NCBI RefSeq assembly: GCF_900110485.1
Contig: NZ_FODY01000028.1
Coordinates: 1-64,000, forward strand
Direction: 5' to 3'
Origin: Propionispora vibrioides
GTDB taxonomy: Bacteria; Bacillota; Negativicutes; Propionisporales; Propionisporaceae
Length of the DNA: 64,000 nucleotides
Shown here: positions 1 to 64,000 of the stretch, piece by piece
Numbering within the stretch: the stretch's first letter is position 1
Layout: each line of letters opens with the position of its first letter
The notes under the pieces: generated by a model
The model's input: the letters and a program-made list of their open reading frames with translations, nothing else
The model's database searches: none
Told to the model about the DNA's origin: nothing
Made by a program: the position numbers and the translations under genes

Positions 1-346
1 AAACATGCACACGGAGCTAGGAACCTTGATCAAACAGATAAATGCCAAGCTGGTTGGGCACTTTCGCTACTATGGGGTAACCGACAACAGCAATGGAATC
101 CATACCTTTGGATACTGCGTACGGCGTAAATTGTTTGAAATACTCAATCGCAGAAGCCAAAAGAAGAGCTTGACGTGGGAAGGATTTGCAAAACTAACAG
201 ATAGATTCCCGCTAGCAAAAGCGAGAATCTATGTGAATATCTATGGCTAAACGTAAGTAAATGCTGCTATGAAGAGCCGGATGCCTTAATAGGGCAAGTC
301 CGGTTCCGTGAGGGGGGCTGGAATGTGAGTTCCGCCTCTACTCGAC
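1..346 (+). mobile_element. Group II intron, 3' end (5' part outside window)
   Basis: The end of an intron-encoded maturase reading frame is followed by a typical group II RNA 3' end. Domain V is a hairpin whose arms GAGCCGGA (274-281) and TCCGGTTC (299-306) pair. Domain VI follows as a GGAA/TTCC hairpin at about 320-334, and the sequence then runs into CTACTCGAC near 338-346, a usual group II 3' boundary. The exact splice point is an estimate. The intron lies between genes, and the 5' part and 5' exon cannot be seen. Confidence 0.85.
2..250 (+). CDS. ltrA: Group II intron reverse transcriptase/maturase, C-terminal fragment
   Basis: About 82 C-terminal residues are visible and the frame stays open to the window edge, so the gene starts outside. 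The sequence (GHFRYYGV near the start, then a basic helix and RIYVNIYG at the end) matches the X/thumb and C-terminal part of LtrA-like maturases. These bind the intron RNA, help it splice, and prime reverse transcription during retrohoming. The stop lies just before intron domain V, the normal arrangement for intron-encoded proteins. Whether the full protein is intact cannot be judged here. Confidence 0.85.
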   Translation, partial: NMHTELGTLIKQINAKLVGHFRYYGVTDNSNGIHTFGYCVRRKLFEILNRRSQKKSLTWEGFAKLTDRFPLAKARIYVNIYG

Positions 347-487
347 CGAAGCGCGTAACTGGCAGTGTATAATGTCCCTCAACATGAGGTACAGAAAGAA
401 AAAAAGAGTTATAATAGGTTAATGGATGTGTTATAGCCTAAAAATGAACTAAAGATAAAATATGTAACTGGACGTGGTTGGAAGACA

Positions 488-1129
488 ATGGACAATCATA
501 TAACATGGTATAGAAACAAGCAAATTGAACGAACGATGGCTAATCTGGAAAAGCATAATATTGGCGCTTTTTATGTTGCTGATGAATTGGCGTTAAAAGA
601 AAAGATAAAACAGTTGATCCCCGAGCATTCAACGGTGGCAGTGGGAGACTCGGTAACGCTTGGAGAGACAGGCATACTGGAACTTTTGCGTAACGGCTGC
701 TACAACTTTCTGGACAAATACCGGCAGGGCATTAGCCGGGAGGAGAAAAAAGCGTTATACCGGCAGAGCTTTGGTGCGGATACATTTCTAGCTAGTACAA
801 ACGCCTTAACCGAGGAGGGCGAATTATACAACATTGATGGCAATGGCAGTAGAGTAGCTGCTATGATCTATGGCCCGGAGCAGGTTATTATTGTGGCCGG
901 AATTAATAAGCTGGTAAGAAATCTGGAGGAAGCGGAAAAACGGACAAGGCACTACGCTGCTCCCCTGGATGCGAAACGGTTAAACAAGAAGACGCCTTGC
1001 GCTGCGTTGGGATATTGTGTGGATTGTAAAAGTGAAGAACGGATATGTAACAGCTTTGTCGTGATTAAACGGCAATTTATCAAAGACCGTATCAAAGTGG
1101 TGATTGTGGGCAGGGAACTGGGGTATTAA
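488..1129 (+). CDS. LUD-domain (lactate utilization, DUF162) protein
   Basis: 213 residues, the usual length for single-domain LUD proteins of clostridia. The middle holds the family's glycine/threonine-rich core (VAVGDSVTLGETGI, DTFLASTNALTEEGELYNIDGNGSRVAAMIYGP), and the C-terminus has a cysteine cluster (CAALGYCVDCKSEERIC, about residues 171-187) that may bind a metal or Fe-S cluster. LutB and LutC of lactate oxidation belong to this family, but lone LUD proteins have no settled function and no lutA or lutB is nearby. The start ATG at 488 has a weak GGAAG upstream. It lies about 140 bp beyond the intron end and appears monocistronic. Confidence 0.8.
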   Translation: MDNHITWYRNKQIERTMANLEKHNIGAFYVADELALKEKIKQLIPEHSTVAVGDSVTLGETGILELLRNGCYNFLDKYRQGISREEKKALYRQSFGADTFLASTNALTEEGELYNIDGNGSRVAAMIYGPEQVIIVAGINKLVRNLEEAEKRTRHYAAPLDAKRLNKKTPCAALGYCVDCKSEERICNSFVVIKRQFIKDRIKVVIVGRELGY

Positions 1130-1497
1130 GATACCGGTTGCCTGCCCTGTATTTTCGGGTAATTTGTGGGGAGAGTATTTTTGATTTGAGCGGTGATGGG
1201 TGTAAGAACAATGAAGGTTGGCCGCGCCGGCGCGTAAAGGGAGCGGCTTTAGCGGAGTGGCGGAGGAACTGGGCAAATTGGCGAAAGCTTTGCAGGGACA
1301 GTAAAGATTTTAAAGTATAGTCAGTATCGGATAAGCTCGGTGAGAATGTCCCAGGACAACTTGCCGGGCTTGGTTGTTTTTCGACGGCCTAATTGTGACG
1401 GAGGGTAGCGGCAGGAATTTTTAATGTGTGAGATAAATATAGAAGAGTAGGAATGCAACATGTTATTGCGAAGAACGAAGAAAACGAGGAATGGCTT
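1130..1497. other. Intergenic region, no convincing gene
   Basis: The stretch between the LUD gene and the HAD gene holds a very GC-rich patch (GGCCGCGCCGGCGCG near 1219) and short open frames without ribosome sites or recognisable similarity. One run around 1255-1306 could encode a helical tail (EELGKLAKALQGQ) but has no supported start. No clear promoter or terminator is seen. Confidence 0.5.
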
Positions 1498-2298
1498 ATG
1501 GAGAAAAAAATTGTGTTTTTTGATGTTGACGGGACTATGCTGCATTTGCCTGGCGGTATGTATGAACCTTTGCCCAGCACCTGCGAAGCGGTACGCCTGC
1601 TGCAGGAAAAAGGCCATTACGCTGTGGTGGCTTCGGCCCGGGGCAAGCTGCCGGCGGTACTGGAAAAGCTCAATTTTGACGGATTCATCGGCTGCAATGG
1701 CAATTATATTACTTTTCATCAGGAAGTATTGTATGATAATTACTTTAAACCTGAAAACCTTGATTTTTTGCTGGGCCTTTTCCGGGAGTATGATGCGCCG
1801 TTTAATTTCACCGGTAGCCTGGGTATCTGGTCGAGTCCGGCGGATCATCCGGTGTTGCAGCGCCATAGGGAATTGTTCGGTGCCGACTTATCAGGCGATG
1901 AGCCATGGCTGTTTTCCTGGCAGCCGGAGGAGATTCATTCCGGGATGGTCACCGCTATGTTTGCCGCCGAACAACAGATGCTTACCTGCCGGGATTGTTT
2001 GCCCAAAGACTGGCTAGTAGATATGTACACCACGGAAAATATTCGCATGGATATCCATCTGCCTGGCCATACCAAAGGCAAGGGTGTCCGCTTTTTGCAC
2101 GAAAAACTGGGTATTGATTTTGCCAATACTTTTGCTTTTGGTGATGCCCGCAATGACCTGGAGATGATGCGCCAGGTGAACTATGGCATTGCTATGGGAA
2201 ATGCCACCGAAGAACTGAAGGCGGCTGCCTTTGCGGTAACAGACGATGTGGATAAGGACGGAATTTATAAGGCTCTGAAAAAATATGGCGTAATCTAA
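1498..2298 (+). CDS. HAD-superfamily hydrolase, Cof type (IIB cap)
   Basis: 266 residues. Motif I is FFDVDGT with the nucleophile Asp9 and acid/base Asp11, and motif IV is FGDARNDLEMM with Asp216 and Asp220. A conserved Lys precedes it in HTKGKG. The roughly 110-residue insert between motifs is the C2B cap typical of Cof/YidA sugar-phosphate phosphatases, which are Mg-dependent cytosolic enzymes. The start at 1498 is chosen because GAGGA lies 8 bases upstream and HAD proteins begin just before motif I. An ATG at 1453 in frame would add 15 unconserved residues. Substrate unknown. The gene appears to stand alone. Confidence 0.85.
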   Translation: MEKKIVFFDVDGTMLHLPGGMYEPLPSTCEAVRLLQEKGHYAVVASARGKLPAVLEKLNFDGFIGCNGNYITFHQEVLYDNYFKPENLDFLLGLFREYDAPFNFTGSLGIWSSPADHPVLQRHRELFGADLSGDEPWLFSWQPEEIHSGMVTAMFAAEQQMLTCRDCLPKDWLVDMYTTENIRMDIHLPGHTKGKGVRFLHEKLGIDFANTFAFGDARNDLEMMRQVNYGIAMGNATEELKAAAFAVTDDVDKDGIYKALKKYGVI

Positions 2299-2494
2299 AT
2301 GGTGCCTTCTTTTTCGCAGTAAAAGACGATAATGTCTACCGGGTTCAAGTGGAATTGTATTTAAAAAAACATAATGAGCAAGCCCGTTTTCAAGCCGTGT
2401 GGCAGGGAAACGGGCTTTGCTGCTAATAAAGCCCGGCAATTCTGAGGGTGGGACAAGGAGCCAACAGTTCAGGAGAGAGCGGTAGGATAACTTT

Positions 2495-2523
2495 TTGACA
2501 AAGATTTCTTGCCGGTATATACT
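2495..2523 (+). promoter_or_regulatory. Sigma-A-type promoter of marR
   Basis: TTGACA (2495-2500), a 17-base spacer, and TATACT (2518-2523). Transcription would begin at about 2530, inside the first palindromic operator. Confidence 0.75.
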
Positions 2524-2528
2524 AATAA

Positions 2529-2540
2529 TTAGTCGACTAA
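2529..2540. promoter_or_regulatory. MarR operator, copy 1 (TTAGTCGACTAA)
   Basis: Perfect 12-base palindrome directly downstream of the marR -10 box. The same palindrome recurs at 3144-3155, with a CCGG-centred variant at 3202-3213, so all three flank the regulator and the export operon. Binding is inferred. Confidence 0.75.
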
Positions 2541-2566
2541 CTATATGCCGGAGAGGTGGGTTTGAT

Positions 2567-3061
2567 TTGCGCTGGTACAACCGGGAGCTTCCCAGCCGGG
2601 AAGTATTGACAGGTGTTGCCGAAAGAGTACCGGAACTCAATGTCTCGGCCGTACAGTTACTGCTACAGATTTTGCAGGCGGCCAATGAGATTCAACATCA
2701 TATTTATGATGTTCTGGAGAAAAAGTATAAACTGTCCGAAGGGAAGCTGGCAGTGATGATCATCCTGTATATCGCTGCCGCCGACGGTATATCTCCGTCA
2801 CAGTTGGCGGATAAAGCCGGTGTGACAAGGGCGACGATCAGTGCCATGCTCCACCGCCTGAGCCGGGACGGGCTGGCGACTTCTTTTTCCGACTCGGCCG
2901 ACGGCCGGGGCAAGGTTGTTTCTTTAACGCCCCAGGGCCGGCGCTTTATGGAAGGTATCCTGCCGGACCATTATTTGCGCATTGCCCAAATGATGAACAA
3001 GCTGGACCAGACGGAGCAGGCCCACCTGGTACGGCTGCTGAAAAAGATGAATGCCCAATAA
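2567..3061 (+). CDS. MarR-family transcriptional regulator of the export operon
   Basis: 164 residues from a TTG start at 2567. That start is chosen because GAGGTGGG ends 6 bases upstream and because the longer frame would begin inside the promoter and run over the operator. The winged helix-turn-helix lies at about residues 76-103 (SQLADKAGVTRATISAMLHRL), followed by the wing (SDSADGRGKVVSLTPQG) and C-terminal dimer helix. MarR proteins are dimeric repressors released by small phenolic or lipophilic ligands. The palindromes at 2529, 3144 and 3202 suggest that it represses itself and the downstream adaptor-permease-TolC operon. The inducer is unknown. Confidence 0.88.
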   Translation: MRWYNRELPSREVLTGVAERVPELNVSAVQLLLQILQAANEIQHHIYDVLEKKYKLSEGKLAVMIILYIAAADGISPSQLADKAGVTRATISAMLHRLSRDGLATSFSDSADGRGKVVSLTPQGRRFMEGILPDHYLRIAQMMNKLDQTEQAHLVRLLKKMNAQ

Positions 3062-3143
3062 GCAATGTTACGTGAGGCGACCGGCAAGAAACCGGGCGGA
3101 TCGCGTGGTTACCCGCTGGCGGCGGGTGCTTTCTGCCTGATAG

Positions 3144-3155
3144 TTAGTCGACTAA
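3144..3155. promoter_or_regulatory. MarR operator, copy 2 (TTAGTCGACTAA)
   Basis: Exact repeat of the palindrome at 2529-2540, placed just before a TATAAT sequence (3159-3164) that could be the -10 box of the export operon. Confidence 0.72.
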
Positions 3156-3201
3156 TTATATAATGAAAAGAAAATTAGAAAGGCAAAGTGCGGAGCTATA
3201 G

Positions 3202-3213
3202 TTAGCCGGCTAA
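3202..3213. promoter_or_regulatory. MarR operator, copy 3 (TTAGCCGGCTAA)
   Basis: Palindrome differing from copies 1 and 2 only in the central bases. It has the same flanks (TATAG before, TTATATA after) and lies 58 bases after copy 2, ahead of the adaptor gene. Confidence 0.68.
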
Positions 3214-3267
3214 TTATATACCGGGTGGTATTGGCGCACCTTGTCAGATGAATGGGGAGTAAGCAGG

Positions 3268-4398
3268 ATGGACGTTAAAAAGAAAACGGTAAGGATCGGA
3301 CTGGGTTTTTTGGCCTTGTTTTTTGCCGGCGGCTTGCTGCTGGCCTTTAAGGGCCATGATGCCGTGTCGGTGGCAGCCGAGAAGAAAGGCGGCATCCTAA
3401 CGGCCGAACAGGCCAAGCTGGCTTTCGAAAATATCGGCGGCAGGCTGATCACTGAACAGGTCAAAGAATCGCAGGAAGTGAAAAAAGGCGATGTCCTGAT
3501 GGTGCTGGACAGCACCGATGTGGATCTGGCCATAGAGAAACTGCAGGCTCAAATCAAACAAATGGACGCGAGAATTAACCAGGCCAGCGGCGATATTACC
3601 ATCGGCTATGCCAAAACCGATACGGCACAAACCCAAACGTACCGGCAGATCGAGCAGCAGAAAATGGCACTGGATGCCGCTAATGCCGCCTATCACAATC
3701 AACAGCTTACCTTTGATCGCAAGAAATCGCTGGCTGCTTCCGGTGCTATTTCCCAGGCCGAAATGGATAGTGCCCAGGCCGCGCTTGATATGGCCACTGC
3801 CAATATGGGGCAGCAGCAGCGCCTGTTGGAAAAAATGCTGGCCGGCAGCAATGCCGGCGCTAGGGAGCAAATTCTAACCAGCGGCACGGCCGACGCTATC
3901 TATCTGCCGGAAATTGACCAGCAGCGGCAAACGCTGGCCAACAGCCGCCACGGCGTGGAAGAACTGCTGCAGGAACGGCAGAATCTGCTGGTTCAGCTTA
4001 AGGAGCTGCAGGTGAAAAAAGGACGATTGACCTTAAGGGCGCCTGAGGACGGAAAAATTCTGAAGGTAATTGCCAAGCAGGGAGAAATGGTGGCACCCAA
4101 TGCACCGGTAATTCTGCTGGAAAGCAAGCGCTATTATTATGATATTTATCTGGATGAACGGCAGGCAGCCGCCTTGCAGGTGGGTGGCAAGCTAACCGGC
4201 ACTTCGGTGGCTACGGCGGCCGAGGTACCGGGAACCATCCGCTTTATTACGGCGGCGCCGGGCTTTGCCGACTTAAAGATGAGCCGAGAAAAGGGGCAGG
4301 CCGACCTGGCGGCGTTCCAAGTCAGAATTTACATAGAACCGGAAGCCAATGTGCTGCCCGGCATGACGGTTGAGGTGAAGCAGGATGCGCTTTCTTAA
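3268..4398 (+). CDS. HlyD-family periplasmic adaptor (membrane fusion protein)
   Basis: 376 residues. One N-terminal membrane helix (about 8-27) is followed by a lipoyl half-motif (EVKKGDVLMVLD), a long alpha-helical hairpin with coiled-coil character (about 80-240), the second lipoyl half (LRAPEDGKILKVIAKQGEMVAPNAPVI) and a beta-barrel domain. Such adaptors link an inner-membrane pump to TolC across the periplasm. ATG 3268 is preferred over the in-frame TTG at 3241 because GGGGAG lies 9 bases upstream. It overlaps the next gene by 14 bases. It resembles the EmrA/YhiI group. Confidence 0.88.
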   Translation: MDVKKKTVRIGLGFLALFFAGGLLLAFKGHDAVSVAAEKKGGILTAEQAKLAFENIGGRLITEQVKESQEVKKGDVLMVLDSTDVDLAIEKLQAQIKQMDARINQASGDITIGYAKTDTAQTQTYRQIEQQKMALDAANAAYHNQQLTFDRKKSLAASGAISQAEMDSAQAALDMATANMGQQQRLLEKMLAGSNAGAREQILTSGTADAIYLPEIDQQRQTLANSRHGVEELLQERQNLLVQLKELQVKKGRLTLRAPEDGKILKVIAKQGEMVAPNAPVILLESKRYYYDIYLDERQAAALQVGGKLTGTSVATAAEVPGTIRFITAAPGFADLKMSREKGQADLAAFQVRIYIEPEANVLPGMTVEVKQDALS

Positions 4399-5560
4399 AG
4401 ATGAGCTGCAGTATCTTTTCTCCGGCAAAGGGATGCCTTATGAAAAGGTTTCGCTGATGATTGCCATTGTGATCACACTGGTGTTCTGGGCCGTGTTGTC
4501 CAACCATCATGTGGAGGATGCCAAGGTGGCGGTTATCGATCTGGATAATTCAAAATTCAGCCATGAGTTTATTGAGCAGCTCAATGCGTCGCCGTATATT
4601 GAGGTGAAAACCATATTGAATGTTCCCGCCGATCCGGAGAAGCTGCTGTATCAGGACCGCTATCTGGCGGCGGTGTATATCCCGGCTGGCTTTGAAAAAA
4701 ACCGCTATGACAAAACCGAAAATAACATTGGCGTATTTTACGATAATATTACGGCCGCGCCAACGGGCACGTTGAAAAGTGCCCTTAATACCATCGTGGC
4801 CGTGGAAAACAGCATGATTGCCGCGCCGGAGGTGGAGGCCCTGGGGGTAAGCGGCCAGCAGACAGCCGGCCTTATCAGCAATATTTCGCTCAAGGAACGC
4901 CTGCTGTTTAACCCGACCGATTCTTCCAACAACTCTACCGTCGTGGGCTTCCTGTTTTTCTTTAGCGCCATGTTCTTTGTCTTTGCCACCATTGGGATGA
5001 TGGCCCGGCTGCGGCTGGAGAGAAAATGGCGAAAGCAGATTTTGAAGGGGACGCCTTTTGATCTGATGCTGCGGTTTGCTCCCTATTGCTTTTGTCTGTT
5101 TGTCAGCCTGTTTGTCGGACTGGGGCTGCTGCGCCTGATCGGGGATTTAAGCTTTGCCGGCAATTTTTTCTCGCTGGTGTTTGCCGTGCTGTTGTTTGTG
5201 TGGTCCATGGCATTTAGCTGCATTCTGTTTGGCTGGGGGGCACCCAATCCGGGGGCGGCCATCAGTAAGATGATCCTGTTTGTACCGGGCGGCTTTATTC
5301 TGGGCGGTTATACGACGCCGCTGGATATTCTGCCGGAATGGGTCAGGCTGGTGAGCAACATTTTTCCGCTTACCTGGGTGTTCCGCTTCACGCGGGATAT
5401 TCTGCTGCGCGGCGCTTCGTTTATGGATGCGGCCCAGGAGTTTGGCAGTTACATGATGTATGTGACGGTGCTGGCCCTATTGGTTTGTATCCGGTTTTAC
5501 CGGGAGTATAACAGTTTGCAGCGGCAAACGGCTGCCGGCAGCCAGGAGGAAGTGGCCTAA
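4385..5560 (+). CDS. ABC-2 type transporter permease
   Basis: 391 residues with the ABC-2 permease layout: one N-terminal membrane helix (about 20-38), a large extracytoplasmic domain (about 40-180), then five or six helices, ending with FIL-GGYTTPLDILPEWV and PLTWVFRFTRDILLRG, typical of the YhhJ/YbhS group. These permeases extrude lipophilic compounds using a cytosolic ABC ATPase. No ATPase gene is present in the operon, which is unusual, so it must borrow one encoded elsewhere or work differently. Translation is probably coupled to the upstream adaptor. Position between adaptor and TolC supports a tripartite exporter. Confidence 0.85.
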   Translation: MRFLKDELQYLFSGKGMPYEKVSLMIAIVITLVFWAVLSNHHVEDAKVAVIDLDNSKFSHEFIEQLNASPYIEVKTILNVPADPEKLLYQDRYLAAVYIPAGFEKNRYDKTENNIGVFYDNITAAPTGTLKSALNTIVAVENSMIAAPEVEALGVSGQQTAGLISNISLKERLLFNPTDSSNNSTVVGFLFFFSAMFFVFATIGMMARLRLERKWRKQILKGTPFDLMLRFAPYCFCLFVSLFVGLGLLRLIGDLSFAGNFFSLVFAVLLFVWSMAFSCILFGWGAPNPGAAISKMILFVPGGFILGGYTTPLDILPEWVRLVSNIFPLTWVFRFTRDILLRGASFMDAAQEFGSYMMYVTVLALLVCIRFYREYNSLQRQTAAGSQEEVA

Positions 5561-5586
5561 ACCTAGTGTTACGGGAGGAAGTCTAC

Positions 5587-6888
5587 ATGAAAAGAATATA
5601 TATAACCGGCTGCCTGCTCGTCTTGCTGGCCGGCGCCTTACCGGTTTTTGCCGAATCAAATGCCTTGACCCTGGAGGAAAGCATCCGGCTGGCGCTGACT
5701 AATAACGAGCAGATTCAAATGGCGGCCAGCGGGGTGACCGAGGCCGAGTGGCAGGTAAAGAAGGCCAAGGGGGAAAAGAGTATCAAGCTTGATGCCACCC
5801 ATACGACGGCCAAAATTGGCGGCCAGTATTGGAGTGTGTATCATATTGATGATGTACCTTCCGATTATTTTATCAATTCTCTAACTGCTACGCTGCCGCT
5901 GTATTCGGGCGGACGGGTTGAAAATACCCTTAAGCAGGCTCAGGCTGGTCGTGAGATCAGTGCGCTGGCGCTGCAAAACACCGGGCAGGAAATTGCATTT
6001 CAGACCATCGGGGCCTATTACTACCTGCTGTCCTGCCGTCATATGGAACAGGTGCGGCAGGAAGCGAACGAGCAATTGGCCGGGCATTTGAAGCAGGTGG
6101 AAGCGCAGTATGCCGTAGGCAATGTGAACCGGGCCGATGTACTGCGGGCCGAGGTGGAACTGAGTGATGCCCGTCAGGCACTGGTGAATGCGCAAAATGA
6201 TACCCGCAAGGCCGTATTTGCCCTGAATAAGTTAATGGGGGTTGCTATCGGCCAGGACACGGTGATTGAGGATCAGTTTACTTATGAACAAAATGATTAT
6301 CAGCTGCCGGAGGCGGTTAGTTATGCGCTGGCCCATCATCCGGAGCAACTGATCGAGGCCGAGGCGATGGAACAGGCCAGGCTGGGCGTTGAATTGGCCA
6401 AAGCCGGCAAACGGCCGGACGTATCGCTGGATGCTTCGTATACCACCTATGACACCAAGCTCGACCAGTTTGACACCAAGCAATGGATGGCCGGCATCAC
6501 GGCCCACCTGAACGTGTTTGACGGCCAGGTAACCAGTGCCGGAGTGAAAGCCGCCGAGCAGAAGGTCGAGCAGGCCAGGCACCATGCCGGCGAGGTGGCC
6601 CGGACAGTAGAGCTGCAGGTGCAAAGCGCCTTTCTGGATATGAAGAAGGCCGAGCAGAATATGGCAACCAATCAGACGGCGGTAGCTAAGGCGGTGGAGG
6701 ATTTTAAGCTGTCCCAGCTGCGGTATGGAGTAAGCCTGGCGACCAACCTGGATGTGATGGATGCCCAGGTGGCGCTGACTACCGCTAAAACAAACTATAT
6801 CCGGTCGATCTATGAGTACAATGTCAGCAAGTCGGCCTTGGAACGGGCCATGGGTAAACCGGTAAATCTTCCGGAAAAAGAAAAATAA
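5587..6888 (+). CDS. TolC-family outer-membrane efflux protein
   Basis: 433 residues. A signal peptide (MKRIYITGCLLVLLAGALPVFA) leads into the duplicated OEP domain: helices and strands rich in Gln/Ala with the repeated pattern LTLEESIRLALTNN and, in the second half, YGVSLATNLDVMDAQVALTTAKTNY. TolC proteins form trimeric channels spanning the outer membrane and periplasm, which implies a diderm envelope. ATG 5587 is chosen because GGGAGGAA lies 6 bases upstream and the signal peptide begins there. Last gene of the MarR-controlled operon, followed by a terminator. Confidence 0.93.
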   Translation: MKRIYITGCLLVLLAGALPVFAESNALTLEESIRLALTNNEQIQMAASGVTEAEWQVKKAKGEKSIKLDATHTTAKIGGQYWSVYHIDDVPSDYFINSLTATLPLYSGGRVENTLKQAQAGREISALALQNTGQEIAFQTIGAYYYLLSCRHMEQVRQEANEQLAGHLKQVEAQYAVGNVNRADVLRAEVELSDARQALVNAQNDTRKAVFALNKLMGVAIGQDTVIEDQFTYEQNDYQLPEAVSYALAHHPEQLIEAEAMEQARLGVELAKAGKRPDVSLDASYTTYDTKLDQFDTKQWMAGITAHLNVFDGQVTSAGVKAAEQKVEQARHHAGEVARTVELQVQSAFLDMKKAEQNMATNQTAVAKAVEDFKLSQLRYGVSLATNLDVMDAQVALTTAKTNYIRSIYEYNVSKSALERAMGKPVNLPEKEK

Positions 6889-6972
6889 CAGCACAACGGC
6901 TGGCAATCCGGTAAAATGGCTGCAGAATTAACTCAGACCGTAGGCCGGTTCAAAGTCTAGTATAAGGAAAGA

Positions 6973-7014
6973 AGTCCCGTCCATGCCTAGCAGGTCATAG
7001 ACGGAACTCCTTTT
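6973..7014 (+). terminator. Intrinsic terminator of the export operon
   Basis: Imperfect 13-base-pair stem (6973-6985 with 6996-7008, two mismatches) followed by CCTTTT. Confidence 0.65.
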
Positions 7015-7137
7015 AACGCTTGGGTAATGCTCATTGTTGATTATTCTTGGGGGACAGTTCTTTTGAGTTGATTCCTGCCGCTTTCTGATGGGAGTGTTAC
7101 GAACTTTGGGGGATAACTCATTTTTTTTTCGTAAATG

Positions 7138-8646
7138 TCAGATCAGGGGACGAGCGCTGGTGTCTGCCGCCAGCGGTGCGTTGGCGGCACCGGACGCTAA
7201 AATTTTTGCCAGCCGCCGGACACCCTCAGTCAAGCGGTCTTCGTCGTGTGTTACAAAACAGAGCCGAATATAGGGGCTGTCCGGCTGGTTCAGATAAAAG
7301 GCTTCACCGGGGACAAAGGTAACGCCGGCGGCAGCGGCCTGACGCAGCAGCTCGGCCGGTGATGCCGGCGGGTGAACCTTGCACCACAGATAAAAGCCGC
7401 CGGCAGGCAGGGTAAAATCTAAATATGCCGGGCAGTATTGTCTGATTGCTCCGGCCAGGGCATCGCGGCGTTTCCTGTATTCCCGGCGGACTAAGGTTAG
7501 ATGTTGGGCCAGGTAATCCTGCTGGAGACAGGTGTGGAGAATGATTTGGGACAAGTTGTTGCTGTGCAGATCGACATATTGCTTCTCCTGGGCTAACCGG
7601 TTAATGACCGGCGGTGGAGCGGTTATCCAGCCGGTCCGCAGCCCGGGGAACAGTATTTTGGAAAAGGTGCTTAAATAAATAACTCCCCCGTAGGTGTCCA
7701 GGCTTTTGAGCGTGGGCGGTGGTTGTTGTCCGTAATATAGCTGACTGTACGGATCGTCTTCCACAATAGCGAGCCGGTAACGGGCGGCTAAGCGGATTAA
7801 TTCCTGGCGCTGGGCTAAGGTCATGACCCGGCCGGCCGGGTTCTGAAAGGTTGGAATAGTGTAGAAGAATTTAGGACGGTAGCGGATCAAATAATCCTCA
7901 AGTACGGCTAGATCCAGACTGTCGGATTGCGGCAGGCCCAGAATACGAGCTCCGGCAGCCTCCAGCAACTGGATGGTGCCAAGATAGGTCGGCGATTCCA
8001 CAATGACATAATCTCTTGGTTCAACCAGAGCCTTCACCAGGAGGTAAAGACCTTGCTGAGAGCCGGAGACGATCAGTACGTTATCCGGGCTGGTCGGGAT
8101 CCCCAGTGAGGTTTGCCAGGCAGCGAGGGAGTGCCTAAGCGGGGAATAGCCTTCGATGGATATGTGGCCGAAGGTTTCCTTTGGCAGGTCCGGACACTGG
8201 TTGGTCAGGTTTTCCAGGATAGTGAGGTCGTAGAGCTGTGGGTCGGGCATACCGGCAGCGAAAGAAATGGTGTCATCCGCCGTAGGCGACGAGACCAGTG
8301 AGCGAAGCAGGGAAGCTAAAGGGGATTTGTAGGGAGGGCTGAATAGCTGCTCCCAGGGCATACTGCCGGTGTGCCCGTCACCGGTACTTAGCTCGGTAAT
8401 ATAGGTTCCGCTGCCGACACGAGTGGTTACCAGGCCGTTCTCTTCCAGCAGCCGGTAGGCGTTAATGACGGTGGTGCGGCTTACCTTAAGCAGGTTGGCG
8501 AGTTCCCGCTCCGGCATCAGTTTGGTATTGGCCGGCAGTGTGCATTCTTTGATTTTGGCTGCCAGGCTGTTGGCTATCTGCAGGTACATGGGGGCGGTTG
8601 CCTGTTGATCAATTCGAATACCACTTAGTATTTTGGTTATATCCAT
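7138..8646 (-). CDS. MocR/PdxR-type regulator (GntR HTH fused to aminotransferase domain)
   Basis: 502 residues. An N-terminal GntR winged helix (about 15-85, with MPERELANLLKVSRTTVINAYRLLEENGL) is joined by a linker to a fold-type I aminotransferase domain. PLP-binding residues are visible: QNPAGR around Asn269, EDDPYS (297-301), and STFSK with the Schiff-base Lys330. MocR proteins sense PLP or an amino-compound and control one neighbouring gene set. The divergent azlCD genes are the obvious target. The GGAG ribosome site lies 10 bases before the ATG. Two GGTATTCT direct repeats in the intergenic region may be its sites. Confidence 0.9.
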   Translation of the reverse strand: MDITKILSGIRIDQQATAPMYLQIANSLAAKIKECTLPANTKLMPERELANLLKVSRTTVINAYRLLEENGLVTTRVGSGTYITELSTGDGHTGSMPWEQLFSPPYKSPLASLLRSLVSSPTADDTISFAAGMPDPQLYDLTILENLTNQCPDLPKETFGHISIEGYSPLRHSLAAWQTSLGIPTSPDNVLIVSGSQQGLYLLVKALVEPRDYVIVESPTYLGTIQLLEAAGARILGLPQSDSLDLAVLEDYLIRYRPKFFYTIPTFQNPAGRVMTLAQRQELIRLAARYRLAIVEDDPYSQLYYGQQPPPTLKSLDTYGGVIYLSTFSKILFPGLRTGWITAPPPVINRLAQEKQYVDLHSNNLSQIILHTCLQQDYLAQHLTLVRREYRKRRDALAGAIRQYCPAYLDFTLPAGGFYLWCKVHPPASPAELLRQAAAAGVTFVPGEAFYLNQPDSPYIRLCFVTHDEDRLTEGVRRLAKILASGAANAPLAADTSARPLI

Positions 8647-8650
8647 TTTC

Positions 8651-8684
8651 GGTATTCTCCTTATAATTTAATAATTGGTATTCT
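8651..8684. promoter_or_regulatory. Direct repeats GGTATTCT, possible MocR sites
   Basis: GGTATTCT occurs at 8651-8658 and again at 8677-8684, 26 bases apart, upstream of the MocR gene and overlapping its ribosome-binding region. MocR proteins are known to use direct repeats. The assignment is inferred. Confidence 0.4.
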
Positions 8685-8703
8685 TTTATTGTTATATTGG
8701 ATA

Positions 8704-8732
8704 TTTACAATTATATTCCTGCCGGCTATGAT
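8704..8732 (+). promoter_or_regulatory. Sigma-A-type promoter of azlCD
   Basis: TTTACA (8704-8709), a 17-base spacer, TATGAT (8727-8732). It would give a leader of about 120 nt containing complementary segments (AGTGGTCC at 8747-8754, GGACCACT at 8825-8832). Confidence 0.65.
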
Positions 8733-8858
8733 GGATAAAAAGCACAAGTGGTCCGCTAACTTTGAAGGTACAAATTAAATTGGCGGAAAAGGACCCATGA
8801 AGTAATTGTATTTTCAGAGTTGGTGGACCACTGGGTAAGGTGGCTGGGGGGATAAAAA

Positions 8859-9548
8859 GTGAAAATTACAGAGTTAACGGAAGGGATTAGAGATACGCTG
8901 CCGATTATGGTGGGAGTAGTCCCGTTTGGCCTGGCCTATGGAATTGTAGCGCAATCAATTGGGCTTACGCCCGGTGAAACGCTGCTGATGTCTTTGCTGG
9001 TGTTTGCCGGGGCAGCTCAGTTTATCAGTTTACCGATGTTTGCCGAAGGGGCGGGTATGGCTATGATTGCCCTGACAGCACTGTTAATCAATCTGCGTCA
9101 TTTGCTGATGGGACTTTCCCTTGCTCCCCATATGACCGGATTATCTTTGCCGCATAAGGCACTGCTTACCTTTGGGATGGCCGACGAAACCTATGCGGTG
9201 ACGATTAGCCGGGCGCAGGCCAGCAGCTATAGTGCCGCGTATCAATTAGGGAGTAATATGACCGGCTATGTCACCTGGGCTTTATCTACGGCCGGGGGGA
9301 TTTTTCTTGGCAGCCGTATCAGCGATCCGCTTTCCTGGGGTCTTGATTTTGCCATGCCTGCCACTTTTCTGGCCCTCTTAATTCCCCGGCTCACCGACAA
9401 GCGCAACCTGCTGGTATGCCTGGTCGCTGCGGGTGTCAGTATCGTCGCAGCCATTAGCATACCGGGGAAATGGTATATTATTATTGCCTGTTTAACGGCT
9501 GCCGTAGTTGGCGGCGTATTAGAAAGGGGAGAAACTGATGCGGACTGA
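8859..9548 (+). CDS. azlC: AzlC-family branched-chain amino-acid exporter, large subunit
   Basis: 229 residues starting at GTG 8859, with a GGGGGGAT ribosome site. Signature segments of AzlC are present: VPFGLAYGIVAQSIGL, FAGAAQFISLPMF and NLRHLLMGLSLAPH. About six to seven membrane helices. AzlC works with the small AzlD subunit to export branched-chain amino acids or analogues. Known family members confer 4-azaleucine resistance. It overlaps azlD by 11 bases and is divergent from the MocR regulator, which probably controls it. Confidence 0.9.
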   Translation: MKITELTEGIRDTLPIMVGVVPFGLAYGIVAQSIGLTPGETLLMSLLVFAGAAQFISLPMFAEGAGMAMIALTALLINLRHLLMGLSLAPHMTGLSLPHKALLTFGMADETYAVTISRAQASSYSAAYQLGSNMTGYVTWALSTAGGIFLGSRISDPLSWGLDFAMPATFLALLIPRLTDKRNLLVCLVAAGVSIVAAISIPGKWYIIIACLTAAVVGGVLERGETDAD

Positions 9549-9861
9549 GATCGTTGTTACCATTATAATGATGGCGATTGCCACTTTTGCTACCCGTTTT
9601 GCCAGCCCGGCTATTCTGGGTGCTGCCGGGATTCCTGCCTGTTTCAAGCGGTTTTTAAAATATGTGCCCACGGCCATCCTAACTGCACTCATCGCGCCGA
9701 CCCTATTGGCGCCGCATGGCTATGTCGAAGTTTCACCTCATAACAGCTATCTGATTGCCGGTGCCATAGCGGCGCTGTTGGCCTATCTCCGACAACCACC
9801 CCTGGTGACCATGAGTGGTGGCATGGCGGTGATGCTGGGCTTGCGGGTTTTTAATTTTTAA
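9538..9861 (+). CDS. azlD: AzlD-family exporter small subunit
   Basis: 107 residues, four predicted membrane helices, with the AzlD hallmarks TFATRFASPAIL near the N-terminus, FLKYVPTAILTALIAPTLL in the middle and a C-terminal GLRVFNF. Partner of AzlC in a two-component amino-acid exporter in the inner membrane. The start ATG lies inside the end of azlC, so the pair is translationally coupled. Length is normal for the family. Confidence 0.9.
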   Translation: MRTEIVVTIIMMAIATFATRFASPAILGAAGIPACFKRFLKYVPTAILTALIAPTLLAPHGYVEVSPHNSYLIAGAIAALLAYLRQPPLVTMSGGMAVMLGLRVFNF

Positions 9862-9917
9862 AAGCTTTTAGCGCTCGGTATACGTCTTTTAAGAAACCTC
9901 TGCTTTTCCCGAACTGC

Positions 9918-9952
9918 CGCCAGGACGAGCAGTGTGAATACATCCGTAGTTC
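9918..9952 (+). repeat. Possible degenerate end of the palindromic intergenic repeat
   Basis: The segment reading GAGCAGTGTGAATACATCCGTAG resembles the right end of the copy at 31945-32025 (GTGCGGCGTGAATACATCAGGTAG in part). No matching left end is evident, so this may be a decayed fragment. Confidence 0.35.
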
Positions 9953-9966
9953 TTTCAACAAAAAAA

Positions 9967-10003
9967 GCCTCGACTCTTTGTTCACAAAAAGGTCGAGGCT
10001 TTT
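9967..10003. terminator. Bidirectional terminator between azlD and tag
   Basis: GCCTCGAC (9967-9974) pairs with GTCGAGGC (9992-9999). It is flanked by A-rich sequence on the left and TTTT on the right, so it can serve both convergent genes. Confidence 0.85.
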
Positions 10004-10129
10004 GTCTGCCATTATGGTTGTTGCCTATTGGCCGTACTCCTGGGGACGGTCCTTTGATTTTCGTTATGGCGTTGCACGGCGGGGAAGTAGCCTGCGCTGC
10101 CACAGATAGAAGAATACTGTGTTTGCCGG

Positions 10130-10687
10130 CTATTGGCCGTGCAAAAAACAATCGGTGGTGTGGTCATTGACCATGCCGGTAGCCTGCATGAAGGCATAGC
10201 AGATGGTGGAGCCGACGAAATTAAAGCCCCGTTTGCGCAGTGCTTTGCTCATTGCATCTGATTCAGGGGTGGTTGCCGGAACCTCACTGATTTGCTGCCA
10301 GTGATTGACTTTGGGCTGGCCGCCGACAAATTGCCAGATAAAGTCGCTAAAACTGCCGTATTCCTTTTGAACGGCCAAAAACTGTTGGGCATTCTGAATG
10401 GTCGCCTTGATTTTTAGCCGGTTGCGGATAATGCCCGGATTAGCCATGAGCTGTTCAGTTTTGGCATCGTCATATTGGGCGATTTTCGAGGCTGAAAAAC
10501 CGTCGAAGGCTTCCCGGAAGTTTTCCCGTTTGCGCAAAACGGTGATCCAGCTCAGTCCGGCTTGCATGCCTTCCAGGATCAGCATTTCAAACAGCTTTTG
10601 ATCGTCATAGCAGGGCTGTCCCCACTCTTCGTCATGATAGCGGATGTATAAGGGTTCCTCGGTAACCCAAGCGCATCGTATTGGCAT
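10130..10687 (-). CDS. tag: DNA-3-methyladenine glycosylase I
   Basis: 185 residues, family length. The structural zinc ligands of Tag are all visible (Cys5, His18, His176, Cys180), and Glu39 corresponds to the catalytic Glu38 of the E. coli enzyme. The sequences CAWVTEEPLYIRYHDEEWG and GLSWITVLRKRENFREAF are typical. It removes 3-methyladenine from alkylated DNA in base-excision repair. Monocistronic, convergent with azlCD and separated from it by a shared terminator. Confidence 0.95.
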   Translation of the reverse strand: MPIRCAWVTEEPLYIRYHDEEWGQPCYDDQKLFEMLILEGMQAGLSWITVLRKRENFREAFDGFSASKIAQYDDAKTEQLMANPGIIRNRLKIKATIQNAQQFLAVQKEYGSFSDFIWQFVGGQPKVNHWQQISEVPATTPESDAMSKALRKRGFNFVGSTICYAFMQATGMVNDHTTDCFLHGQ

Positions 10688-11001
10688 CGTGCTCCTCCTG
10701 ATTGAGGCGGCTGTCGCCGCGATTTTCCACGGACTTGTCCGCTGACGCAGAATTAGTTGTTATGAAATCTATTATATCATTACCGACTGTTAAGGCGGTT
10801 TATATCGTGGTAATTTATAAAAATTTTAAGGAATCTTTAAGACGGTTTTAGATTCTCTTTTTACAATAATGGCAAAGCAAGTCGGGAACAGGCGGCCGTC
10901 ACATGACTGAGGGTGCCGGAAAACCTCCGCGAAGGAGGATGGCGGCTGGCCTTCTTGTAAACGGCCTGCAGCCAGGGTTAAAGAAAAGGAGTTGTTTTGC
11001 T
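10688..11001. other. Intergenic region upstream of the His-rich small protein
   Basis: AT-rich sequence with an inverted repeat GAATCT (10831-10836) / AGATTC (10850-10855) followed by TCTTTTT, which could act as a weak terminator or operator. No gene is supported before ATG 11002. Confidence 0.4.
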
Positions 11002-11247
11002 ATGGGGTTATTTAATTTGTTTAATTTGTTTAATTTGTTTTCGGAAGACTGGCGGGAACATCGCCGCCACCGTCATGGACATCATCATGGCCGGGGTTTT
11101 CAGCGAAATCTGTCTAGATCCTACAGCGAAAGTCCTGCGCGGGATCAGGAATCAGGGAAAGCAAAGGTATGTCCGCTTTGTAAGAATCATTGCAGCCTGT
11201 CGTCACCTCAATGCGAACGGGGCCGGCTATATGCTGAGGAATTATAA
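11002..11247 (+). CDS. Small His-rich and Cys-rich protein, function unknown
   Basis: 81 residues from ATG 11002, which has AAAAGGAG 10 bases upstream. A longer frame from 10903 has no comparable site. Three parts are visible: a hydrophobic N-terminus made of a perfect LFN triplet repeated three times, a basic His-rich middle (HRRHRHGHHHGRG), and a C-terminal zinc-binding-like motif CPLCKNHCSLSSPQCERGR (about residues 57-75). The Cys-x2-Cys-x3-His-Cys arrangement suggests metal binding. The LFN repeat comes from a 9-base DNA repeat (TTTAATTTG), so copy changes would keep the frame. No function is assigned. Confidence 0.6.
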   Translation: MGLFNLFNLFNLFSEDWREHRRHRHGHHHGRGFQRNLSRSYSESPARDQESGKAKVCPLCKNHCSLSSPQCERGRLYAEEL

Positions 11248-11309
11248 AAAGAATTGCGTGAATGATCCCTTGTGAGGGGGAATTTGAATCGAAGGACTCG
11301 TCCTGGTGG

Positions 11310-11340
11310 GGTTCGGAATGGCCTGCCTTCCGAACCTTTT
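11310..11340 (+). terminator. Intrinsic terminator
   Basis: GGTTCGGAA (11310-11318) pairs with TTCCGAACC (11328-11336), followed by TTTT. It ends the His-rich gene's transcript. Confidence 0.85.
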
Positions 11341-11427
11341 GGTTAAAATAGAAAAAGTTGGCCGTTTGTCTCATTTTAATCATAAGTTTGCCTCATAATA
11401 GTAGAGAATACATAATGGGGTGGATTT

Positions 11428-12192
11428 ATGATAAAAAAAACAATGGCAGTATGTTTACTGCTAAGCGCAATGACTGTAAACGGCTGGGCTGCACCGGCAC
11501 TTAACAAGGAAATCGCAAAAGATTTGCAGGGCTTTCAGGGCAAGGCCGGTGTGTACGCCAAGAATTTGACCACAGGAAAGACCATTCAATTTAATCAAAA
11601 TGAGATTTTTCCCACGGCCTCAACCAGTAAACTGCTGGTTGCGCTGGCTACCTACAAGTATCTGTATCCCGGTGCCGAAACGTACAAAAAGGAGCAATAC
11701 GATCAATACATTGAAGCCATGATGACCGTAAGTGACAATGACTCCTTTTATGCTCTGCTTGGTGAATTTGACAGCAACCATACCGATACGCTTAGCAAAG
11801 TTACCAAAGACCTGCGGTTGCAGCGGACACTGATCCATAATGAAAAGGCCTATCAGCAGTACCAGTATCACAGTGTAACCACGCCTCTGGAAATGGCCAA
11901 GGTGTTTGAACGGATTTATTCAGAATCCTACCTGGACAGGAACAAATCGGAGCAGTTAAAAGACGAGCTGGCCAATTCCATTTTTCATGATGAAATTCCC
12001 CGCTATATGCTGACGCCGGTCTTTCATAAGGTCGGTGAGCTGGACGATGTGCTTTGCGACGTGGGGGTCATTCAGGATGGGCATGATCCTATCTTGATCA
12101 GCTTCTATACTTCTGCCGCCGATCACCGGTATTCCAGCGATTTCATTGCGGCAGAGTCGGCTAAGCTGTATAATGCGTTGCGAAGAAAATAG
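11428..12192 (+). CDS. Serine hydrolase of the class A beta-lactamase fold, exported
   Basis: 254 residues with a signal peptide ending near GWAA (residues 19-22). The active-site motifs of the penicillin-recognising fold are visible: SxxK as Ser65-Thr-Ser-Lys68 and SDN as Ser102-Asp103-Asn104. The third motif is Lys201-Val-Gly instead of KTG, as in many non-antibiotic members of the Beta-lactamase2 group. It probably acts on peptidoglycan-related peptides in the periplasm. True beta-lactamase activity is possible but not shown. A single gene between two terminated units. Confidence 0.75.
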   Translation: MIKKTMAVCLLLSAMTVNGWAAPALNKEIAKDLQGFQGKAGVYAKNLTTGKTIQFNQNEIFPTASTSKLLVALATYKYLYPGAETYKKEQYDQYIEAMMTVSDNDSFYALLGEFDSNHTDTLSKVTKDLRLQRTLIHNEKAYQQYQYHSVTTPLEMAKVFERIYSESYLDRNKSEQLKDELANSIFHDEIPRYMLTPVFHKVGELDDVLCDVGVIQDGHDPILISFYTSAADHRYSSDFIAAESAKLYNALRRK

Positions 12193-12413
12193 AGAGGCGC
12201 ATGTTGTGAGACATCGCCGCAAGTTGGCAGAGCAGGCGGGAAACGAGAGAAAAATCTGATGGGCAGAAACGGGATAACAATTCTCTTTTAACAGAGACTA
12301 CTTCCTTTTGTCAGTTTATGTTATACTTTACTTGTAAACTTTGGTAATTATTCCGGAGTGTTAAGGAACAAGCGTATGACAACGTGAGGAATATGACGAA
12401 AGGAGTATCGGTT

Positions 12414-13550
12414 ATGCTTCAAAATAACAATACCTCCGTGCTCGTCGGAACCGATGCCTGCGCACCAGCGCTTCATGTTATGGAGGAATTGCTTAAGGTC
12501 GTGCAGCAGCTTTCCGCTACCCATGATTTACAGGCGGTAATGGATATTGTCCGTCATTCGGTACGGGAACTCACCGGCTCGGATGGAGCTACCTTTGTTT
12601 TACGGGATGGGGAATTTTGCTATTATGCAGAGGAAGATGCCATTACTCCGCTGTGGAAAGGGCTGCGTTTTCCTATGGAGATTTGCATCAGCGGCTGGGT
12701 TATGCGCAACCGCCAGCCTACTATTATTGAAGATATTTATCATGACGACCGGATTCCGATTGATGTATATCGCAAAACCTTTGTACGCAGTCTGGCCATG
12801 GTGCCGATTAAAACGAATGATCCAATCGGTGCTATTGGCTGTTATTGGTCCAAAGTATGTCAACCTACGGCGGAACAGGTGCAGGTGCTTCACGTGCTGG
12901 CCGACACGGCGGCCATTGCCATGGATAATATCGGCTATCAGGAAAGCATCGCCAGCCAGGCGCGACAGCTTGAGGAAGCTATCGACGGCACACTGCTAAC
13001 GGTAGCCAAGATGGTAGAGTTGAAGGACCCCTATACTTCCGGCCATCAACGGCGGGTGGGTATCCTTTCTTACGATATGGCCTGCGAGTTGGGCTGGGAT
13101 AAAAAACGTTGTGAAATGCTGCGTCGTGCGGCCATTGTGCATGATATCGGAAAAATCGGCATTCCCGGCGAACTGTTGACGAAACCGTCCAAGCTTACGC
13201 CGCAGGAGTTCGGTCTGATTCAGACCCACGCTGCCATGAGCTATGATATTCTTAAAGATGTGAACTTTCTTATGCCCATTGCGAAGATTATTTTGCAGCA
13301 CCATGAGCGTTTAAATGGCAGCGGCTATCCGCACGGGCTGACGGGGGAGCAAATTCTGCCGGAGGCCAAGATTATTGCGGTGGCCGATGTCTTTGAAGCG
13401 ATGACCTCCCATCGTCCCTACCGGCCGGCGCCGGGGATGGATGCTGCTTTGGAAGAGCTTTTGCGGAATAAAGGGGTATTGTACGATTCTGTTGTGGTGG
13501 ACGCCCTTGTCCGGTTGGTAAAAGAGAAGAATTATTGTCTTCCCGAATAA
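12414..13550 (+). CDS. GAF domain / HD-GYP cyclic-di-GMP phosphodiesterase
   Basis: 378 residues. GAF sensor at about 35-175, then an HD-GYP domain at about 190-370. Metal-site motifs are present: His211, HD at 243-244 (VHDIGKIGIP), His272, HH at 296-297 and GYP at 304-306. The usual DG before GYP is NG here (LNGSGYP), a common variant. HD-GYP enzymes hydrolyse cyclic-di-GMP to GMP. No membrane helix, so cytosolic, with GAF sensing a small molecule. ATG 12414 is chosen because AAAGGAG lies 8 bases upstream. Single gene with its own terminator. Confidence 0.88.
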   Translation: MLQNNNTSVLVGTDACAPALHVMEELLKVVQQLSATHDLQAVMDIVRHSVRELTGSDGATFVLRDGEFCYYAEEDAITPLWKGLRFPMEICISGWVMRNRQPTIIEDIYHDDRIPIDVYRKTFVRSLAMVPIKTNDPIGAIGCYWSKVCQPTAEQVQVLHVLADTAAIAMDNIGYQESIASQARQLEEAIDGTLLTVAKMVELKDPYTSGHQRRVGILSYDMACELGWDKKRCEMLRRAAIVHDIGKIGIPGELLTKPSKLTPQEFGLIQTHAAMSYDILKDVNFLMPIAKIILQHHERLNGSGYPHGLTGEQILPEAKIIAVADVFEAMTSHRPYRPAPGMDAALEELLRNKGVLYDSVVVDALVRLVKEKNYCLPE

Positions 13551-13554
13551 GTAA

Positions 13555-13589
13555 AACAGGAGGCCAAGCTAATGGCCTCCTGTTTTTTT
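13555..13589. terminator. Terminator after the HD-GYP gene
   Basis: AACAGGAGGCCA (13555-13566) pairs perfectly with TGGCCTCCTGTT (13573-13584), then a T run. It lies between convergent genes. Confidence 0.9.
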
Positions 13590-13639
13590 ATTTGGGAGTA
13601 GGTGGGGCAAGAAAGTCATATGGCAGTTGCTATTCGCCA

Positions 13640-14185
13640 TTAGCTGCCGAGGAGGGCGATGCTTTCCCGCAGCCAGGTTACATAGGCCTCTTCACGCAGA
13701 ATGGCCCCCTGCAGAACGAGATAATCACTGCATTGCCGGTCATTCAAGGTGGCCGGGTTGGTGTTTCCGTACAGCTTTTCTCTATGGTTTTTAAGCATGT
13801 CTAGTTTTTTTTGGCGTTTAATTAGCTGCGATTGAAATTGTTCGAGCCGCTTGGCGGCAGGCAAGGCGTCGGAAAAATAGGTTTTCAGTTTAAAAATATC
13901 TTTAGGCGTTGGCTCAAGCGGCTCATCCCGGCTCAGCCATTGGAGAAAATCCTCCCGGCCGTCGGAGGTGATGGTGTATAGCTTTTTTTCCAGCTTTTCT
14001 CCCTGCGTGACCGTATGGAAGACAACCAACCCTTCATCGGCCAGTTTTTTCAACTCGGGATAGATCTGACTGTGTTTGGCGCTCCAAAAATTACCGAGAG
14101 TGCTGGCAAATTCTTTAGTAATATCATAGCCGGTCAGCGGACCGCAGTTTAACAGTCCGAGAATCGCATATTTTAGTGTCCGCAT
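13640..14185 (-). CDS. PadR-family transcriptional repressor
   Basis: 181 residues from the ATG ending at 14185, with GGAGG a few bases upstream. Translating further upstream would add 31 unconserved residues. The N-terminal winged helix has PadR signatures (LKYAILGLLNCGPLTGYDITKEF, SQIYPELKKLADEGLV), and the C-terminal Vir_act_alpha helices form the dimer interface. PadR proteins repress detoxification or catabolic genes until a phenolic or drug ligand binds. Two ATGT-N8-ACAT sites lie between it and the divergent flavin reductase gene, overlapping that gene's -35 box. Confidence 0.92.
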   Translation of the reverse strand: MRTLKYAILGLLNCGPLTGYDITKEFASTLGNFWSAKHSQIYPELKKLADEGLVVFHTVTQGEKLEKKLYTITSDGREDFLQWLSRDEPLEPTPKDIFKLKTYFSDALPAAKRLEQFQSQLIKRQKKLDMLKNHREKLYGNTNPATLNDRQCSDYLVLQGAILREEAYVTWLRESIALLGS

Positions 14186-14248
14186 GGAAATACCTCCATT
14201 CCAGTGATTTTCATTGTAGCATAGTTTCAGGCGTCCGCCTAGAGCGTT

Positions 14249-14278
14249 ATGTATACTAGAACATGTAACTATTGACAT
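14249..14278. promoter_or_regulatory. Two overlapping PadR operators
   Basis: ATGT-N8-ACAT occurs at 14249-14264 and again at 14263-14278, a 14-base period. This is the known PadR recognition pattern. The second site overlaps TTGACA of the enoate-reductase promoter. Confidence 0.78.
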
Positions 14279-14300
14279 GTATATGGATGGGAAGTATGCT
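14272..14300 (+). promoter_or_regulatory. Promoter of the enoate-reductase-type gene
   Basis: TTGACA (14272-14277), a 17-base spacer, TATGCT (14295-14300). Transcripts would carry a leader of about 190 nt that includes the palindromic repeat at 14322-14477. Confidence 0.72.
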
Positions 14301-14321
14301 ATAAAGAGAAGGGGTATACTA

Positions 14322-14477
14322 GAGAATCACTGATCTATGCGTGTCGTATGTTCTGACGGAGTTTTTCTGTCTGGCTATGTCACCAAACCTTGAAAAAGCT
14401 CCGCTAGCTTTCCGGTTTGCTACTTGCCAGATGAAGAAGCTCGTTACGTCGACAGGCTCATTAAATCGGTGATTCCT
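14322..14477 (-). repeat. Palindromic intergenic repeat, copy C (inverted)
   Basis: About 156 bases bounded by GAATCACTGAT (14324-14334) and ATCGGTGATTC (14465-14475). The right end, read in reverse complement (CACCGATTTAATGAGCCTGTCG), matches the left end of copies A and B. It lies wholly in the leader of the downstream gene and stops just before its ribosome site. Confidence 0.7.
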
Positions 14478-14497
14478 GGAGAATAGGAGGCAGTGTG

Positions 14498-16492
14498 ATG
14501 AATTCATATCAACAGTTGTTTACGCCAGTTCGCATTGGCAACTGTACGGTGAAAAACCGTTTTGCCATGGCTCCCATGGGGCCCCTGGGACTGGCCGACG
14601 CCGAAGGAGGTTTTAACCAGAGGGGGATCGACTATTACACGGAACGGGCCAAAGGCGGTACCGGGCTGATTATCACCGGTGTTACCTTTGTCGACAACAA
14701 GGTGGAAGAGCATGGCATGCCCAACTGTCCTTGCTCTACCTATAATCCGGTGCAGTTTGTCCGTACCGGACGGGAACTGACGGAGCGCATTCATGCCTAT
14801 AACGCCAGGATTTTTCTGCAGATGTCCGGCGGCTTTGGGCGGGTTACCATACCGACCAATCTGGGTGAGTTTCCCCCGGTAGCCCCGTCGCCCATCCAAC
14901 ATCGCTGGCTGGATAAGACCTGTCGCGAATTGACGGTAGACGAAATCCTGTATATTGTAAAACAATTCGGCGAAGGAGCATATCATGCCAAACGGGCAGG
15001 TTTTGACGGCGTGCAGATCCATGCTGTCCACGAGGGATATCTGATTGACCAGTTTGCTATTGCCCTGTTCAATCAGCGAAGCGATGAATATGGCGGCAGC
15101 CTGGAAAATCGCCTGCGCTTTGCCCGACAGATTGTGGAAGAAATCAAGAAACGCTGTGGTGCCGATTTTCCGGTCACCTTGCGGTATAGCCCCAAGAGCT
15201 TTATCAAAGACTTGCGGGATGGCGCTTTGCCGGGGGAAACGTTTGAGGAAAAGGGCCGTGACATTCCGGAAGGGATTGAAGCGGCAAATTTGCTGGTCCG
15301 GTACGGCTATGATGCGCTGGATGTGGACGTAGGTTCCTATGATGCCTGGTGGTGGAGTCATCCGCCGATGTATCAGGAAAAAGGCTTGTATCGGCCCTAT
15401 GCCAAGCTGATGAAAGAAACGGTAGACGTACCTATTTTGTGCGCCGGACGGATGGATAATCCTGATATGGCAGCCAAGGCGGTTGCCGAAGGCGTCTGTG
15501 ATATTGTCAGCCTGGGCCGTCCGTTGTTGGCCGATCCTGACTATGTAAATAAACTGCGCAGCGGCCGTACCAAGCTGATTCGTCCCTGCCTGTCCTGTCA
15601 GGAAGGCTGCATGGGCCGGATACAGGAATACTCGGCGCTTAACTGTGCGGTAAATCCTCATGCCTGCCGGGAACGGGCCACGCTGTTAACGCCGGCCCTA
15701 CGCCCGAAGAAGGTCCTTATCGCAGGCGGTGGTGTGGCCGGCTGTGAGGCGGCCCGGGTACTAAAGCTGCGCGGCCATGAGCCGGTGCTCTATGAGAAGA
15801 GCGACCGGCTGGGGGGCAATCTGATTCCCGGCGGCGTACCGGATTTTAAAGAGGACGACCACGCTTTGGCTGCCTGGTATACCGAAATCTTAAAAGCTTT
15901 GTCGGTAGAAGTCCACTTGAATACGGCGGTCGATGAGGCTCTTTGCCTGTCCGGTGGTTTTGATGCGGTGATTGTGGCAACCGGTTCAACGCCGAAGGTG
16001 TTTTCGCTGGGCGATGACAGCAAAGTCTTTACGGCGGCCGAGGTGCTGCTGGGGAAAAAGGACCCTGGGACAAATACGGTGATCATTGGCGGCGGGCTGG
16101 TAGGCTGTGAACTGGCTTTATGGTTGAAGGACCAGGGGAAACAGGTAACAATTGTGGAAGCCTTGCACAAGCTGTTGGCTGTCAATGGACCGCTTTGCCA
16201 TGCCAACAGTGAAATGCTGGAGAAACTGGTTCCGTTCAAGGGCATTGAACTCAAAACCTGTGCCCAGGCGCAAAGCTTTAAAGACGGCGTGTTGGAAGTA
16301 AAAAGCGGACAGAAGACAGAACGGATTGTCTGCGACAGTGTTATTCTGGCAGTGGGATACCGGGAAAATAATGCCCTGTACCAGTCGCTGGAACCAAGGC
16401 TGCCTGAGGTCCATCTGCTTGGCGATGCCCGACGGGTATCAAATATTATGTATGCCATCTGGGACGCTTTTGAAGTGGCCAGTCATCTGTAA
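14498..16492 (+). CDS. 2-Enoate-reductase-type Fe-S flavoenzyme (old yellow enzyme fused to FAD/NAD domain)
   Basis: 664 residues. Residues 1-360 form an FMN-binding TIM barrel (KNRFAMAPMGPLG, QIHAVHEGYLIDQF, SLGRPLLADPDY). A 4Fe-4S cluster motif CLSCQEGCMGR starts near 364 with a further Cys near 382. The C-terminal half has two Rossmann folds (VLIAGGGVAGCEAA for FAD, TVIIGGGLVGCELA for NAD(P)H). Relatives reduce activated C=C bonds, as in enoate, bile-acid and dienoyl-CoA reductases. It is divergent from PadR, whose operators sit on its promoter, suggesting induction by an aromatic or unsaturated acid. AGGAGG lies 7 bases before ATG 14498; GTG 14495 is an alternative. Confidence 0.9.
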   Translation: MNSYQQLFTPVRIGNCTVKNRFAMAPMGPLGLADAEGGFNQRGIDYYTERAKGGTGLIITGVTFVDNKVEEHGMPNCPCSTYNPVQFVRTGRELTERIHAYNARIFLQMSGGFGRVTIPTNLGEFPPVAPSPIQHRWLDKTCRELTVDEILYIVKQFGEGAYHAKRAGFDGVQIHAVHEGYLIDQFAIALFNQRSDEYGGSLENRLRFARQIVEEIKKRCGADFPVTLRYSPKSFIKDLRDGALPGETFEEKGRDIPEGIEAANLLVRYGYDALDVDVGSYDAWWWSHPPMYQEKGLYRPYAKLMKETVDVPILCAGRMDNPDMAAKAVAEGVCDIVSLGRPLLADPDYVNKLRSGRTKLIRPCLSCQEGCMGRIQEYSALNCAVNPHACRERATLLTPALRPKKVLIAGGGVAGCEAARVLKLRGHEPVLYEKSDRLGGNLIPGGVPDFKEDDHALAAWYTEILKALSVEVHLNTAVDEALCLSGGFDAVIVATGSTPKVFSLGDDSKVFTAAEVLLGKKDPGTNTVIIGGGLVGCELALWLKDQGKQVTIVEALHKLLAVNGPLCHANSEMLEKLVPFKGIELKTCAQAQSFKDGVLEVKSGQKTERIVCDSVILAVGYRENNALYQSLEPRLPEVHLLGDARRVSNIMYAIWDAFEVASHL

Positions 16493-16524
16493 CTGCTGTC
16501 AAAACAGAAAAAGAGAATAGGCAA

Positions 16525-16556
16525 GACCCGCACTGGTAACGGCAGTGCGGGTCTTT
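16525..16556 (+). terminator. Intrinsic terminator
   Basis: GACCCGCACTG (16525-16535) pairs with CAGTGCGGGTC (16543-16553), followed by TTTT. It ends the flavoenzyme transcript. Confidence 0.9.
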
Positions 16557-16672
16557 TGCGGCTATGGCCGGATTTTGATAAAACTTGCTGTCAATTTAAG
16601 TGGTCGAACACGATTTTTTACTGTATGCAATTCCCTGCCTGCTCTTATAATAGAGAAAAGGGGGAGATTTTT

Positions 16673-18058
16673 ATGACGGTATTAGCTGCGGCCATCGTAC
16701 CTCATCCGCCGATTATTTTGCCGGAGGTGGGGCGTGGCGAGGAACAAAAAATTCAAAAGACTATCGACGCTTACCGGGAGGCGGCCCGGCGTATTGCGAC
16801 ACTGAACCCGGATACGGTCATTATCGCATCACCCCATGCTACATTGTACGGAGATTATTTTCATATTTCGCCAGGCGAAGGGGCCCAGGGAGGCTTACGT
16901 CAATTTGGCATACATAACCTTACAGTGACAGTAAGCTATGACGGAGAATTTGTACAGCAATTGAGTGAAATGGCTGTTAAACGCGGCTTGCCCGCCGGAA
17001 CTTTGGGCGAACGGGAAAAGGAACTGGACCATGGTACGCTGATTCCGGTCCGGTTTTTGCAAGAGCAGGGCGTTTCCTGCCCGGTGGTACGTATCGGGTT
17101 ATCCGGCCTGTCGCTGCTGGAGCATTATCGTCTGGGACAATGCATTGCCGCCGCGGCGACGAACCTGAACCGGCGGGTGGTTTTTGTCGCCAGTGGTGAT
17201 TTATCCCATAAACTAACAATCGAAGGACCCTATGGTTTTGCCGCCGAAGGACCGGAATTTGACCGGGAAGTAACGGAGGCTATGGCTGCGGGAGATTTCC
17301 TGCGGTTGATGACTTTTCCGGAAGATTTTTGTGAAGCGGCGGCGGAATGCGGCCTGCGTTCGTTCGTGATTATGGCCGGTGCTCTGGACGGCAGGGCTGT
17401 TCAGCCGGAATTACTCTCTTATGAGGGAACGTTTGGCGTCGGTTATGCGGTTGGGATGTTTACTGTCACCGGCAGCGACGACCGCCGCCGGTTTGACGTA
17501 AGCTATGAAAGGCAGGAACGGGAACGGCTGGACCGGATTAAGGCGCAGGAAGACGTTTATGTCCGTCTGGCCCGCCTTTCGCTGGAAACATATCTTAGAA
17601 CCGGAACGTATGCCAGGTTGCCTGACGATTTGCCGGCCGAGCTTCGGCAGCGAAAAGCCGGGGTGTTTGTATCCTTAAAAAAACAGGGCCGCCTGCGGGG
17701 CTGTATCGGAACAATTTTACCGGTGACTGAATCGGTTGCGGCGGAAATTGTGCGCAATGCAGTAAGCGCCGGGACGGAAGATCCGCGCTTTGATCCGGTG
17801 ACCGAACGGGAATTGGTTGACTTAACCTACAGTGTGGATGTCCTGTCCGAGCCGGAAGCTATCAAGTCTGCCGACCAACTGGATGTAAAGCGGTATGGCG
17901 TTATCGTTACCAGCGGTAGGAAACGTGGTCTATTGTTGCCCAATCTGGAAGGCGTAAGAACGGTAAACGAACAAATCAGCATTGCCCTGGAGAAGGCGGG
18001 TATAGCTCCGGGACAACCTTACTCTCTGGAGCGGTTTGAGGTGGTGCGCCATACATGA
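16673..18058 (+). CDS. amrBA: AmmeMemoRadiSam proteins B and A fused (MEMO1-like + AMMECR1)
   Basis: 461 residues. The N-terminal part (about 1-280) is a MEMO1-like domain of the LigB dioxygenase fold (IVPHPPIILPEVG, IASPHATLYGDYF, KELDHGTLIP, AECGLRSFVIMAGAL), keeping His and Cys positions that bind metal in MEMO relatives. The C-terminal part (about 290-461) is AMMECR1 (GVFVSLKKQGRLRGCIGTI, EDPRFDPVTERELVDLTYSVDVLSEPE, GLLLPNLEGV). In many bacteria A and B are separate, so here they are fused. The radical SAM partner follows with a 4-base overlap. The biochemical role of the system is not established. ATG 16673 follows GGGGGAG. Confidence 0.93.
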   Translation: MTVLAAAIVPHPPIILPEVGRGEEQKIQKTIDAYREAARRIATLNPDTVIIASPHATLYGDYFHISPGEGAQGGLRQFGIHNLTVTVSYDGEFVQQLSEMAVKRGLPAGTLGEREKELDHGTLIPVRFLQEQGVSCPVVRIGLSGLSLLEHYRLGQCIAAAATNLNRRVVFVASGDLSHKLTIEGPYGFAAEGPEFDREVTEAMAAGDFLRLMTFPEDFCEAAAECGLRSFVIMAGALDGRAVQPELLSYEGTFGVGYAVGMFTVTGSDDRRRFDVSYERQERERLDRIKAQEDVYVRLARLSLETYLRTGTYARLPDDLPAELRQRKAGVFVSLKKQGRLRGCIGTILPVTESVAAEIVRNAVSAGTEDPRFDPVTERELVDLTYSVDVLSEPEAIKSADQLDVKRYGVIVTSGRKRGLLLPNLEGVRTVNEQISIALEKAGIAPGQPYSLERFEVVRHT

Positions 18059-18882
18059 GAACCGTTTGTGGAATTTGTCCTCATGCTTGCTCGTTGGACG
18101 AGGGACAGACCGGCCTTTGCCGGGCACGGATCAACTATCGGGGCGAGATCATTTGTGAGAATTACGGCAAGCTGACAGCAATAGCGCTTGATCCGATCGA
18201 GAAAAAACCGTTGCGGCGGTTTTTTCCAGGGAGCCTGATTTTATCCGTAGGCAGTTATGGCTGTAATTTGCGCTGCCCCTTTTGCCAAAACAGTGATATT
18301 GCCCAATGCGGCGGGGAGAAACCGGACATTCTGGAGGTTTCACCGGAAACGCTGATAAACAAAGCGCTGGAACTGAAGCCTGCCGGTAATATCGGACTGG
18401 CCTACACTTACAATGAGCCTCTGGTCGGTTATGAATTTGTCCGCGACTGTGCGAAGCTGGCGGCTGAACAGGGATTGAAAAATGTGGTGATTACTAACGG
18501 AACTATCTGTGAAAAACCGCTGCGTGAGTTACTGCCGCTCATTGACGCCATGAACATTGATCTGAAGGCGTTTACTGAACGGTTTTATTGCCTGATCGGC
18601 GGTGATCTCGCGACGGTGAAGCGAACAATTGAGCTTGCCGCTAAAACCTGCCATGTGGAAGTGACAACTCTGATCGTACCGGGAGAAAATGACGACGAGG
18701 CGGAAATGGACGCACTGGCTGCCTGGCTGGCGTCGCTCGGGCCGGACATTGTGCTCCACGTGACTCGCTTTTTTCCGCAGTGGCAGATGGCTGAACGGCA
18801 GCCTACTCCGCCGGATACGGTTTACCGGTTGGCCAAAGTGGCCCGCAGGCATTTGCTGCAGGTGTATGAAGGAAATTGCTAG
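18055..18882 (+). CDS. amrS: AmmeMemoRadiSam system radical SAM enzyme
   Basis: 275 residues. The radical SAM motif is Cys70-x3-Cys74-x2-Cys77 (YGCNLRCPFCQNS). An N-terminal cysteine cluster (Cys5, Cys8, Cys12, Cys22) characteristic of this subfamily could hold a second cluster. It resembles pyruvate-formate-lyase activating enzymes but belongs to the AmrS group, always linked to MEMO and AMMECR1 partners. Its ATG overlaps the stop of the fused partner (ATGA), so the two are coupled. Substrate and product are unknown. Confidence 0.93.
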   Translation: MRTVCGICPHACSLDEGQTGLCRARINYRGEIICENYGKLTAIALDPIEKKPLRRFFPGSLILSVGSYGCNLRCPFCQNSDIAQCGGEKPDILEVSPETLINKALELKPAGNIGLAYTYNEPLVGYEFVRDCAKLAAEQGLKNVVITNGTICEKPLRELLPLIDAMNIDLKAFTERFYCLIGGDLATVKRTIELAAKTCHVEVTTLIVPGENDDEAEMDALAAWLASLGPDIVLHVTRFFPQWQMAERQPTPPDTVYRLAKVARRHLLQVYEGNC

Positions 18883-19036
18883 TAGAGTTGTGCTTTAAAC
18901 AAGGAATGATGGCAAGTTTCAAGGATAGTTTCATTAGAAGAGCCCGGTTCGAAGCGATCAACTCAGTTTTTTGATTTAAATCAATAGAACTGCCCCTGGA
19001 GGTCGAAGTGCCGGCGATCTGAAAAACAAGCAAGTT

Positions 19037-19085
19037 AGCCCTGGGCTACATCGGAGCTGTTACGATGTAACCCAGGGCTGTTTAT
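19037..19085 (+). terminator. Strong hairpin upstream of the SEC-C aminopeptidase gene
   Basis: AGCCCTGGG (19037-19045) pairs with CCCAGGGCT (19071-19079), and TACATCG pairs with CGATGTA inside, followed by GTTTATATTG. Probably the terminator of the AmmeMemoRadiSam operon, though 150 bases after its stop. Confidence 0.65.
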
Positions 19086-19130
19086 ATTGATATATTATAC
19101 AGAGGATGATATGAAGAAAGGAGGGATGGC

Positions 19131-20003
19131 GTGCTTACTAGATTAGGCAAAAATGATGCATGCTGGTGCGGCAGTCAAAAAGAATACAGAAAATGTCATG
19201 CCGATTTTGACGAAAAGGTTGACCACTATAAAAGGCAGGGACATCTGGTTCCGTCGAGACAGATGATCAGGAATCCGCTCCAAATAGCAGCCATCCGGGA
19301 AAGTGGCAAAGTGAATGCAGCCGTTTTGGATGCAGTGACAGAGTATGTCAAGGAGGGAATCACCACAGAGGAAATTGACCGACTCATCTATCAAAAAACG
19401 ATAGAATTGGGGGGGATACCCGCACAACTTGGCTACAAGAGATTTCCCAAAAGTGTATGTACGTCACTAAACAATCAGGTGTGCCATGGAATTCCTTCCC
19501 CAAAAACAGTGTTGTGCGATGGCGATATTATAAATGTTGATGTTTCAACCATATACAAGGACTATTTTTCAGACTCTTCCCGGATGTTCTGCGTAGGAAA
19601 TGTAACAAAAGAGGCCCGGCGGCTTGTCCGGGTTGGGCAGGAGTGCGTTATTTTGGGGTTGCGGCAAGTACGACCCTGGGGTTTTCTTGGTGATCTGGGG
19701 CAGGTTATACAGGAACATGCCGTGAAACATGGTTATTCAGTTGTGAAAAAAATAGGCGGCCATGGGATTGGTTTGCGCTTTCATGAACCCCCTTGGATTG
19801 GCTATGAAGGAAAAGCTAATACCGGGATGCTGTTGGCTCCGGGCATGATCTTTACTATAGAACCGATAATTAATGCCGGAAAAGCGTCAATATATTTAGC
19901 TAAAAATGGCTGGACCTATTACACAGAAGATGACAGTCTGTCGGTGCAGTGGGAAGTCATGGTGTTGGTGACTGAGGACGGATATGAGGTATTGGCATAC
20001 TGA
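19131..20003 (+). CDS. map: Type I methionine aminopeptidase with N-terminal SEC-C zinc motif
   Basis: 290 residues from GTG 19131, with AAAGGAGG 6 bases upstream. An N-terminal SEC-C motif (Cys11-x-Cys13-x8-Cys22-His23) binds zinc. The catalytic domain has the metal ligands of MetAP-I in DVSTIYKDYFSDSSRMF, GGHGIGLRFHEPP, FTIEPII and the final QWEVMVLVTEDG. It removes initiator Met from nascent proteins; the SEC-C motif may aid ribosome or SecA-type docking. This is not the usual short Map next to adk/infA, so it is likely a second, accessory copy. Own promoter and terminator. Confidence 0.92.
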   Translation: MLTRLGKNDACWCGSQKEYRKCHADFDEKVDHYKRQGHLVPSRQMIRNPLQIAAIRESGKVNAAVLDAVTEYVKEGITTEEIDRLIYQKTIELGGIPAQLGYKRFPKSVCTSLNNQVCHGIPSPKTVLCDGDIINVDVSTIYKDYFSDSSRMFCVGNVTKEARRLVRVGQECVILGLRQVRPWGFLGDLGQVIQEHAVKHGYSVVKKIGGHGIGLRFHEPPWIGYEGKANTGMLLAPGMIFTIEPIINAGKASIYLAKNGWTYYTEDDSLSVQWEVMVLVTEDGYEVLAY

Positions 20004-20062
20004 TGAAAAGTCGGGCGCTTACCGTTTAAACAACGGAATTTTAAAAACCTGCTCGATTACTA

Positions 20063-20110
20063 AACAAACAGCAAGCAGTCTTTTCGGACGGTTTGCTGTT
20101 TGTTCTTTTG
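20063..20110 (+). terminator. Intrinsic terminator of map
   Basis: AACAAACAGCAA (20063-20074) pairs with TTGCTGTTTGTT (20093-20104), followed by CTTTTGTTT. Confidence 0.85.
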
Positions 20111-20176
20111 TTTGACCAAGCTACGAGATATAATTGAATTGTAAAAATGTAAATTATTTGAAAAAGAGGTGTTGGA

Positions 20177-21373
20177 ATGGCTACGCGTTCTGAAAACAGG
20201 GATATCCGTTGGGCGGCCGGAGATATCAGGTTGTATTTTATGGATAATATTCGCTGGCTGATGATTGTTTTTGTGGTATTGATGCATCTTAACGTTACCT
20301 ATAGTACACATGGACTCTGGTATTATACAGAGCCATCCTATACTCCGTTGGTTTCGGGGCTGTTATTTGCTATATACGGTTTTTTTACCCAGGCATATTT
20401 TATGGGATTGCTGTTCTTTATAGCCGGTTATTTTGTGCCTGGATCACTGGATAAAAAGGGAACCAGCCAATTTATTAAGAACAGGCTGCTGCGTTTGGGA
20501 GTCCCTACGCTAAGCTACATGTTATTAATCCACCCCATTACCCTGTTTATTGTAGGTGCGTTTCAGCATAACAATCCGTCCTGGCTTTCCTGGTATATAC
20601 ATTATATTTCTTCTTTAGAATTTCTTAGCAGTTCAGGTCCTTTATGGTTTGCTTTAGCTCTCTTGGTGTTTTCCCTTGTCTATGCCCTGCTGAGGCATAT
20701 TTCGTTTTTCCCGCCCATGCCTGCGTATCTAAAACAAGCCAAGTCAATTAAAAATTCCTGGGTCATTTGTGTCATGGCAATTATGGCAATCGTTGCTTTT
20801 CTGATACGTCTGGTGCAACCGGCAGGGGTGCCGCTGTTTAATACTCTTACAGGTAATTTTATGCAAATTGGCTTTTTCTCATCTTATATTATTCTTTTTG
20901 CCGTAGGGATTATTTTTAAACGTTGTAATTTACTAAATAAGCTTTCGTATACATTTGGTAAACGCTGGCTTATTCTAACCTTGATCTTGGGATTCCCAGC
21001 GTGGTTTGGACTGATTATCGGGGGTAATATTGTAAAGAACGGGGCGGCCTTTGCCGGTGGCTTTTATTGGCAGGCGGTAGCCAGCGCGATTTGGGAGTCT
21101 TTCTTTTGTGTAGGGGTTTCTTTAGGGATCGTCGCTATTTTTCAACATAAGTACAATACACAGGGGGCGGTCAGTAAATTTCTCGCCGATAATGCTTTTG
21201 GCGTCTACGTTTTTCATGCCCCGATTGTAGTCGCCATCACTATGGCATTGCGGGAGTTCAGCCTGAATCCGTTAGTAAAGATGTATGCAGTGGCCATCCT
21301 GGTTTTGCCGGTTTGTTTTGCTTTTAGCTATTTCCTGCGAAAAATAGCATGGATAAAGCGGTTTTTTTCGTAA
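20177..21373 (+). CDS. Membrane acyltransferase 3 family protein
   Basis: 398 residues with about ten membrane helices. The N-terminal YFMDNIRWLMIVFVVLMHLNVTY carries the family's catalytic His in the first helix, and later segments (FFTQAYFMGLLFFIAGYFVPGSLDKKG, FIKNRLLRLGVPTL, NAFGVYVFHAPIVV) are typical of the OpgC/MdoC-like branch. These integral membrane enzymes transfer acyl groups (acetyl, succinyl and others) to sugars or lipids of the envelope. The next gene is a Kdo-transferase-like protein, so a polysaccharide substrate is plausible but not proven. AGAGGTG precedes ATG 20177. Confidence 0.85.
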   Translation: MATRSENRDIRWAAGDIRLYFMDNIRWLMIVFVVLMHLNVTYSTHGLWYYTEPSYTPLVSGLLFAIYGFFTQAYFMGLLFFIAGYFVPGSLDKKGTSQFIKNRLLRLGVPTLSYMLLIHPITLFIVGAFQHNNPSWLSWYIHYISSLEFLSSSGPLWFALALLVFSLVYALLRHISFFPPMPAYLKQAKSIKNSWVICVMAIMAIVAFLIRLVQPAGVPLFNTLTGNFMQIGFFSSYIILFAVGIIFKRCNLLNKLSYTFGKRWLILTLILGFPAWFGLIIGGNIVKNGAAFAGGFYWQAVASAIWESFFCVGVSLGIVAIFQHKYNTQGAVSKFLADNAFGVYVFHAPIVVAITMALREFSLNPLVKMYAVAILVLPVCFAFSYFLRKIAWIKRFFS

Positions 21374-21495
21374 GTCAAAAGGGAATGGGAAGGAAGTGGG
21401 AAAACCGCTCCCTTACTTTTGCGTGAGTTTCTAAACGAGCTGTGTATCACAGCGCCGTATGTTTGGCATGCTAAGAGAGTAGAAAAAGGAAAGGC

Positions 21496-22788
21496 ATGAT
21501 TGAAAGTTTATCCGCGCCATACTACCAATTTCCGGAGGAGAGGATTATTTTGGAGAGCCAGGATAAGCCGTCAATCTTGTTCATATCGCTCAATCGCCAT
21601 CAACGGCAGTATTTTAATCAACTGGGCGTAGCACTGCGTGATGCCTATCGTATTCACCATATCCACTATAGTTTATCCGATTTTTCCGGTGCCCTGGTAA
21701 AGCCCGAATTGCCGGAAACAGTGGCGTTTACCGGTGAGGAGCTAATGGAGGTTATCTATTTTTCACTGGTAAAGGGAGAACTGCGCCGATTTAAAGGCTT
21801 TCGTGGCTGGATGCATTCGCAGCAGGTTTTGGAGAACCGGGCTTATTATGCCACTCTCTATTTTTATAACTATATGTGCCGTGTAGCGGTTGATCTTGTT
21901 TGTGTGTGGAACGGCTTAAATATTCCTGTGGCAGCCGCGATGCGAGTGGCAAGAAAGCTTGGCAAGAAGACGGCTTTCTTTGAAAATGGCTATCTCCCCG
22001 ATACGACTACGCTTGATCCTTCGGGAGTTAACTATAAAAACAGTCTGGCCGGTAAGCCACGTTCTTTTTATGATGCCCTCGTTCCCGATGAACGGCTGCT
22101 TGCTGCATTATATGATGCCGCTCCCGCCGGTCGCAGGCTAAAGAAAAAGTGGTACCAAAAGGTAGGCAAGAAGCAAAAAAGACAGCCCGAAGCGGTTCAA
22201 TTACCCTCGAAGTATATCTTTCTTCCTTTTCAGGTGCATGATGATACACAGGTCCTGCTGTATTCTCCTCACATCCGGTCGATGGAAGAATTGGTGCGGC
22301 ATGTGGTGCATGGGGTAAAACAATATAACCGGCATCACCGGGAGGATGTTTGGATCGTTGTTAAAGAACATCCTTCCGACTTTGGCCGTGTCGATTATTC
22401 TCAATTAAAAAAGAAGTATCAATATGATAATATTATATTTCTGCGTTTCTATCCCACTTCCGATCTGATTGCCCAAGCCCAAGGGGTTATTACCATCAAC
22501 TCCACCGTAGGCATTGAGGCATTAGTCCGGCACAAGCCTGTGATCACCCTGGGTGATTCGTTTTACAACATAGAGGGGTTGGTGTATCATGTGGTAACCC
22601 CGGATAAACTGGCCGAAGCTATCCGGTTTATACATAATAAACCGGATCATTCTTTAATAGATAGGTTCCTCTATTATTTACGTTATTGCTATCTGGTAAC
22701 CGGTTCCTGGCGGCAACCCACGGCAGGGCATTATGAGGATGTTGCCGGAAAGATCACAGAAATACTGCTTGAAAATGGGAATGAATAG
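21496..22788 (+). CDS. KpsS/KpsC-like capsule polysaccharide (beta-Kdo) transferase family protein
   Basis: 430 residues of the Capsule_synth family (PF05159-type). Conserved pieces are FFENGYLPDTTTLDPSGVNY (about 160-179), the YIFLPFQVHDDTQVLLYSP stretch, VVKEHPSDFGRVDY and VITINSTVGIEALVRHKPVITLGDSFYNIEGLV, which resemble the Kdo-binding catalytic cores of KpsC and KpsS. Those enzymes build a poly-Kdo linker on lysophosphatidylglycerol for capsule export. No kps transport genes are nearby, so this orphan may modify another envelope glycan. Cytosolic, with no signal peptide. AAAGGAAAGG precedes ATG 21496. Confidence 0.78.
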   Translation: MIESLSAPYYQFPEERIILESQDKPSILFISLNRHQRQYFNQLGVALRDAYRIHHIHYSLSDFSGALVKPELPETVAFTGEELMEVIYFSLVKGELRRFKGFRGWMHSQQVLENRAYYATLYFYNYMCRVAVDLVCVWNGLNIPVAAAMRVARKLGKKTAFFENGYLPDTTTLDPSGVNYKNSLAGKPRSFYDALVPDERLLAALYDAAPAGRRLKKKWYQKVGKKQKRQPEAVQLPSKYIFLPFQVHDDTQVLLYSPHIRSMEELVRHVVHGVKQYNRHHREDVWIVVKEHPSDFGRVDYSQLKKKYQYDNIIFLRFYPTSDLIAQAQGVITINSTVGIEALVRHKPVITLGDSFYNIEGLVYHVVTPDKLAEAIRFIHNKPDHSLIDRFLYYLRYCYLVTGSWRQPTAGHYEDVAGKITEILLENGNE

Positions 22789-22901
22789 GTGCTAGCAGGT
22801 TTGCTCATCGCGACAGAAACAAGGAAAGAAATATTTTAAAAGAAAATTATTCCTAAACTATTGCAAATGATTTCCTTCTATGCTACATTTACTAAATATA
22901 A

Positions 22902-22947
22902 AGCAAAGAAGCTTTAGGACCAATCCTGGGGCTTCTTTGCTTTTTTG
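22902..22947 (+). terminator. Intrinsic terminator
   Basis: AGCAAAGAAGC (22902-22912) pairs with GCTTCTTTGCT (22931-22941), followed by a T run. Confidence 0.88.
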
Positions 22948-23055
22948 TCCTCTGTGGTCACATATAAAACAATAGAAACACCACTCGAGGGCCGGTTAGC
23001 AACTAAAAAGTAGTACTAACCGCGAAATCATTCTATTTTATTTGGAGGAGTTATT

Positions 23056-24087
23056 ATGAAAAAATCACTACTTATGGCCTTGACCGCCAGCCTTGTTCTG
23101 ACCGGGGTAGGCACAGCCTTTGCTGCCGACGACGCAGTAAAAATTGACGGCAGCATCACTTTCCATTACCGGGATCAGCATGACCCTCAGGGTGCTGGTG
23201 ACCGCAATGCCTTTAAATCAACGGTTACATTGAATGCCGAAGCCCCCATCACCAGCAATTTAGATGCATATGCCCGCTTTACCTACCAGAATATTAGTAC
23301 GAAAGAAGGCACCTTTGCCGGTGATTTTATTGGCTCTTTTGACAAGCACGATCAGAACAACGCAGCTCTTGATGCGTTTGGGTTAAAATACAATAATGAT
23401 GGCTATAGCTATGTAGTTGGTTCCCAGGCATTGACCTTGGGTGGTGGCATTGCTTATGACAACGGTTTTAACGGCAAACATGCCTTGCCGTATGCCGTTA
23501 ATGTCAGCAAAAAAGTGGGCGCCGTTAACCTAAATGCCATTGTGGCTAAAACCAATTATCAGGATGGCAAGGAAAATGACAAGTTCTATGTATTGCAGGG
23601 GACTACGGCTGTAAGCGATAAATCTACCGTGGGTGCTATGCTGGCTCAGGTCAATTATGGTGAAGCATCTGTGGCGGCTAGTAAATTAAAGACGGATGAC
23701 GTAACTTTATTCAGTGTGTATGGCACTCGCCAACTGTCCGATCGGACCAGCCTTTCGGCCGAATACTTGAAAAGCAGCGTTTCTTATGCAAGCCAGGGCT
23801 TTCAGGCTAATGTAACCCGGAAACTGGATGATAAAAATAAACTGACAACCGGCATCTATTACATTCAGGATCAGGCAAACATTTTTGATGCCAATTATGG
23901 TGATATGACTGGGGCTCCCAATAATAATACCAAAGGGACCCTGCTTATCTGGAATCATAATTTTGATAAGACCACCAGCCTTACGGTGGGTAATTTGAAC
24001 TATAAAATGCTGGATAAAAATGCAACCAGCGGAGCTATAAATAGCGATCGCAATCGCTTCTTCACCAATGTTTCGGTGAAATTCTAA
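23056..24087 (+). CDS. Outer-membrane porin
   Basis: 343 residues with a clear signal peptide (MKKSLLMALTASLVLTGVGTAFA, cleavage before ADD) and a mature chain of alternating beta strands rich in Tyr, Asn, Asp and Thr, ending in VSVKF with a C-terminal Phe as needed for Bam insertion. The strand pattern (YVVGSQALTLGGGIAYDNGF, TLFSVYGTRQLSDRTSLSAEYLKS) fits Negativicute porins. No SLH domain is present, unlike OmpM-type proteins of this class. It would form a passive channel for small solutes. GGAGG lies upstream of ATG 23056 and a terminator follows, so it is monocistronic. Confidence 0.85.
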   Translation: MKKSLLMALTASLVLTGVGTAFAADDAVKIDGSITFHYRDQHDPQGAGDRNAFKSTVTLNAEAPITSNLDAYARFTYQNISTKEGTFAGDFIGSFDKHDQNNAALDAFGLKYNNDGYSYVVGSQALTLGGGIAYDNGFNGKHALPYAVNVSKKVGAVNLNAIVAKTNYQDGKENDKFYVLQGTTAVSDKSTVGAMLAQVNYGEASVAASKLKTDDVTLFSVYGTRQLSDRTSLSAEYLKSSVSYASQGFQANVTRKLDDKNKLTTGIYYIQDQANIFDANYGDMTGAPNNNTKGTLLIWNHNFDKTTSLTVGNLNYKMLDKNATSGAINSDRNRFFTNVSVKF

Positions 24088-24108
24088 TTATAAATAAGAA
24101 ACATGGAG

Positions 24109-24152
24109 AAAGATGGCTAGGGAAGAAGATTCCTTAGCCATCTTTCCTTTTA
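24109..24152 (+). terminator. Intrinsic terminator of the porin gene
   Basis: AAAGATGGCTA (24109-24119) pairs with TAGCCATCTTT (24135-24145), and GGGAA/TTCC extends the stem inside. Followed by CCTTTTATA. Confidence 0.85.
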
Positions 24153-24177
24153 TATCTTTTAGACTGATATAAACTAA

Positions 24178-24335
24178 CAAACCGCCCTGCGCACAGGAAC
24201 GGTTTATACCGGTGGTGCATACGACCACTGGCTTGTATGTAAAAGGGCTGAACACCCTTTTATAGCTGTATAGGAATTGCCATACCGTATCTGCCGGAGG
24301 AGGGTCAAATCGGCATGGCGCTTTATTTACCTTTA
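24178..24335. ncRNA. Candidate structured RNA: four consecutive hairpins
   Basis: Between the porin terminator and the flavin oxidase gene four hairpins follow each other: AACCG/CGGTT with inner CCTG/CAGG (about 24180-24205), CCGGTGGT/ACCACTGG (about 24209-24231), AAAAGGG/CCCTTTT (24241-24261) and GCCAT/ATGGC with inner GCCG/CGGC (about 24279-24318). A run of T and A follows on the + strand. On the minus strand a TATACT box lies just beyond the fourth hairpin. It matches no riboswitch class I can recognise, and strand and function are open. Confidence 0.4.
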
Positions 24336-24511
24336 GTATACCGCTTAAGGCGGGATGCATTGTTAAGCTGGATTTAAGTATTTGTTAAAAGAGTCGCCAA
24401 CACTTAACAGAAGATGGTAAGCTCCGGAGGTGGTCATGCCTGGGCAGAGTTTTGAGGGACCATAACCAGCCGGTTTACATAGTATATATAAAAAACAAGT
24501 AGGTGAATGAT

Positions 24512-25837
24512 TTGGACTGCGAAGGGTTAACTGGGAAGGTTATAGTACCGGGTGATCCAGGTTATGAGCGGGCCAGGCAGGATTATAACAGAGCGATCAG
24601 CCAATATCCGGCAATGATCGTATATTGCACTGACTCCCGCGACATAGCCAACGCTATTTGCCGGGCGGAAAAAGACGGACTGGGACTGCGCGTAAGGTCA
24701 GGCGGACATGATTATGAGGGGTATTCCAATGGCACCGGCAAACTGGTTATTGACACATCTCTGTTAAATCAAGTCCAGATAAACCTGCAGGACGCTACGG
24801 TAAAAGTACAGGCAGGGACCAGATTATTGTCCTTATATGAACAGCTGTACGAGTATGGTTACACTTTTCCCGGTGGGACCTGCCCGACAGTAGCTATTTC
24901 GGGGTTAATCTTAGGCGGCGGGATTGGTCTCTCTACCCGGTATTTGGGATTAACGGCGGATAGTCTGCTTGAGGCAAGCATGATTAATTATGCCGGGGAA
25001 CAGCTTGTGGCCAATCGTCAGTGTAATTCCGATTTGTTTTGGGCGCTTAGAGGAGCCGGCGGCGGAAACTTTGGCGTTGTAACCGACTATACTTTCCGGT
25101 TGGAGAAGGTAGATCAAATTACGGTCATTCAGCTTAGGTGGGATAATAATAAAGCGGCCCGAGACCGTTTTCTGGCGTTGTGGCAGGAATGGCTGCCCGG
25201 ACTGGATTGCCGTATGAGCGCATTTGGCGGAATTTATCCGGCCGGTGCCTGGCTGAACGGTTTTTTCTATGGGACTACTGAAACGGCCAGACAACTCTTG
25301 CGTCCTTTTCTGGCTATTCCGGGCTTGACTTTGGAAATCACTATGTATGTTCCGTTTATTGATGCCATAAAGATCATTGGAGCCATTTATCCTAAGAGCG
25401 AGACTTTTCAGGCGGCAGGCAGATTCGTTCAGAGAACTCTTTCACGGAATCAATTGGATACACTGATTCATATTATCGAACAAGCTCCTTCCGAACGTGA
25501 TTCATCCATCCGGGTCTACTCACTGGGTGGTGCTGTCCGGGATGTCAAACCGGAGGAGACGGCCTTTGCTTACCGGCAGGCTGATTATATTATGGCGCTT
25601 ATGTCTGCCTGGAAAAAGGAAGATGAAGCAAGGGCCCATCGACGGTGGATTATGCAGGGCTTTTGCTTTATCGAGACAATCACCCTTGGATCTTATGTAA
25701 ACTTTCCTTACAATAGAACACAAGGGTATCTGCAGGCTTACTTTGGGAAAAATCTGCCCAGATTGCAGGACATAAAAGCAGCTTACGATCCTTATAACGT
25801 ATTCCGGTTTCCCCAGAGCTTACAACCGCCGCTGTGA
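24512..25837 (+). CDS. Berberine-bridge-type FAD-linked oxidase
   Basis: About 441 residues. The FAD_binding_4 domain has RSGGHDYEGYSNGTGKLVID, in which the His is the 8-alpha attachment residue, and GGTCPTVAISGLILGGGIG, whose Cys matches the 6-S-cysteinyl attachment site, so FAD is probably bound bicovalently. The C-terminal BBE motif (YPYNVFRFPQS-like: AAYDPYNVFRFPQSL) is present. Such enzymes oxidise sugars or alkaloid-like alcohols with oxygen or other acceptors. AGTAGGTG fits a TTG start at 24512, with GTG 24503 as the alternative. Monocistronic. No signal peptide is seen. Confidence 0.82.
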   Translation: MDCEGLTGKVIVPGDPGYERARQDYNRAISQYPAMIVYCTDSRDIANAICRAEKDGLGLRVRSGGHDYEGYSNGTGKLVIDTSLLNQVQINLQDATVKVQAGTRLLSLYEQLYEYGYTFPGGTCPTVAISGLILGGGIGLSTRYLGLTADSLLEASMINYAGEQLVANRQCNSDLFWALRGAGGGNFGVVTDYTFRLEKVDQITVIQLRWDNNKAARDRFLALWQEWLPGLDCRMSAFGGIYPAGAWLNGFFYGTTETARQLLRPFLAIPGLTLEITMYVPFIDAIKIIGAIYPKSETFQAAGRFVQRTLSRNQLDTLIHIIEQAPSERDSSIRVYSLGGAVRDVKPEETAFAYRQADYIMALMSAWKKEDEARAHRRWIMQGFCFIETITLGSYVNFPYNRTQGYLQAYFGKNLPRLQDIKAAYDPYNVFRFPQSLQPPL

Positions 25838-25899
25838 AACGGCAGCGAAGCAGGCTCCAGCAGGCTTGACTGGTGCGGTTTCTAATCGGCGTGCATAGC

Positions 25900-25931
25900 A
25901 AAAGGACACTGCTGGGCTGCAGTGTCCTTTT
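25900..25931. terminator. Bidirectional terminator
   Basis: AAAAGGACACTGC (25900-25912) pairs with GCAGTGTCCTTTT (25919-25931). It lies between the convergent oxidase gene and glucitol operon and can serve both. Confidence 0.88.
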
Positions 25932-25933
25932 AC

Positions 25934-26305
25934 TTAAAATACTTCTATGGCAGTGCCGATCGTAAAGTCGGCCGGTGTCAGGGCTTCCTCGCCTTCGAGC
26001 ATAATGCAGCCGGGGCGTTCGGGGGTAGAACCGCCCTTAAAGCTTAAGGTGCAATGACCCAGCTCCTTCAAGGTATGCCTGACCTCGGAGCCGATGGCGG
26101 AGATAGTGAAGACCTTGCCGCAGATGCTTAGCATATCGCCTGCGGCAAAATCGGCCAGTATAGGGGCCGGCTTATGGAGGACGGCCATATCAGCCAACTC
26201 CGGCGGCACGCCGTCGTTAAAGATGATGATGCAGTTTAGATCCGCTTCGGTGAGGAACTGCATAGCTTCAATTCCCCAGCCGGTGATTTCTGAATGATAT
26301 TTCAT
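25934..26305 (-). CDS. srlB: Glucitol/sorbitol PTS enzyme IIA
   Basis: 123 residues, the normal SrlB length. The family pattern is present: FNDGVPPELADMAVLHKP, whose His is the likely phosphorylation site, then LGHCTLSFKGGSTPERPGCIMLEG. IIA passes phosphate from HPr to the IIB domain of SrlE during sorbitol uptake. Last gene of the operon gutR-gutM-srlA-srlE-srlB, 29 bases after srlE, ending at the shared terminator. Confidence 0.93.
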   Translation of the reverse strand: MKYHSEITGWGIEAMQFLTEADLNCIIIFNDGVPPELADMAVLHKPAPILADFAAGDMLSICGKVFTISAIGSEVRHTLKELGHCTLSFKGGSTPERPGCIMLEGEEALTPADFTIGTAIEVF

Positions 26306-26334
26306 GATGATTTCTCCCGTAAATCAAGGTTTGT

Positions 26335-27351
26335 TTAATACATGCCAAAGCTGAACAGAAAGGCGATAAGTACGGAAAGCGGGCCGGTAATCAGGCGGGA
26401 ATAGAGCACGGCAGGAACGCCGAGTTCTATGGTTTCCGAATCGGCTTCGCCGAGGCTTAGACCGACGGGGATAAAATCGCCGCCGACCTGCGCGTTAATG
26501 GCGAACAAAGCAGGCAGGGCATACTGGGCGGGAATGTGGCCCAGGCCGATTTCCACGCCCAACAGTGTTCCCACGACCTGAGCGATGACGGCGCCGGGAC
26601 CGATTACGGGCGCTACGAAGGGCAGCGAGCAGATGATGGAAATGAGCAGCATGCCGGGCAGGGTGCTGGCCAGCGGCGAGACGGTATGGGCAATGACGTT
26701 GCCGATGCCGGACACTTGGATGATGCCGATAATCATGCTGACAAAAGCCATAAAGGGGAGGATGCTTTTCATCACCATATCAATGGTTTCACGGCCGGCC
26801 TGATAAAATTTGTTGACCACGCCGCCGACGGCAATGCCAAGGCGGGTAATGGCATTTTTCTTTTTCCCGGCGTTCATGGCGGCGATTTCCGCTCTGGCCT
26901 GGGCTTTGGTTTTCGGTTCGGCGGCGGAAGTGGCGGCGTTGGCTTGCGCCTGGCTGCCGTCCTTACTGGTCAGAATAGCTCCTTCCGGGGCGTAGCTTAG
27001 GCAGCTTTCGGTTACATCGGATACATAGAGGGTTTCGGTGATAAATTTGGCCAGAGGACCGACTTTGCCAACTGGCGTGAGATTGACGGTAAAGACGTTT
27101 TTCTTGGGATATACGCCGCAGCGGGCAGTGCCGGCGCAATCGACGACGGCAACAAACATTTCGTTGTCCGGCACCGCCGTAGTGAAGCCGTCAACCACTT
27201 CGCAGCCGGACATTTCGGCGATCTTAACGGCCAGGGGATGAATGCCGCCGCCGGTCACGCTGACAACTTTATGGCAGGTATCGGTGGGCATGATGGTTAA
27301 AGGGCCGCCCCAGCCGCTGTTTCCCTTAGTTATGGTAATTGCTCGGTACAT
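26335..27351 (-). CDS. srlE: Glucitol/sorbitol PTS enzyme IIBC
   Basis: 338 residues. An N-terminal IIB domain (about 1-130, with SVTGGGIHPLAVKIAEMSGCEVVDGF and the CAGTARCGVYPKKN segment that carries the family's phosphocysteine region) is linked by an Ala/Lys-rich stretch to a membrane IIC part with several helices (FMAFVSMIIGIIQVSGIG, PFVAPVIGPGAVIAQVVGTLLGVEIGLG). With SrlA it forms the sorbitol channel and phosphorylates the sugar on entry. Length and domain order are usual. Operon spacing is 46 bases from srlA. Confidence 0.93.
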   Translation of the reverse strand: MYRAITITKGNSGWGGPLTIMPTDTCHKVVSVTGGGIHPLAVKIAEMSGCEVVDGFTTAVPDNEMFVAVVDCAGTARCGVYPKKNVFTVNLTPVGKVGPLAKFITETLYVSDVTESCLSYAPEGAILTSKDGSQAQANAATSAAEPKTKAQARAEIAAMNAGKKKNAITRLGIAVGGVVNKFYQAGRETIDMVMKSILPFMAFVSMIIGIIQVSGIGNVIAHTVSPLASTLPGMLLISIICSLPFVAPVIGPGAVIAQVVGTLLGVEIGLGHIPAQYALPALFAINAQVGGDFIPVGLSLGEADSETIELGVPAVLYSRLITGPLSVLIAFLFSFGMY

Positions 27352-27397
27352 GGAATCATTCCTTTCTAAGGTCGTAAGTTAGGGGGTGATGCGGACT

Positions 27398-27931
27398 TTA
27401 TTTCTCTCTTGCTTTTAATGTGGCATAGATTTTTTCGGTTACCAGACCACGGATGAAGATGACGATCACGCCAACCAGGAAGTAGCGGACAGCCAACTCG
27501 CCCAAAGGGAAGCCCAGGGTGGTAATGCCGGCGGCAATGCCCATATAGACAAACAGTTCACCGCCATTGGCATGGGGGAATAAACCGGTTACCGGATGTA
27601 AAAAGCTTACGGTGGCATCGTAATAGGCCGGTTTATGCTTGTTGTCGACGAAGCGTCCAAAGCTGTAGCACATGGGGTTGCCTAAAAATAATACAGCCAG
27701 GATCGGCAATATGGTGTACCGTGTTACTACGTTTTTCGTTGCGGTTTGCGCCAGGTTATGAATGCGCTCTTCGCCAATTAATTTGATAAAGGCGCTGACG
27801 GCGGTCATTAAGATGACGATGAGCGGAATAATTCCGACTACCCAGCCGGAAAAGGTGGTTGCACCTGCCTTGAAAAGATTCATAAAGCCATTAGCTAAAT
27901 TTGCTATTAAATCCACGTTAGTTTCCTCCAT
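27398..27931 (-). CDS. srlA: Glucitol/sorbitol PTS enzyme IIC2
   Basis: 177 residues, about four membrane helices, with characteristic segments GFMNLFKAGATTFSGWVVGIIPL, NVVTRYTILPILAVLFLGNPMCYSFGRFVD and SFLHPVTGLFPHANGGELFVYMGIAAG. It is the second half of the sorbitol permease and works with SrlE. AGGAGG-like sequence (GGAGGAAAC) sits just before the ATG. The operon has no sorbitol-6-phosphate dehydrogenase (srlD), which must be elsewhere if sorbitol is used as carbon source. Confidence 0.92.
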   Translation of the reverse strand: MEETNVDLIANLANGFMNLFKAGATTFSGWVVGIIPLIVILMTAVSAFIKLIGEERIHNLAQTATKNVVTRYTILPILAVLFLGNPMCYSFGRFVDNKHKPAYYDATVSFLHPVTGLFPHANGGELFVYMGIAAGITTLGFPLGELAVRYFLVGVIVIFIRGLVTEKIYATLKAREK

Positions 27932-28013
27932 TTTACATGATTATATAGGTGATGAAGCTGAATTGTACTTGGTACAGCCGGCATCCCGGGCCCTGAGAGG
28001 CCGGCTGGGCCAT

Positions 28014-28391
28014 TTACTCTTCAACTGGGTTTAACCGTACATCCAATGCATCCAAAGCTTGCAGGTGTGCCCGATAGACTTTTTGCTGTTTGGCCGGCAG
28101 TGCCCGGTATTCATCGCGCAGTTCATAGATGGTTTTACCGGCGATCTGCTGCAAGGCCTGAAAGCGGCTGAAAATTGTATACCCTTCCAGTATTTCGCCG
28201 CCGGTAATCCGACCGCCCTGGTCACAGGCGATGACGACAATATTGCCGGGGGTGAGCTTCCCCTTTTTACTGCCAATGCCGACAGTGCCCAGCGGGCGGA
28301 GACGCCGGACCGCTTTTTTATACTGCCGGACTTGTTGCAGTGTGGCTATGGCCTGTAATACTAAAATGATAAATAAAGCAAGATAAATCAT
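28014..28391 (-). CDS. gutM: GutM-family glucitol operon activator
   Basis: 125 residues from the ATG ending at 28391, with AAGGAG upstream. A longer frame would overlap the regulator gene and adds unconserved residues. One N-terminal membrane helix (IYLALFIILVLQAIATL) is followed by a small basic cytosolic domain (KKGKLTPGNIVVIACDQGGRITGGEILEGYTIFSRF) typical of GutM. In E. coli GutM activates the srl genes together with GutR, by an unclear mechanism. It sits between the SorC-type regulator and srlA, the normal order. Confidence 0.85.
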   Translation of the reverse strand: MIYLALFIILVLQAIATLQQVRQYKKAVRRLRPLGTVGIGSKKGKLTPGNIVVIACDQGGRITGGEILEGYTIFSRFQALQQIAGKTIYELRDEYRALPAKQQKVYRAHLQALDALDVRLNPVEE

Positions 28392-28410
28392 TATGTACTC
28401 CTTATAATCT

Positions 28411-29376
28411 CTAAAGTGCAAGCAAGGCCGTGGCGCAGTCAAAATCAGTGACCAACGTGTTGATAAAGCCGCCCCGGATGGCGCCGCGTACGGCCAGAGC
28501 TTTCCCTGCGCCACCGGCGATGCCGATCCGTTTCTGGACTTTCTTTAGCTGTTCAATCGGCATACCCGCCACCCGGCGGTTAAAGCTCATGAACTGATCA
28601 CAATGGCCATCCTGATCGTAAAACTGCAATAGAATATCGCCAACAGCACCGGCTTCCACAAACTTGTCCAGCGTTTCGCCGCTGACATAGCCTGTTTCCA
28701 TCAAGGTGGAACCGCCACGCTGTGGGATGCCGATGCCCATGATAATCGTGCTGATGCTGCGATAAAGTCTTAATACGCTTTGTACCGATTCTTCCTTCAG
28801 AAAGCCTTCCAGAACATTGACATCGGAGAAGATGGCCGGGGAAAAGAACTGGACACAATCACCGCCGAACAGCCGGGCGAATTCACTGGCGATATAATTG
28901 GAGTGAATGTCCAGCCGGCTGACGCCGAGACCACCGAGAATGGGTACGAATTTGCAACGGATTGGCTCTTCCAACTGGCGGGCCGCCCTGAGAACATTTT
29001 GCAGAGTCATTCCCATGGAGACGCCGACCACATCGCCGTCTTCCAGAGTGCGGATCAGGAAATTGACAGTTTCTTTGCTCACGCTGAGACTGATTCGCTC
29101 GTTGGTCGCTTCCACAGGGCTGGAGTCGGCAATGGCGGCCTCCAGCAGACCGTATTTTTTTTCCAGTTCCCGTTCCAGTTTACCGAATTTGATATTGTAG
29201 GGATTAGTTACTTCGATTTTAACAAATCCTTGTTCTTTACCCAGCTTTAGCATCCGGGACACTGAGGGGCGGGAGACGCCCAGGTGTTCGCTGATGTCCT
29301 GTTGACTGAGCTGATCATCATAATAGAGACTACAGCATTTAAAAATGAGACGAGGATCGTCAATGAATTTTTTCAT
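28411..29376 (-). CDS. SorC/DeoR-type sugar-binding transcriptional regulator of the glucitol operon
   Basis: 321 residues from the ATG at 29376, preceded by a perfect AAAGGAGG. The N-terminal helix-turn-helix (about 22-45, LSQQDISEHLGVSRPSVSRMLKLGKEQG) is followed by the SorC sugar-phosphate-binding domain (GDVVGVSMGMTLQNVLRAA, GVSRLDIHSNYIASEFARLFGG, IGIPQRGG, VAGMPIEQLKKV). It likely responds to sorbitol-6-phosphate and controls the genes downstream of it in the same operon. A perfect TTGATAA-N6-TTATCAA palindrome lies immediately upstream of its ribosome site, suggesting autoregulation. Confidence 0.9.
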   Translation of the reverse strand: MKKFIDDPRLIFKCCSLYYDDQLSQQDISEHLGVSRPSVSRMLKLGKEQGFVKIEVTNPYNIKFGKLERELEKKYGLLEAAIADSSPVEATNERISLSVSKETVNFLIRTLEDGDVVGVSMGMTLQNVLRAARQLEEPIRCKFVPILGGLGVSRLDIHSNYIASEFARLFGGDCVQFFSPAIFSDVNVLEGFLKEESVQSVLRLYRSISTIIMGIGIPQRGGSTLMETGYVSGETLDKFVEAGAVGDILLQFYDQDGHCDQFMSFNRRVAGMPIEQLKKVQKRIGIAGGAGKALAVRGAIRGGFINTLVTDFDCATALLAL

Positions 29377-29829
29377 GGTAGCCTCCTTTTGATAAATGAA
29401 ATTATCAATATATCTATAATTGAACAATTGCAAATAATGATCTCTTGTTATCTGAAATGTAAAAAAATTGTTTTTATCCAAAATATCAGTATTGTTATAT
29501 GTTGTACGGTGGTGGTTTCTATGGTCATAATTATAGACCAGGAATATTATTTTATCAATATTTTGAAATATGAACGTTTGTAAATTATATACCATTAAAA
29601 GTTGCGTGTTTACAAAATTTCTATATATTCGATGCAGGTACAATGCGCACATTTGTGCCTTTAGCATTAAAAGTTTTTGGCGAAATACAGTTGGTGGTGT
29701 GAATTGGCAGATTGCTGCGGCAGGATTTTTGCCGGGACGGCGGAATATTCTATATTCAAATTCCTGGCGTGCTATAGATAAAAAGAGACAGGTGCAGAGA
29801 CCTGCCATATAAGGGGAGTAGGGTGTAGG
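29377..29829. other. AT-rich divergent regulatory region
   Basis: About 450 bases between the glucitol regulator and the dehydrogenase, much more AT-rich than neighbouring genes. It holds the palindrome at 29389-29408 and a second TTATCAA-containing stretch near 29551. Short frames inside lack ribosome sites. It must contain promoters for both directions, but no single consensus pair stands out. Confidence 0.55.
29389..29408. promoter_or_regulatory. Palindrome TTGATAA-N6-TTATCAA, likely SorC-family operator
   Basis: Perfect 7-base arms at 29389-29395 and 29402-29408, directly before the ribosome site of the regulator gene. Binding by that regulator is inferred from position. Confidence 0.55.
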
Positions 29830-30804
29830 ATGAAAAGCGGAAAACTTGTTATTATCGGGGCGGGCAATGTAGGGTCAGCCATCTTGAATTCGGTGCTGCG
29901 GCTCAATGTGGTCAATGATATTGTGGTGATCAACCGCAACCAGGATAAGGCGCGGGGCGAAGTGCTGGATGCCAGCCATACAACCGCCTTTGTGTATAGT
30001 GCCAATACGTCGATCCGGGTCGGCGGCTATGAGGAATGCGCCGATGCCAAGATCATTATCATCACCTCGGGCGCCAATATTACACAGGGCAATAATGGTG
30101 ACCGCATGGTACTATTAGAGCAAAATGTGGCTATTTTATCGGAAGTCATGGACAATATTACGAAATATACCAGGGATGCGATTGTCATTTTGGTTTCCAA
30201 CCCGCTGGATGTGTTGGTCTATGTGGCGCAAACCCGCTTCGGGTATCCGCGGGAAAAGATTATCGGCACCGGGACTTTGCTGGATACGGCCCGGTTCAAC
30301 AAAATGCTGGGCGATATCTGCGGGGTTGATGCGAAAAACGTGACAGGCTATGTATTGGGTGAACACGGCGCCACGGCGTTTATTCCCTGGAATACCGTCA
30401 ATATCGTGGGAATTGCTTTTGACGATTTTGAAAAACAATTCGGTTTAACGGAAAAAATCGACAAGGATAAAATCCTGCGGGATATGAAAACCGTAGGTTT
30501 CGATATCCTGGCTTTGAAGGGGCATACCAGCTCCGGCGTGGCCTTAAGCGCCTGCCGCCTGGTGACCGCCATCATGCGCAATGAAAAGTGCATACTGCCT
30601 GTATCTATTGTGCTGGACGGACAATATGGCGTGACCGATGTGGCTTTAAGCCTGCCGTCTGTCATTTCGGAAAACGGCATCGAACGGGTGCTGGAGTTGC
30701 CCTTGGATGAAAAAGGGAGGATGGAGCTGGACCACTGCGTGAGTCATTTGAAGAGCATTTTGCGAACACTTGCCGCAGGAAAGTCCAACGCAAGCGGTAA
30801 GTAA
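29830..30804 (+). CDS. L-lactate/malate-dehydrogenase family 2-hydroxyacid dehydrogenase
   Basis: 324 residues. The NAD-binding GAGNVGSA (about 9-16), the catalytic loop Arg in GDRMVLLEQN, the substrate Arg in TLLDTARFN and catalytic His in LGEHGAT are all present. The substrate-specificity loop (TSGANITQGNNGDR) is about two residues longer than in lactate dehydrogenases and lacks the usual Gln/Arg determinant position, so the substrate could be a bulkier 2-oxoacid, as in L-2-hydroxyisocaproate dehydrogenases. The gene is divergent from the glucitol operon. The two may or may not be co-regulated. Confidence 0.85.
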   Translation: MKSGKLVIIGAGNVGSAILNSVLRLNVVNDIVVINRNQDKARGEVLDASHTTAFVYSANTSIRVGGYEECADAKIIIITSGANITQGNNGDRMVLLEQNVAILSEVMDNITKYTRDAIVILVSNPLDVLVYVAQTRFGYPREKIIGTGTLLDTARFNKMLGDICGVDAKNVTGYVLGEHGATAFIPWNTVNIVGIAFDDFEKQFGLTEKIDKDKILRDMKTVGFDILALKGHTSSGVALSACRLVTAIMRNEKCILPVSIVLDGQYGVTDVALSLPSVISENGIERVLELPLDEKGRMELDHCVSHLKSILRTLAAGKSNASGK

Positions 30805-30811
30805 GCCGGCT

Positions 30812-31034
30812 AAAAACGGTAAAGGGACTTATCAAAAGATAAGTCCCTTACTGGTCCCAGGATGCCGCCACCTGGTATGTTCAAACCTGCCGCTAGCAGG
30901 TGGGCTTCATAAGATATGGTTTTGCCCTCCACTCTGTTGGTGGCCCGGCAGCCGCATACCATCTAAATCCCTAATTAATGAAGTAGGTTGAACATAGCAA
31001 AAGTTCGCGAGCATCACAGGAATATGATTTATTT
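30812..31034 (-). ncRNA. ssrS: Candidate 6S RNA
   Basis: A free-standing transcript on the minus strand is suggested by a promoter (TTGCTT-N17-TATTAT) at 31069-31041 and a terminator hairpin (30849-30822, AAGGGACTTATC with GATAAGTCCCTT) whose T-rich tail exists only in this direction. The body folds as one long rod: closing helix 30876-30888 with 30985-30996 (TATGTTCAA with TTGAACATA), then CTTCAT/ATGAAG and ATGGT/ACCAT separated by unequal bubbles, and an apical TGCC-CCAC/GTGG-GGCA hairpin. Length near 220 nt and rod shape fit 6S RNA, which binds RNA polymerase. Identity is inferred from shape only. Confidence 0.5.
30822..30849 (-). terminator. Terminator of the rod-shaped RNA
   Basis: Twelve perfect base pairs with an AAAA loop (30834-30837). 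On the minus strand it is followed by TTTACCGTTTTT. On the plus strand no T run follows, so it may only weakly end the dehydrogenase transcript. Confidence 0.7.
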
Positions 31035-31040
31035 GTTAAC

Positions 31041-31069
31041 ATAATAACACGGATTTTGTTGTTAAGCAA
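31041..31069 (-). promoter_or_regulatory. Minus-strand promoter for the 6S-like RNA
   Basis: Read on the minus strand: TTGCTT (31069-31064), a 17-base spacer, TATTAT (31046-31041). Confidence 0.55.
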
Positions 31070-31146
31070 TAGGCGGTAAGCAAGAAAAATGGCGGTTCTG
31101 TTTAGTCAGGTTGACGTATGCTGAGGTATGCGCCGGTATGCAGTCG

Positions 31147-31773
31147 TTAGTATAATACCAGGTAAGCCATGGGATCGACGGCGGTGCCGTTTTTTCGGAT
31201 TTCATAGTGGACATGGGGACCGGTACTGTTGCCGGTACTGCCGGCATAGGAAATGATCTGTCCTTTCTTGACTTCCTGGCCGACGGTGACAGCCACTTTG
31301 TCGTTGTGCCCGTATAGCGTTTCCAGACCGTTGCCATGATCAATTTTAACCAGATTGCCGTAACCGCCGCCCCAGCCGCTCAGCACTATCTTGCCGTCCG
31401 CCGTGGCGACGACCGGCGTGCCGGTGCCGACGGCGATGTCCAGTCCCTGGTGCAGTTCGCTGCCGCTTTCCAGCGGCGAACTGCGCCAGCCGAAGCCGGA
31501 GGTGATCGTTCCGTAGACCGGCCAGATTGACGGGGTAGTGGCCAGGGCTGAATCGGCCGGTTGGGCTGCCAGCTGCTGCTGCAAAGTAGCGGCCGGGCCT
31601 TTTTTTATGATGATGGCGGCATTGGGGCCGGCCGTTTCCTGATACGCTGCCAGACTGCCGATGCCAAAGAGCAGGCAGAAGATGGCCAGAACGGTCAGGC
31701 AGATGCTTGACGCCGTTCTTTGAAGTGGGTGGACAGCCTGGCGGCTGCCGGCTGTTTTATAAGACAGTTGCAT
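31147..31773 (-). CDS. M23-family (LytM) peptidoglycan endopeptidase
   Basis: 208 residues from the ATG at 31773, preceded by AAGGAGG. One N-terminal membrane helix (about 24-44) anchors it and a linker leads to the M23 domain: ITSGFGWRSSPLESGSELHQGLDIAVGTGTPV, YGNLVKIDHGNGLETLYGHNDK and the HVHYEI zinc motif. His and Asp of HxxxD and the HxH pair are intact, so it should be catalytically active on peptide cross-links of the cell wall. Not part of an operon. It lies upstream of the 6S-like RNA on the same strand. Confidence 0.9.
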   Translation of the reverse strand: MQLSYKTAGSRQAVHPLQRTASSICLTVLAIFCLLFGIGSLAAYQETAGPNAAIIIKKGPAATLQQQLAAQPADSALATTPSIWPVYGTITSGFGWRSSPLESGSELHQGLDIAVGTGTPVVATADGKIVLSGWGGGYGNLVKIDHGNGLETLYGHNDKVAVTVGQEVKKGQIISYAGSTGNSTGPHVHYEIRKNGTAVDPMAYLVLY

Positions 31774-31944
31774 AAAATATATACCTCCTTGCAGCACCGG
31801 ACGGGAAGGAAAGCTCTCCTGACCGTTTGCTACAGTATACATTATAACGGAAATAGGCGGCTTTTGTTCATTTTTTTATTAGTGCTGCGGAGAAAGGAGG
31901 CCTACCGGCGGTATGCTGACTGACGATAACGAAGAGATGGGAAA

Positions 31945-32025
31945 CTAGGGAACCGCTGATTTAATGAGCCAGCCGGAAAAAGATCCGTCAGGATGTGCGG
32001 CGTGAATACATCAGGTAGTTCCTAG
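31945..32025 (+). repeat. Palindromic intergenic repeat, copy D (internal deletion)
   Basis: About 81 bases between CTAGGGAAC and GTTCCTAG. The left part (CCGCTGATTTAATGAGCC) matches the left ends of copies A and B, and the right part (GTGCGGCGTGAATACATCAG) matches their right ends, with the middle half missing. Confidence 0.6.
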
Positions 32026-32104
32026 ACCGCCCAATATTTACCGGATTAAGACAGATAAGGCGCTTGCCTTGACGACGGCAGGGAAAAGTGAGAACATAGT
32101 AACT

Positions 32105-32122
32105 GTTAGTGTTAGTGTTAGT
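32105..32122 (+). repeat. Tandem hexamer (GTTAGT) x3 upstream of the adaptor
   Basis: Three perfect copies end 7 bases before the GGAGG ribosome site of the adaptor gene. Gain or loss of units would change promoter-to-ribosome-site spacing. Confidence 0.75.
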
Positions 32123-32141
32123 TTTACGGAGGAAAAAGTAT

Positions 32142-33272
32142 ATGAAAATAGCAATCCGGCAAAATCAGCCGGTGCTGGTAGGCGGCTTGCTGCTGCTCGG
32201 GCTGGCACTGCTGATTGCCGTCAGTTATCATTTGTTTCCGCTGCTGCGTTGGGCCCGGCACCAGTTCCAACTGTCACAGCCGCCTGCTGCCGTAACGGCG
32301 GTTGCTGCCGGTGTTGTGGACAAGCCGCTCAGACTTGTCCGGCCCGGTTCGCTGGAACAAGCCCAGCTTTTGCCGGTTTACACAGAGTATGCCGGAACTG
32401 TTGCCAGGCTTTATGTGGTGCCGGGGCAAGCGGTTAAAGCCGGGCAGCCGTTGCTGACCCTGGAGGCGGTCACTGCGCCGCCGGTGGCAAAGCCTGCGCT
32501 GCCGCCGGCCGGCCAGCCGGCCTCGCGGGCTTCCCACGAGAATGCGCAGCAGGAATTTGAACGGTATCAAAAATTATACGAACTGGGAGCGATTTCCCGC
32601 AAACAGTTGGAGGCGGCGGCAGCCCGTCTTAAAGCCGCTCAGGAGAGTCAGGACAGTGCGCCGGCGGCGTCGGGAAGTACTCAGTCTGTTGTTGACGTGC
32701 CCCGTGGTCCGGTAGAAGTAAGAGCGCCGGCCGATGGGATCGTCACCGGACTGATGACCGCGCAGGGCAAGAGCGTACCGTCCGGCCAGCAGCTTATGTC
32801 ATTAGGCAGCGGGCAGGAATTGGAAGCGGTCATTTCACTGGAGCAAAGCGATTTGTATGTATGCCGGCTGGGTACGGCAGTTACGTTGCAATTGGGTGAG
32901 CAAACTGTGGCGGGCCAGATTTCGGGTATCTATCCGGAAGTAGCAGAGGATCAGTCCGTCACCTACCGGGCCCATGTCAAACTGGCCGGTCAGCCGGCCG
33001 GACCGACTTCGGGGACTCCCGTACAAATGGTCCTGGAAACGGGACAGACGGTGCCGGTGCTGGCCGTTCCGTCGGCAGCCTTGCAACAGGATGCGGCTGG
33101 GAGTTACTTTGTCTATACTGTGACGGACAATACCGTCGGGACACAGCCAGTGGCTGCCGGTGAAACCGTAGGCGATTTTACGGAAATTAGCGCAGGCCTT
33201 GTACCGGATACGCTGGTGCTTAGCGGCGCGGTTGACGGTCTGCGTCCCGGCGCAGCGGTCGTGCTGCAATGA
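32142..33272 (+). CDS. Solo periplasmic adaptor (HlyD/RND-type membrane fusion protein)
   Basis: 376 residues. An N-terminal helix (about 12-34) is followed by a first lipoyl half (LYVVPGQAVKAGQPLLTLEA), a short Ala/Gln-rich hairpin (about 130-180, QEFERYQKLYELGAISRKQLEAAAARLKAAQES), the second half (VRAPADGIVTGLMTAQGKSVPSGQQL) and the beta-barrel and proximal domains. No pump or TolC gene adjoins it, so its partner is unknown. GGAGG lies before ATG 32142. Three copies of the hexamer GTTAGT (32105-32122) precede the ribosome site, a possible length-variable tract. Confidence 0.8.
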   Translation: MKIAIRQNQPVLVGGLLLLGLALLIAVSYHLFPLLRWARHQFQLSQPPAAVTAVAAGVVDKPLRLVRPGSLEQAQLLPVYTEYAGTVARLYVVPGQAVKAGQPLLTLEAVTAPPVAKPALPPAGQPASRASHENAQQEFERYQKLYELGAISRKQLEAAAARLKAAQESQDSAPAASGSTQSVVDVPRGPVEVRAPADGIVTGLMTAQGKSVPSGQQLMSLGSGQELEAVISLEQSDLYVCRLGTAVTLQLGEQTVAGQISGIYPEVAEDQSVTYRAHVKLAGQPAGPTSGTPVQMVLETGQTVPVLAVPSAALQQDAAGSYFVYTVTDNTVGTQPVAAGETVGDFTEISAGLVPDTLVLSGAVDGLRPGAAVVLQ

Positions 33273-33315
33273 GTCCGACTTTGACATAGTGATTATCAGC
33301 AAAGGAGTGATTGGG

Positions 33316-33675
33316 ATGGAAGCAAGCTGTCTGTTTCTCTGCTATCCTGCTTGCAGTACCTGTAAGAAGGCCCGGCAGTGGCTGGAGAAAAACCAGATAT
33401 CCTATGAGGAGCGTAATATCAAGGAAGCCAATCCGTCGGTGGCAGAGCTAACAGCCTGGTACACTAAAGCCGGTGTTCCGCTGCGGAAACTGTTCAATAC
33501 TAGCGGACTTTTATATAAGTCGCTGTCTCTAAAAGATAAACTGCCGGGGATGAGTGAAGAAGAGCAGTTGGCGCTCCTGGCAAGCGACGGTATGCTGGTC
33601 AAGCGTCCGCTGTTGATTACCCGGGACCGGGTATTGGTGGGTTTTAAAGAAGCTGAATGGGAAATGATGGACTGA
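33316..33675 (+). CDS. ArsC/Spx-family (YffB-like) thioredoxin-fold protein
   Basis: 119 residues, the family length. The redox motif is CSTC (Cys13, Cys16) in CYPACSTCKKARQWL, and the family's RPLLITRD motif lies near the C-terminus (about 96-103). Relatives include arsenate reductase ArsC, Spx and MgsR. With a CxxC and no other arsenic genes near, it may be a disulfide-handling or Spx-like regulatory protein rather than a dedicated arsenate reductase. AAAGGAG lies 8 bases before ATG 33316. It follows the adaptor gene by 43 bases and may share its transcript. Confidence 0.82.
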   Translation: MEASCLFLCYPACSTCKKARQWLEKNQISYEERNIKEANPSVAELTAWYTKAGVPLRKLFNTSGLLYKSLSLKDKLPGMSEEEQLALLASDGMLVKRPLLITRDRVLVGFKEAEWEMMD

Positions 33676-33744
33676 CCGTTTATGGGAAAAGTTCCATATG
33701 TGCAATGAGCATAGTGAGAAATAACTATAATGTGCATGTGAACA

Positions 33745-33773
33745 TTGAGCGACGGTTCTAGACATACTATAAT
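33745..33773 (+). promoter_or_regulatory. Promoter of the ureide-region ABC operon
   Basis: TTGAGC (33745-33750), a 17-base spacer, TATAAT (33768-33773). The transcript would start near 33780, before the leader terminator. Confidence 0.6.
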
Positions 33774-33806
33774 AAACCCATATTCAAATTGATTAAGCAA
33801 ATTTGC

Positions 33807-33850
33807 AATGGCGCAAACCGTGAAAACCGGTTTGCGCCATTTTGTTTTTG
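33807..33850 (+). terminator. Terminator hairpin in the leader of the ABC operon (possible attenuator)
   Basis: A 14-base-pair stem (33807-33820 with 33828-33841) followed by TTTGTTTTT and, at once, the ribosome site of the ABC ATPase. It lies between the proposed promoter (33745-33773) and the gene. It could also end the upstream ArsC transcript. A small CAAATT/AATTTG hairpin precedes it. Confidence 0.8.
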
Positions 33851-33862
33851 GAGGGGAAAGCG

Positions 33863-34621
33863 ATGGCGGTCAGCTTTGAACATATTTATAAAGCTTTTGA
33901 TGAAGTAAACGGAAAACCGCAATATGTTTTGCAGGATATCAACCTAACGATAGAGACCGGCCAGTTCATCTGTATCTTAGGTAAGAGCGGCTGCGGCAAA
34001 TCCACGCTGCTCAACCTGTTGGCCGGTTACCTGAAACCGGACAAAGGCCGTATTCTGGTAGACGATAACCGGGTGGAAGGCCCGGCGGCCGACCGGGGCG
34101 TCGTATTTCAGCAGCACGCTCTGTTTCCCTGGTATACGGTGCAGGAGAATGTGGAGTTCGGTCTCAGGCTGAAAAGCCGGAAGGACGCGGCTCAGATCGC
34201 TGCTCAATACATTTCGTTGATCGGGCTGGAGGGGTATGAGAAGCTGTATCCGGCCGAACTGTCCGGCGGCATGGCGCAGCGAGTGGGCATTGCCCGGGCG
34301 CTGGTTAACGATCCAGCCGTGCTGCTGATGGATGAACCGCTGGGGGCGTTGGACGCGCTGACCCGCGATACCATGCGCAAGGAACTGATCCGGATCTGGC
34401 AATTGAGTCAAAAGACCGTCTTCTTCATTACTCACAGTGTACCGGAGGCGGTTTACCTGGCCGACCGGGTAGTGCTCTTAAAGCAGGGCGAGGTTGCCCT
34501 GGACCAGCCGATCGACCTGCCGCGGCCGCGGGAGACAAAGTCGCAGGAGTTTTTAAGCTATGTCGAGCTTTTTGAACAAGGTTTGACCGATAATCAGGCA
34601 GAGTCAGTCATTACGGAATAG
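33863..34621 (+). CDS. NitT/TauT-type ABC transporter ATP-binding protein
   Basis: 252 residues. Walker A GKSGCGKST, Q-loop in VVFQQHALFPW, signature LSGGMAQRVGIARAL, Walker B VLLMDEPLGALD and switch His in FITHSVPEAV are intact. It belongs to the SsuB/TauB/NrtD group that powers import of sulfonates, nitrate, pyrimidine precursors and similar small anions. The operon continues with a permease and two binding lipoproteins. The allantoin genes downstream suggest a ureide or purine-derived substrate. GGAGGGG precedes ATG 33863. Confidence 0.93.
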   Translation: MAVSFEHIYKAFDEVNGKPQYVLQDINLTIETGQFICILGKSGCGKSTLLNLLAGYLKPDKGRILVDDNRVEGPAADRGVVFQQHALFPWYTVQENVEFGLRLKSRKDAAQIAAQYISLIGLEGYEKLYPAELSGGMAQRVGIARALVNDPAVLLMDEPLGALDALTRDTMRKELIRIWQLSQKTVFFITHSVPEAVYLADRVVLLKQGEVALDQPIDLPRPRETKSQEFLSYVELFEQGLTDNQAESVITE

Positions 34622-34634
34622 AGAGGTGATTAAC

Positions 34635-35522
34635 ATGACGACAATGGAAGAAGGTTTGCTGAAGCTGCAGCGAGGGCTCCCTGCGCTACCGCAGGAAGAG
34701 GCGATCGTTCCCCGGAAAATTTCGGAAGCCAGAAAAGAACGAAACAATAAATACTACAAAGGCATTTCCCTATTCATTTTCTTCTGTATCTGGCAATTTG
34801 TCAGCCATCTGAATGGATTGAACCAGTGGTTCAATCCGGTGTTCCTGCCGTCACCCGTGACGGTGGTGAAAACAGGCTATGAATATTTTATGGCCGGTAC
34901 CCTGGTTGATCATCTGACTATGAGTTTTTACCGGATGATTGCCGGCTTTTCCATCGGCGTGGTGGTGGCCCTGGTGTTGGGTATTCTGATTGCTACCAGC
35001 CGTGAGTTTGACAATATCCTGTCGCCGGTCCTGAATATGGTGGGCCCCATTCCGGTATTCGCCTTTTTGCCGATGTTTCTCATTTGGTTCGGCATTGGCG
35101 AATCATCTAAGATTGCCCTGATCGCTTACGCCACCTTTATACCGCTCCTCAGCTACATTGTGGACGGCATAAAAAATACCGATCCGGTGCTGATCCGGTC
35201 GGCGCGCAGTCTGGGAGCCACGCCCCGTCAGGTATTTACCAAGATCATTTTGCATTCGGCCCTGCCCCATATCTTCGCCGGTATGAAAATCAGTCTGGCG
35301 TTGACCTTTTCCGCCCTGGTGGTGGCCGAAATGATGGGCGCGTCATCCGGACTGGGCTACATCATTGTGAATGCCAAAAACTGGTTCAAAATGTCCGATA
35401 TGTTTTTGTCGGCCACTTTGATCGGTTTGGAATATACCCTGTTTTACGGGATATTGACCTGCATAGAAAACCATTTGTTTAAATGGAAAAAAGCCGGGGC
35501 CAGTAAAGCGGTGGAACATTGA
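34635..35522 (+). CDS. NitT/TauT-type ABC transporter permease
   Basis: 295 residues with a hydrophilic N-terminus of about 40 residues and six membrane helices. The ABC coupling loop (SARSLGATPRQVFTKIILHSALPHIFAGMKISLALTFS) holds the EAA-type motif of SsuC-like permeases. It forms the homodimeric inner-membrane channel of the importer. ATG 34635 is preferred over GTG 34626 because GAGAGGTG then has normal spacing. It lies 13 bases after the ATPase gene. Confidence 0.93.
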   Translation: MTTMEEGLLKLQRGLPALPQEEAIVPRKISEARKERNNKYYKGISLFIFFCIWQFVSHLNGLNQWFNPVFLPSPVTVVKTGYEYFMAGTLVDHLTMSFYRMIAGFSIGVVVALVLGILIATSREFDNILSPVLNMVGPIPVFAFLPMFLIWFGIGESSKIALIAYATFIPLLSYIVDGIKNTDPVLIRSARSLGATPRQVFTKIILHSALPHIFAGMKISLALTFSALVVAEMMGASSGLGYIIVNAKNWFKMSDMFLSATLIGLEYTLFYGILTCIENHLFKWKKAGASKAVEH

Positions 35523-35552
35523 TTATCAATAAAAAAGCATGGGGGGACAACA

Positions 35553-36593
35553 ATGAGAAAACGTATGGTAGGGTTAGGTTTGGCGGTTTGTATGCTGGCC
35601 GCGCTGGTAGCCGGCTGTGGCTCAGGCGGCCAGAAGACGGAGAAAGAGGCACCCAAAGCGGCGTCACAGGAGATTGTCGCCTATGGCGTCATTGATCCGC
35701 AGATTTCGGCGCAGCAGATTATTGCCGACAAAAAGGGCTTTTTTGCCGCCGAGGGAGTCAAGGTGACCAATAAGCTGATCCAGTCGGGCGGCGATATTTC
35801 ACCGTTGATCTCGGGCGGTACGGCCCAGGTATCCTTTGAAACACCGTACACCGACATTGCCGTGGCAGCCAATAATGTAGGCGTTAAAATTGTGGCACCC
35901 ATGGCCGATATCGGCAATACCCAGGCAGTGGTGGCCGGCAAGAATGTAACCATTCAGAAGGCGAAAGATTTGGAAGGCAAGAAAATCGGTATCGCGGCCG
36001 GGGCCGGCGTATTGATCGCCATCCGCAATATGTGTGCCGAGCTGGGAGTCGACATCAACAAAATCCAGTTTGTCATCTTAAGCCCCAGTGACCAGATTGC
36101 GGCCCTGGACCGCGGCGACATTGATCTGATGGCCTGTTGGGAACCGTGGGTCAGCAATGCCGTTAAAGCCGGCGGCAAGCTGCTGTTCAGCGGCCTCAAC
36201 TCCTATCTGCCGGACAAGCAGGGACCGGTGTCATGGCTGAGCTTTTACACGACCATGCAGGTGACCGACCAGTTCCTGAAAGAGCATCCTCAGGAGATTC
36301 AGGCAATGCTGAGAGCGTTGAAAAAGGCCACCGATTTCATTCATGAGCATCCCGATGAAGCCGCCGAAATCATTGCCAAGGAGATCAACCTTGACAAAGA
36401 ACAGGTAAAAAAGATTATGGGACAAAACAAATATTCCATGCAGTTTGACGATCATTTCAAAAAGTCCAGCGACGAAATGGCCTCGTTTATGAAAGAAATG
36501 AAAAATATCCCCAGCAAGCCGGAGTTCAAGCAATATGCCGATCCGACGCTGTTAAAGCAGGCCTTGCCGGAATTGGTGACGGTAGCAGAATAA
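35553..36593 (+). CDS. ABC substrate-binding lipoprotein 1 (NMT1/THI5-like)
   Basis: 346 residues. The lipoprotein signal ends in LVAGC with Cys22 as the lipid-attachment site. The mature protein has the SsuA/NMT1 bilobal pattern (DPQISAQQIIADKKGFFAAEGVKV, DLEGKKIGIAAGAGVLIAIRNM, LMACWEPWVSNAVKAGGKLLFSG). It would capture the substrate in the periplasm for the permease. It is followed within 18 bases by a paralogue with the same architecture. Lobes and the WEPW segment are intact in both, so this is a functional duplication rather than a decayed copy. Confidence 0.92.
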   Translation: MRKRMVGLGLAVCMLAALVAGCGSGGQKTEKEAPKAASQEIVAYGVIDPQISAQQIIADKKGFFAAEGVKVTNKLIQSGGDISPLISGGTAQVSFETPYTDIAVAANNVGVKIVAPMADIGNTQAVVAGKNVTIQKAKDLEGKKIGIAAGAGVLIAIRNMCAELGVDINKIQFVILSPSDQIAALDRGDIDLMACWEPWVSNAVKAGGKLLFSGLNSYLPDKQGPVSWLSFYTTMQVTDQFLKEHPQEIQAMLRALKKATDFIHEHPDEAAEIIAKEINLDKEQVKKIMGQNKYSMQFDDHFKKSSDEMASFMKEMKNIPSKPEFKQYADPTLLKQALPELVTVAE

Positions 36594-36611
36594 GAGAGGG
36601 AGGAAACAAAG

Positions 36612-37658
36612 ATGAGAATGAAAAAGGGATTGTTGCGTAGCTGCGCCGCCATGATGGTCATTGTAGCCGGCTTAGCAGCGGCCGGTTGCGGCGGCGGACA
36701 AAAGACTGCCGCGCCGGCTGCCGATTCAGGGGCAGCCAAGGAAATCATCGCCTATGGTGAACTGGACCCGCAGGTTTCGGGACAGCAGATTATTGCCGAG
36801 GAAATGGGCTATTTTAAGGAAGAGGGCTTAAATATTAAAAATAAACTGATGACCGGGCCTGATGAGAATGCAGCTCTGGTTGCCAGCGGTGAAGCGGGCA
36901 TTTGCTTCGGTTCGATCTATAACAACATTGCCGTGTCCGCCAACGGCGTAAAGGTCAAGGTGTTGGCACCGCTGGCCAATGCCGCCGGCACGCAGAGCGT
37001 GGTGGGGCGCAAGAATTTGCAGCTTACCAGCGCTAAGGATTTAGAAGGCAAGAAAATCGGCATGACTAACGGCGCCGGTGTATTAATCGCCATCCGCAAT
37101 ATGGCGGCGGCTACCGGCACCGATATCAACAAAATTCAGTTTGTCAATCTGCCGGTTTCCGATCAACTGGCGGCGCTGGAAAAAGGCGATATTGATGCTA
37201 TGGCGGCCTGGGAACCGTGGGTTGGCAAGGCTGTCGACATGGGTGGCAAACTGCTGTTCAGCGGTACGACTTCCAACTTACCGGACAAACAGGGCGATGT
37301 TCACTGGATTGACTTTTATATGACGGTCCAGGTTACCGATGATTTTTACCAAAAGAATCCGGAAGTGGCTGAAAAGCTGCTGAAAGCGTTGCATAAAGCC
37401 ACTGACTATATCAATCAGCATCCGAAAGAGGCTGCCGCCATCATCGCTAAACGGATTAACATCAAGGAAGATGAGTGCTTCCGCATTATGCAGAAAAACG
37501 TGTATGCCATGAACTATGATCAGCAGTTTGTCGACGGGGCCAACAAAATGGCCGAATTCATGCTGGATATGAAGAATATCAAGGCGGTGCCGGAGGCTAA
37601 AACCTATCTGGACCCCGGCGTATTAAAGAAAGTTTTCCCCGAAGCAGTGAAAATCTAA
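36612..37658 (+). CDS. ABC substrate-binding lipoprotein 2, paralogue of the preceding gene
   Basis: 348 residues with lipobox AAAGC (Cys26). Nearly every core segment of the first binding protein recurs (ELDPQVSGQQIIAEEMGYFKEEGL, KDLEGKKIGMTNGAGVLIAIRNM, AAWEPWVGKAVDMGGKLLFSGTTSNLPDKQGDVHW), but the ligand-facing loops differ (MTGPDENAALVASGEAGICFGSIYNN versus LIQSGGDISPLISGGTAQVSFETPYTD). The pair therefore probably widens the substrate range of one importer. Copy B of the palindromic repeat begins 16 bases after the stop. Confidence 0.92.
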   Translation: MRMKKGLLRSCAAMMVIVAGLAAAGCGGGQKTAAPAADSGAAKEIIAYGELDPQVSGQQIIAEEMGYFKEEGLNIKNKLMTGPDENAALVASGEAGICFGSIYNNIAVSANGVKVKVLAPLANAAGTQSVVGRKNLQLTSAKDLEGKKIGMTNGAGVLIAIRNMAAATGTDINKIQFVNLPVSDQLAALEKGDIDAMAAWEPWVGKAVDMGGKLLFSGTTSNLPDKQGDVHWIDFYMTVQVTDDFYQKNPEVAEKLLKALHKATDYINQHPKEAAAIIAKRINIKEDECFRIMQKNVYAMNYDQQFVDGANKMAEFMLDMKNIKAVPEAKTYLDPGVLKKVFPEAVKI

Positions 37659-37673
37659 GAAGTTTGTTGCCAA

Positions 37674-37836
37674 GGTAAGCACTGATTAAATGAACCTGTC
37701 GGGCTGGCGAGAGATTTTTTCGTCTGGTAAGGAAGTAAACCGCAGAAATAGCGGCCCCTATTGCAAGATTTTGCTGACGCAGCCAGGCGGAAAAAGCTCC
37801 ATCAGAACGCGCAGTATGAATTAATCAGTGGTTGCC
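37674..37836 (+). repeat. Palindromic intergenic repeat, copy B
   Basis: 163 bases with inverted ends GGTAAGCACTGATTAA (37674-37689) and TTAATCAGTGGTTGCC (37821-37836), 14 of 16 matching. The interior (GCGGCCCCTATTGCAAG, TGCTGACGCAGCCAGGCGG) is nearly identical to copy A. It fills the gap between the convergent ABC and pucR genes. Confidence 0.85.
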
Positions 37837-37846
37837 CAGGATCATG

Positions 37847-39460
37847 TTACTTTTGTTTTCGTAAATCCCAAGAGCAGAGTCCCAGATATAACAGAAAATT
37901 TTCGTCCATATCACTCAAGTCGGTATGGAGAAGCTCTTTGATCTTTTCAATCCGATGCAGCATGGTATTGCGGTGCAGGTAGAGCTGTTTGGCGGCCACG
38001 CTGGAGTTGAACTTGCTTTGAAAATACACTTTCAGCGTGGCTGTTAAATCGGTATTGTTCTGGGTGTCGAAGTCGAGCAGCGGCTGCAGGGTACTTTCAA
38101 TGACTTGGCTGCTATCCTTTTTATAGTAATGAAGCAATAAATGGTAAGCTATCTGATGAAAATAAGAAGCCGGTGCCGTCTGTTTTAAGCGCTGCTGCAG
38201 GGCAAGGGCCTGCAGGCTTTCTTCAAAGGAAGTGTGCAAAGCCTGCAAAGTATGGTGAAAACCGCTGATGCCGGCCGGCAGTGGAAGTTGGCTGAGCTGC
38301 TGGGCTTGCTGGCAAAGCCGTCTGGCGGTATGGCGGACTTCATTGATCGCATAGACAGGGTTGCTATCGACGGAAAACAGGAAAAACGCGCAGAACAGGC
38401 TGTCGTTGGCGCAGGTGAAAACGGCTGTCTCGTCGGTGCGCGTCTGAGAGCAATAGTTTTGCAGCAAAGTCAGGAGCTTCTTTTTTTGCAGATCGCTGTA
38501 AGCTTGCAGGGAGAAGCTGGCACAAACCCAGGCTTTATGATAGTTGAACCCGTAAAAGGAACAGATTTGCTGCGTTTCCTCCGGGGTGGCCTGGGTATGG
38601 TGCATCAGAAAATTTAAGAAGAAATGAGCGCGGTTGGCAGGGCCCGGCCGGGACACTTGTTGCTGTTCGCAGGCAAGGGCCATGATTTGAGCCGCTTTAT
38701 GTAATACAGCCATAGCCTGGCTAGCGGCCGGCTGGCTCTGGATGAGGAGACAAAGATAACCCAGATGGTTGGGCAGCAGGCTGGCCAAGAGAAGGTACTG
38801 CCGGTCATTCAGAGTGAGACTGAAATCGGTCAGCGGCATTGTCTGTTCGGTGAGCCGGTCGGCCATGACAGCGGCCGCTTCGGCAAGCTGGCCGCTGTCA
38901 AAGGCGGCCGGTGCTGCCAGAGCGAGACAGGCGTAAGACAGGTCGGTAACTAAGACCGGGCTGCCGAAAAAATCGGCCATGATTTTCACCAGGCAAGTCA
39001 GGTCTTTATGCTGAAAAAAGGCGTCGCTCAGTTCCGTAATGAGCTGCTGGTCCTGGAGCGCTTGTTGGTGCTGTTGCAGGTACAGCTTATTATATACGGT
39101 ATGAATGATTTCCGAGAAGCCGTAGAAAAAGGGCAGTTCGATGACCGGAAAATCCAGCTTTCTGGCTTCGTCCAGCAAAGGCTCGGGAATGGTTTTGAAA
39201 AAACGCTTGATTTTGACGGCAAGTCCGGCGCAGCCGATTTCTTTCATTTCCCGGATAATGGTACGCTGCAGTTCAGGGTCATCCTTAAAAATATAGCCGG
39301 TGGTCAGGATAAGCTCGTTCTTTTTAAACCATTTCAGCACATCCGGATTATCGAGGATGTTGACGCTGGTAATTTCACCGGACGACTGAAGATTGCCGAC
39401 AACTAAACGGATATTGTTTAACTGACTGTGATGAATAAACCAATCCAACGTAACTGCCAT
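37847..39460 (-). CDS. pucR: PucR-family purine-catabolism regulator
   Basis: About 537 residues. The N-terminal PucR domain (about 1-125, GEITSVNILDNPDVLKWFKKNELILTTGY) is followed by a GGDEF-like linker region and a C-terminal PucR-type HTH_30 (LKVYFQSKFNSSVAAKQLYLHRNTMLHRIEKIKELL, about 470-510). PucR activates purine/ureide genes in Bacillus when allantoin-type intermediates are present. It is divergent from the allantoinase operon and next to the ABC importer, so it probably controls both. The ATG at 39460 has AAAGGG 9 bases upstream. The ATG at 39469 would directly abut it. Confidence 0.92.
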   Translation of the reverse strand: MAVTLDWFIHHSQLNNIRLVVGNLQSSGEITSVNILDNPDVLKWFKKNELILTTGYIFKDDPELQRTIIREMKEIGCAGLAVKIKRFFKTIPEPLLDEARKLDFPVIELPFFYGFSEIIHTVYNKLYLQQHQQALQDQQLITELSDAFFQHKDLTCLVKIMADFFGSPVLVTDLSYACLALAAPAAFDSGQLAEAAAVMADRLTEQTMPLTDFSLTLNDRQYLLLASLLPNHLGYLCLLIQSQPAASQAMAVLHKAAQIMALACEQQQVSRPGPANRAHFFLNFLMHHTQATPEETQQICSFYGFNYHKAWVCASFSLQAYSDLQKKKLLTLLQNYCSQTRTDETAVFTCANDSLFCAFFLFSVDSNPVYAINEVRHTARRLCQQAQQLSQLPLPAGISGFHHTLQALHTSFEESLQALALQQRLKQTAPASYFHQIAYHLLLHYYKKDSSQVIESTLQPLLDFDTQNNTDLTATLKVYFQSKFNSSVAAKQLYLHRNTMLHRIEKIKELLHTDLSDMDENFLLYLGLCSWDLRKQK

Positions 39461-39479
39461 ACCGTTCATCCCTTTGCCA

Positions 39480-39539
39480 GGTAACCACTGATTAATTCAC
39501 GCTGCGCGTTCCGGCAGGTTCATCTAACCAGCGGTTACC
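39480..39539 (-). repeat. Palindromic intergenic repeat, copy E (minimal form)
   Basis: 60 bases with inverted ends GGTAACCACTGATT (39480-39493) and AACCAGCGGTTACC (39526-39539). The inside (TTCACGCTGCGCGTTCCGGC) equals the right end of copy A in reverse complement, joined directly to the opposite end. It lies in the pucR-allB promoter region. Confidence 0.75.
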
Positions 39540-39565
39540 TTGATAAGTTTGGCTAGATTATATCA

Positions 39566-39578
39566 CTCCACGTGGGAG
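39566..39578. promoter_or_regulatory. CCACGTGG-centred palindrome upstream of allB
   Basis: CTCCACGTGGGAG lies 35 bases before the allantoinase start, in the divergent pucR-allB region. It could be an operator for PucR or a global regulator. Based on position only. Confidence 0.35.
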
Positions 39579-39612
39579 CGGTAAATATAAAGTTGTAAAG
39601 GAAGGTGGCACC

Positions 39613-40977
39613 GTGTACGATCTTTTAATAAAGAATGCCCGATTGGTTACCGCCGATGAAGTGATCGCGGCAGCGGTAGCGGTGAAGGATGGCAAGGTTG
39701 CCGCCGTTCTGGCCGGTGAAACGCCGGTGCCGGCGCGACAGGTGCTGGATTTGACAGGGAAATACCTGCTGCCGGGCGTGATTGACTGCCATGTACATTT
39801 TAACGAACCGGGCTATACCTGGCGGGAAGAGTTCGCCCAGGGCAGCCGGGCGGCCGCGGCCGGCGGTGTGACAACGGTGATCGACATGCCGATGCAGAAC
39901 AGGCCGCCGGTTATCGACCGGGAGGTCTTTGCCCGTAAGGCGGAACTGCTGCAGGGGAAATCAGCCATTGATTACGGCTTTTGGGGCGCTCTGATCAAGA
40001 CGAATTTGGATAAACTGAGCGGTTTGCAGGAAGCAGGCACGCTGGCCTTTAAATGTTTTATGTGCAATCCGGGTCAGGACTATACGGCGCTGGATATAGC
40101 GGAAATTGAACAGGTACTGGTTACTTTACGGGAGTTTGACGGGCTGGCCGGCTTTCACTGTGAGGATTATGCCATGATTGAACGGCTGCAGACAGCCAGT
40201 CTGGCCACCGGGAAAACCGGCCGTCGCGATTATCTGGCGGCGCGGCCGGTCGAGGCCGAACTGAAAGCCGTTAACGACATCATTGCTTTGCTGGATAAAA
40301 CGGAAGGCCGGGCCCATATCTGTCATGTTTCCCACCCGGCCGTGGCGGAAGCCATCCGGCAGGCTAAAGTAAAGGGGCTGGATATTACAGCTGAAACCTG
40401 TGTGCATTATTTGCTCTTCACCGGGGAGGACCTGGTGAACGAGGGGCCCCGGTTTAAATGTTCGCCGCCGCTCCGGACGGCAGCCGACCGGAAAAAGCTG
40501 TGGGACTATGTGCTGGACGGCACGCTGGACTGCATCTGCTCCGATCACTCGCCCTGCGCGCCGGAAGAGAAGGCGGAGGCTTCCGAGACCGGCACTTTTG
40601 GCGCCTGGGGCGGCATCAGCGGGGTACAGACTTCGCTGCAGGCTTTTTGGGATTTGGCGATTACGCAAAAGGGGGCGGACCCGTCGTTGGTGGCCCGGGT
40701 GATGAGCATAAATCCGGCGGCCATTTTCGGTCTGGATGGTGTCAAAGGCACCGTCATGCCCGGCCGGGATGCTGATTTTACCGTGATAGATCCGCAAAAA
40801 AACTGGGAAATTACTGCTGATGAGCTGCTTTACAAGCATAAATTTTCGGCCTTTACCGGTCTTAGCGGCACTGGCGCGCCGGTTATGACCATCGTCCGGG
40901 GGCAGGTTGTGATGGAAGACGGCCGGCTACGGGACGGGTGTACCGGTCAACTGGTCCGCCGCTGCAGGGAGGAATAG
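39613..40977 (+). CDS. allB: Allantoinase
   Basis: 454 residues from GTG 39613 with AAGGAAGG upstream. Cyclic amidohydrolase metal ligands are all visible: HxH at His60/His62 (GVIDCHVHFNEPG), the carboxylated Lys147 (LAFKCFM), His182 (GFHCED), His238 (CHVSH) and Asp311 (CSDHSPC). It opens the hydantoin ring of allantoin to give allantoate, the first step of ureide breakdown, in the cytosol. The following allantoate and ureidoglycine enzymes make allantoinase far more likely than dihydropyrimidinase or hydantoinase. First gene of a five-gene operon. Confidence 0.92.
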   Translation: MYDLLIKNARLVTADEVIAAAVAVKDGKVAAVLAGETPVPARQVLDLTGKYLLPGVIDCHVHFNEPGYTWREEFAQGSRAAAAGGVTTVIDMPMQNRPPVIDREVFARKAELLQGKSAIDYGFWGALIKTNLDKLSGLQEAGTLAFKCFMCNPGQDYTALDIAEIEQVLVTLREFDGLAGFHCEDYAMIERLQTASLATGKTGRRDYLAARPVEAELKAVNDIIALLDKTEGRAHICHVSHPAVAEAIRQAKVKGLDITAETCVHYLLFTGEDLVNEGPRFKCSPPLRTAADRKKLWDYVLDGTLDCICSDHSPCAPEEKAEASETGTFGAWGGISGVQTSLQAFWDLAITQKGADPSLVARVMSINPAAIFGLDGVKGTVMPGRDADFTVIDPQKNWEITADELLYKHKFSAFTGLSGTGAPVMTIVRGQVVMEDGRLRDGCTGQLVRRCREE

Positions 40978-40979
40978 CT

Positions 40980-42209
40980 ATGGAACTGGAATTGGCACGG
41001 CTGGCGGAACGGATTGAAGGTCATTTGGCAAAGCTGCGCTGCTTTTCGGCAACCGTGGAGGGTGTTACCCGGCTGCCTTTTACCGTCGAAGCCCGTCAGG
41101 CAATTGATTATCTGGCGGAAGCTATGAAGCAGGCCGGCATGACTGTACGGTTGGATGCATCAGGAGCTCTGATTGGGCGGTATGAAGGCCAAACGGCGCA
41201 AACGGTGGTGCTCGGTTCCCATTATGACTCGGTGCCACGCGGTGGCGCTTTTGACGGCGTTGCCGGTGTGGTCTGCGGCCTGGAACTGGTGCGGGAACTG
41301 GCGGTGACCGGCCGGCGCCTGCCCTGGTCGCTGGAGGTGGTGGCCACCAATGATGAGGAAGGCGTACGGTTTGGCGGCGGCTTTTTCTCCAGTAAGGCAT
41401 TTTTAGGTCTGTGGCAGCCGGCTCAGTTGGCTGCTATCCATGACGGCGAGGGGATCAGTCTGGCGGCAGCCATGCGAGGCTTCGGCCTGGAGCCGGAGCA
41501 GATCGGTCAGGCCGTCTGGGACTTAACTAACATCCGCTGTTTTATTGAAATTCACTGTGAGCAGGGGCCGGTGCTGGAACAGCAGCAGCAGGAAATCGGC
41601 ATTGTCAGCGGTATTGTCGGCATGCGCCGCTATGCGATAAGCTTGCAGGGGCGGCCGGATCATGCGGGGACCACACCGATGACCATGCGGACCGACGCGC
41701 TGGCGCTGGCCGCCCGGCTGATCAGCAAGGCCGAGGATACGGCGCTGGCTTATCCCGGCGCTGTTGCCACCGTCGGCTTTTGCGATATCCGGCCTAATGT
41801 GGTGAACACCATTGCCGGGCAGGTAGTGTGCAGTCTGGATATCCGGAGCCGGTGGGAAGCCGATATACAGGCCATGGAAACTGAAATTCTGGGCTTTATC
41901 CGGAATTTGGCCCGGACGCGGCAGGCCGGCTGTGAAGTAAACCGCACGCTGACGGTACAGCCGGTGGAACTGGACCGGACCTTGCAGGGGCTGCTGGAAA
42001 ATAGCTGCCGCCGCCGGGGCTATGCTTTCGGCCATTTGCCCAGTGGCGCCGGCCATGACGCCCTGCAATTGGCGACGGCAGTGGCGACGGCCATGGTATT
42101 TGTACCCAGCCGGCAAGGCCGCAGCCATTGCCCGGAGGAATATAGCGACAGCCGCCATCTGGCCAAAGCCGTGCTGGCTGTGCTGGATACGCTGGAAAAT
42201 TTGCCATAG
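40980..42209 (+). CDS. allC: Allantoate amidohydrolase (M20-family)
   Basis: 409 residues. Bimetal motifs are GSHYDSVPRGGAFDG (His81, Asp92) and NDEEGVRFGGG with the paired Glu near 126-127, plus later His in the dimer-domain GRPDHAGTTPM and PSRQGRSHCPEE. It hydrolyses allantoate to (S)-ureidoglycine, ammonia and CO2. The start follows the allB stop by only 2 bases with AGGGAGG upstream, so the two are tightly coupled. A second M20 enzyme lies three genes downstream and has a different signature, arguing for different steps. Confidence 0.9.
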   Translation: MELELARLAERIEGHLAKLRCFSATVEGVTRLPFTVEARQAIDYLAEAMKQAGMTVRLDASGALIGRYEGQTAQTVVLGSHYDSVPRGGAFDGVAGVVCGLELVRELAVTGRRLPWSLEVVATNDEEGVRFGGGFFSSKAFLGLWQPAQLAAIHDGEGISLAAAMRGFGLEPEQIGQAVWDLTNIRCFIEIHCEQGPVLEQQQQEIGIVSGIVGMRRYAISLQGRPDHAGTTPMTMRTDALALAARLISKAEDTALAYPGAVATVGFCDIRPNVVNTIAGQVVCSLDIRSRWEADIQAMETEILGFIRNLARTRQAGCEVNRTLTVQPVELDRTLQGLLENSCRRRGYAFGHLPSGAGHDALQLATAVATAMVFVPSRQGRSHCPEEYSDSRHLAKAVLAVLDTLENLP

Positions 42210-42220
42210 GAGGAAAAATC

Positions 42221-42979
42221 ATGGGATATCCAAGTGATGTATTAAGTACCCGTGCCATCGTGAAACCAGGCTTGTATGCCATCATTCCGAAGGACGGGTT
42301 GGTCAATAATGTGATTCCTTATATCGAAAACTGCCGGGTTAGTATTGTGGCCTCGCCGAAAATGGGCGCCGGCTTTGTCCAGTATGTGGTGGAAGCGGCG
42401 CCGGGCGGCCGGACAACAGCACCCTTCGGCGGTGAGCCGGCGATCGAAAGTTTCTTGTACTGCATCGAAGGCGTGCTGGCCGTTACGGTTGGTCAGGAAC
42501 AGTTTGTACTGACTGCCGGCGGTTTTATCTACGCGCCGGCCGGTGCGGGCATTGCCTTTTCCAGTGAAGCACCGAGCAAGCTGCTTTTGTATAAGCAGCG
42601 TTATATCCCGCTGGCCGGGAAAGCCGCGTATACTTGTGCCGGCAATGTCAACGAGATCGCTTACCGGAATTATGACGATATGGCCAATGTATATATCAAG
42701 GACTTGCTGCCCGCCGGGCTGGGGTTTGATATGAATATGCATATCCTGGCCTTTGAGCCGGGCGGTTGCCATCCCTTTGTGGAGACTCACGTGCAGGAGC
42801 ATGGTGCCTATATTTTAAGCGGCGAAGGGATGTACCTGATGGAAAACACCTGGCTGCCAATCAAAAAGGACGACTTTATGTGGTTCGGTCCCTATGTGCC
42901 CCAGGGCGCTTATGGGGTGGGCCGGGACCTGTTTGCCTATATTTATTCCAAAGACTGCAACCGGGATGTCGTGTTATAA
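42221..42979 (+). CDS. allE: (S)-ureidoglycine aminohydrolase (bicupin)
   Basis: 252 residues with two cupin domains. The C-terminal cupin carries the manganese site of the family: Glu188, His190, His194 (FVETHVQEHGAY) and Gln228 (YVPQG). The enzyme releases ammonia from (S)-ureidoglycine to give (S)-ureidoglycolate, preventing racemising spontaneous decay. Length and motif order match the plant and E. coli (YlbA/AllE) enzymes. Its ribosome site AGGAGG overlaps the allC end, and 11 bases separate the genes. Confidence 0.93.
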   Translation: MGYPSDVLSTRAIVKPGLYAIIPKDGLVNNVIPYIENCRVSIVASPKMGAGFVQYVVEAAPGGRTTAPFGGEPAIESFLYCIEGVLAVTVGQEQFVLTAGGFIYAPAGAGIAFSSEAPSKLLLYKQRYIPLAGKAAYTCAGNVNEIAYRNYDDMANVYIKDLLPAGLGFDMNMHILAFEPGGCHPFVETHVQEHGAYILSGEGMYLMENTWLPIKKDDFMWFGPYVPQGAYGVGRDLFAYIYSKDCNRDVVL

Positions 42980-42994
42980 CCGAGGAGGATGACT

Positions 42995-43936
42995 ATGAAA
43001 ATTGCAATTATTGAACCCTTGGGCGTCGAACGGGAAAAACTGCGGCAAATCGCCGCCGAAGTGCTGGGGAAAGACGTTGATATTACCTATTATGACAGCT
43101 TTCCCGCCGATCAGGCGGAGGTGGTAGCCCGGTCCCGGACAGCCGATATCGTCGTGCTGGCCAATATGCCCTATCGCGAAGCGGTGCTGGCCCAGTGCCC
43201 GCAGCTTGCCATGCTGTCGGTGGCTTTTACCGGAATTGATCATATTGATATGGCTTATTGCCGGCGGAACAACATTACCGTCTGCAATTGTGCCGGTTAT
43301 TCCAATGAGGCGGTCAGCGAGCTGGTCTTCGGGCTGGTGCTTGGCTTGTATCGCCGCCTGATTGCCTGTGATACGGCGGTGCGCCGGGGCGGGACCAAGG
43401 ACGGACTGATCGGGTTTGAGCTGGCGGGAAAAAAATTCGGTATTGTCGGCACCGGTGCCATCGGGTTGAAAGTGGCGGCGCTGGCCCGGGCCTTTGGCTG
43501 CGAGGTGTATGCCTACAGCCGGACGGTGAAGGAAATGCCGGGCATCCGCTATGTGGATTTGGATACGCTGCTGGCAACCTGTGACATCGTATCACTCCAT
43601 GTACCGCTTATGGAACAGACCAGGGGCATGATTAACCGGGATAAACTGGCGCTGATGAAACAGAACGCTGTTTTGATTAATACGGCCCGCGGTCCTGTCG
43701 TTGATGCCGCGGCGTTGGCTGAGGCCCTGACGGAAGGGCGGCTGGCCGGGGCGGCGATGGATGTTTTTGAACAGGAGCCGCCTATTCCGGCCGAGCATCC
43801 GCTGCTGCAGGCGCCTAACGTCATCCTGGCGCCCCATGTTGGTTTTGCGACCCAAGAGGCCCTGGGTAAACGGGCGGTTATCGCCTTGGAGAATATAAAA
43901 CAGTGGCTGGCTAAGACGCCACAAAATGTAATGTAG
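42995..43936 (+). CDS. D-isomer-specific 2-hydroxyacid dehydrogenase (likely glyoxylate reductase role)
   Basis: 313 residues. The NAD(P)-binding GTGAIG (152-157) and the catalytic Arg232 (NTARGP), Glu261 (EQEPP) and His281 (LAPHVGF) are intact. Enzymes of this family reduce glyoxylate, hydroxypyruvate or other 2-oxoacids. Placed between ureidoglycine aminohydrolase and the second M20 enzyme, it most plausibly reduces the glyoxylate formed by the pathway to glycolate. Direct oxidation of ureidoglycolate is a less usual alternative, since known AllD belongs to another family. ATG 42995 has GAGGAGG 6 bases upstream. Confidence 0.88.
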   Translation: MKIAIIEPLGVEREKLRQIAAEVLGKDVDITYYDSFPADQAEVVARSRTADIVVLANMPYREAVLAQCPQLAMLSVAFTGIDHIDMAYCRRNNITVCNCAGYSNEAVSELVFGLVLGLYRRLIACDTAVRRGGTKDGLIGFELAGKKFGIVGTGAIGLKVAALARAFGCEVYAYSRTVKEMPGIRYVDLDTLLATCDIVSLHVPLMEQTRGMINRDKLALMKQNAVLINTARGPVVDAAALAEALTEGRLAGAAMDVFEQEPPIPAEHPLLQAPNVILAPHVGFATQEALGKRAVIALENIKQWLAKTPQNVM

Positions 43937-43964
43937 AAGGAAGCAGAACGAAGGTGGCGTTATT

Positions 43965-45212
43965 ATGACAAAGCAGGCAAGTGCAGCCAACATCCGCCAT
44001 TGGCTGGAAACGATCAACACCTATAACTCCACGCCGGGAGCCGGTACTACACGGGTTTTGTTCACCAAGCCCGAGGTGGAGGCCAGACAATATGTAAAGG
44101 ACGAAATGCGGAAGCTTGGGCTGGCGGTAAAAGAAGACGGGATCGGCAACATTTTCGGCATTTTGCCAGGCCGCCGGCCGGAACTGCCGCCGGTCTGGAC
44201 GGGATCACATATTGATACGGTGCTCCATGCCGGCATGTTTGATGGCATGAGCGGTGTGGTGGCCGGTTTGGAGGCGGTGCGGCTGATCCGGGAAGCCGGT
44301 GCCGCCTTTGAACGAAGCATTGTTGTGGTGGTGTACACCTCGGAAGAACCTACCCGCTTTGAACTTGGCTGTCTGGGCAGCCGGGCGCTGGCTGGCAAAC
44401 TGAGCCTGGCCGATGCCTGTAAGCTGGTGGATAAGGAGGGCCGGAGCCTGCCGGAGGTGCTTGCGGAGCTTGGTTATGACCTGGCCCGGTTTGCTGAAAT
44501 TCCTATCAGGCCGGGCGCGGTATACGGCGCAGTGGAGCTTCATATTGATCAGACCGGCGTGTTGGAGCGGGCGGGGAAAACGGTGGGAATTGTCAAAACC
44601 ATCTGTGCGCCGACCAACTTCGATATCGAGGTGACCGGCTGTCAGTCCCATGCCGGCGGCACTTCCATGGAGGAGCGGCGCGATGCCTATGCGGCAAGCT
44701 GTGAAATCGGCCTGGCATTGGAAAAACTGGCCCGCGAGTCGGACAGCGAATATACGACGGCTACCATAGGGCGGGTAGAAGTCTGCCCCAATGCGGTCAA
44801 TGTCATTCCGGGCAAGGTAAAGTTCTCCATTGATATCCGTGACTGCGATTTTGACGCCAAAGAGCGGCTGGTGGCCAAACTAAAAGCGGCGATTGCCGTC
44901 ATTGAGGAAAAACGCGGCGTTCAGGTGAGCCTGACCGAATACAATAACGACCAGCCGATGCACTGTAATACGGCGATGATGGCTAAGATTGAGGCGGCCT
45001 GTCACCGGCGCGGCATTTCCTATCAAAAGGTGATCAGCGGCGCTTTCCATGATTCGATGCTGGTCGGGGAATTTGCTCCGGTGGCGATGATCTTTGTACC
45101 CAGCAAAAACGGCATCAGCCATAGCGCCGAGGAATGGACCGAGTTTGCGGATATTGCCGCCGGCACCGATGTGCTTATGGATACGCTGCTGGCTATGGCG
45201 AATGAAGTGTAA
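43965..45212 (+). CDS. Ureidoglycolate amidohydrolase-like M20-family enzyme
   Basis: 415 residues. Metal motif SHIDTVLHAGMFDG (His82, Asp93), then TSEEPTRF (125-132) and CLGSR (136-140), a combination found in plant ureidoglycolate amidohydrolase and distinct from the allC NDEEG motif. Later SHAGGTSMEERRDA and the PSKNGISHSAEEW ligand region are conserved. It would split (S)-ureidoglycolate to glyoxylate, two ammonia and CO2, closing a urea-free route. A general N-carbamoyl-amino-acid hydrolase is the main alternative. Last gene of the operon, followed by a hairpin. Confidence 0.82.
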   Translation: MTKQASAANIRHWLETINTYNSTPGAGTTRVLFTKPEVEARQYVKDEMRKLGLAVKEDGIGNIFGILPGRRPELPPVWTGSHIDTVLHAGMFDGMSGVVAGLEAVRLIREAGAAFERSIVVVVYTSEEPTRFELGCLGSRALAGKLSLADACKLVDKEGRSLPEVLAELGYDLARFAEIPIRPGAVYGAVELHIDQTGVLERAGKTVGIVKTICAPTNFDIEVTGCQSHAGGTSMEERRDAYAASCEIGLALEKLARESDSEYTTATIGRVEVCPNAVNVIPGKVKFSIDIRDCDFDAKERLVAKLKAAIAVIEEKRGVQVSLTEYNNDQPMHCNTAMMAKIEAACHRRGISYQKVISGAFHDSMLVGEFAPVAMIFVPSKNGISHSAEEWTEFADIAAGTDVLMDTLLAMANEV

Positions 45213-45223
45213 AGGGCATGGTA

Positions 45224-45265
45224 AAACCCTGTTCGAGAGCATATGCTTTCGGACAGGGTTTGCTG
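45224..45265 (+). terminator. Hairpin ending the ureide operon
   Basis: AAACCCTGT (45224-45232) pairs with ACAGGGTTT (45253-45261), with CGA/TCG and AGC/GCT inside. The tail GCTGTTTGG is only weakly T-rich. Confidence 0.6.
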
Positions 45266-45290
45266 TTTGGTTATATATGAGAGTTTCTTT

Positions 45291-45872
45291 CTATATTTCG
45301 GCAACTACCCGGCAGGGGAGACCGGACAGGCCGGCGTAATTGACCGGATAGGTATGGACCAGGAAGCGGCGTCCCTGGGCTTTTTGCAAAACCATATCCA
45401 GATTGGCCAGGTTTTCAATGACGAAAATATGGTGGTCGGCGCAGTACTGATCGGCCTGTGCATGCCCCGCCGCCTGGCGAATGCCTGCCATATCAACGCC
45501 GATGAGGCTTACTTTTTTGTTTACCAAATAGGTGATCAGGGCCTGGGACAGTTCGGGATGGTTCTTAAAATAGCCGGGACTGCCATAGGAATTTTCTTGC
45601 AGCCAGCCTGTGTGAAAGAGGATAAAGTCATTTTCCTGAATGGTCGCCGAAGCTATATCGGTTACTTCAATCTCTCTGTCCCGTATATGGCTGACATCAA
45701 ACAGAATGCCTTCCCGCTCGGTGTTATCCAGGGAAAAGGTTTTGTCCATGGCGTCAAAATGCGTTCCGATGTGGCCGAATTTCCCGACAGGAGGGATTTG
45801 GCCGGCTGCATCAAGTTGAAAAAATGACTGTAAAATGTCTTCGGTCAATGTTACCGATAGATCAATTTTCAT
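45291..45872 (-). CDS. Cyclase-family (kynurenine-formamidase-like) metal hydrolase
   Basis: 193 residues, with the family metal motif HxGTHxD in GKFGHIGTHFDA near residues 33-42 and a further FILFHTGW segment. Members include arylformamidase, isatin hydrolase and bacterial polyketide cyclases and usually hydrolyse a cyclic or formyl amide. The gene is divergent from a MarR regulator and its promoter is framed by two MarR-type palindromes. Its role beside the ureide operon is unknown; hydrolysis of a related amide is possible. Confidence 0.78.
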   Translation of the reverse strand: MKIDLSVTLTEDILQSFFQLDAAGQIPPVGKFGHIGTHFDAMDKTFSLDNTEREGILFDVSHIRDREIEVTDIASATIQENDFILFHTGWLQENSYGSPGYFKNHPELSQALITYLVNKKVSLIGVDMAGIRQAAGHAQADQYCADHHIFVIENLANLDMVLQKAQGRRFLVHTYPVNYAGLSGLPCRVVAEI

Positions 45873-45894
45873 AATAGATCACTCCTTTGCTCTC

Positions 45895-45914
45895 ATTGTT
45901 TCCTGGTAAACAAT
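45895..45914. promoter_or_regulatory. MarR-type operator 1 (ATTGTTT-N6-AAACAAT)
   Basis: Perfect 7-base arms around CCTGGT. It covers the expected start site of the minus-strand cyclase transcript. Confidence 0.72.
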
Positions 45915-45917
45915 TTT

Positions 45918-45946
45918 ATTATAACGGAATAACGTTTCCTTGTAAA
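45918..45946 (-). promoter_or_regulatory. Promoter of the cyclase-family gene
   Basis: Minus strand: TTTACA (45946-45941), a 17-base spacer, TATAAT (45923-45918). The -35 box lies inside operator 2 and operator 1 covers the start site. Confidence 0.78.
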
Positions 45947-45950
45947 CAAT
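45934..45950. promoter_or_regulatory. MarR-type operator 2 (GTTT-N6-AAACAAT)
   Basis: Same right half and spacer (CCTTGT) as operator 1, with a partly degenerate left arm. It overlaps the -35 box of the cyclase promoter. Confidence 0.65.
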
Positions 45951-46025
45951 ATAAGGCGGATTTATTTTATTTTGCCGGTTTATGCGCTATAATAATACAT
46001 AAATACTATTGAGCGGGTTGGGACT

Positions 46026-46583
46026 ATGAAGCAGAAAGAAGCAGAACTGAAAGAGTTAATCGCTAAAATTGAAACGCTGGTGTATCATGTGGAGGCGATG
46101 GAAGGCCAGGAGGAAATCTTGCTGCAGGCGGCGTTGGCCGGGCAGATTGATGAGCGCCTGCGGCAGGCCGGTCTGTCTCTGTCCGAATGTCATGTCCTGG
46201 ACTGCATGGAACGCCATGCCGGCTTGAATACGACAGCCATTGCCAGGAAGATGAACATGACTAAAGGCGGCATATCCAAGATTGCCGCCAAACTAATTAA
46301 AAAAGATTTGATTGAAGTGCGGCGTCTGCCCGATAACCAAAAAGAAATCTACTACAAGCTGACACCGTTGGGTAAACAGGCTTTTGAACTCCATGCCCGC
46401 TTGCATAGAATTGCGCGGGACGAATTTGCGAACCGGTTTGATCAGTACAGCCCGGCAGAATTGCAGACGGCAAAGCGGTTTATTGATGATCTGATCGCCA
46501 TCTTGCCGGCCGTGGGGCAAAGCGTCGGCCTGTTCCAACCGGGCAGCAGGTTGTATTCATCGGAAGGAGGGGAAGAAAAATGA
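46026..46583 (+). CDS. MarR-family transcriptional regulator
   Basis: 185 residues. Helix-turn-helix at about 70-95 (LNTTAIARKMNMTKGGISKIAAKLIKKDLI) and wing RRLPDNQKEIYYKLTPLG. The long N-terminal helix (about 1-45) supports dimerisation. Two palindromes upstream (45895-45914 and 45934-45950) frame the promoter of the divergent cyclase gene, so this is most likely a repressor of the cyclase gene and of its own operon. It overlaps the following metallo-beta-lactamase-fold gene by 4 bases (ATGA). Confidence 0.9.
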   Translation: MKQKEAELKELIAKIETLVYHVEAMEGQEEILLQAALAGQIDERLRQAGLSLSECHVLDCMERHAGLNTTAIARKMNMTKGGISKIAAKLIKKDLIEVRRLPDNQKEIYYKLTPLGKQAFELHARLHRIARDEFANRFDQYSPAELQTAKRFIDDLIAILPAVGQSVGLFQPGSRLYSSEGGEEK

Positions 46584-47293
46584 ACCAAGTGGCTGTGTTG
46601 ACCCTGCAGGGCGCCGGTGTGCCCAAAGCGGTGCATCCTGTTATCATAAGCGACGATAAGGAACTCGTACTGATTGACTGTGGCTATCCCGGCAGCCTGC
46701 CTTTGCTTAAGCAGGCTGCGGCAGAGCAGGGGATGGAGCTGGACCGGCTGACCAAAATCATCATCACTCACCACGACTATGACCATATGGGCGCGCTGGC
46801 CGCTTGCAAAAGAGCCTATTCCAGGGTGCAGGTAGTGGCAGCCCGGGAAGAGGCGCCGTATATCGCCGGTGAGAAAAAATCGCTGCGGCTGCAGCAGGCC
46901 GAGGCGCTGTATGCCAGCCTGCCAGAGGAGCAAAAAGCCCTGGCCAGGGGATTTCAAGACCGGCTGGCAGCGCTGGAGCCGGCGACGGTAGATATTCTTG
47001 TTCAGGACAGGGATTGTTTTCCCTGGGGTGGCGGCATTGAGATTGTTGCCACGCCGGGGCATATGCCCGGACATATTTCGGTATACCTTAAGGAAAGCAA
47101 AACACTGGTTACCGGCGATGCCCTGGTAGCCGAGGCGGGCCGGCTCTTGTTTGCCAACCCGCAGTATACTCTGGATATGAAACTGGCCTGGCAGTCCAGC
47201 CGGAAGTTCCTGGATTATGATACAGCAAGAATCGTTTGTTATCATGGCGGCATTGTCACCGAGAACATCCGGGCGGCGCTGTTGGCTATGTAA
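46580..47293 (+). CDS. Metallo-beta-lactamase-fold hydrolase
   Basis: 237 residues. The metal motif is ITHHDYDHMG (His64, Asp66, Asp68, His69), an HxDxDH variant in which the second His of HxHxDH is Asp. Downstream ligands follow in TPGHMPGH and TGDALV, with a final His in CYHGG. Members include lactonases, glyoxalase II-like thioesterases and various detoxification enzymes, so no substrate is assigned. Translationally coupled to the MarR regulator, so it likely acts on the compound sensed by it. The perfect terminator at 47296-47349 follows. Confidence 0.85.
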   Translation: MNQVAVLTLQGAGVPKAVHPVIISDDKELVLIDCGYPGSLPLLKQAAAEQGMELDRLTKIIITHHDYDHMGALAACKRAYSRVQVVAAREEAPYIAGEKKSLRLQQAEALYASLPEEQKALARGFQDRLAALEPATVDILVQDRDCFPWGGGIEIVATPGHMPGHISVYLKESKTLVTGDALVAEAGRLLFANPQYTLDMKLAWQSSRKFLDYDTARIVCYHGGIVTENIRAALLAM

Positions 47294-47295
47294 AA

Positions 47296-47349
47296 ATCAA
47301 ACAAACGGGCTGTCCCGGATATTATTCCGGGACAGCCCGTTTGTTTGAT
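47296..47349. terminator. Bidirectional perfect terminator
   Basis: A 23-base-pair perfect stem (47296-47318 with 47327-47349) between the convergent metallo-beta-lactamase-fold and hypothetical genes. Confidence 0.9.
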
Positions 47350-47362
47350 TGGCATCAAGCCG

Positions 47363-47749
47363 CTACGGTCTGTTTTTAACTTGGGTTAAGCTGCTGCTTG
47401 GCCGGCTATTCAACTGTTCATAGTATTCCACCTCAAAATACATCCGTTCAAAAATGATTTTACTAATCATTTCGTTGATTTCCCGGCAGTTTTGCTGAAA
47501 GCCTTCGTCAATGACGCCCATCAAATGATCGATCTGCTGCTGCGGCATATCCGGCGGCAAGGGTAGATTGAAACAAGGTTCGAAGGTTTTATTGGCATAA
47601 TTGGCCACAAAATGGCTCATCCGGTCACCGACCTGTTCAGTCAGCTCGGGATTGCCGGTCAATTCAAACAGGTAGGCGCGGATCAAGCGATCCATTTCCT
47701 GCAGCATCTGATCGTTGGGAGTGGGAAAACTGACAATTTTAGCGGTCAT
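47363..47749 (-). CDS. Hypothetical protein
   Basis: 128 residues, start ATG at 47749 with GGAGCACC upstream. The predicted structure is mostly helical and acidic, with a conserved-looking FVANYANKTFEPCFNLPLPPD stretch and a C-terminal helix (FERMYFEVEYYEQL). No recognised domain, signal peptide or membrane helix. It lies alone between the convergent terminator and arginase. The coherent codon use and good ribosome site suggest a real gene. Function unknown. Confidence 0.65.
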   Translation of the reverse strand: MTAKIVSFPTPNDQMLQEMDRLIRAYLFELTGNPELTEQVGDRMSHFVANYANKTFEPCFNLPLPPDMPQQQIDHLMGVIDEGFQQNCREINEMISKIIFERMYFEVEYYEQLNSRPSSSLTQVKNRP

Positions 47750-47939
47750 GGCAGGTGCTCCTTTACGCGGTACTTTGCGTTTCTTGTTTGCTGTTGGGCG
47801 GGCCGTTAGCCTGACAGGCTAATCCGCTGGTTTACATGCAAGCATCATACCATTATTATCGCGGGGAACTATTAGAATTGACTTTGGAAAAGAACGAAAA
47901 ATGTAGATAAAAATATGTACTGAAAATATAAAACATATA

Positions 47940-47968
47940 TTGTACTTTGTCTTTAAAAGATGTACAAT
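47940..47968 (+). promoter_or_regulatory. Promoter of the arginase gene
   Basis: TTGTAC (47940-47945), a 17-base spacer, TACAAT (47963-47968). The two boxes also form an inverted repeat ATTGTAC/GTACAAT that might bind a regulator. Confidence 0.65.
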
Positions 47969-48009
47969 GAAGGTCGCGATTGAATCTAGTAAGGCGGTGA
48001 TATGGTTCG

Positions 48010-48957
48010 ATGAAACAGAAAATTTCTATGTTAGGTGTTCCCATGTGGTTGGGACAAACGCGGTACGGCACCAATATGGGGCCGTCGGAGCTGCGGCTTG
48101 CCGGCTTGACAGGCCGTCTAAAGCAGCTTGGTCTGGAAGTGGCCGATGAGGGTAATATCCCGGTGGGAAGTGCCGGGCCGCGCAAACTAGCAGATAAGAA
48201 TATGAAGAATACTAAAGCCGTTGTCAAAGCTAATGAGAAGTTGGCGGCAAAGGTTTCCGATATGGTAAAGAGAGGGCGATTTCCCCTGGTATTGGGTGGC
48301 GACCACAGCATTGCCATCGGTACACTGGCGGGCCTTGCCAAGCACTATAAGAATCTGGGGGTCATCTGGTATGACGCGCATGCCGATATGAATACTCCGG
48401 AGACCTCGCCTAGCGGCAATATTCATGGAATGCCGCTGGCCGCCAGCATGGGACTGGGGCCGGCCTGCCTGACGCAGATCGGCGGTTACAGCCACAAGGT
48501 CCGGCCGGAAAATATTGTGCTAATTGGCGTCCGGGATATCGATCCCGGTGAGCAGGAACTGATTGCCAATGCCCGGATTAAGGCGTTCTCAGCGGACGAT
48601 GTTAACCGGCTCGGCATAGACAGAGTTATGCAGGCGGCGCTCGATTATTTGGCCGAACGCTGCGACGGCATCCATCTCAGTTTTGATCTGGACGGCATTG
48701 ATCCGACGGAAATTCCCGGTGTAGGTACGCCGGTGAGTGCCGGCATCAGCTATGCCGACAGCCTGCAAGCCGTTGAACTGCTGTTTAACTCCCGAAAAAT
48801 TACTTCCGCCGAATTTGTGGAAGTCAATCCACTGCTGGATAAAGGCGGCATCAGCGCCCAACGGACGGTGGATTTAGTCAGTACCTTATTTGGCGAAAAA
48901 AGTGCGCTGGCGCTCCGGAGCGAGATTTCGGTCGGTGCAGCACAGCACGTGGTATAA
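48010..48957 (+). CDS. rocF: Arginase
   Basis: 315 residues. Manganese-binding motifs are GGDHSIAIG, the DAHADMNTPETSPSGNIHGMPLA block and SFDLDGIDPTEIPGVGTPV; the substrate SGNIHG segment identifies arginase rather than agmatinase. It splits arginine to ornithine and urea. No urease or ornithine genes are nearby in this window. It appears monocistronic with its own promoter and terminator, close to but transcribed apart from the ureide cluster. Confidence 0.94.
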   Translation: MKQKISMLGVPMWLGQTRYGTNMGPSELRLAGLTGRLKQLGLEVADEGNIPVGSAGPRKLADKNMKNTKAVVKANEKLAAKVSDMVKRGRFPLVLGGDHSIAIGTLAGLAKHYKNLGVIWYDAHADMNTPETSPSGNIHGMPLAASMGLGPACLTQIGGYSHKVRPENIVLIGVRDIDPGEQELIANARIKAFSADDVNRLGIDRVMQAALDYLAERCDGIHLSFDLDGIDPTEIPGVGTPVSAGISYADSLQAVELLFNSRKITSAEFVEVNPLLDKGGISAQRTVDLVSTLFGEKSALALRSEISVGAAQHVV

Positions 48958-48994
48958 AGAAAAGCATGACAATATAGCGACAGGGGCTTTGCCG

Positions 48995-49037
48995 GCAGGG
49001 ATGGCTTATCCGAAAGGGTTAAGACATCCCTGCTTTT
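48995..49037 (+). terminator. Terminator of arginase
   Basis: GCAGGGATG (48995-49003) pairs with CATCCCTGC (49025-49033), followed by TTTTG. Confidence 0.85.
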
Positions 49038-49200
49038 GTTATGCCTTGGTGTGGTACTAGCGGGTAGGAAACGTAAAAATTCGTCGGCAAATCACAGGAA
49101 AAAAGGGTTCCGGTCCTGCCCGGCGAACTATAACAAGGATTTTAGCCACGGGCGGAACTTAGCGCAAGTTACGCACCGTGCGACGCAAGGGGTTATCAGC

Positions 49201-51351
49201 ATGCGTGAATATATCCGGGAAAAGTTATATTCCTGTCTGCAACGACAAACTATCGGCTCTCATTTGCAGTTTCTTATTTCCGTTGTGCTGGTTACCGTCA
49301 GCATCAGCCTGTGTCTTTTATATACCTGGCATGAACGGGAACTTCGCCTGGTCGAGAGCGAGCAGACAATGCACCAGTCGGTTGTCCAGCAGTCGAAGCT
49401 TATTGGCGAATGGTTCCGGGACCGGGCGGATGATTTGGAAACCATAACACGGCTGCAAACGGTACGAACGGGAAATCTTACCGGCATGTTGAATGATTTT
49501 CAGGCCGGGTTAGCCAGCAGCAAGGAGTTTGAGGGTTATGCCTTTGTCGATCAAAGCGGCAGGACGGTAGTGGACACTGTGGCGCCGCCTGGCACGGATG
49601 TGAACAACCGTGATTATTTTCGCCTGGGCATGGCCGGTCAGTCGGTGATCACCGGAATATTGACCGGCCGGGCCACGGGACGGAAAATTGTTATCCTTGC
49701 CAAGCCGGTGTTTGATTATCAAAACGAGATTCGTGGCATTGTGCTTGCCACGGTGACTTTGCAGAAGCTGGACGGCATTATTCAAAACCTGGAATTCGGC
49801 ACAACAGGCAAGGCTTATCTGGTGGATGAGAAAGGTACGGTTCTGGCTCAATCCGGCCCAGGTGACAGGCCGGAAAGCTCGCTGGTGGAGAACGAAGGCT
49901 ACCGGCAGGCTAAGGCCGGATTTTCCGGGGCAAAGCGATATATCAACCACGCCGGCCGCCCGGTTGTCGGAGCGTACCAGTGGATTCCCGAACGCAACTG
50001 GGGCGTCATTTTTGAAGTGGAGCAAGCGGAGGTGCTGGCGCCGCTCTATGATATCCTGATGCGGGCTTTGTTTGGCAGCCTGATTATTTTATTCCTGGCT
50101 TTATGCGTTGCCCGCCTGATTGCCAAAAATATTGAGAAGCCGATTGCCATGCTGTTTGCCGCTTTGCAGCGCACCCAAACAGGGGATTATGAACATGCCG
50201 TGTCCGAACGGGAGTTCTTGTTTGCGCCGGCTGAAATCCGGGGACTTTGCCATGCCTTCAATATCATGATGGGCACCATTCACGAACATGTCAAACTGCT
50301 GCACAACATTAACGAGGCTCTGTCGGTGGCGGAGAACAAATACAGGACCTTAAGCATTCGCGACCAACTGACCCAATTATACAACCGGACCTATTATGAG
50401 GCCGAACTGGAGCGGCTGCAGGCCTTGCAACAGCCTGTTGCGGTTGTCATCTGCGATGTGGATGGACTGAAACTGGTGAACGACACACTGGGGCACAAGG
50501 CGGGGGACGGTCTGATCAAGACGGCGGCGCGGCTGTTGCTGGACAGTTTTCCGCCGGCGGCGACGGTGGCCCGGATTGGCGGCGACGAGTTTGTCGTCCT
50601 GTTGCCGAATGCAACGACAGAGTCCATGCGGGCCCAGGTGCTTGTTCTCTATCAGCGGGTGGCCGAGCACAATCAGCAGCAGCCCGGCCATCCGCTCTTC
50701 CTATCAACCGGCGGTGTGGCGGCCAAGCCGCCCTTTGAGCTGGAAGATATGGTGAGTGAAGCCGATAACTATATGTATCAGGAGAAAGAACGTAATCGCA
50801 GCCGTAACCGCCGCTGGCTGCTGGCCGCGTTTATGAAAACGGTGGCGGAATATGACGATAGGTATCTGGAACATTTGGAAGGGGTAAAAAGATGGGGCCT
50901 GCTGCTGGGGCAGGCTCTGCAACTGGATGACCTGCAGTTGCGACAGATCGAACTGGTCGCCCAGTACCACGATGTCGGCAAGATTGGCGTGGCCCGCCAC
51001 ATTTTGACGAAGGCCGAGCCGCTGAATGAGCAAGAATGGGAGGAAATCAGGCTGCACCCCGATATCGGAGGACGGCTGGCCAAAACAGTTCCCGATTTGC
51101 AGACCTGTGCCGAGCTGAGTGGCTCCCATCATGAACGCTGGGACGGAGAAGGCTACCCCAACCGTCTGAAAGGGGAGGAGATTCCTTTGATTAGCCGGAT
51201 TGTGGCCATTGCCGATGCGTATGACTCCATGCAGCGTCATACCAGCTACCGGCGGGGCCGCTCCATGGAGGATGCCCGGCAGGAACTTGAAAACTGTTCG
51301 GGCAGCCAGTTTGATCCCGAACTGGTACGGATTTTCCTTAGGGCCGTTTAG
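49201..51351 (+). CDS. Membrane sensor with dCache-type domain, GGDEF and HD-GYP domains
   Basis: 716 residues. Two membrane helices (about 20-40 and 285-308) enclose an extracytoplasmic dCache-like sensor (NNRDYFRLGMAGQSVITGILTGRATGRKI). A HAMP follows, then GGDEF with an intact RIGGDEF active site (about 400-545) and HD-GYP with YHDVGKIG, HHERWDGEGYP and DAYDSMQ. It may both make and break cyclic-di-GMP, its balance set by the sensor. ATG 49201 has AAGGGG 8 bases upstream; the frame is open further upstream but without a ribosome site. Together with the EAL protein nearby it suggests local second-messenger control. Confidence 0.9.
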   Translation: MREYIREKLYSCLQRQTIGSHLQFLISVVLVTVSISLCLLYTWHERELRLVESEQTMHQSVVQQSKLIGEWFRDRADDLETITRLQTVRTGNLTGMLNDFQAGLASSKEFEGYAFVDQSGRTVVDTVAPPGTDVNNRDYFRLGMAGQSVITGILTGRATGRKIVILAKPVFDYQNEIRGIVLATVTLQKLDGIIQNLEFGTTGKAYLVDEKGTVLAQSGPGDRPESSLVENEGYRQAKAGFSGAKRYINHAGRPVVGAYQWIPERNWGVIFEVEQAEVLAPLYDILMRALFGSLIILFLALCVARLIAKNIEKPIAMLFAALQRTQTGDYEHAVSEREFLFAPAEIRGLCHAFNIMMGTIHEHVKLLHNINEALSVAENKYRTLSIRDQLTQLYNRTYYEAELERLQALQQPVAVVICDVDGLKLVNDTLGHKAGDGLIKTAARLLLDSFPPAATVARIGGDEFVVLLPNATTESMRAQVLVLYQRVAEHNQQQPGHPLFLSTGGVAAKPPFELEDMVSEADNYMYQEKERNRSRNRRWLLAAFMKTVAEYDDRYLEHLEGVKRWGLLLGQALQLDDLQLRQIELVAQYHDVGKIGVARHILTKAEPLNEQEWEEIRLHPDIGGRLAKTVPDLQTCAELSGSHHERWDGEGYPNRLKGEEIPLISRIVAIADAYDSMQRHTSYRRGRSMEDARQELENCSGSQFDPELVRIFLRAV

Positions 51352-51361
51352 CCGGCATACA

Positions 51362-51390
51362 TTGTACGTCCGGCAGTTGTGCAGTATAAT
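51362..51390 (+). promoter_or_regulatory. Promoter of ybaK
   Basis: TTGTAC (51362-51367), a 17-base spacer, TATAAT (51385-51390). A small CAGTTT/AAACTG hairpin follows before the ribosome site. Confidence 0.65.
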
Positions 51391-51445
51391 AATAAAAAAC
51401 ATAAAAAAACAGTTTTTGTAAACTGGAGGCTTATAGGAGACGACT

Positions 51446-51922
51446 ATGGCAATTGAAGCGGTGAAAGCATACTTTAAGGCTCTTGGCCGGGAGCAGGATA
51501 TTCTGGAATTCGCTGTGTCCAGCGCGACGGTTGAATTGGCGGCACAGGCAGCCGGGGTTATTCCGGCGCGAATTGCCAAGACGCTTTCGTTCAAGCGGGA
51601 GGATGGCTGCGTTCTTTTGGTAACCGCCGGTGACAGCCGGGTGGATAATGCGAAATTCAAGACGGAGTTTGGCTGCAAGGCGAGGATGTTAACGGCTGAG
51701 GAAGTGCTGGCGGCGACGGGACATGCTGTAGGCGGTGTATGCCCCTTTGCCATTGACAATATAAAAGTCAGTGTTTTTGCCGATGTTTCGCTTAAACGGT
51801 TTGAAACGGTGTTTCCCGCCTGCGGCAGCAGCAATTCGGCCATTGAACTACATTGTGACGAGTTATATGAGTATGCCAGGAGTGAGAAATGGGTCGATGT
51901 CTGTAAGGACTGGCAAGGTTGA
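51446..51922 (+). CDS. ybaK: YbaK/EbsC-family aminoacyl-tRNA deacylase
   Basis: 158 residues, one YbaK domain. Family segments are present: the Lys in ARIAKTLSFKREDG, the TAGDSRVDNAKF stretch and GVCPFAIDNIKVSVFADVSLKRFETVFPACGSSNSAIEL. YbaK proteins hydrolyse Cys-tRNA(Pro) or related mischarged tRNAs, protecting translation fidelity. It has its own promoter and a GGAG ribosome site. The small phage-type domain protein follows by about 46 bases and may be cotranscribed. Confidence 0.9.
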   Translation: MAIEAVKAYFKALGREQDILEFAVSSATVELAAQAAGVIPARIAKTLSFKREDGCVLLVTAGDSRVDNAKFKTEFGCKARMLTAEEVLAATGHAVGGVCPFAIDNIKVSVFADVSLKRFETVFPACGSSNSAIELHCDELYEYARSEKWVDVCKDWQG

Positions 51923-51968
51923 ACTGTTGCACTGCGGTGAAGCAGACGGGAGAAGGAGGCTAAGAAAC

Positions 51969-52430
51969 ATGGAACAGGGCAGTCCGGCGGTTCAACGTCC
52001 TGGCCGGGATCTTGATATTCAAGTAGCGCTAAAAGTAATGGGCTATATTTGGTTAAAACATTTGCTGCAATTCAGTGCCGAGCTGGCCGTCAAATGGCTG
52101 GGAACAGCCGACGACATTGAGGCTTCCGGCGGAGTTTACGTGGCTGTGAAGCCGGAACAGTTTTGGGCGCTGAAAGAACGGGAAAACCATGCGGAGGCAG
52201 TACCCGGCTTTTCTACCGATCAGGCGGCGGCAGAGCAGGTGGTTGCCGAAATGGAAAAACGGGGCTGCCGCTATGACGTGGTGACGGTGGACAATGCGGC
52301 AGCGCCATGCCGGGTGACCTTTTCCCGGAACGACGGTGAAACGGCCACGGCTTCCGGAGCTGTTATGCCCGAGGCCGTGGCCAAAGCGGCGCTGGCTTTT
52401 GTAGCTTGTACGGCCGCCGGAAGCAGGTAA
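51969..52430 (+). CDS. Small protein with phage ABA-sandwich-like (BC1872-type) pattern
   Basis: 153 residues from ATG 51969, with AAGGAGG upstream. The first part (GRDLDIQVALKVMGYIWLKHLL) and the middle (PGFSTDQAAAEQVVAEMEKRGCRYDV) resemble the ABA-sandwich domain common in phage-encoded proteins (GRELDALVAEKVMG and YSTDIAAAWEVVEK), and it ends with MPEAVAKAALAFV, the matching C-terminal helix. The host context shows no other phage genes, so this is either domesticated or a family also used outside phages. The role is unknown. It follows ybaK closely. Confidence 0.6.
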   Translation: MEQGSPAVQRPGRDLDIQVALKVMGYIWLKHLLQFSAELAVKWLGTADDIEASGGVYVAVKPEQFWALKERENHAEAVPGFSTDQAAAEQVVAEMEKRGCRYDVVTVDNAAAPCRVTFSRNDGETATASGAVMPEAVAKAALAFVACTAAGSR

Positions 52431-52489
52431 GCGGTTGCCGGTATAACGGGACAACAGAACAGATAACCAGGAACAAGCCTTAGAGCGTG

Positions 52490-52636
52490 TCTTCAAACGA
52501 TCCCAAACGGCCTCGGACGGTGTTCTTTGTTCCACATTTTGTTAATGCTTTTTGAAATAGGAGCCGCTGTTTCTGTAAAGTGTTGACTCGTCTGGCGCAA
52601 AAATCACTCGTCATAGACATTCCGTTAGTTTGAAGA
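52490..52636. repeat. Candidate small inverted-repeat element (IS/MITE remnant)
   Basis: 147 bases flanked by perfect 9-base inverted ends TCTTCAAAC (52490-52498) and GTTTGAAGA (52628-52636). The left outer flank GAGCGTG resembles ends of IS5-group elements. No transposase remains. It sits in the gap between the small ABA-type protein and the EAL gene. Confidence 0.45.
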
Positions 52637-52637
52637 T

Positions 52638-52671
52638 AAGCCCTAGCCGGATATGGCAGGGCTTGTTTTTT
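52638..52671 (+). terminator. Intrinsic terminator
   Basis: AAGCCCT (52638-52644) pairs with AGGGCTT (52658-52664), then GTTTTTTTA. It ends the ybaK transcript. Confidence 0.8.
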
Positions 52672-52828
52672 TATGATCAAATTTAACTAGGAATTTATAA
52701 CCATTTCACTGTATAATAGGAAAGTCAGGACAAAGAAAGACATAATCTGACAAAATGCTACATATATGAACCGGACAGCCGGCAGGAAGGCTGGTTATCA
52801 AGTTTTTCGACGCAAAAGGTGGGATGGA

Positions 52829-55465
52829 ATGAGCCTGAAAACAAAAGTTACTTTATTTATGACAATTCTTTTAGTGATGAGCGTAGGTTTTGTGACGGCA
52901 ATTCTTTGCTATCAGGCCTATTCTACCTGGGAGCAATATGCTTTCCGGCTATTGGTGGAAAAAAACCGGGGAACGGCCTTGTCTTTGGAAGCTTGGCTTT
53001 CTACCCGGCCAGCCTTGCGGGAAGCCGCGTCCGTTCCGGTAACCGGTGAGAGTGATGCTCCCGGTGAGGCCGGCTTGCAAGAGAAGTTGATGACTATAGC
53101 CCGCCAATTTGACGATGAACTGGCACAGGATATGGGAGATCAGGTGGAACCGGTCATTGCGGCCGCTCCACCGCAACAGCTTCTGCTGGATACGGTCGGT
53201 GATGTTTTATATGCCGGCGATGTGCTGTCCCGGCAGCCACTTCCACCGGCTGCTCTGTTACACGCCATAGCCGGAAACGGGACGGGGCAAGGTTGGGTTG
53301 ACTGGGCGGGAAAATCCTATAAGGTATTTTATCAAAATCTTTCCGCCGACGGCTGGATCTTTGCGACGCTTGTTCCGGAAGAACTTTTTCTTGCCCATCA
53401 GCGGGACATGATTGCCCAGTCGGCAGCCATCGCCGCGGTGACGCTGCTGATTTCCCTTATGGGCAGTAGCCTGCTGCTGCAACGTTATTCACGACCGTTA
53501 GCGGCGCTGACGGTTGTGGCAGAACAAGTCGGAGCAGGCAACCGGCAGGTTTCGTTTCCGGTTTGCCGGGAACGGGAATTTAGAACCTTGTCTGTCTGTT
53601 TGGAAAATATGCGGAACGGGTTTTTACATATGTTTAAGGAATCGCAGGCGCAGACCGAAGAAATGCACTCGCTATATCAGCAGGTGCTGGCTTCGGAAAA
53701 GGCGCTGCATGTTCAGTATGAGGAACTCAGGCGAAAGGAAGCGGCGCTGCGAATTAGCGAAAAGCGCTTTAAGCTGGCGATTGAAGCTTCGCAGAATGCT
53801 CTGTGGGAATTGGATTTGGCATCAGGCCAATTTTTGGTATCTCCTTCACACAGCAAGGTGTTTCAAATGCCGGAAGTGAGTTGTTCCCGGCAATTGCGGG
53901 AACTGGTGCTGGCCGAGGACCGGGCGCGCTGCGATCAGGCCTGGCAGGAATATCTTTCAGGCATTACGCCGGATTTTTCCTGTGAGTTTCGCCTCAAAGA
54001 CGGTGAAAATGGATACCTCTGGGTGCTAAGTCGCGCCCGGACAGTGGAAACCGATGAATTCGGCGTACCGCGGCGCGTGGTTGGCGCCATCGCCGACATC
54101 AGTGAATTAAAGCGTCGCAGCGAAGAGGAACGATATCAGATGACTCACGATCATCTGACCGGGTTATATAACCGGCAAGGTTTTTTGGAGGCCTTTCAGG
54201 CGTTGACGCAGGACGGTCTGATAAGCGGCTATCTGGCTGTTATTGATGTGGATGATTTTAAATTGATAAACGATGTGCAGGGGTATCAAGCCGGTGATGA
54301 AGTGCTCAAGGCCTTTGCCCGGCAGTTGAAGGCCTTGCAGACCGGTCAACCCGTAGCCGGACGGATGAGCGGAGACGTGTTTCTGCTTTTTTTGCCGGAA
54401 GTCAATGAGACCGGTGCCCGGAACTATTTGCAAAGACTGACGAGCTGTTTACTGGAAACCCCGCTGGGAACCATGGTAGTGCATGCCAGCGGCGGGCTGG
54501 TGGCCTATTCTGGCTACGGACAGGATATTCTGGCGCTGCTGCAAAAGGCGGACTTAGCGGCTCATGCGGCAAAAAAGCAGGGAAAGCAACGGTTCCTGCT
54601 GTATGAACCGGCCATGCAGGCCGAGACCGAGTGCCGGGTAAGGCTAAAAAACGGCTTGCGGAAGGCACTGCAAAAACAGGAAATGTATCTGGTCTATCAG
54701 CCGGTGTACCGGATTGCCGACGGGCATATCCGCCTGGCCAGCTTTGAGGCGTTGGCCCGTTGGCACAGTGACACACTGGGACTGGTATCACCGGCCGAAT
54801 TTATTCCGGTGGCAGAGGAAAGCGGCTTTATTATTCCCCTTGGCGAATGGGCGATCCGGGAAGCTTGCCGTTTTATTGCCACGGCGATCCGGGATACCGG
54901 CAGAGCGGTTACGGTATTTGTCAATATCTCCATGCGTCAGCTTTTGGGCAACGGATTCGTCGATAAGGTATGCGGCATTCTGAATGAGCAGGACATTCCC
55001 GCAGGCTGTCTGGGCATGGAAATTACCGAAAGCGTGCTGGCCACCGACTTTAATGCCTGCGTCGGGGTTCTGGAGCAATTAAAGGCGCTGGGAATTAAAA
55101 TCTCACTCGATGATTTCGGCACAGGCTATTCTTCGCTTACCTATCTGCGTCATTTACCAATTGATGTGCTTAAACTGGACAAATCGTTTATTGATGTGCT
55201 GGGGGAGTCGGAGGGTGGCAAAGGTGAAGTGCTTGCGGCAGGAATTATCCAAATCGCACAGCAAATGGGCTATCAGGTGGTAGCGGAAGGCGTGGAGCGG
55301 CTGGAGCAGCTCCGCAGTTTAATCGGACGGGGCTGTGATTACTACCAGGGATTTTATTTAAGCAAGCCGTTGCCGGTGCTGGAAGCCCTTGAACTACTGC
55401 CGGAGTCTGTTGTAAAACGGGAGGCGGATTTTTTCACTACCGGATCGGCTATAAAAGTGGAATAA
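52829..55465 (+). CDS. Membrane sensor with PAS, degenerate GGDEF and EAL domains
   Basis: 878 residues from ATG 52829 with AAAGGTGG 6 bases upstream. Membrane helices at about 10-32 and 205-225 bound a periplasmic sensor, followed by a coiled coil, a PAS domain (about 325-440), a GGDEF-like domain whose active site reads RMSGDVF instead of GGDEF, and an EAL domain with EAL (FEALARW), NISMRQL, EITESV, LDDFGTGYSSL, KLDKSFI and AEGVE intact. It is therefore probably a cyclic-di-GMP phosphodiesterase whose GGDEF is only regulatory. It precedes the type I secretion operon. Confidence 0.9.
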   Translation: MSLKTKVTLFMTILLVMSVGFVTAILCYQAYSTWEQYAFRLLVEKNRGTALSLEAWLSTRPALREAASVPVTGESDAPGEAGLQEKLMTIARQFDDELAQDMGDQVEPVIAAAPPQQLLLDTVGDVLYAGDVLSRQPLPPAALLHAIAGNGTGQGWVDWAGKSYKVFYQNLSADGWIFATLVPEELFLAHQRDMIAQSAAIAAVTLLISLMGSSLLLQRYSRPLAALTVVAEQVGAGNRQVSFPVCREREFRTLSVCLENMRNGFLHMFKESQAQTEEMHSLYQQVLASEKALHVQYEELRRKEAALRISEKRFKLAIEASQNALWELDLASGQFLVSPSHSKVFQMPEVSCSRQLRELVLAEDRARCDQAWQEYLSGITPDFSCEFRLKDGENGYLWVLSRARTVETDEFGVPRRVVGAIADISELKRRSEEERYQMTHDHLTGLYNRQGFLEAFQALTQDGLISGYLAVIDVDDFKLINDVQGYQAGDEVLKAFARQLKALQTGQPVAGRMSGDVFLLFLPEVNETGARNYLQRLTSCLLETPLGTMVVHASGGLVAYSGYGQDILALLQKADLAAHAAKKQGKQRFLLYEPAMQAETECRVRLKNGLRKALQKQEMYLVYQPVYRIADGHIRLASFEALARWHSDTLGLVSPAEFIPVAEESGFIIPLGEWAIREACRFIATAIRDTGRAVTVFVNISMRQLLGNGFVDKVCGILNEQDIPAGCLGMEITESVLATDFNACVGVLEQLKALGIKISLDDFGTGYSSLTYLRHLPIDVLKLDKSFIDVLGESEGGKGEVLAAGIIQIAQQMGYQVVAEGVERLEQLRSLIGRGCDYYQGFYLSKPLPVLEALELLPESVVKREADFFTTGSAIKVE

Positions 55466-55531
55466 AGCGGTTGTCGCTAGGGAGCATTTCGGGTAGTTTG
55501 CAAACACGCCCTGGCTTAACTCTTAGCAGGT

Positions 55532-55598
55532 AAAACACGTTTAGCGGTGATAAGGCATATTGACAAATGTGCCTTATCACCGCTAAACGTGTTTTTTA
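55532..55598 (+). terminator. Very long perfect terminator of the EAL gene
   Basis: A 26-base-pair perfect stem (55532-55557 with 55570-55595) with a 12-base loop and a trailing T run. Confidence 0.92.
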
Positions 55599-55653
55599 TT
55601 GCTTGGAAGACGGTGAAAACGCGAGAGTATCTTTACATTTGTAAAAACAATCA

Positions 55654-55682
55654 TTGACAATATTTGAATTTTCAAATAAAAT
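55654..55682 (+). promoter_or_regulatory. Promoter with internal palindrome upstream of the type I secretion operon
   Basis: TTGACA (55654-55659), a 17-base spacer, TAAAAT (55677-55682). The spacer holds ATTTGAA-TT-TTCAAAT (55662-55677), a perfect palindrome placed to act as an operator. Confidence 0.6.
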
Positions 55683-55732
55683 TATAATGAAAAAATTGGA
55701 AAACACATATGAAGAGACGTTAAATTAGAGAA

Positions 55733-55793
55733 GTCTAAAATTAACTTTTATTCAGCCGGCAACGGCTGGAGAAGTTATTTTTAGGCTTTTTTA
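55733..55793 (+). terminator. Leader terminator before the type I secretion operon
   Basis: A long stem (55733-55747 with 55772-55786, one mismatch and one wobble) plus an inner CAGCCG/CGGCTG hairpin, followed by CTTTTTTA. No gene lies between it and the promoter at 55654-55682, so it marks a roughly 100-nt RNA or an attenuator. Confidence 0.75.
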
Positions 55794-55883
55794 GTTATCA
55801 AAAAGATGTGCCCATCGGATCTAAGCAGGCGGCAGTTTCGCCGGAAGGCTTATTTGCCGGGTTTTATTTTTGGAATATTCCGT

Positions 55884-56052
55884 CTAGGTAAGCACTGATT
55901 AAATGAACCTGTCGGGCTGCCAAGAGATTTTTCCGTCTGGGAAGGAAGTAAAACCGCAGGAATAGCGGCCCCTATTGCAAGGTTTTGCTGACGCAGCCAG
56001 GCGGAAAAATCTCCGGCAGGACGCGCAGCGTGAATAATCAGTGCTTACTTAG
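55884..56052 (+). repeat. Palindromic intergenic repeat, copy A (most complete)
   Basis: 169 bases with perfect 14-base inverted ends GTAAGCACTGATTA (55888-55901) and TAATCAGTGCTTAC (56035-56048), extending to 17 of 18 outward. Internal complementary parts (TTTTTCCGTCTGG and CCAGGCGGAAAAA) would extend the structure into one long imperfect hairpin. It lies in the leader of the secretion operon. Confidence 0.88.
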
Positions 56053-56101
56053 AAGACAAGCGGTGGAATTAGGCGAGAAACGCACGGGGGATAAGACAGA
56101 C

Positions 56102-58288
56102 ATGCAAACGATAAAACGCGATCAGCCAACAACGGCGGTCCTTGACAAAGCGACGGCGGTGCATGCATTGGTGATAGTGGCCGGCACCTGGGGAATGACG
56201 GTGGGAGAAGCTGAACTCAACAAGGCGCTGGGGCAGAAAAGTGTGCTCCGGGAGAGTGATTTTAAGCAGATGGCTAAAGTCTGCCGGCTGAAAGCGAAAG
56301 TGACCTTTCCGGGACAGCTTGCGGTGAATCAACTGCCGGTACCTTCTATCGCGATTATGCAAAACGGTACCTGCTGTGTTATCGGTCAGTCCAATGCCAC
56401 CCATATTATGGTCTACGACTTCCGGCAGCAGGAGCCCCGGGCGGAACCCCTGCCTCAGTTCATGAGCCGTTGGTCAGGCAGGGCTGTTGTGCTTAAGCGC
56501 CCTTTTTCCTTCAAAGAGGCGGGTGCCCGGTTTAACCTGGCCTGGTTTATTCCAGTCGTCTTACGGTACAAGCGATTTCTGGGTGAAATTGTGCTGGCTT
56601 CCTTTTGCTTGCAGTTGTTCGGTCTGATAACTCCTTTGTTTACGCAGGTGATTGTGGATAAAGTACTGCTCCATAAGGGCGTGGCAACCCTGGATGTCCT
56701 GGCGCTGGCTTTGCTGGCGGCCGCCTTGTTCCAGGCCATAATGACCCTGCTGCGGACTTATTTGTCCACGCATATGAGCAATAAGATCGACATCATTTTG
56801 GGCGCCCGCGTGTTCCGTCATTTGCTGTCCCTGCCGCTGCGCTATTTTGAATTAAGAAGAGTCGGCGATACGCTGGCCCGTCTTTCGGCGCTGCAAAGTG
56901 TGCGGGAGTTTTTAACCGGCTCTTCGCCAACGGTGGTACTAGACACTTTGTTTTCGATTGTTTTTGTACTGGTTATGCTGCACTACAGTGTTTCCCTTAC
57001 CTTGCTGGCGCTTGCAGCCATACCGCTGTATCTGCTGCAAAATGTGCTGGCTACGCCGGTTTATCGCCAACGCCTGGAAGCGGTATGGAGCAGCGGTGCT
57101 GAAAGCAATGCCTTTCTGGTGGAGGCGGTTACCGGAGTGCAGACAATCAAAGCCCTGGCACTGGAGCCGCAATTCAATGACCGCTGGGAGAGCCTGATGG
57201 CAAAATACGTCCGGACGGTCTTTCAAAGTGCCCGCTTTAATATGGTTCTGAACGGTTCGGGCAGCGTGGTTCAAAATATGGCCGGTTTGGCCGTACTGCT
57301 GTTTGGCGGTCACAAAGTCATGCAGGGTGAAATGACGGTGGGGGAACTGATCGCCTTTCAAATGCTGGCCAGCCAGGCCAGTCAGCCGCTGTACCGCCTG
57401 ACCGGTTTGTGGCAGGTTTTTCAACAGGCCTTTCTTTCGGTGGAACGGCTTGGCGACATTCTGAATACACCGCCGGAACAGGTATGGGCAAACCAGCCGG
57501 CGGCTTTGCCTGCTGTCTGCGGCGGCATTGTTTTGGAGGATGTAGTATTTCGCTATCAGGCGGCTGGCAAAAAGGTGCTGGATGGCGTGAACCTGACTAT
57601 CCGTCCCGGCATGAGGCTTGGTATTGTAGGTCGCTCCGGGTCGGGCAAGAGCACGGTGGCCAAACTGATTCAACGCCTCTATTTGCCGGAAAGCGGCAGG
57701 GTTTGCATCGGTGGTACCGATGTGCGGCAGCTCGACCCGACCTGGCTGCGCCGCCAAATCGGTGTGGTGCTGCAGGAAAGTTTTCTGTTTACCGGCTCGG
57801 TCAGGGAAAATATTGCCTGGTCCTGCCCCGGTGCACCGGTGGAACAGGTTATTGCGGCAGCACAGCGGGCGGGGGCCCACGATTTTATTCTGGAACTGCC
57901 CGAGGGCTATGATACCAGAGTAGGGGAACGGGGTGCCGCCCTATCCGGTGGCCAGCGGCAGCGGATTGCCATTGCCAGGGCGCTGATCACTGAACCGCCG
58001 GTGCTGATTTTTGACGAAGCTACCAGTGCGCTGGACTATGAGTCGGAGCGGATCATTACCGACAATTTAGCGCAAATTGCCGCGGGAAGGACGTTGATCC
58101 TGATTGCTCACCGCTTTTCCACGATCAGACAGTGCGAGGCTATTTTGGTCATGGAACAGGGAAAGGCCGTGGAAATGGGGAGTCATGAGGAGCTTATGGG
58201 CAAGCAGGGCATGTACTATCGCTTATATCGGCAGCAAGAGAGTGGGAAGCAGTATGAAAATAAAAAAATTGATGGCAAAATGGTTTGA
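56102..58288 (+). CDS. Type I secretion ABC transporter, HlyB type (first copy)
   Basis: 728 residues. An N-terminal C39-like domain (about 1-130) lacks the catalytic Cys, as in HlyB, so it binds rather than cuts its substrate. The membrane domain with six helices (about 150-430) is followed by an ATPase with GRSGSGKST, LSGGQRQRIAIARAL, LIFDEATSALD and the H-loop IAHRFST. It drives one-step export of an unfolded protein through HlyD and a TolC-like pore. ATG 56102 is chosen because the domain starts there, with GGGGG 11 bases upstream. Its end overlaps hlyD by 35 bases. Confidence 0.93.
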   Translation: MQTIKRDQPTTAVLDKATAVHALVIVAGTWGMTVGEAELNKALGQKSVLRESDFKQMAKVCRLKAKVTFPGQLAVNQLPVPSIAIMQNGTCCVIGQSNATHIMVYDFRQQEPRAEPLPQFMSRWSGRAVVLKRPFSFKEAGARFNLAWFIPVVLRYKRFLGEIVLASFCLQLFGLITPLFTQVIVDKVLLHKGVATLDVLALALLAAALFQAIMTLLRTYLSTHMSNKIDIILGARVFRHLLSLPLRYFELRRVGDTLARLSALQSVREFLTGSSPTVVLDTLFSIVFVLVMLHYSVSLTLLALAAIPLYLLQNVLATPVYRQRLEAVWSSGAESNAFLVEAVTGVQTIKALALEPQFNDRWESLMAKYVRTVFQSARFNMVLNGSGSVVQNMAGLAVLLFGGHKVMQGEMTVGELIAFQMLASQASQPLYRLTGLWQVFQQAFLSVERLGDILNTPPEQVWANQPAALPAVCGGIVLEDVVFRYQAAGKKVLDGVNLTIRPGMRLGIVGRSGSGKSTVAKLIQRLYLPESGRVCIGGTDVRQLDPTWLRRQIGVVLQESFLFTGSVRENIAWSCPGAPVEQVIAAAQRAGAHDFILELPEGYDTRVGERGAALSGGQRQRIAIARALITEPPVLIFDEATSALDYESERIITDNLAQIAAGRTLILIAHRFSTIRQCEAILVMEQGKAVEMGSHEELMGKQGMYYRLYRQQESGKQYENKKIDGKMV

Positions 58289-59621
58289 TTTCCCGGCGCG
58301 AAAAGGCTGGCGGCGGGAAGAAACAGAATTTTTACCGGCTGCGCTGGAAGTGGTGGAGAAACCTCCCGCACCGGCCAGCCGGGTGGTCTTGTGGACGCTG
58401 CTGGTGCTGATCGGCTGTACGCTGGTCTGGACGATGGTCGGCTCACTGGATGAGGTGGCCGTGGCGCCAGGCAAGCTGATTCCTACGGGAAATGTGAAAA
58501 TTGTGCAGGCTGAGGATAAAGGTGTGATCAAGGCGATTTGTGTCAAGGAAGGCGACTTGGTTAAACAGGGACAACTGTTGATTGAACTGGACGCGACCAT
58601 TCCGGCGGCCGATTTGACACGGATCAAAAAAGAAATCGCCCTGTACAGTCTAGAGATGGACCGGCTGTCGGCGGAAGCGGCGAACCGGCCGTTTATGGCG
58701 AAACAATATCCGGAGCTGGATGAACGGGATGCCGTGTTGCAGCAGATGCTTTATCAAAGCCGGCAACTGGAATATCAGACCAGGCTGTCGGCTGCCGCGG
58801 CTAATGTAAAGCAAAACCAGGTGGGTTTGGAGAATGCCCGGAGCGTTTATGAGAAACTGCTACCGCTGCATGAGATTGCCCAGGAACGGGAGCGAAAAGT
58901 GGCCGAACTGGTTGATTTGAATGCGGTGGCTAGTTTTGTTCTGCTTGATTACCGGCAAAAGAGACTGGAATCGGAGAAAGAACTGGCCAGCCAGCAAAAG
59001 GAGATTGAGCGGCTGCAGTGGTCGCTCCGGCAAAGTGAAGATACTCTGGCTAATGTGAACGCCGAGTGGCTGCGCGGCATTCATGATAAACTCCAGGAAG
59101 ACAGCAAGGCGCTGCAAGCCAGCAGGGAAGAGTTGAAAAAGGCGGAGGAAAAGAACCGGCTGTCCGCTATTACCTCACCGGTTGACGGCCGGGTGAGCCA
59201 GTTGGCAGTGCATACGGTCGGCGGGATTGTTACCGCCGCCGAAGCGTTGCTCGAGGTTGTGCCGGCTGATACAAAGCTGCAGCTGGAAGCCTGGGTGGCC
59301 AATAAGGATATCGGTTTTATCCAACCAGGACAAGCGGCGGAAGTCAAAGTGGAAACCTTCAATTTTCAAAAGTATGGGACGGTGCCCGGTGAGGTCATTG
59401 ATATCAGTCCTGATGCGGTGGAGGATAAGGAAAAGGGACGGATATACCGGGTGGTGCTGGCTCTGCAGGAGCCATCTTTCCGGGCGGCCGGCCGGGAAGT
59501 GTTACTGAATCCCGGCATGACTGCCACGGCGGAGATTAAAATCCGGCGTAAAAGGGTGATTGAATATTTCCTGGATGTGTTTCAGCAATACCGCAGTGAG
59601 GCACTGAGGGAGCGGTCATGA
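58254..59621 (+). CDS. Type I secretion adaptor, HlyD type
   Basis: 455 residues. A basic cytosolic N-terminus and one membrane helix (about 44-64) precede LIPTGNVKIVQAEDKGVIKAICVKEGDLVKQGQLLIELD (lipoyl half), a long coiled coil (about 120-300) and the C-terminal VDGRVSQLAVHTVGGIVTAAEALLEVVP plus a beta barrel ending with GMTATAEIKIRRKRVIEYFLDVFQQY, the RTX-exporter HlyD signature region. It is sandwiched between two HlyB-like ATPases and overlaps both genes. No TolC is encoded here, so it probably uses a channel such as the one at 5587-6888. Confidence 0.93.
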   Translation: MKIKKLMAKWFDFPARKGWRREETEFLPAALEVVEKPPAPASRVVLWTLLVLIGCTLVWTMVGSLDEVAVAPGKLIPTGNVKIVQAEDKGVIKAICVKEGDLVKQGQLLIELDATIPAADLTRIKKEIALYSLEMDRLSAEAANRPFMAKQYPELDERDAVLQQMLYQSRQLEYQTRLSAAAANVKQNQVGLENARSVYEKLLPLHEIAQERERKVAELVDLNAVASFVLLDYRQKRLESEKELASQQKEIERLQWSLRQSEDTLANVNAEWLRGIHDKLQEDSKALQASREELKKAEEKNRLSAITSPVDGRVSQLAVHTVGGIVTAAEALLEVVPADTKLQLEAWVANKDIGFIQPGQAAEVKVETFNFQKYGTVPGEVIDISPDAVEDKEKGRIYRVVLALQEPSFRAAGREVLLNPGMTATAEIKIRRKRVIEYFLDVFQQYRSEALRERS

Positions 59622-61846
59622 TGACAAATGGCACGCTGCCGCCTGGCGCGGATAAATTGGACACTGCCTTAAAATGCCTGCTTATTGTGGCCGGCTATTA
59701 CGGTATTCCCGCTGTGGATGAGCAACTGCGCCGGGCTTATGTGGTGAAGACCGGCAAAATGGACACGCTTACGCTGGTGAGGGCCGCCCGGGGACTGGGC
59801 TTCAAGGCCCGGGCGTTTAGAGATGACGCGGTGCGGCTGAATCGAATGGCCCTGCCGGCCATAGCCGTGTTAAAGAACGGCAACTATGTGGTACTGGGGA
59901 AATGGGACGGTGAAGCGGCGCTGATTATTGATCCCTGCCGGGAACAGCCTTTTGCTTTGCCGCGGGAGAATTTTCTGCAGGCCTGGAGCGGCGAACTGGT
60001 TTTGTTTACCCGCCGCATAGAAGCGACAAGAAAACAGAAGAAGTTTGGCTTGTCCTGGTTTGTTCCGGTAATCTGGCGTTACCGGAATTTATGGGGGAAA
60101 GTGCTGGGCTTGTCGTTGCTGCTGCAGTTATTTGGTCTGGCCAGCCCGTTCTTTACCCAGCGGATTATTGACGATGTCCTGGTGCATCACAGTGTAAACT
60201 CCCTGGATGCGATGCTTTCGGGCATGATTTTTGTTTCGCTCTTTCAAACCTGGATTACGGGCGTGCGGACGTTCTTGTTTACCCATGCCACCAATCAGGT
60301 TGATGTCATGCTGGGCGCCAAACTGTTTCGTCAGATTACCGCCCTGCCGGTGAGATATTTTGAAACCTGGCAGGTTGGCGAGGTGGTGGCCCGGGTCCGG
60401 GAACTGGAGAATGTACGGCAGTTCATTACCGGATCGGCGATTACCGTGGTGCTTGATGTGGTATTTACCGTGGTGTACATGATGGTCATGTTCTTATATA
60501 GCACCACGCTGAGCATAATCGCTCTGCTAATTTTACCGCTTTATATTCTGCTGAATGCGGTGGTTACGCCGCTATATCGCAGCCGGCTGCAGGAGCAGTT
60601 TGCCGCAGGCACGGAAAACCAGACTTTCCTCATTGAAATGGTAACAGGCATTCATACGGTGAAAGCGCTGGCTGTGGAGCCGCAGTTGCTGCAGGAATGG
60701 GAACAACGACTGGCCCGCTATATTGAGGCTTCCTTCCGTACGGCGAACCTGGCCAATATCGCCGGCAGCACCGGTACTTTTATTCAGCAGTTTTTTATTT
60801 TGCTGGTTTTGTGGTTCGGCGCCCGCCAGGTTATGGGCGATTCGCTCAGTGTGGGCGGCCTGATGGCCTTTCAGATGCTGGCGGGTCAGATTTTTGCTCC
60901 GGTTTTGCGGCTGGTCAGCTTGTGGCAAAGCTTTCAGCAGGTTGGCGTGTCGGTAGAACGGCTGGGCGATATTATGAATGAAACGGCGGAGCCGGCGTTT
61001 AATCCCAACCGCACCACCCTGCCGGCGGTGCGGGGCGATATTGTGTTTGACCGGGTTACTTTCCGTTACCGGCAGGATGCCACTGAGGTGCTGCAGCAGG
61101 TAAAGCTGCAAATCCGGGCGGAAAGCAGCGTGGGAATTGTCGGCCGTTCCGGCTCCGGGAAAAGCACGCTGACCAAATTGATGCAGCGTTTATATGTGCC
61201 CGAATCAGGCCGCATCTTGATTGACGGAGTTGATTTGGCCCAGGTGGAGCCGGCCTGGTTGCGACGGCAAATTGGCGTTGTGCTGCAGGATACCTTTTTG
61301 TTTAACGGAACGGTGCGGGATAATATTGCCGCAGCCTGTCCGGGTGCGTCGATCGCCGATGTGGTAAAGGCAGCCCGTATGAGCGGCGCTCATGAGTTTA
61401 TCAGTGAGATGGCTCAGGGCTATGATACGGCAGTCGGCGAGCGGGGCAGCGCCCTGTCGGGCGGCCAGCGCCAGCGGCTGGCCATTGCCAGGGCTTTACT
61501 GACCAATCCGCGGATTTTAATTTTTGATGAAGCCACCAGTGCGCTGGATTATGAATCGGAGCACAGGATTATGGAAAATTTGAGTCAGATGGCCGCAGGC
61601 AGAACGTTGATCATGATTGCCCATCGTCTGTCCACTGTGCGTCACTGCGATCAGATTATTGTACTGGACCGCGGCCGGGTCATGGAGCAGGGGTCGCATG
61701 AAGAACTGGTGCAGTTGCAGGGGATTTATTATTCCCTGTATCAACAGCAAAACCCGGACGGGACCGGACCAGCCTGTGAGAGTGTTACTGAGGCTGCCGC
61801 GGCAGACTGTCCGCTAAAAACCCACCCTAAGTCGGGCAATTGGTAG
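59618..61846 (+). CDS. Type I secretion ABC transporter, HlyB type (second copy)
   Basis: 742 residues, same architecture as the first HlyB-like protein: a C39-like domain without catalytic Cys, six-helix membrane domain and ATPase (GRSGSGKST, LSGGQRQRLAIARAL, LIFDEATSALD, IAHRLST). Both copies are intact and clearly diverged, so they may form a heterodimer or act on separate substrates. Operons with two HlyB-type proteins around one HlyD are known in RTX systems with repeats-in-toxin cargo. ATG 59618 overlaps the hlyD stop (ATGA). The C-terminal tail of about 30 residues is variable. Confidence 0.93.
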   Translation: MMTNGTLPPGADKLDTALKCLLIVAGYYGIPAVDEQLRRAYVVKTGKMDTLTLVRAARGLGFKARAFRDDAVRLNRMALPAIAVLKNGNYVVLGKWDGEAALIIDPCREQPFALPRENFLQAWSGELVLFTRRIEATRKQKKFGLSWFVPVIWRYRNLWGKVLGLSLLLQLFGLASPFFTQRIIDDVLVHHSVNSLDAMLSGMIFVSLFQTWITGVRTFLFTHATNQVDVMLGAKLFRQITALPVRYFETWQVGEVVARVRELENVRQFITGSAITVVLDVVFTVVYMMVMFLYSTTLSIIALLILPLYILLNAVVTPLYRSRLQEQFAAGTENQTFLIEMVTGIHTVKALAVEPQLLQEWEQRLARYIEASFRTANLANIAGSTGTFIQQFFILLVLWFGARQVMGDSLSVGGLMAFQMLAGQIFAPVLRLVSLWQSFQQVGVSVERLGDIMNETAEPAFNPNRTTLPAVRGDIVFDRVTFRYRQDATEVLQQVKLQIRAESSVGIVGRSGSGKSTLTKLMQRLYVPESGRILIDGVDLAQVEPAWLRRQIGVVLQDTFLFNGTVRDNIAAACPGASIADVVKAARMSGAHEFISEMAQGYDTAVGERGSALSGGQRQRLAIARALLTNPRILIFDEATSALDYESEHRIMENLSQMAAGRTLIMIAHRLSTVRHCDQIIVLDRGRVMEQGSHEELVQLQGIYYSLYQQQNPDGTGPACESVTEAAAADCPLKTHPKSGNW

Positions 61847-61908
61847 ATTACAGTTTTGAGGCAGCTTATCCCGCCTCAAATAAAATATACCAGAGGGAGA
61901 GTGTCAGA

Positions 61909-61974
61909 GTGGAAAAAAGGAAAACTCCGCAACAACAGCCTGGCGGCAGGGAGGTGGCGAAAGAATGGGCCTGA
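61909..61974 (+). CDS. Possible 21-residue leader ORF before the RTX gene
   Basis: A GTG-started frame (61909) with GAGGGAGAG upstream encodes a basic, Gln-rich 21-residue peptide whose stop (61972-61974) overlaps the start region of the RTX gene at 61965. Overlap of this kind can couple translation. No similarity is recognised and it may be chance. Confidence 0.3.
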   Translation: MEKRKTPQQQPGGREVAKEWA

Positions 61975-64000
61975 GCTTAAGCAGCTTGAAACTGGACTTG
62001 CAGGTGCTGGCCAAGGATGTGGGCACGGTGATTAGTGAGCAGACAGCCAAAGTGGTGTCCGATCCGGCCAAGGTGGTGCAGCAGATCGTCAGTGATACCC
62101 AAACCGCCATTTTTGGCAAGCAGCCTGATTTGGCAACCGATTTAAAAAATATCATGGAGTACCCCATTACCCTGGCGGAGTCGGCAGCACTTAACCTGTT
62201 TAACGCTTTGCCGGGCACGACGGCAAAACCGGTATTTACCGAACAGCCCGGCAGTATCAGCGGCGGTGCCGGCAAGGTTGTCGTCAATACGTTTATGAGC
62301 GGCGCTTCCCTTGGCGATTTGTCCTGGCTGATTTACAGCGCCAAGGAAAAAACCAATCCGGCGATGACCAGCAAGTGGAAAGTCTATCAGACGGTGGAAA
62401 CCACCAGCGGCTATAACAGCACAGTCTATGTGGATGCGGCGAATAAGCAGGTGGCAATTACCCTGGAGGGAACGCAGCCGAACAGTGATTTGAGCCCGCT
62501 CTGGCTGAGCAAGGACGGTCTGGCCGACCTGCAAATCGGGTTGGGTGTAATTCCGCCGCAGATGCTGGAAGGGTATCAGAAGTTTAAGACCATGGTTGCC
62601 GACGCACAGCATACGTTTGCCGGTTACGGCATTTCCGTGGCCGGTCATTCCCTGGGCGGCGGCCTGGCGCAAATGATGTCGGGCATGTATTTTATCGATA
62701 CGGGAATTGCCCTGCCGACAGTAGCCGAGGCCGGGCCGGGCATGCTGGCAGCTCTGAAGGAATATGCCGAAGAACAGCTATTGGCCGGCAATGCCATCCA
62801 TCTGCCGAGCGGCGGTACCATCAAGCTCAACGCCGGCACCCTGCTGGACCGGATGAATCAGGCCAAGGCGATTGTAAGCACCTTTCAGCCTCAGCAGTTC
62901 AGCAATGTAATTAATCTGATTACCGAGCAGGACCCGGTGGGCCATGTCAATTACAATGCCGATCCGAGCAAGGATAATCATGTGGGGGTTGATGTCATCG
63001 TACCGGCGATCCTGACGCCGCGGGAAGATTTGCAGGATGTGGAATATACGGCGCTCTTAGGGGCCAACTCGCTGAACATCGTTACGCCGGATATGCAGGG
63101 AATTCTTTCCGGTCTAAGCAATATCAGTGCTACCCGGTTCGACCGCCATGAGCCCGATCAATCGGATGCCCTGTGGTCAGGGACTGCGGTGGGGCTCAAG
63201 CAGTTTGATGGTGATATCGGACTCGGTACGGCCGTGTTCCGCAGCTATGGCCCACCAATCCAGGTATGGGCCGGCATCCAGACCAATATCCCGGAAGTGG
63301 AGATTTTCGGCACGTCCACCGGCCAGACCATCCAGGTGGGGCAGTATGTCAAGGATAAACAAAATGCGCTCTACATCGGCGGCAGCGGCAACGATGTTGT
63401 CATCGGCAGCAACAATGGCGATATGCTGATTGGCGGTTCAGGCAGCAGCTCCATCTTTGGCGGCAACGGCGACAACTACATCAGCGGCGGTACCGGTAAC
63501 AGCCTGCTTTATGGCGGCAGCGGCAATGACATCATCTACGCCGGTTCGGGCAACTGTTATTTGAACGGAGGAGGCGGCAGCAACCTGCTGATCGGCGGCA
63601 CCGGCCATGACACCTTCTACTGGGGCGGCACGGCCAATAACCTGATGTACAACGGCCAGGCCGGCGGTATCTACGACTTTATCATCGCGGCCGGTGCCAC
63701 CGGCAGTTCCCAGATCAAGTGGGAACGCAACTTTACCAATATCGGCAGCAGCAAGGTGGAACTGCAGGGCGCGCTGGGCGATGGCAGTTACCTGCTGTTT
63801 AACTTCGCCGATGAAATCCGGATGGCTGATATGCAGTGGACGCAAAGCGGCAACGACATCACTCTGGTGGATAAAGGCGGCAAACAGACGGGGGCGGTGA
63901 CGTTCAGCAACGCAGTGACAGCCTTTGCCCAGAATAATGGCAAGCTGGATTTTAAATTCACCAACGGCAGCTTATACACGGACGATCAGGTATATCACGT
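61965..64000 (+). CDS. RTX-type secreted lipase-like protein, partial
   Basis: 678 codons visible; the frame continues past the window. ATG 61965 has GGGAGGTGG upstream. The N-terminal half has an alpha/beta-hydrolase nucleophile motif GHSLGG (Ser229, in SVAGHSLGGGLA) with upstream VAITLEGTQPN, as in RTX lipases and phospholipases. From about 472 onward glycine/aspartate/asparagine-rich nonapeptides of the GGxGxDxxx type (IGGSGNDVVIG, FGGNGDNYISG, YGGSGNDIIYAG, IGGTGHDTFYWG) form a calcium-binding beta roll. The protein is the evident cargo of the preceding type I system; its C-terminal secretion signal lies outside. Confidence 0.85.
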   Translation, partial: MGLSLSSLKLDLQVLAKDVGTVISEQTAKVVSDPAKVVQQIVSDTQTAIFGKQPDLATDLKNIMEYPITLAESAALNLFNALPGTTAKPVFTEQPGSISGGAGKVVVNTFMSGASLGDLSWLIYSAKEKTNPAMTSKWKVYQTVETTSGYNSTVYVDAANKQVAITLEGTQPNSDLSPLWLSKDGLADLQIGLGVIPPQMLEGYQKFKTMVADAQHTFAGYGISVAGHSLGGGLAQMMSGMYFIDTGIALPTVAEAGPGMLAALKEYAEEQLLAGNAIHLPSGGTIKLNAGTLLDRMNQAKAIVSTFQPQQFSNVINLITEQDPVGHVNYNADPSKDNHVGVDVIVPAILTPREDLQDVEYTALLGANSLNIVTPDMQGILSGLSNISATRFDRHEPDQSDALWSGTAVGLKQFDGDIGLGTAVFRSYGPPIQVWAGIQTNIPEVEIFGTSTGQTIQVGQYVKDKQNALYIGGSGNDVVIGSNNGDMLIGGSGSSSIFGGNGDNYISGGTGNSLLYGGSGNDIIYAGSGNCYLNGGGGSNLLIGGTGHDTFYWGGTANNLMYNGQAGGIYDFIIAAGATGSSQIKWERNFTNIGSSKVELQGALGDGSYLLFNFADEIRMADMQWTQSGNDITLVDKGGKQTGAVTFSNAVTAFAQNNGKLDFKFTNGSLYTDDQVYH

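Follow-up and report, generated by a model that had tools for sequence, protein, structure and literature searches.

An allantoin operon of Propionispora vibrioides predicted to use the ammonia-releasing ureidoglycolate amidohydrolase branch

Five genes at positions 39613-45212 of the 64,000-nucleotide stretch of Propionispora vibrioides DNA analyzed here (the window; contig NZ_FODY01000028.1) very probably form a complete allantoin-degradation operon that uses the ammonia-releasing (S)-ureidoglycolate amidohydrolase (UAH) branch, with the substrates predicted throughout. They encode, on a single strand and with tight spacing, allantoinase (AllB), a first M20 enzyme, (S)-ureidoglycine aminohydrolase (UGLYAH, or AllE), a D-2-hydroxyacid dehydrogenase and a second M20 enzyme. 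The intergenic gaps are 2, 11, 9 and 28 bases, a purine-rich ribosome-binding site lies ahead of every gene start, and a terminator-like hairpin of 17 pairs (45224-45261, + strand) lies 3' of the UAH gene. A preliminary description of this DNA placed all of these genes correctly, in position and strand; its four consecutive pathway enzymes do share one operon, but the dehydrogenase gene (42989-43936) sits between those for UGLYAH and the second M20 enzyme. The gene set recurs in a congener (G002), where each protein is 92-97% identical, and in rearranged form in a member of another family (G056, 52-69% identity), and we therefore regard it as more than a chance assembly.

In the pathway that we propose, the upstream ABC transporter would take up allantoin and AllB would open it to allantoate. 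The first M20 enzyme would remove one ureido group from allantoate to give (S)-ureidoglycine, CO2 and NH3, UGLYAH would deaminate the (S)-ureidoglycine to (S)-ureidoglycolate, and the second M20 enzyme would hydrolyze the last ureido group to give CO2, two NH3 and glyoxylate. The net yield would be four NH3 per allantoin, without urea and without oxamate, and the dehydrogenase would convert glyoxylate to glycolate with NADPH. The four predicted reactions are those of the plant ureide pathway (allantoinase, allantoate amidohydrolase (AAH), UGLYAH and UAH of Arabidopsis). In P. vibrioides, by contrast, the genes stand in a bacterial operon that links UAH with an ABC importer and a 2-hydroxyacid dehydrogenase; the comparison with the plant enzymes was made for UAH.

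AllB (39613-40977, +; GTG start behind AAGGAAGG) scores above the curated cut-off of the allantoinase model TIGR03178 (455 vs 358 bits), and UGLYAH (42221-42979, +) above that of TIGR03214 (327 vs 200 bits), with E. coli YlbA (1rc6) as its top PDB match at 272 bits. The two M20 proteins belong to the hydantoinase/carbamoylase type (TIGR01879, 363 bits for the first and 369 for the second, cut-off 204). The first (40980-42209, +), whose start is most likely the ATG at 40980 behind GGGAGG rather than the GTG at 40938, falls below the AAH equivalog cut-offs (248 of 598 bits for AllC, TIGR03176, and 306 of 532 for NF006768) and is therefore not filed as AllC; on the subfamily model NF006771 it reaches 396 of 399 bits. 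We assign it as an AAH from its slot in the operon. Three Paenibacillus loci (L091-L093) keep UGLYAH, the dehydrogenase and UAH, and their first M20 slot is filled by an E. coli-type AllC. The L091 protein in this slot passes the allantoate deiminase model NF006768 (534 bits, cut-off 532) and, together with its L093 counterpart, groups with E. coli AllC at 100/100 in a 49-row tree. Because a true allantoate deiminase fills the first slot there, we take the first M20 enzyme to be the allantoate enzyme and the second to be UAH.

The identification of the second M20 enzyme (43965-45212, +) as a UAH is supported by trees, diagnostic residues, predicted structure and gene context, with its substrate predicted. 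It forms one clade with Arabidopsis UAH (AtUAH) in a 165-row tree (SH-aLRT 98), and does so still in the 49-row tree built without the diagnostic columns (bootstrap 95, SH-aLRT 89), where the grouping appears in 96% of 200 bootstrap trees. The preliminary description would have given up the assignment had the enzyme grouped away from UAH; it joins AtUAH. The characterized references in these trees were one UAH, one AAH of non-plant origin and one carbamoylase. Excluded from the 165 rows were L041 and L042, which duplicate L102 and L103, the two M20 genes of the window itself (L006 and L007) and a 279-residue fragment in L090; the 49 rows were hand-picked from the 165. Bacillota UAH and AtUAH occupy two separate sister subclades (100/99 and 100/100 in the 49-row tree), so that the substrate may have changed between them. 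The UAHs of Acidobacteriota and Verrucomicrobiota are nearer to the plant enzyme than Bacillota UAH is, and the one plant sequence included suggests that plant UAH may be nested among bacterial UAHs of this type.

The signature highlighted in the preliminary description is present in the second M20 enzyme as TSEEPTRF (44337-44360, +) and CLGSR (44370-44384, +). The first motif holds the catalytic Glu127, the metal ligand Glu128 and the UAH-typical Pro129-Thr130. Of the 69 UAH-clade rows, 66 have Pro129 and all have Cys136, each of which occurs in 1 of the 96 other rows; an aromatic residue at 361, before His-Asp, is found in 68 of the 69 (the remaining row being gapped) and in none of the 96 others. 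Phe361 (codon 45045-45047, +) aligns with Tyr423 of AtUAH, whose numbering is offset by +46 (a chain of 430 residues ending at residue 476), and the corresponding residue in AAH is Gly. Tyr423, in replacing the AAH glycine, is said to narrow the pocket, reportedly in work by Shin from 2014; our literature search on the role of this residue found no paper. Six residues that we take to be the M20 catalytic and metal-binding set (His82, Asp93, Glu127, Glu128, His193 and His386) are invariant over 25 bacterial rows of the UAH clade and are kept in 68-69 of its 69 rows, one row being gapped. Compared with plant UAH, the operon enzyme shows 38% identity and like diagnostic residues, but has Phe for Tyr at 361 and Gly for Arg at 359. 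Its predicted structure (pLDDT 93) finds AtUAH at Foldseek ranks 1-2, and AtUAH again comes first by Z score (54.9; next 52.8; EcAAH 50.4), a small margin within one fold family.

We considered whether the roles of the two M20 enzymes might be swapped, the second being the AAH and the first acting on ureidoglycolate or another carbamoyl compound. The best NCBIfam model for the second enzyme is NF006771, 'allantoate amidohydrolase' (419 bits, cut-off 399), on which it scores slightly higher than the first. However, the same model is also the best match of AtUAH itself (390 bits) and thus does not separate the two activities, and we rejected NCBIfam naming as evidence on the pair. A swap is very unlikely, since AtUAH clades with the second enzyme and not the first, the position of the AAH glycine is Gly in the first and Phe in the second, and in Paenibacillus the model-positive allantoate deiminase replaces the first enzyme while the second stays.

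Overall identity proved uninformative when the second M20 enzyme was considered as an N-carbamoyl-amino-acid hydrolase present in the operon by accident. In structural alignment it is 36% identical to AtUAH and 37% to the L-carbamoylase 3n5f (phmmer 294 vs 265 bits), and its identity to carbamoylase-type proteins of class-mates is at most 40%. Because overall identity gives no separation, we used trees, columns and gene context instead, and these make a carbamoylase highly improbable. In both the 165-row and the 49-row trees the enzyme lies in another clade than 3n5f and the EES-type proteins. UGLYAH adjoins 59 of 65 UAH-clade loci and none of 15 others among the best 80 of 273 matches, and the pathway requires a ureidoglycolate step for which the genome has neither AllA nor AllG.

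These 80 loci came from a single search that started from a UAH alignment, and many of them are close relatives and not independent. UAH-clade genes occur in 65 of the best 80, across seven phyla. A stricter signature (Pro129 plus an aromatic residue at 361) retains 61 of the 80 loci, 55 of them with UGLYAH; the 19 without it include four with UGLYAH, namely L100 (Ser), L102 and L103 (Met) and L101 (gapped). UGLYAH, AllB, a second M20 enzyme and UAH stand together in 38 of the 65 UAH loci, 13 of them in Bacillota, and the same four are found in the clusters of Acidobacteriota and Verrucomicrobiota. The 'plant-like' character given to the pathway in the preliminary description undersells how widespread such clusters are in bacteria; a 2018 paper had already placed UAH in plants and bacteria.

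The P. vibrioides operon has AllB, an AAH and AllE in common with the E. coli all cluster (AllB, AllC and AllE, then AllD-AllFGH-AllK or AllA-Gcl-GlxR-GlxK). Unlike that cluster, its genome has no ureidoglycolate lyase AllA, no AllG and no glyoxylate carboligase (Gcl) over cut-off; among 22 UAH-bearing Bacillota genomes, AllA occurs in one, and AllG and above-cut-off Gcl in none. From allantoin E. coli gains either oxamate and 3 NH3 or urea and 2 NH3 (PMC12535856), whereas we predict 4 NH3 for the operon. A search of the P. vibrioides genome for urease gave only an unconvincing match to urease alpha of 42 positions and 28 bits. The urea-free and oxamate-free reading put forward at the outset thus fits the missing AllA, AllG and convincing urease, with one AllD-family gene present elsewhere in the genome (G000:C24, 33% identity to E. 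coli AllD), so that AllD alone is a possible competitor. The reductive uric acid pathway was rejected as an explanation: it runs via diaminopropionate, with XdhD, YgfK and YgeX, and the passages of PMC12507026 that describe it name no UGLYAH.

The AllD-family protein, or the co-encoded dehydrogenase, might instead oxidize ureidoglycolate to oxalurate, which the second M20 enzyme would then hydrolyze to oxamate. We find this scarcely credible. An AllD-family gene occurs in only 2 of the 22 UAH-bearing Bacillota genomes, the second M20 enzyme groups with a hydrolase whose structure (4pxb) contains bound ureidoglycolate, and the operon dehydrogenase no longer has the Asp characteristic of NAD enzymes but a Tyr-Ser-Arg motif, a combination that suits NADPH and reduction. 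It is also missing from all 46 non-Bacillota UAH loci, and is kept in 15 of the 19 Bacillota ones.

The dehydrogenase (42989-43936, +; PF02826, 207 bits) is a probable NADPH-dependent glyoxylate reductase. Arg234, Glu263 and His283, presumably the catalytic Arg, Glu and His of D-2-hydroxyacid dehydrogenases, are present in 18 of 18 orthologues together with a Tyr-[Ser/Asn/Ala]-Arg motif. The protein scores below the glyoxylate reductase equivalog cut-offs (209 of 455 bits for NF009714 and 157 of 492 for GhrB, NF011938), and its substrate and direction are taken from context; because the genome has no glyoxylate carboligase, reduction of glyoxylate to glycolate is most likely. Conservation and the NADPH-type motif make a role as an electron sink plausible, and detoxification of glyoxylate fits equally well. 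In Mitsuokella, an FAD oxidoreductase with an electron-transfer flavoprotein may take the place of the reductase.

Upstream on the same strand lie a NitT/TauT-type ABC ATPase (33842-34621), a permease (34626-35522) and two substrate-binding proteins, the first NMT1/SsuA-like (35553-36593 and 36612-37658; PF09084, 94 and 102 bits). Of the 19 Bacillota UAH loci, 12 have an ATPase homologue above 200 bits next to UAH, against none of the 46 others; permease homologues likewise neighbor UAH in Bacillota loci. We infer that the transporter probably imports a ureide, taking up allantoin. A PucR-family regulator (37847-39469, - strand; PF07905, 101 bits, plus HTH_30), divergent from allB and represented by a homologue in 14 of these 19 loci, probably controls the operon. 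The conserved element AACCACTGATTAATTCA upstream of allB was rejected as a PucR box: a 76-base stretch there matches 46 places in the same genome, and we therefore regard it as a dispersed repeat. A simple promoter scan found 8 sites where 6.0 were expected, and we base no claim on it.

The Bacillota version of the pathway, with its separate UAH subclade, NADPH-type hydroxyacid dehydrogenase and ABC importer, appears to be new. A literature search, whose coverage excluded most subscription journals, found no paper describing this operon, and none combining allantoin, ABC transporter, ureidoglycine and Firmicutes. Other Bacillota clusters share UGLYAH and allantoin catabolism but carry an OTCase-type carbamoyltransferase where the amidohydrolase would be expected (G338 by Pfam, G209 and G359 by eye), resembling the Rubrobacter ureidoglycine carbamoyltransferase (PMC4016543); no UAH-signature gene was seen in these three stretches.

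The operon provides a concrete, testable gene set for full recovery of allantoin nitrogen in anaerobes, without urea or oxamate as waste, and the anaerobes that carry it include Selenomonas, Mitsuokella and Clostridium relatives of rumen and gut. Orenia metallireducens and Ruminiclostridium hungatei are examples of cultured relatives in which the cluster occurs. None of the NCBIfam models seen separates UAH from AAH: the 'allantoate amidohydrolase' cut-off is passed by the UAH of the window and by all four of the other Bacillota UAHs scanned. Genome annotation will therefore overlook the pathway, and the residue set EEPTRF, Cys136, Pro216 and aromatic 361 would detect it. More tentatively, and with less than even confidence, we suggest a fermentative ureide module specific to Bacillota, in which their own UAH subclade, an NADPH-dependent glyoxylate reductase and a NitT/TauT-type importer would together yield four ammonia, two CO2 and glycolate, the last being excreted, from each allantoin. 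If so, the FAD oxidoreductase and electron-transfer flavoprotein of Mitsuokella would offer another way of handling the redox chemistry of the reductase step, and a ureide would serve an anaerobe as nitrogen source and electron acceptor at once.

The five genes of the operon lie on the + strand; each is preceded by a ribosome-binding site, and successive genes are separated by 2, 11, 9 and 28 bases. They are allB (39613-40977; 455 bits against the AllB family model, cut-off 358), a first M20 gene (40980-42209), the gene for (S)-ureidoglycine aminohydrolase (UGLYAH; 42221-42979; 327 bits, cut-off 200), a D-2-hydroxyacid dehydrogenase gene (42989-43936) and a second M20 gene (43965-45212), followed by a terminator-like hairpin of 17 pairs (45224-45261). 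Both M20 products score far above the hydantoinase/carbamoylase cut-off. A PucR regulator gene (37847-39469) is divergent from the operon, and a NitT/TauT-type ABC transporter with two binding proteins (33842-37658) is encoded upstream. The PucR-allB spacer (39470-39545) matches 46 places in the 4.43-Mb genome (G000, whose contig C28 is the window) and is a dispersed repeat, also present at 37677-37833 and about 55890; one copy lies on each side of the PucR gene. Elsewhere in the genome, end matches occur in pairs spaced about 135 bases, which points to a MITE-like element roughly 160 bases long. A putative cyclase gene (PF04199; 45291-45872, - strand), convergent with the second M20 gene, has a 93% counterpart in the congener G002, and none was seen in more distant loci. 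An arginase gene (48010-48957; TIGR01229, 308 bits, cut-off 228) lies a few genes downstream, outside the tight unit.

The preliminary description had assigned the second M20 enzyme to (S)-ureidoglycolate amidohydrolase (UAH). Overall identity was ruled out as a discriminator, at 38% to Arabidopsis UAH (AtUAH) versus 37% to the L-carbamoylase 3n5f in a structural alignment and up to 40% to the closest non-UAH proteins of class-mates, and we therefore turned to trees, alignment columns, structure and gene context. In a 165-row tree, the enzyme and AtUAH fall in a UAH clade of 69 rows (SH-aLRT 98), which splits into a Bacillota subclade (22 rows, the window's included) and a remainder of 47 containing AtUAH, each at 99. 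UAH was still a single clade in a tree of 49 hand-picked rows from which four diagnostic stretches had been taken out (bootstrap 95, SH-aLRT 89; 96% of 200 bootstrap trees). Several columns separate this clade from the 96 other rows: Pro129 (66/69 versus 1/96), Cys136 (69/69 versus 1/96), Pro216 (69/69 versus 30/96) and an aromatic residue at position 361 (68/69, with one gap, versus 0/96), where 93 of the 96 carry Gly. Position 361 corresponds to AtUAH Tyr423, since the 430-residue AtUAH chain ends at residue 476; Shin et al. reportedly described in 2014 that Tyr423 occupies the space of allantoate's second ureido group. AtUAH is the top structural match of the predicted structure (pLDDT 93.2), both by Foldseek and by Z-score (54.9; next 52.8; E. 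coli allantoate amidohydrolase 50.4), which adds little because all proteins compared share one fold. Among the best 80 of 273 matching loci, 65 hold a UAH-clade gene, and UGLYAH lies within the fetched stretch in 59 of these versus none of the other 15. The second M20 enzyme is a predicted UAH, and both the operon observation and its main interpretation stand. The trees also place a widespread M20 group (loci L014-L038, L134, L155 and relatives), which has an EES-type motif and Gly at 361, close to the UAH clade; no UGLYAH lies beside L134, L154, L155 or L162.

The window's first M20 enzyme scored below the cut-off of the AllC equivalog models, and we therefore call it an enzyme working as allantoate amidohydrolase rather than an AllC member. 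Three Paenibacillus loci (L091-L093) have the same order of AllB, M20, UGLYAH, dehydrogenase and UAH, with a first M20 of the E. coli AllC type; that of L091 clears the cut-off of NF006768, the equivalog model for allantoate deiminase (534 versus 532 bits), and those of L091 and L093 join E. coli AllC at 100/100 in the 49-row tree. An AllC-type protein in this slot assigns the slot to the allantoate step. The window's enzyme is thus predicted, by operon slot, to be an allantoate amidohydrolase outside the AllC family.

Competing routes were searched for in 22 UAH-bearing Bacillota genomes, the window's own among them. AllA occurs in one and was not found in the own genome; AllG, uricase and above-cut-off glyoxylate carboligase were found in none of the 22, and sub-cut-off relatives from the large enzyme family of the carboligase occur in 21. 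Urease alpha has full matches (185-192 bits) in five. In the own genome, a frame of 479 residues gives only 28 bits, across 42 of 121 positions; this formally passes the Pfam cut-off of 23 and reads as a probable different amidohydrolase. The AllD family is present in two genomes, including the own, where the protein shares 33% identity with E. coli AllD and is encoded next to another dehydrogenase gene. Within the scope of these searches, the own genome has neither a complete urea branch nor a complete oxamate branch, because AllA and AllG are absent and the urease alpha match is partial, in agreement with the urea- and oxamate-free route proposed earlier. Excerpts of PMC12535856 give three ammonia plus oxamate, or two plus urea, as the products of allantoin in E. 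coli, whereas the operon's route would release four ammonia.

Among the best 80 of 273 matches, 19 Bacillota and 46 non-Bacillota loci carry UAH; the dehydrogenase scores above 250 bits in 15 of the former and in none of the latter. Arg234, Glu263 and His283, which we take to be its family's catalytic trio, are conserved in 18/18 orthologues. All of these orthologues also carry Tyr-[Ser/Asn/Ala]-Arg behind the second strand of the cofactor fold, where the five PDB relatives compared have Tyr-Asp; an Asp lost and an Arg gained here typically indicate an enzyme that uses NADPH. The protein falls below every glyoxylate reductase equivalog cut-off. Its most likely job, judged from context, would be reduction of glyoxylate to glycolate, a reading favoured because no above-cut-off glyoxylate carboligase was found in the 22 genomes. 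This could serve as an electron sink or for detoxification, and the predicted NADPH preference speaks a little for the latter. In the class-mate Mitsuokella (G030), whose UAH motif is EEMSRF, not EEPTRF, an FAD oxidoreductase of the DAO family and EtfB/EtfA occupy the dehydrogenase's place and are a redox module replacing it. The gene order in that cluster (L041:9603-18699) is UAH, the FAD oxidoreductase, EtfB, EtfA, UGLYAH, a symporter of the SDF family, the first M20 and AllB.

A sample of 398 genomes from the phylum yielded 12 with UGLYAH above cut-off. A UAH gene lies near it in four (G000, G056 from another family, G030 and G051); no UAH-type gene was found in the stretch read beside UGLYAH in the other eight. 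A carbamoyltransferase adjoins UGLYAH in three of these eight, G338 by Pfam and G209 and G359 by eye; in these loci (L076, L079, L082) it is of the OTCase type, and two of the loci also encode carbamate kinase. Such clusters likely represent a phosphorolytic ureide route in other Bacillota. A profile search of the class found UAH in 11 of 380 genomes: two belong to the own genus and the remaining nine to a single other family; six have EEPTRF with Phe and five EEMSRF with Tyr. Outside Bacillota, UAH-clade loci among the best 80 of 273 matches come from Acidobacteriota (22), Verrucomicrobiota (17), Chloroflexota (2), Deinococcota (2), Spirochaetota (1) and Pseudomonadota (1), and one locus is unassigned. 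AtUAH, the one plant row in the tree, nests among Verrucomicrobiota and Acidobacteriota UAHs (e.g. L127:10001-11215), and its best bacterial identity is 51%, to an Opitutae protein. This nesting of a single plant row hints at a bacterial origin of plant UAH.

No NCBIfam UAH model scored on the UAHs scanned. The window's UAH and 4/4 other Bacillota UAHs pass NF006771, 'allantoate amidohydrolase' (cut-off 399 bits), which AtUAH (390) and 2/2 non-Bacillota UAHs (395, 375) do not reach. Excerpts of published work cover plant UAH, including its EC history (PMC3793230), and the binuclear manganese site of AtUAH (PMC6117287), and an excerpt of PMC6320678 describes UAH as 'found in plants and bacteria'; the existence of a bacterial UAH is therefore no novelty. 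In the literature searched, which took in only a minority of subscription papers, we found no description of the Bacillota operon or of the dehydrogenase and importer associated with it. The operon does not represent a new kind of pathway; it is a known one in a lineage-specific form.

Follow-up and report, generated by a model that had tools for sequence, protein, structure and literature searches.

A ~160-bp repeat of Propionispora vibrioides as a probable IS5-type MITE with a conserved hairpin core

Copies of the repeat in the window and its genome

The window, by which we mean the whole 64,000-nucleotide stretch that was analysed, is contig C28 in the 4.43-Mb, 58-contig genome of Propionispora vibrioides (G000). 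Among its features are a match to a group II intron domain (RF00029) at 272-346 (+), a 6S RNA (RF00013) at 30850-31025 (-), two adjacent genes of similar sequence at 35553-36593 and 36612-37658, the second encoding an NMT1/THI5-like substrate-binding protein, and a nearly perfect 30-base inverted repeat at 55532-55595, 3′ of an EAL-domain gene, that is probably a terminator. Between the genes lie copies of a palindromic repeat of two kinds: type 1 has the ends of the copy at 55888-56048 (copy A), and type 2 carries the same core between other ends.

55884..55887, no strand: left target tetranucleotide CTAG beside copy A (the family duplicates YTAR)
55888..56048, +: copy A, complete type-1 element of 161 bp (alignment, fold, covariance model)
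55888..55901, +: left terminal inverted repeat of copy A, GTAAGCACTGATTA
55954..55982, +: apical part of the copy A hairpin, CCGCAGGAATAGCGGCCCCTATTGCAAGG, with a near-identical stretch in G000 type-2 elements
56035..56048, -: right terminal inverted repeat of copy A, the same 14 bases as the left
56049..56052, no strand: right target tetranucleotide TTAG of copy A, one base off CTAG
37675..37835, +: complete type-1 copy flanked by convergent genes (consensus alignment, covariance model)
14323..14476, -: diverged type-1 copy, with divergent genes for a PadR-family regulator and an FMN oxidoreductase on either side
31949..32022, +: internally deleted type-1 copy, like the 80-81 bp form of four other loci
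39481..39538, -: 58-bp type-1 copy, chiefly the two ends
52484..52642, -: diverged type-2 copy, with the shared core, ends of GGCGTGTCTTCAAACT type and TTAG and CTAG flanks
9917..9951, +: possible right-end remnant, indistinguishable from chance (consensus match)

Copy A has the perfect 14-base inverted ends that an initial annotation of this DNA had described, and it folds end to end as was claimed there, at -92.8 kcal/mol against -50.1 for dinucleotide shuffles (z = -10.2); its other strand reaches -76.7 kcal/mol (z = -7.7). The further copies placed near 37674, 14322 (inverted), 31945 and 39480 were all recovered by consensus alignment and covariance model, the window copies scoring at E = 4e-26 to 0.02, and the list overlooked the related type-2 copy at 52484-52642. 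That copy lies upstream of a gene for an EAL/GGDEF/PAS protein. At 9917-9951, 27 of 35 consensus positions are matched ungapped for a score of 21, which cannot be separated from chance because random 200-base stretches score up to about 29. The window copies are intergenic, as had been stated, and the leader or promoter position given for those at 14322, 39480 and 55884 agrees with the gene context: the copies at 14323, 31949 and 39481 sit between divergent genes, and the one at 55888 precedes a gene for an ABC transporter.

Genome-wide, the end pattern GTAASCRCTGATTAA with at most one mismatch has 94 matches in G000, against 1 for a reversed control pattern, and pairing these by position gives at least 53 loci with type-1 ends, where the initial annotation had set fewer than about ten copies as its mark for a cis-regulatory RNA. 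Both ends are present at 41 of the 53, and 31 of those 41 measure 161 or 162 bp; a BLAST search with copy A found at least 40 distinct places (the best 40 of 178 candidates were scored). The terminal inverted repeats are strongly conserved across copies, and no transposase gene lies inside the element. The internal-deletion forms proposed from the window exist across the genome as elements of 47, 57, 58, 80-81 and 119 bp, the common length being 161-162 bp; short forms with both ends preserved occur, and one internal deletion is common to four loci of 80-81 bp, which the 31949 copy resembles.

No full copy falls within a long open frame (0 of 42, with gene calls made by a simple longest-frame heuristic). 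Open frames upstream of L003, L005, L006, L018, L183 and other loci often end exactly at the element, and since the TAG or TAA of a YTAR target then supplies the stop codon of the upstream frame, insertion there may be harmless. The genes that adjoin the copies are unrelated to one another, so a cis-regulatory leader of a single gene family is not favoured. Orientation relative to neighbouring genes shows no significant bias, the upstream gene being co-oriented in 24 of 41 cases. Rfam has no family above its gathering score in the element, and a permissive threshold gave only weak, chance-level matches of miRNA type.

Target duplication, empty sites and IS5-family partners

Aligned copies terminate in CTAG followed by GTAASCRCTGATTAA, and because CTAG is itself a palindrome, duplication of the target was tested on asymmetric flanks. 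Identical non-palindromic 4-mers, among them TTAG, CTAA, CTTG and CAAG, flank 19 of the 146 type-1 elements from all genomes, where flank shuffling gives a mean of 1.6 and, in 2000 shuffles, a largest count of 7; an inverted flank match occurs in only 1 of the 146. The dominant target 4-mers are CTAG, TTAA, TTAG and CTAA, that is, YTAR, with mostly CTAG in G000. The search for target duplications that had been proposed for this repeat finds a 4-bp duplication of YTAR, in agreement with IS5, which is reported to duplicate Py-T-A-Pu, most often CTAG (PMC5493358).

Comparison with the sister genome G002, which shares 91-97% identity with G000 at most compared loci, shows what an insertion looks like before and after. 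At L010, G000 has TTAG-element-TTAG where G002 has a single TTAG, a clean empty site, and less exact empty sites were found in G002 at L007, L174 and the type-2 element L326; six loci are occupied in both genomes, judged by the span of the alignment (L008, L011, L169, L170, L171 and L175). Four of ten comparable insertions are thus absent from G002, and the family must have moved after the two genomes split. A third genome, G001, is too diverged for such a comparison, with only L175 suggestive. The recent activity suggested by the initial annotation is upheld by this movement, and not by the nested deletion series from which it had been argued, which on its own does not establish it.

Transposases that could move such an element were sought among PF01609 matches in the host's class, each checked for matching ends. 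The genome G146 has a 1263-bp insertion sequence (IS) with ends GGAAACACTGATTAA and GGAAATACTGATTAA and TTAA on both sides, and G171, G174 and others have an IS of ~1.24 kb with ends GGAAACACTGATAAATTC and GGAATCACTGATAAATAG. In G171, G174 and the rest of their genus the short elements carry the CTGATAAA variant, as does the ~1.24-kb IS, and the short elements of G146 have the end variant CTGATTAA. The 333- and 332-residue transposases belong to the IS5 family (NF033581, 318 and 294 bits, cut-off 140) and also match PF01609 and PF05598. A partner transposase occurs in 9 of 200 class genomes, and the short element in 6 of these 9 against 42 of the 191 others (Fisher p = 0.007, uncorrected for relatedness). 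The partner transposase is absent from G000, G001 and G002, and neither G000 nor G002 has an IS with type-1 ends, although MITEs commonly, if not necessarily, have an autonomous element with their ends in their own genome, so mobilisation in trans is argued from other genera; the transposase with matching ends that the initial annotation had looked forward to exists there (G146, G171, G174) and not in G000 itself. The covariance model R1 detects no core as part of the IS; what it matches next to or within IS copies are elements that inserted there separately, and in G162 a short element has inserted into a decayed IS copy.

Other candidates for the partner were set aside. The PF01609 transposases of G000 belong to three intact copies of one IS, whose ends differ from those of the element, and to fragments; in metagenome-assembled genomes (MAGs) of clostridia no PF01609 transposase with matching ends was found, and long-spaced pairs of ends there, considered as autonomous elements, proved to be neighbouring short elements or chance.

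Taken with the unrelated neighbours of at least 53 loci, the target duplication, the empty sites and the IS5-family elements that have the same ends elsewhere bear out the earlier MITE-like reading and support the view that the repeat is a ~160-bp mobile element, an IS5-type MITE with no gene of its own. Inverted ends of ~15-16 bp together with insertion at YTAR and a 4-bp duplication would mark it as a non-autonomous transposon of IS5 type, and its build, its target, the empty site and the ends that it has in common with the partner IS suggest that an IS5-family transposase moves it in trans; the source IS would since have been lost from G000. The REP-like reading offered beside the MITE-like one, in which a palindrome of REP/BIME type is moved by a RAYT transposase, fares badly. 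Such elements are likewise palindromic, intergenic and multi-copy, and a strand-specific fold would suit a single-strand substrate, but single units of ~160 bp with inverted ends, 4-bp duplications and an empty site do not fit, and it is a DDE-type IS that has the matching ends, so we give this explanation almost no credence.

A conserved hairpin core and its possible role

The element is not restricted to one genus, as had been supposed. A covariance model built from 15 lineages was run on 200 genomes from 82 genera of the host's class, which by the look of its genomes appears to be Negativicutes, and matched in 48 genomes and 24 genera; among the class matches listed, nearly all are about 156-163 bp long and run end to end. 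A scan of contigs with the end pattern found the element in many clostridial MAGs as well, of Oscillospiraceae and other groups, at 160-173 bp in most, so that its length is near-constant, 156-173 bp, over the class and the clostridial MAGs. Collections of plasmids and phages gave no match to the element, and in open-licence papers there was none with these end sequences and nothing on such MITEs in Negativicutes or Ruminococcaceae. Perfect ends number 135 in G040 and 184 in G051. In the MAG JAFRPB (G041), many contigs have an element end ~125-140 bases from the contig end, and the element, which accounts for the repeated 160-bp hairpins of genomes that carry it, probably explains some assembly breaks as well. 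In another MAG, JAISVU, L036 and L048 are ~110-bp elements with similar ends and a seemingly unrelated interior, one of them flanked by TATA on both sides.

One core is found between two kinds of ends. Type-2 elements, present in several class genomes and in G000, where 17 type-2 ends were counted, have the core of type 1 between ends of the form GGYGTGTCTNNNAACT, flanked by YTAR. The type-1 consensus and the majority of G000 type-2 copies share an identical apical stretch, GCAGGAATAGCGGCCCCTATTTCAA, of which G020 and G069 have a version of their own in their type-2 copies. A hybrid at L173:6528-6691 (C3:241427-241590 of G000) joins a type-1 left half to a type-2 right half. The 5′ arm is longer by ~18 nt (ACCCTAAAGGGCACG..) in some type-2 elements of G000 (L320, L321, L325, L327 and L328), which measure 176-179 bp.

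The interior is a conserved hairpin module of ~130 nt with conserved asymmetric internal loops, and across the 15 lineages two-sided changes that preserve pairing occur at 32 of its 54 consensus pairs. It is also a hairpin of one strand. In each of the 15 type-1 lineages the plus strand gives the more stable fold, with a margin of 14-40 kcal/mol. These lineages were oriented by similarity to the G000 consensus (the groups G040 and G041 by their first member, itself placed in this way), except that L085 was flipped later to its better-folding strand; in four type-2 elements the difference is 18-31 kcal/mol, of which only the size counts and not the sign, since these were oriented by the better-folding strand. 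Composition accounts for 2-14 kcal/mol, as judged from 60 dinucleotide shuffles each, and the observed difference was matched by a single shuffle, 1 of 60 for G040. Among single copies the plus strand is the better in 97 of 99, and L085, one of the two that deviate, was then re-oriented. A further 28 class loci include two (L225 and L226, apparently one insertion) with a slight advantage for the opposite strand. The bias means that G-U pairs have been kept on one strand, where the other has A-C mismatches, and such retention is the mark of a fold that is used as RNA or as one strand of DNA.

The level at which this fold is kept can be approached through changes within G000. All counts are small and were read against a structure derived from the same alignment. 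Changes confined to single copies comprise 11 G-U against 10 A-C changes and 22 other breaks at paired positions, whereas shared changes show 16 G-U against 8 A-C columns, and all changes together 76 against 31 cells. Since the singleton changes look neutral, the fold seems to be kept in the spreading lineage and not in each insertion, copies apparently decaying freely once inserted.

These observations bear on what the core is for. In the usual model the mobility of a MITE needs its ends only, and the repeat could accordingly be an ordinary derivative of an IS5-family element whose interior is a passive palindrome without function; the existence of short forms that have lost interior sequence and kept their ends, and the decay of individual copies without strand bias, are what this would predict. 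If the 80-81 bp forms moved as units, the long hairpin would not be strictly needed for transposition. A plain transposon passenger would have no need of a one-strand fold, however, and the fold therefore points past an ordinary MITE, as do compensatory changes at 32 pairs across genera, a near-constant length over the class and the clostridial MAGs, a strand bias above composition in every lineage tested and the sharing of one core by two end types; we regard a passive interior as somewhat unlikely.

Alternatively, the core might be an amplified regulatory RNA that benefits the host as a leader, terminator or mRNA stabiliser. The copies are intergenic, fold stably on one strand and, for several in the window, lie in 5′ regions, and other MITEs are reported to affect mRNA stability (PMC2229807, PMC10969869). 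Unrelated neighbours, unbiased orientation and neutral decay make a host-regulatory role less likely, and with no Rfam family and an insertion polymorphism between the sister species G000 and G002 also against it, we consider this explanation improbable.

Overall, the repeat is probably an IS5-type MITE mobilised in trans, in which a folded single strand of the core would serve the element's own spread and not an adjacent host gene. That strand would most likely be a transcript, less likely single-stranded DNA. The latter reading, in which one strand, exposed for example at a replication fork, folds so as to join both ends for the transposase, has in its favour that the strand-specific fold spans the whole element with its ends and calls for no transcript evidence; we know of no requirement of this kind for IS5-family DDE transposases, however, and the conserved asymmetric internal loops fit RNA equally, so it seems to us decidedly unlikely. 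Going beyond the probable reading, we put forward more tentatively that the core may be a mobile RNA or single-stranded DNA module that borrows the ends of at least two YTAR-targeting IS in Clostridia-type bacteria, its fold being needed for spread and selected in the lineage and not by the host.

Comparison with known systems

MITEs are usually seen as debris of IS elements with an unimportant interior, and a one-strand hairpin kept over dozens of genera between two end types suggests that a non-coding passenger of a DDE transposon can have a function in its own spread. With the IS5-family MITEs the present element shares ends of ~15-16 bp, insertion at YTAR with CTAG favoured, a 4-bp duplication and the lack of a transposase gene; it differs in its class-wide one-strand hairpin core, its two end types and an interior that does not resemble that of an IS. 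REP/BIME elements are palindromes of 20-40 bp, single or in alternating arrays, and thus unlike these single units of ~160 bp.

Among other bacterial repeats, ERIC is alike in being a widespread intergenic sequence of 100-200 bp with a long imperfect hairpin, and orientation-dependent effects have been reported for it, but it has 127 bp, 7-bp ends and TA at its termini (PMC2229807), whereas the element described here has 161-162 bp, a 4-bp YTAR duplication, IS5-type ends and other host taxa. The Correia/NEMIS repeats of Neisseria, of ~155 bp with internally deleted forms of ~107 bp, have hairpin transcripts that were proposed as substrates of RNase III (PMC2229807); our element is likewise a hairpin of ~160 bp with internally deleted forms, and differs from their 24-bp ends and TA termini in its 4-bp duplication and unrelated sequence. 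The BOX, RUP and SPRITE repeats of the pneumococcus, for some of which terminator-like or riboswitch-like RNA motifs have been suggested (PMC10969869), are short and interspersed in the same way, with different ends and sequences and a confinement to other taxa. In the IStrons a group I intron is joined to an IS, a structured RNA module in alliance with the DNA transposon that makes it mobile (PMC4227781); the present element, with no intron and no transposase gene, resembles them in joining a structured module, here a putative RNA, to a DNA transposon.
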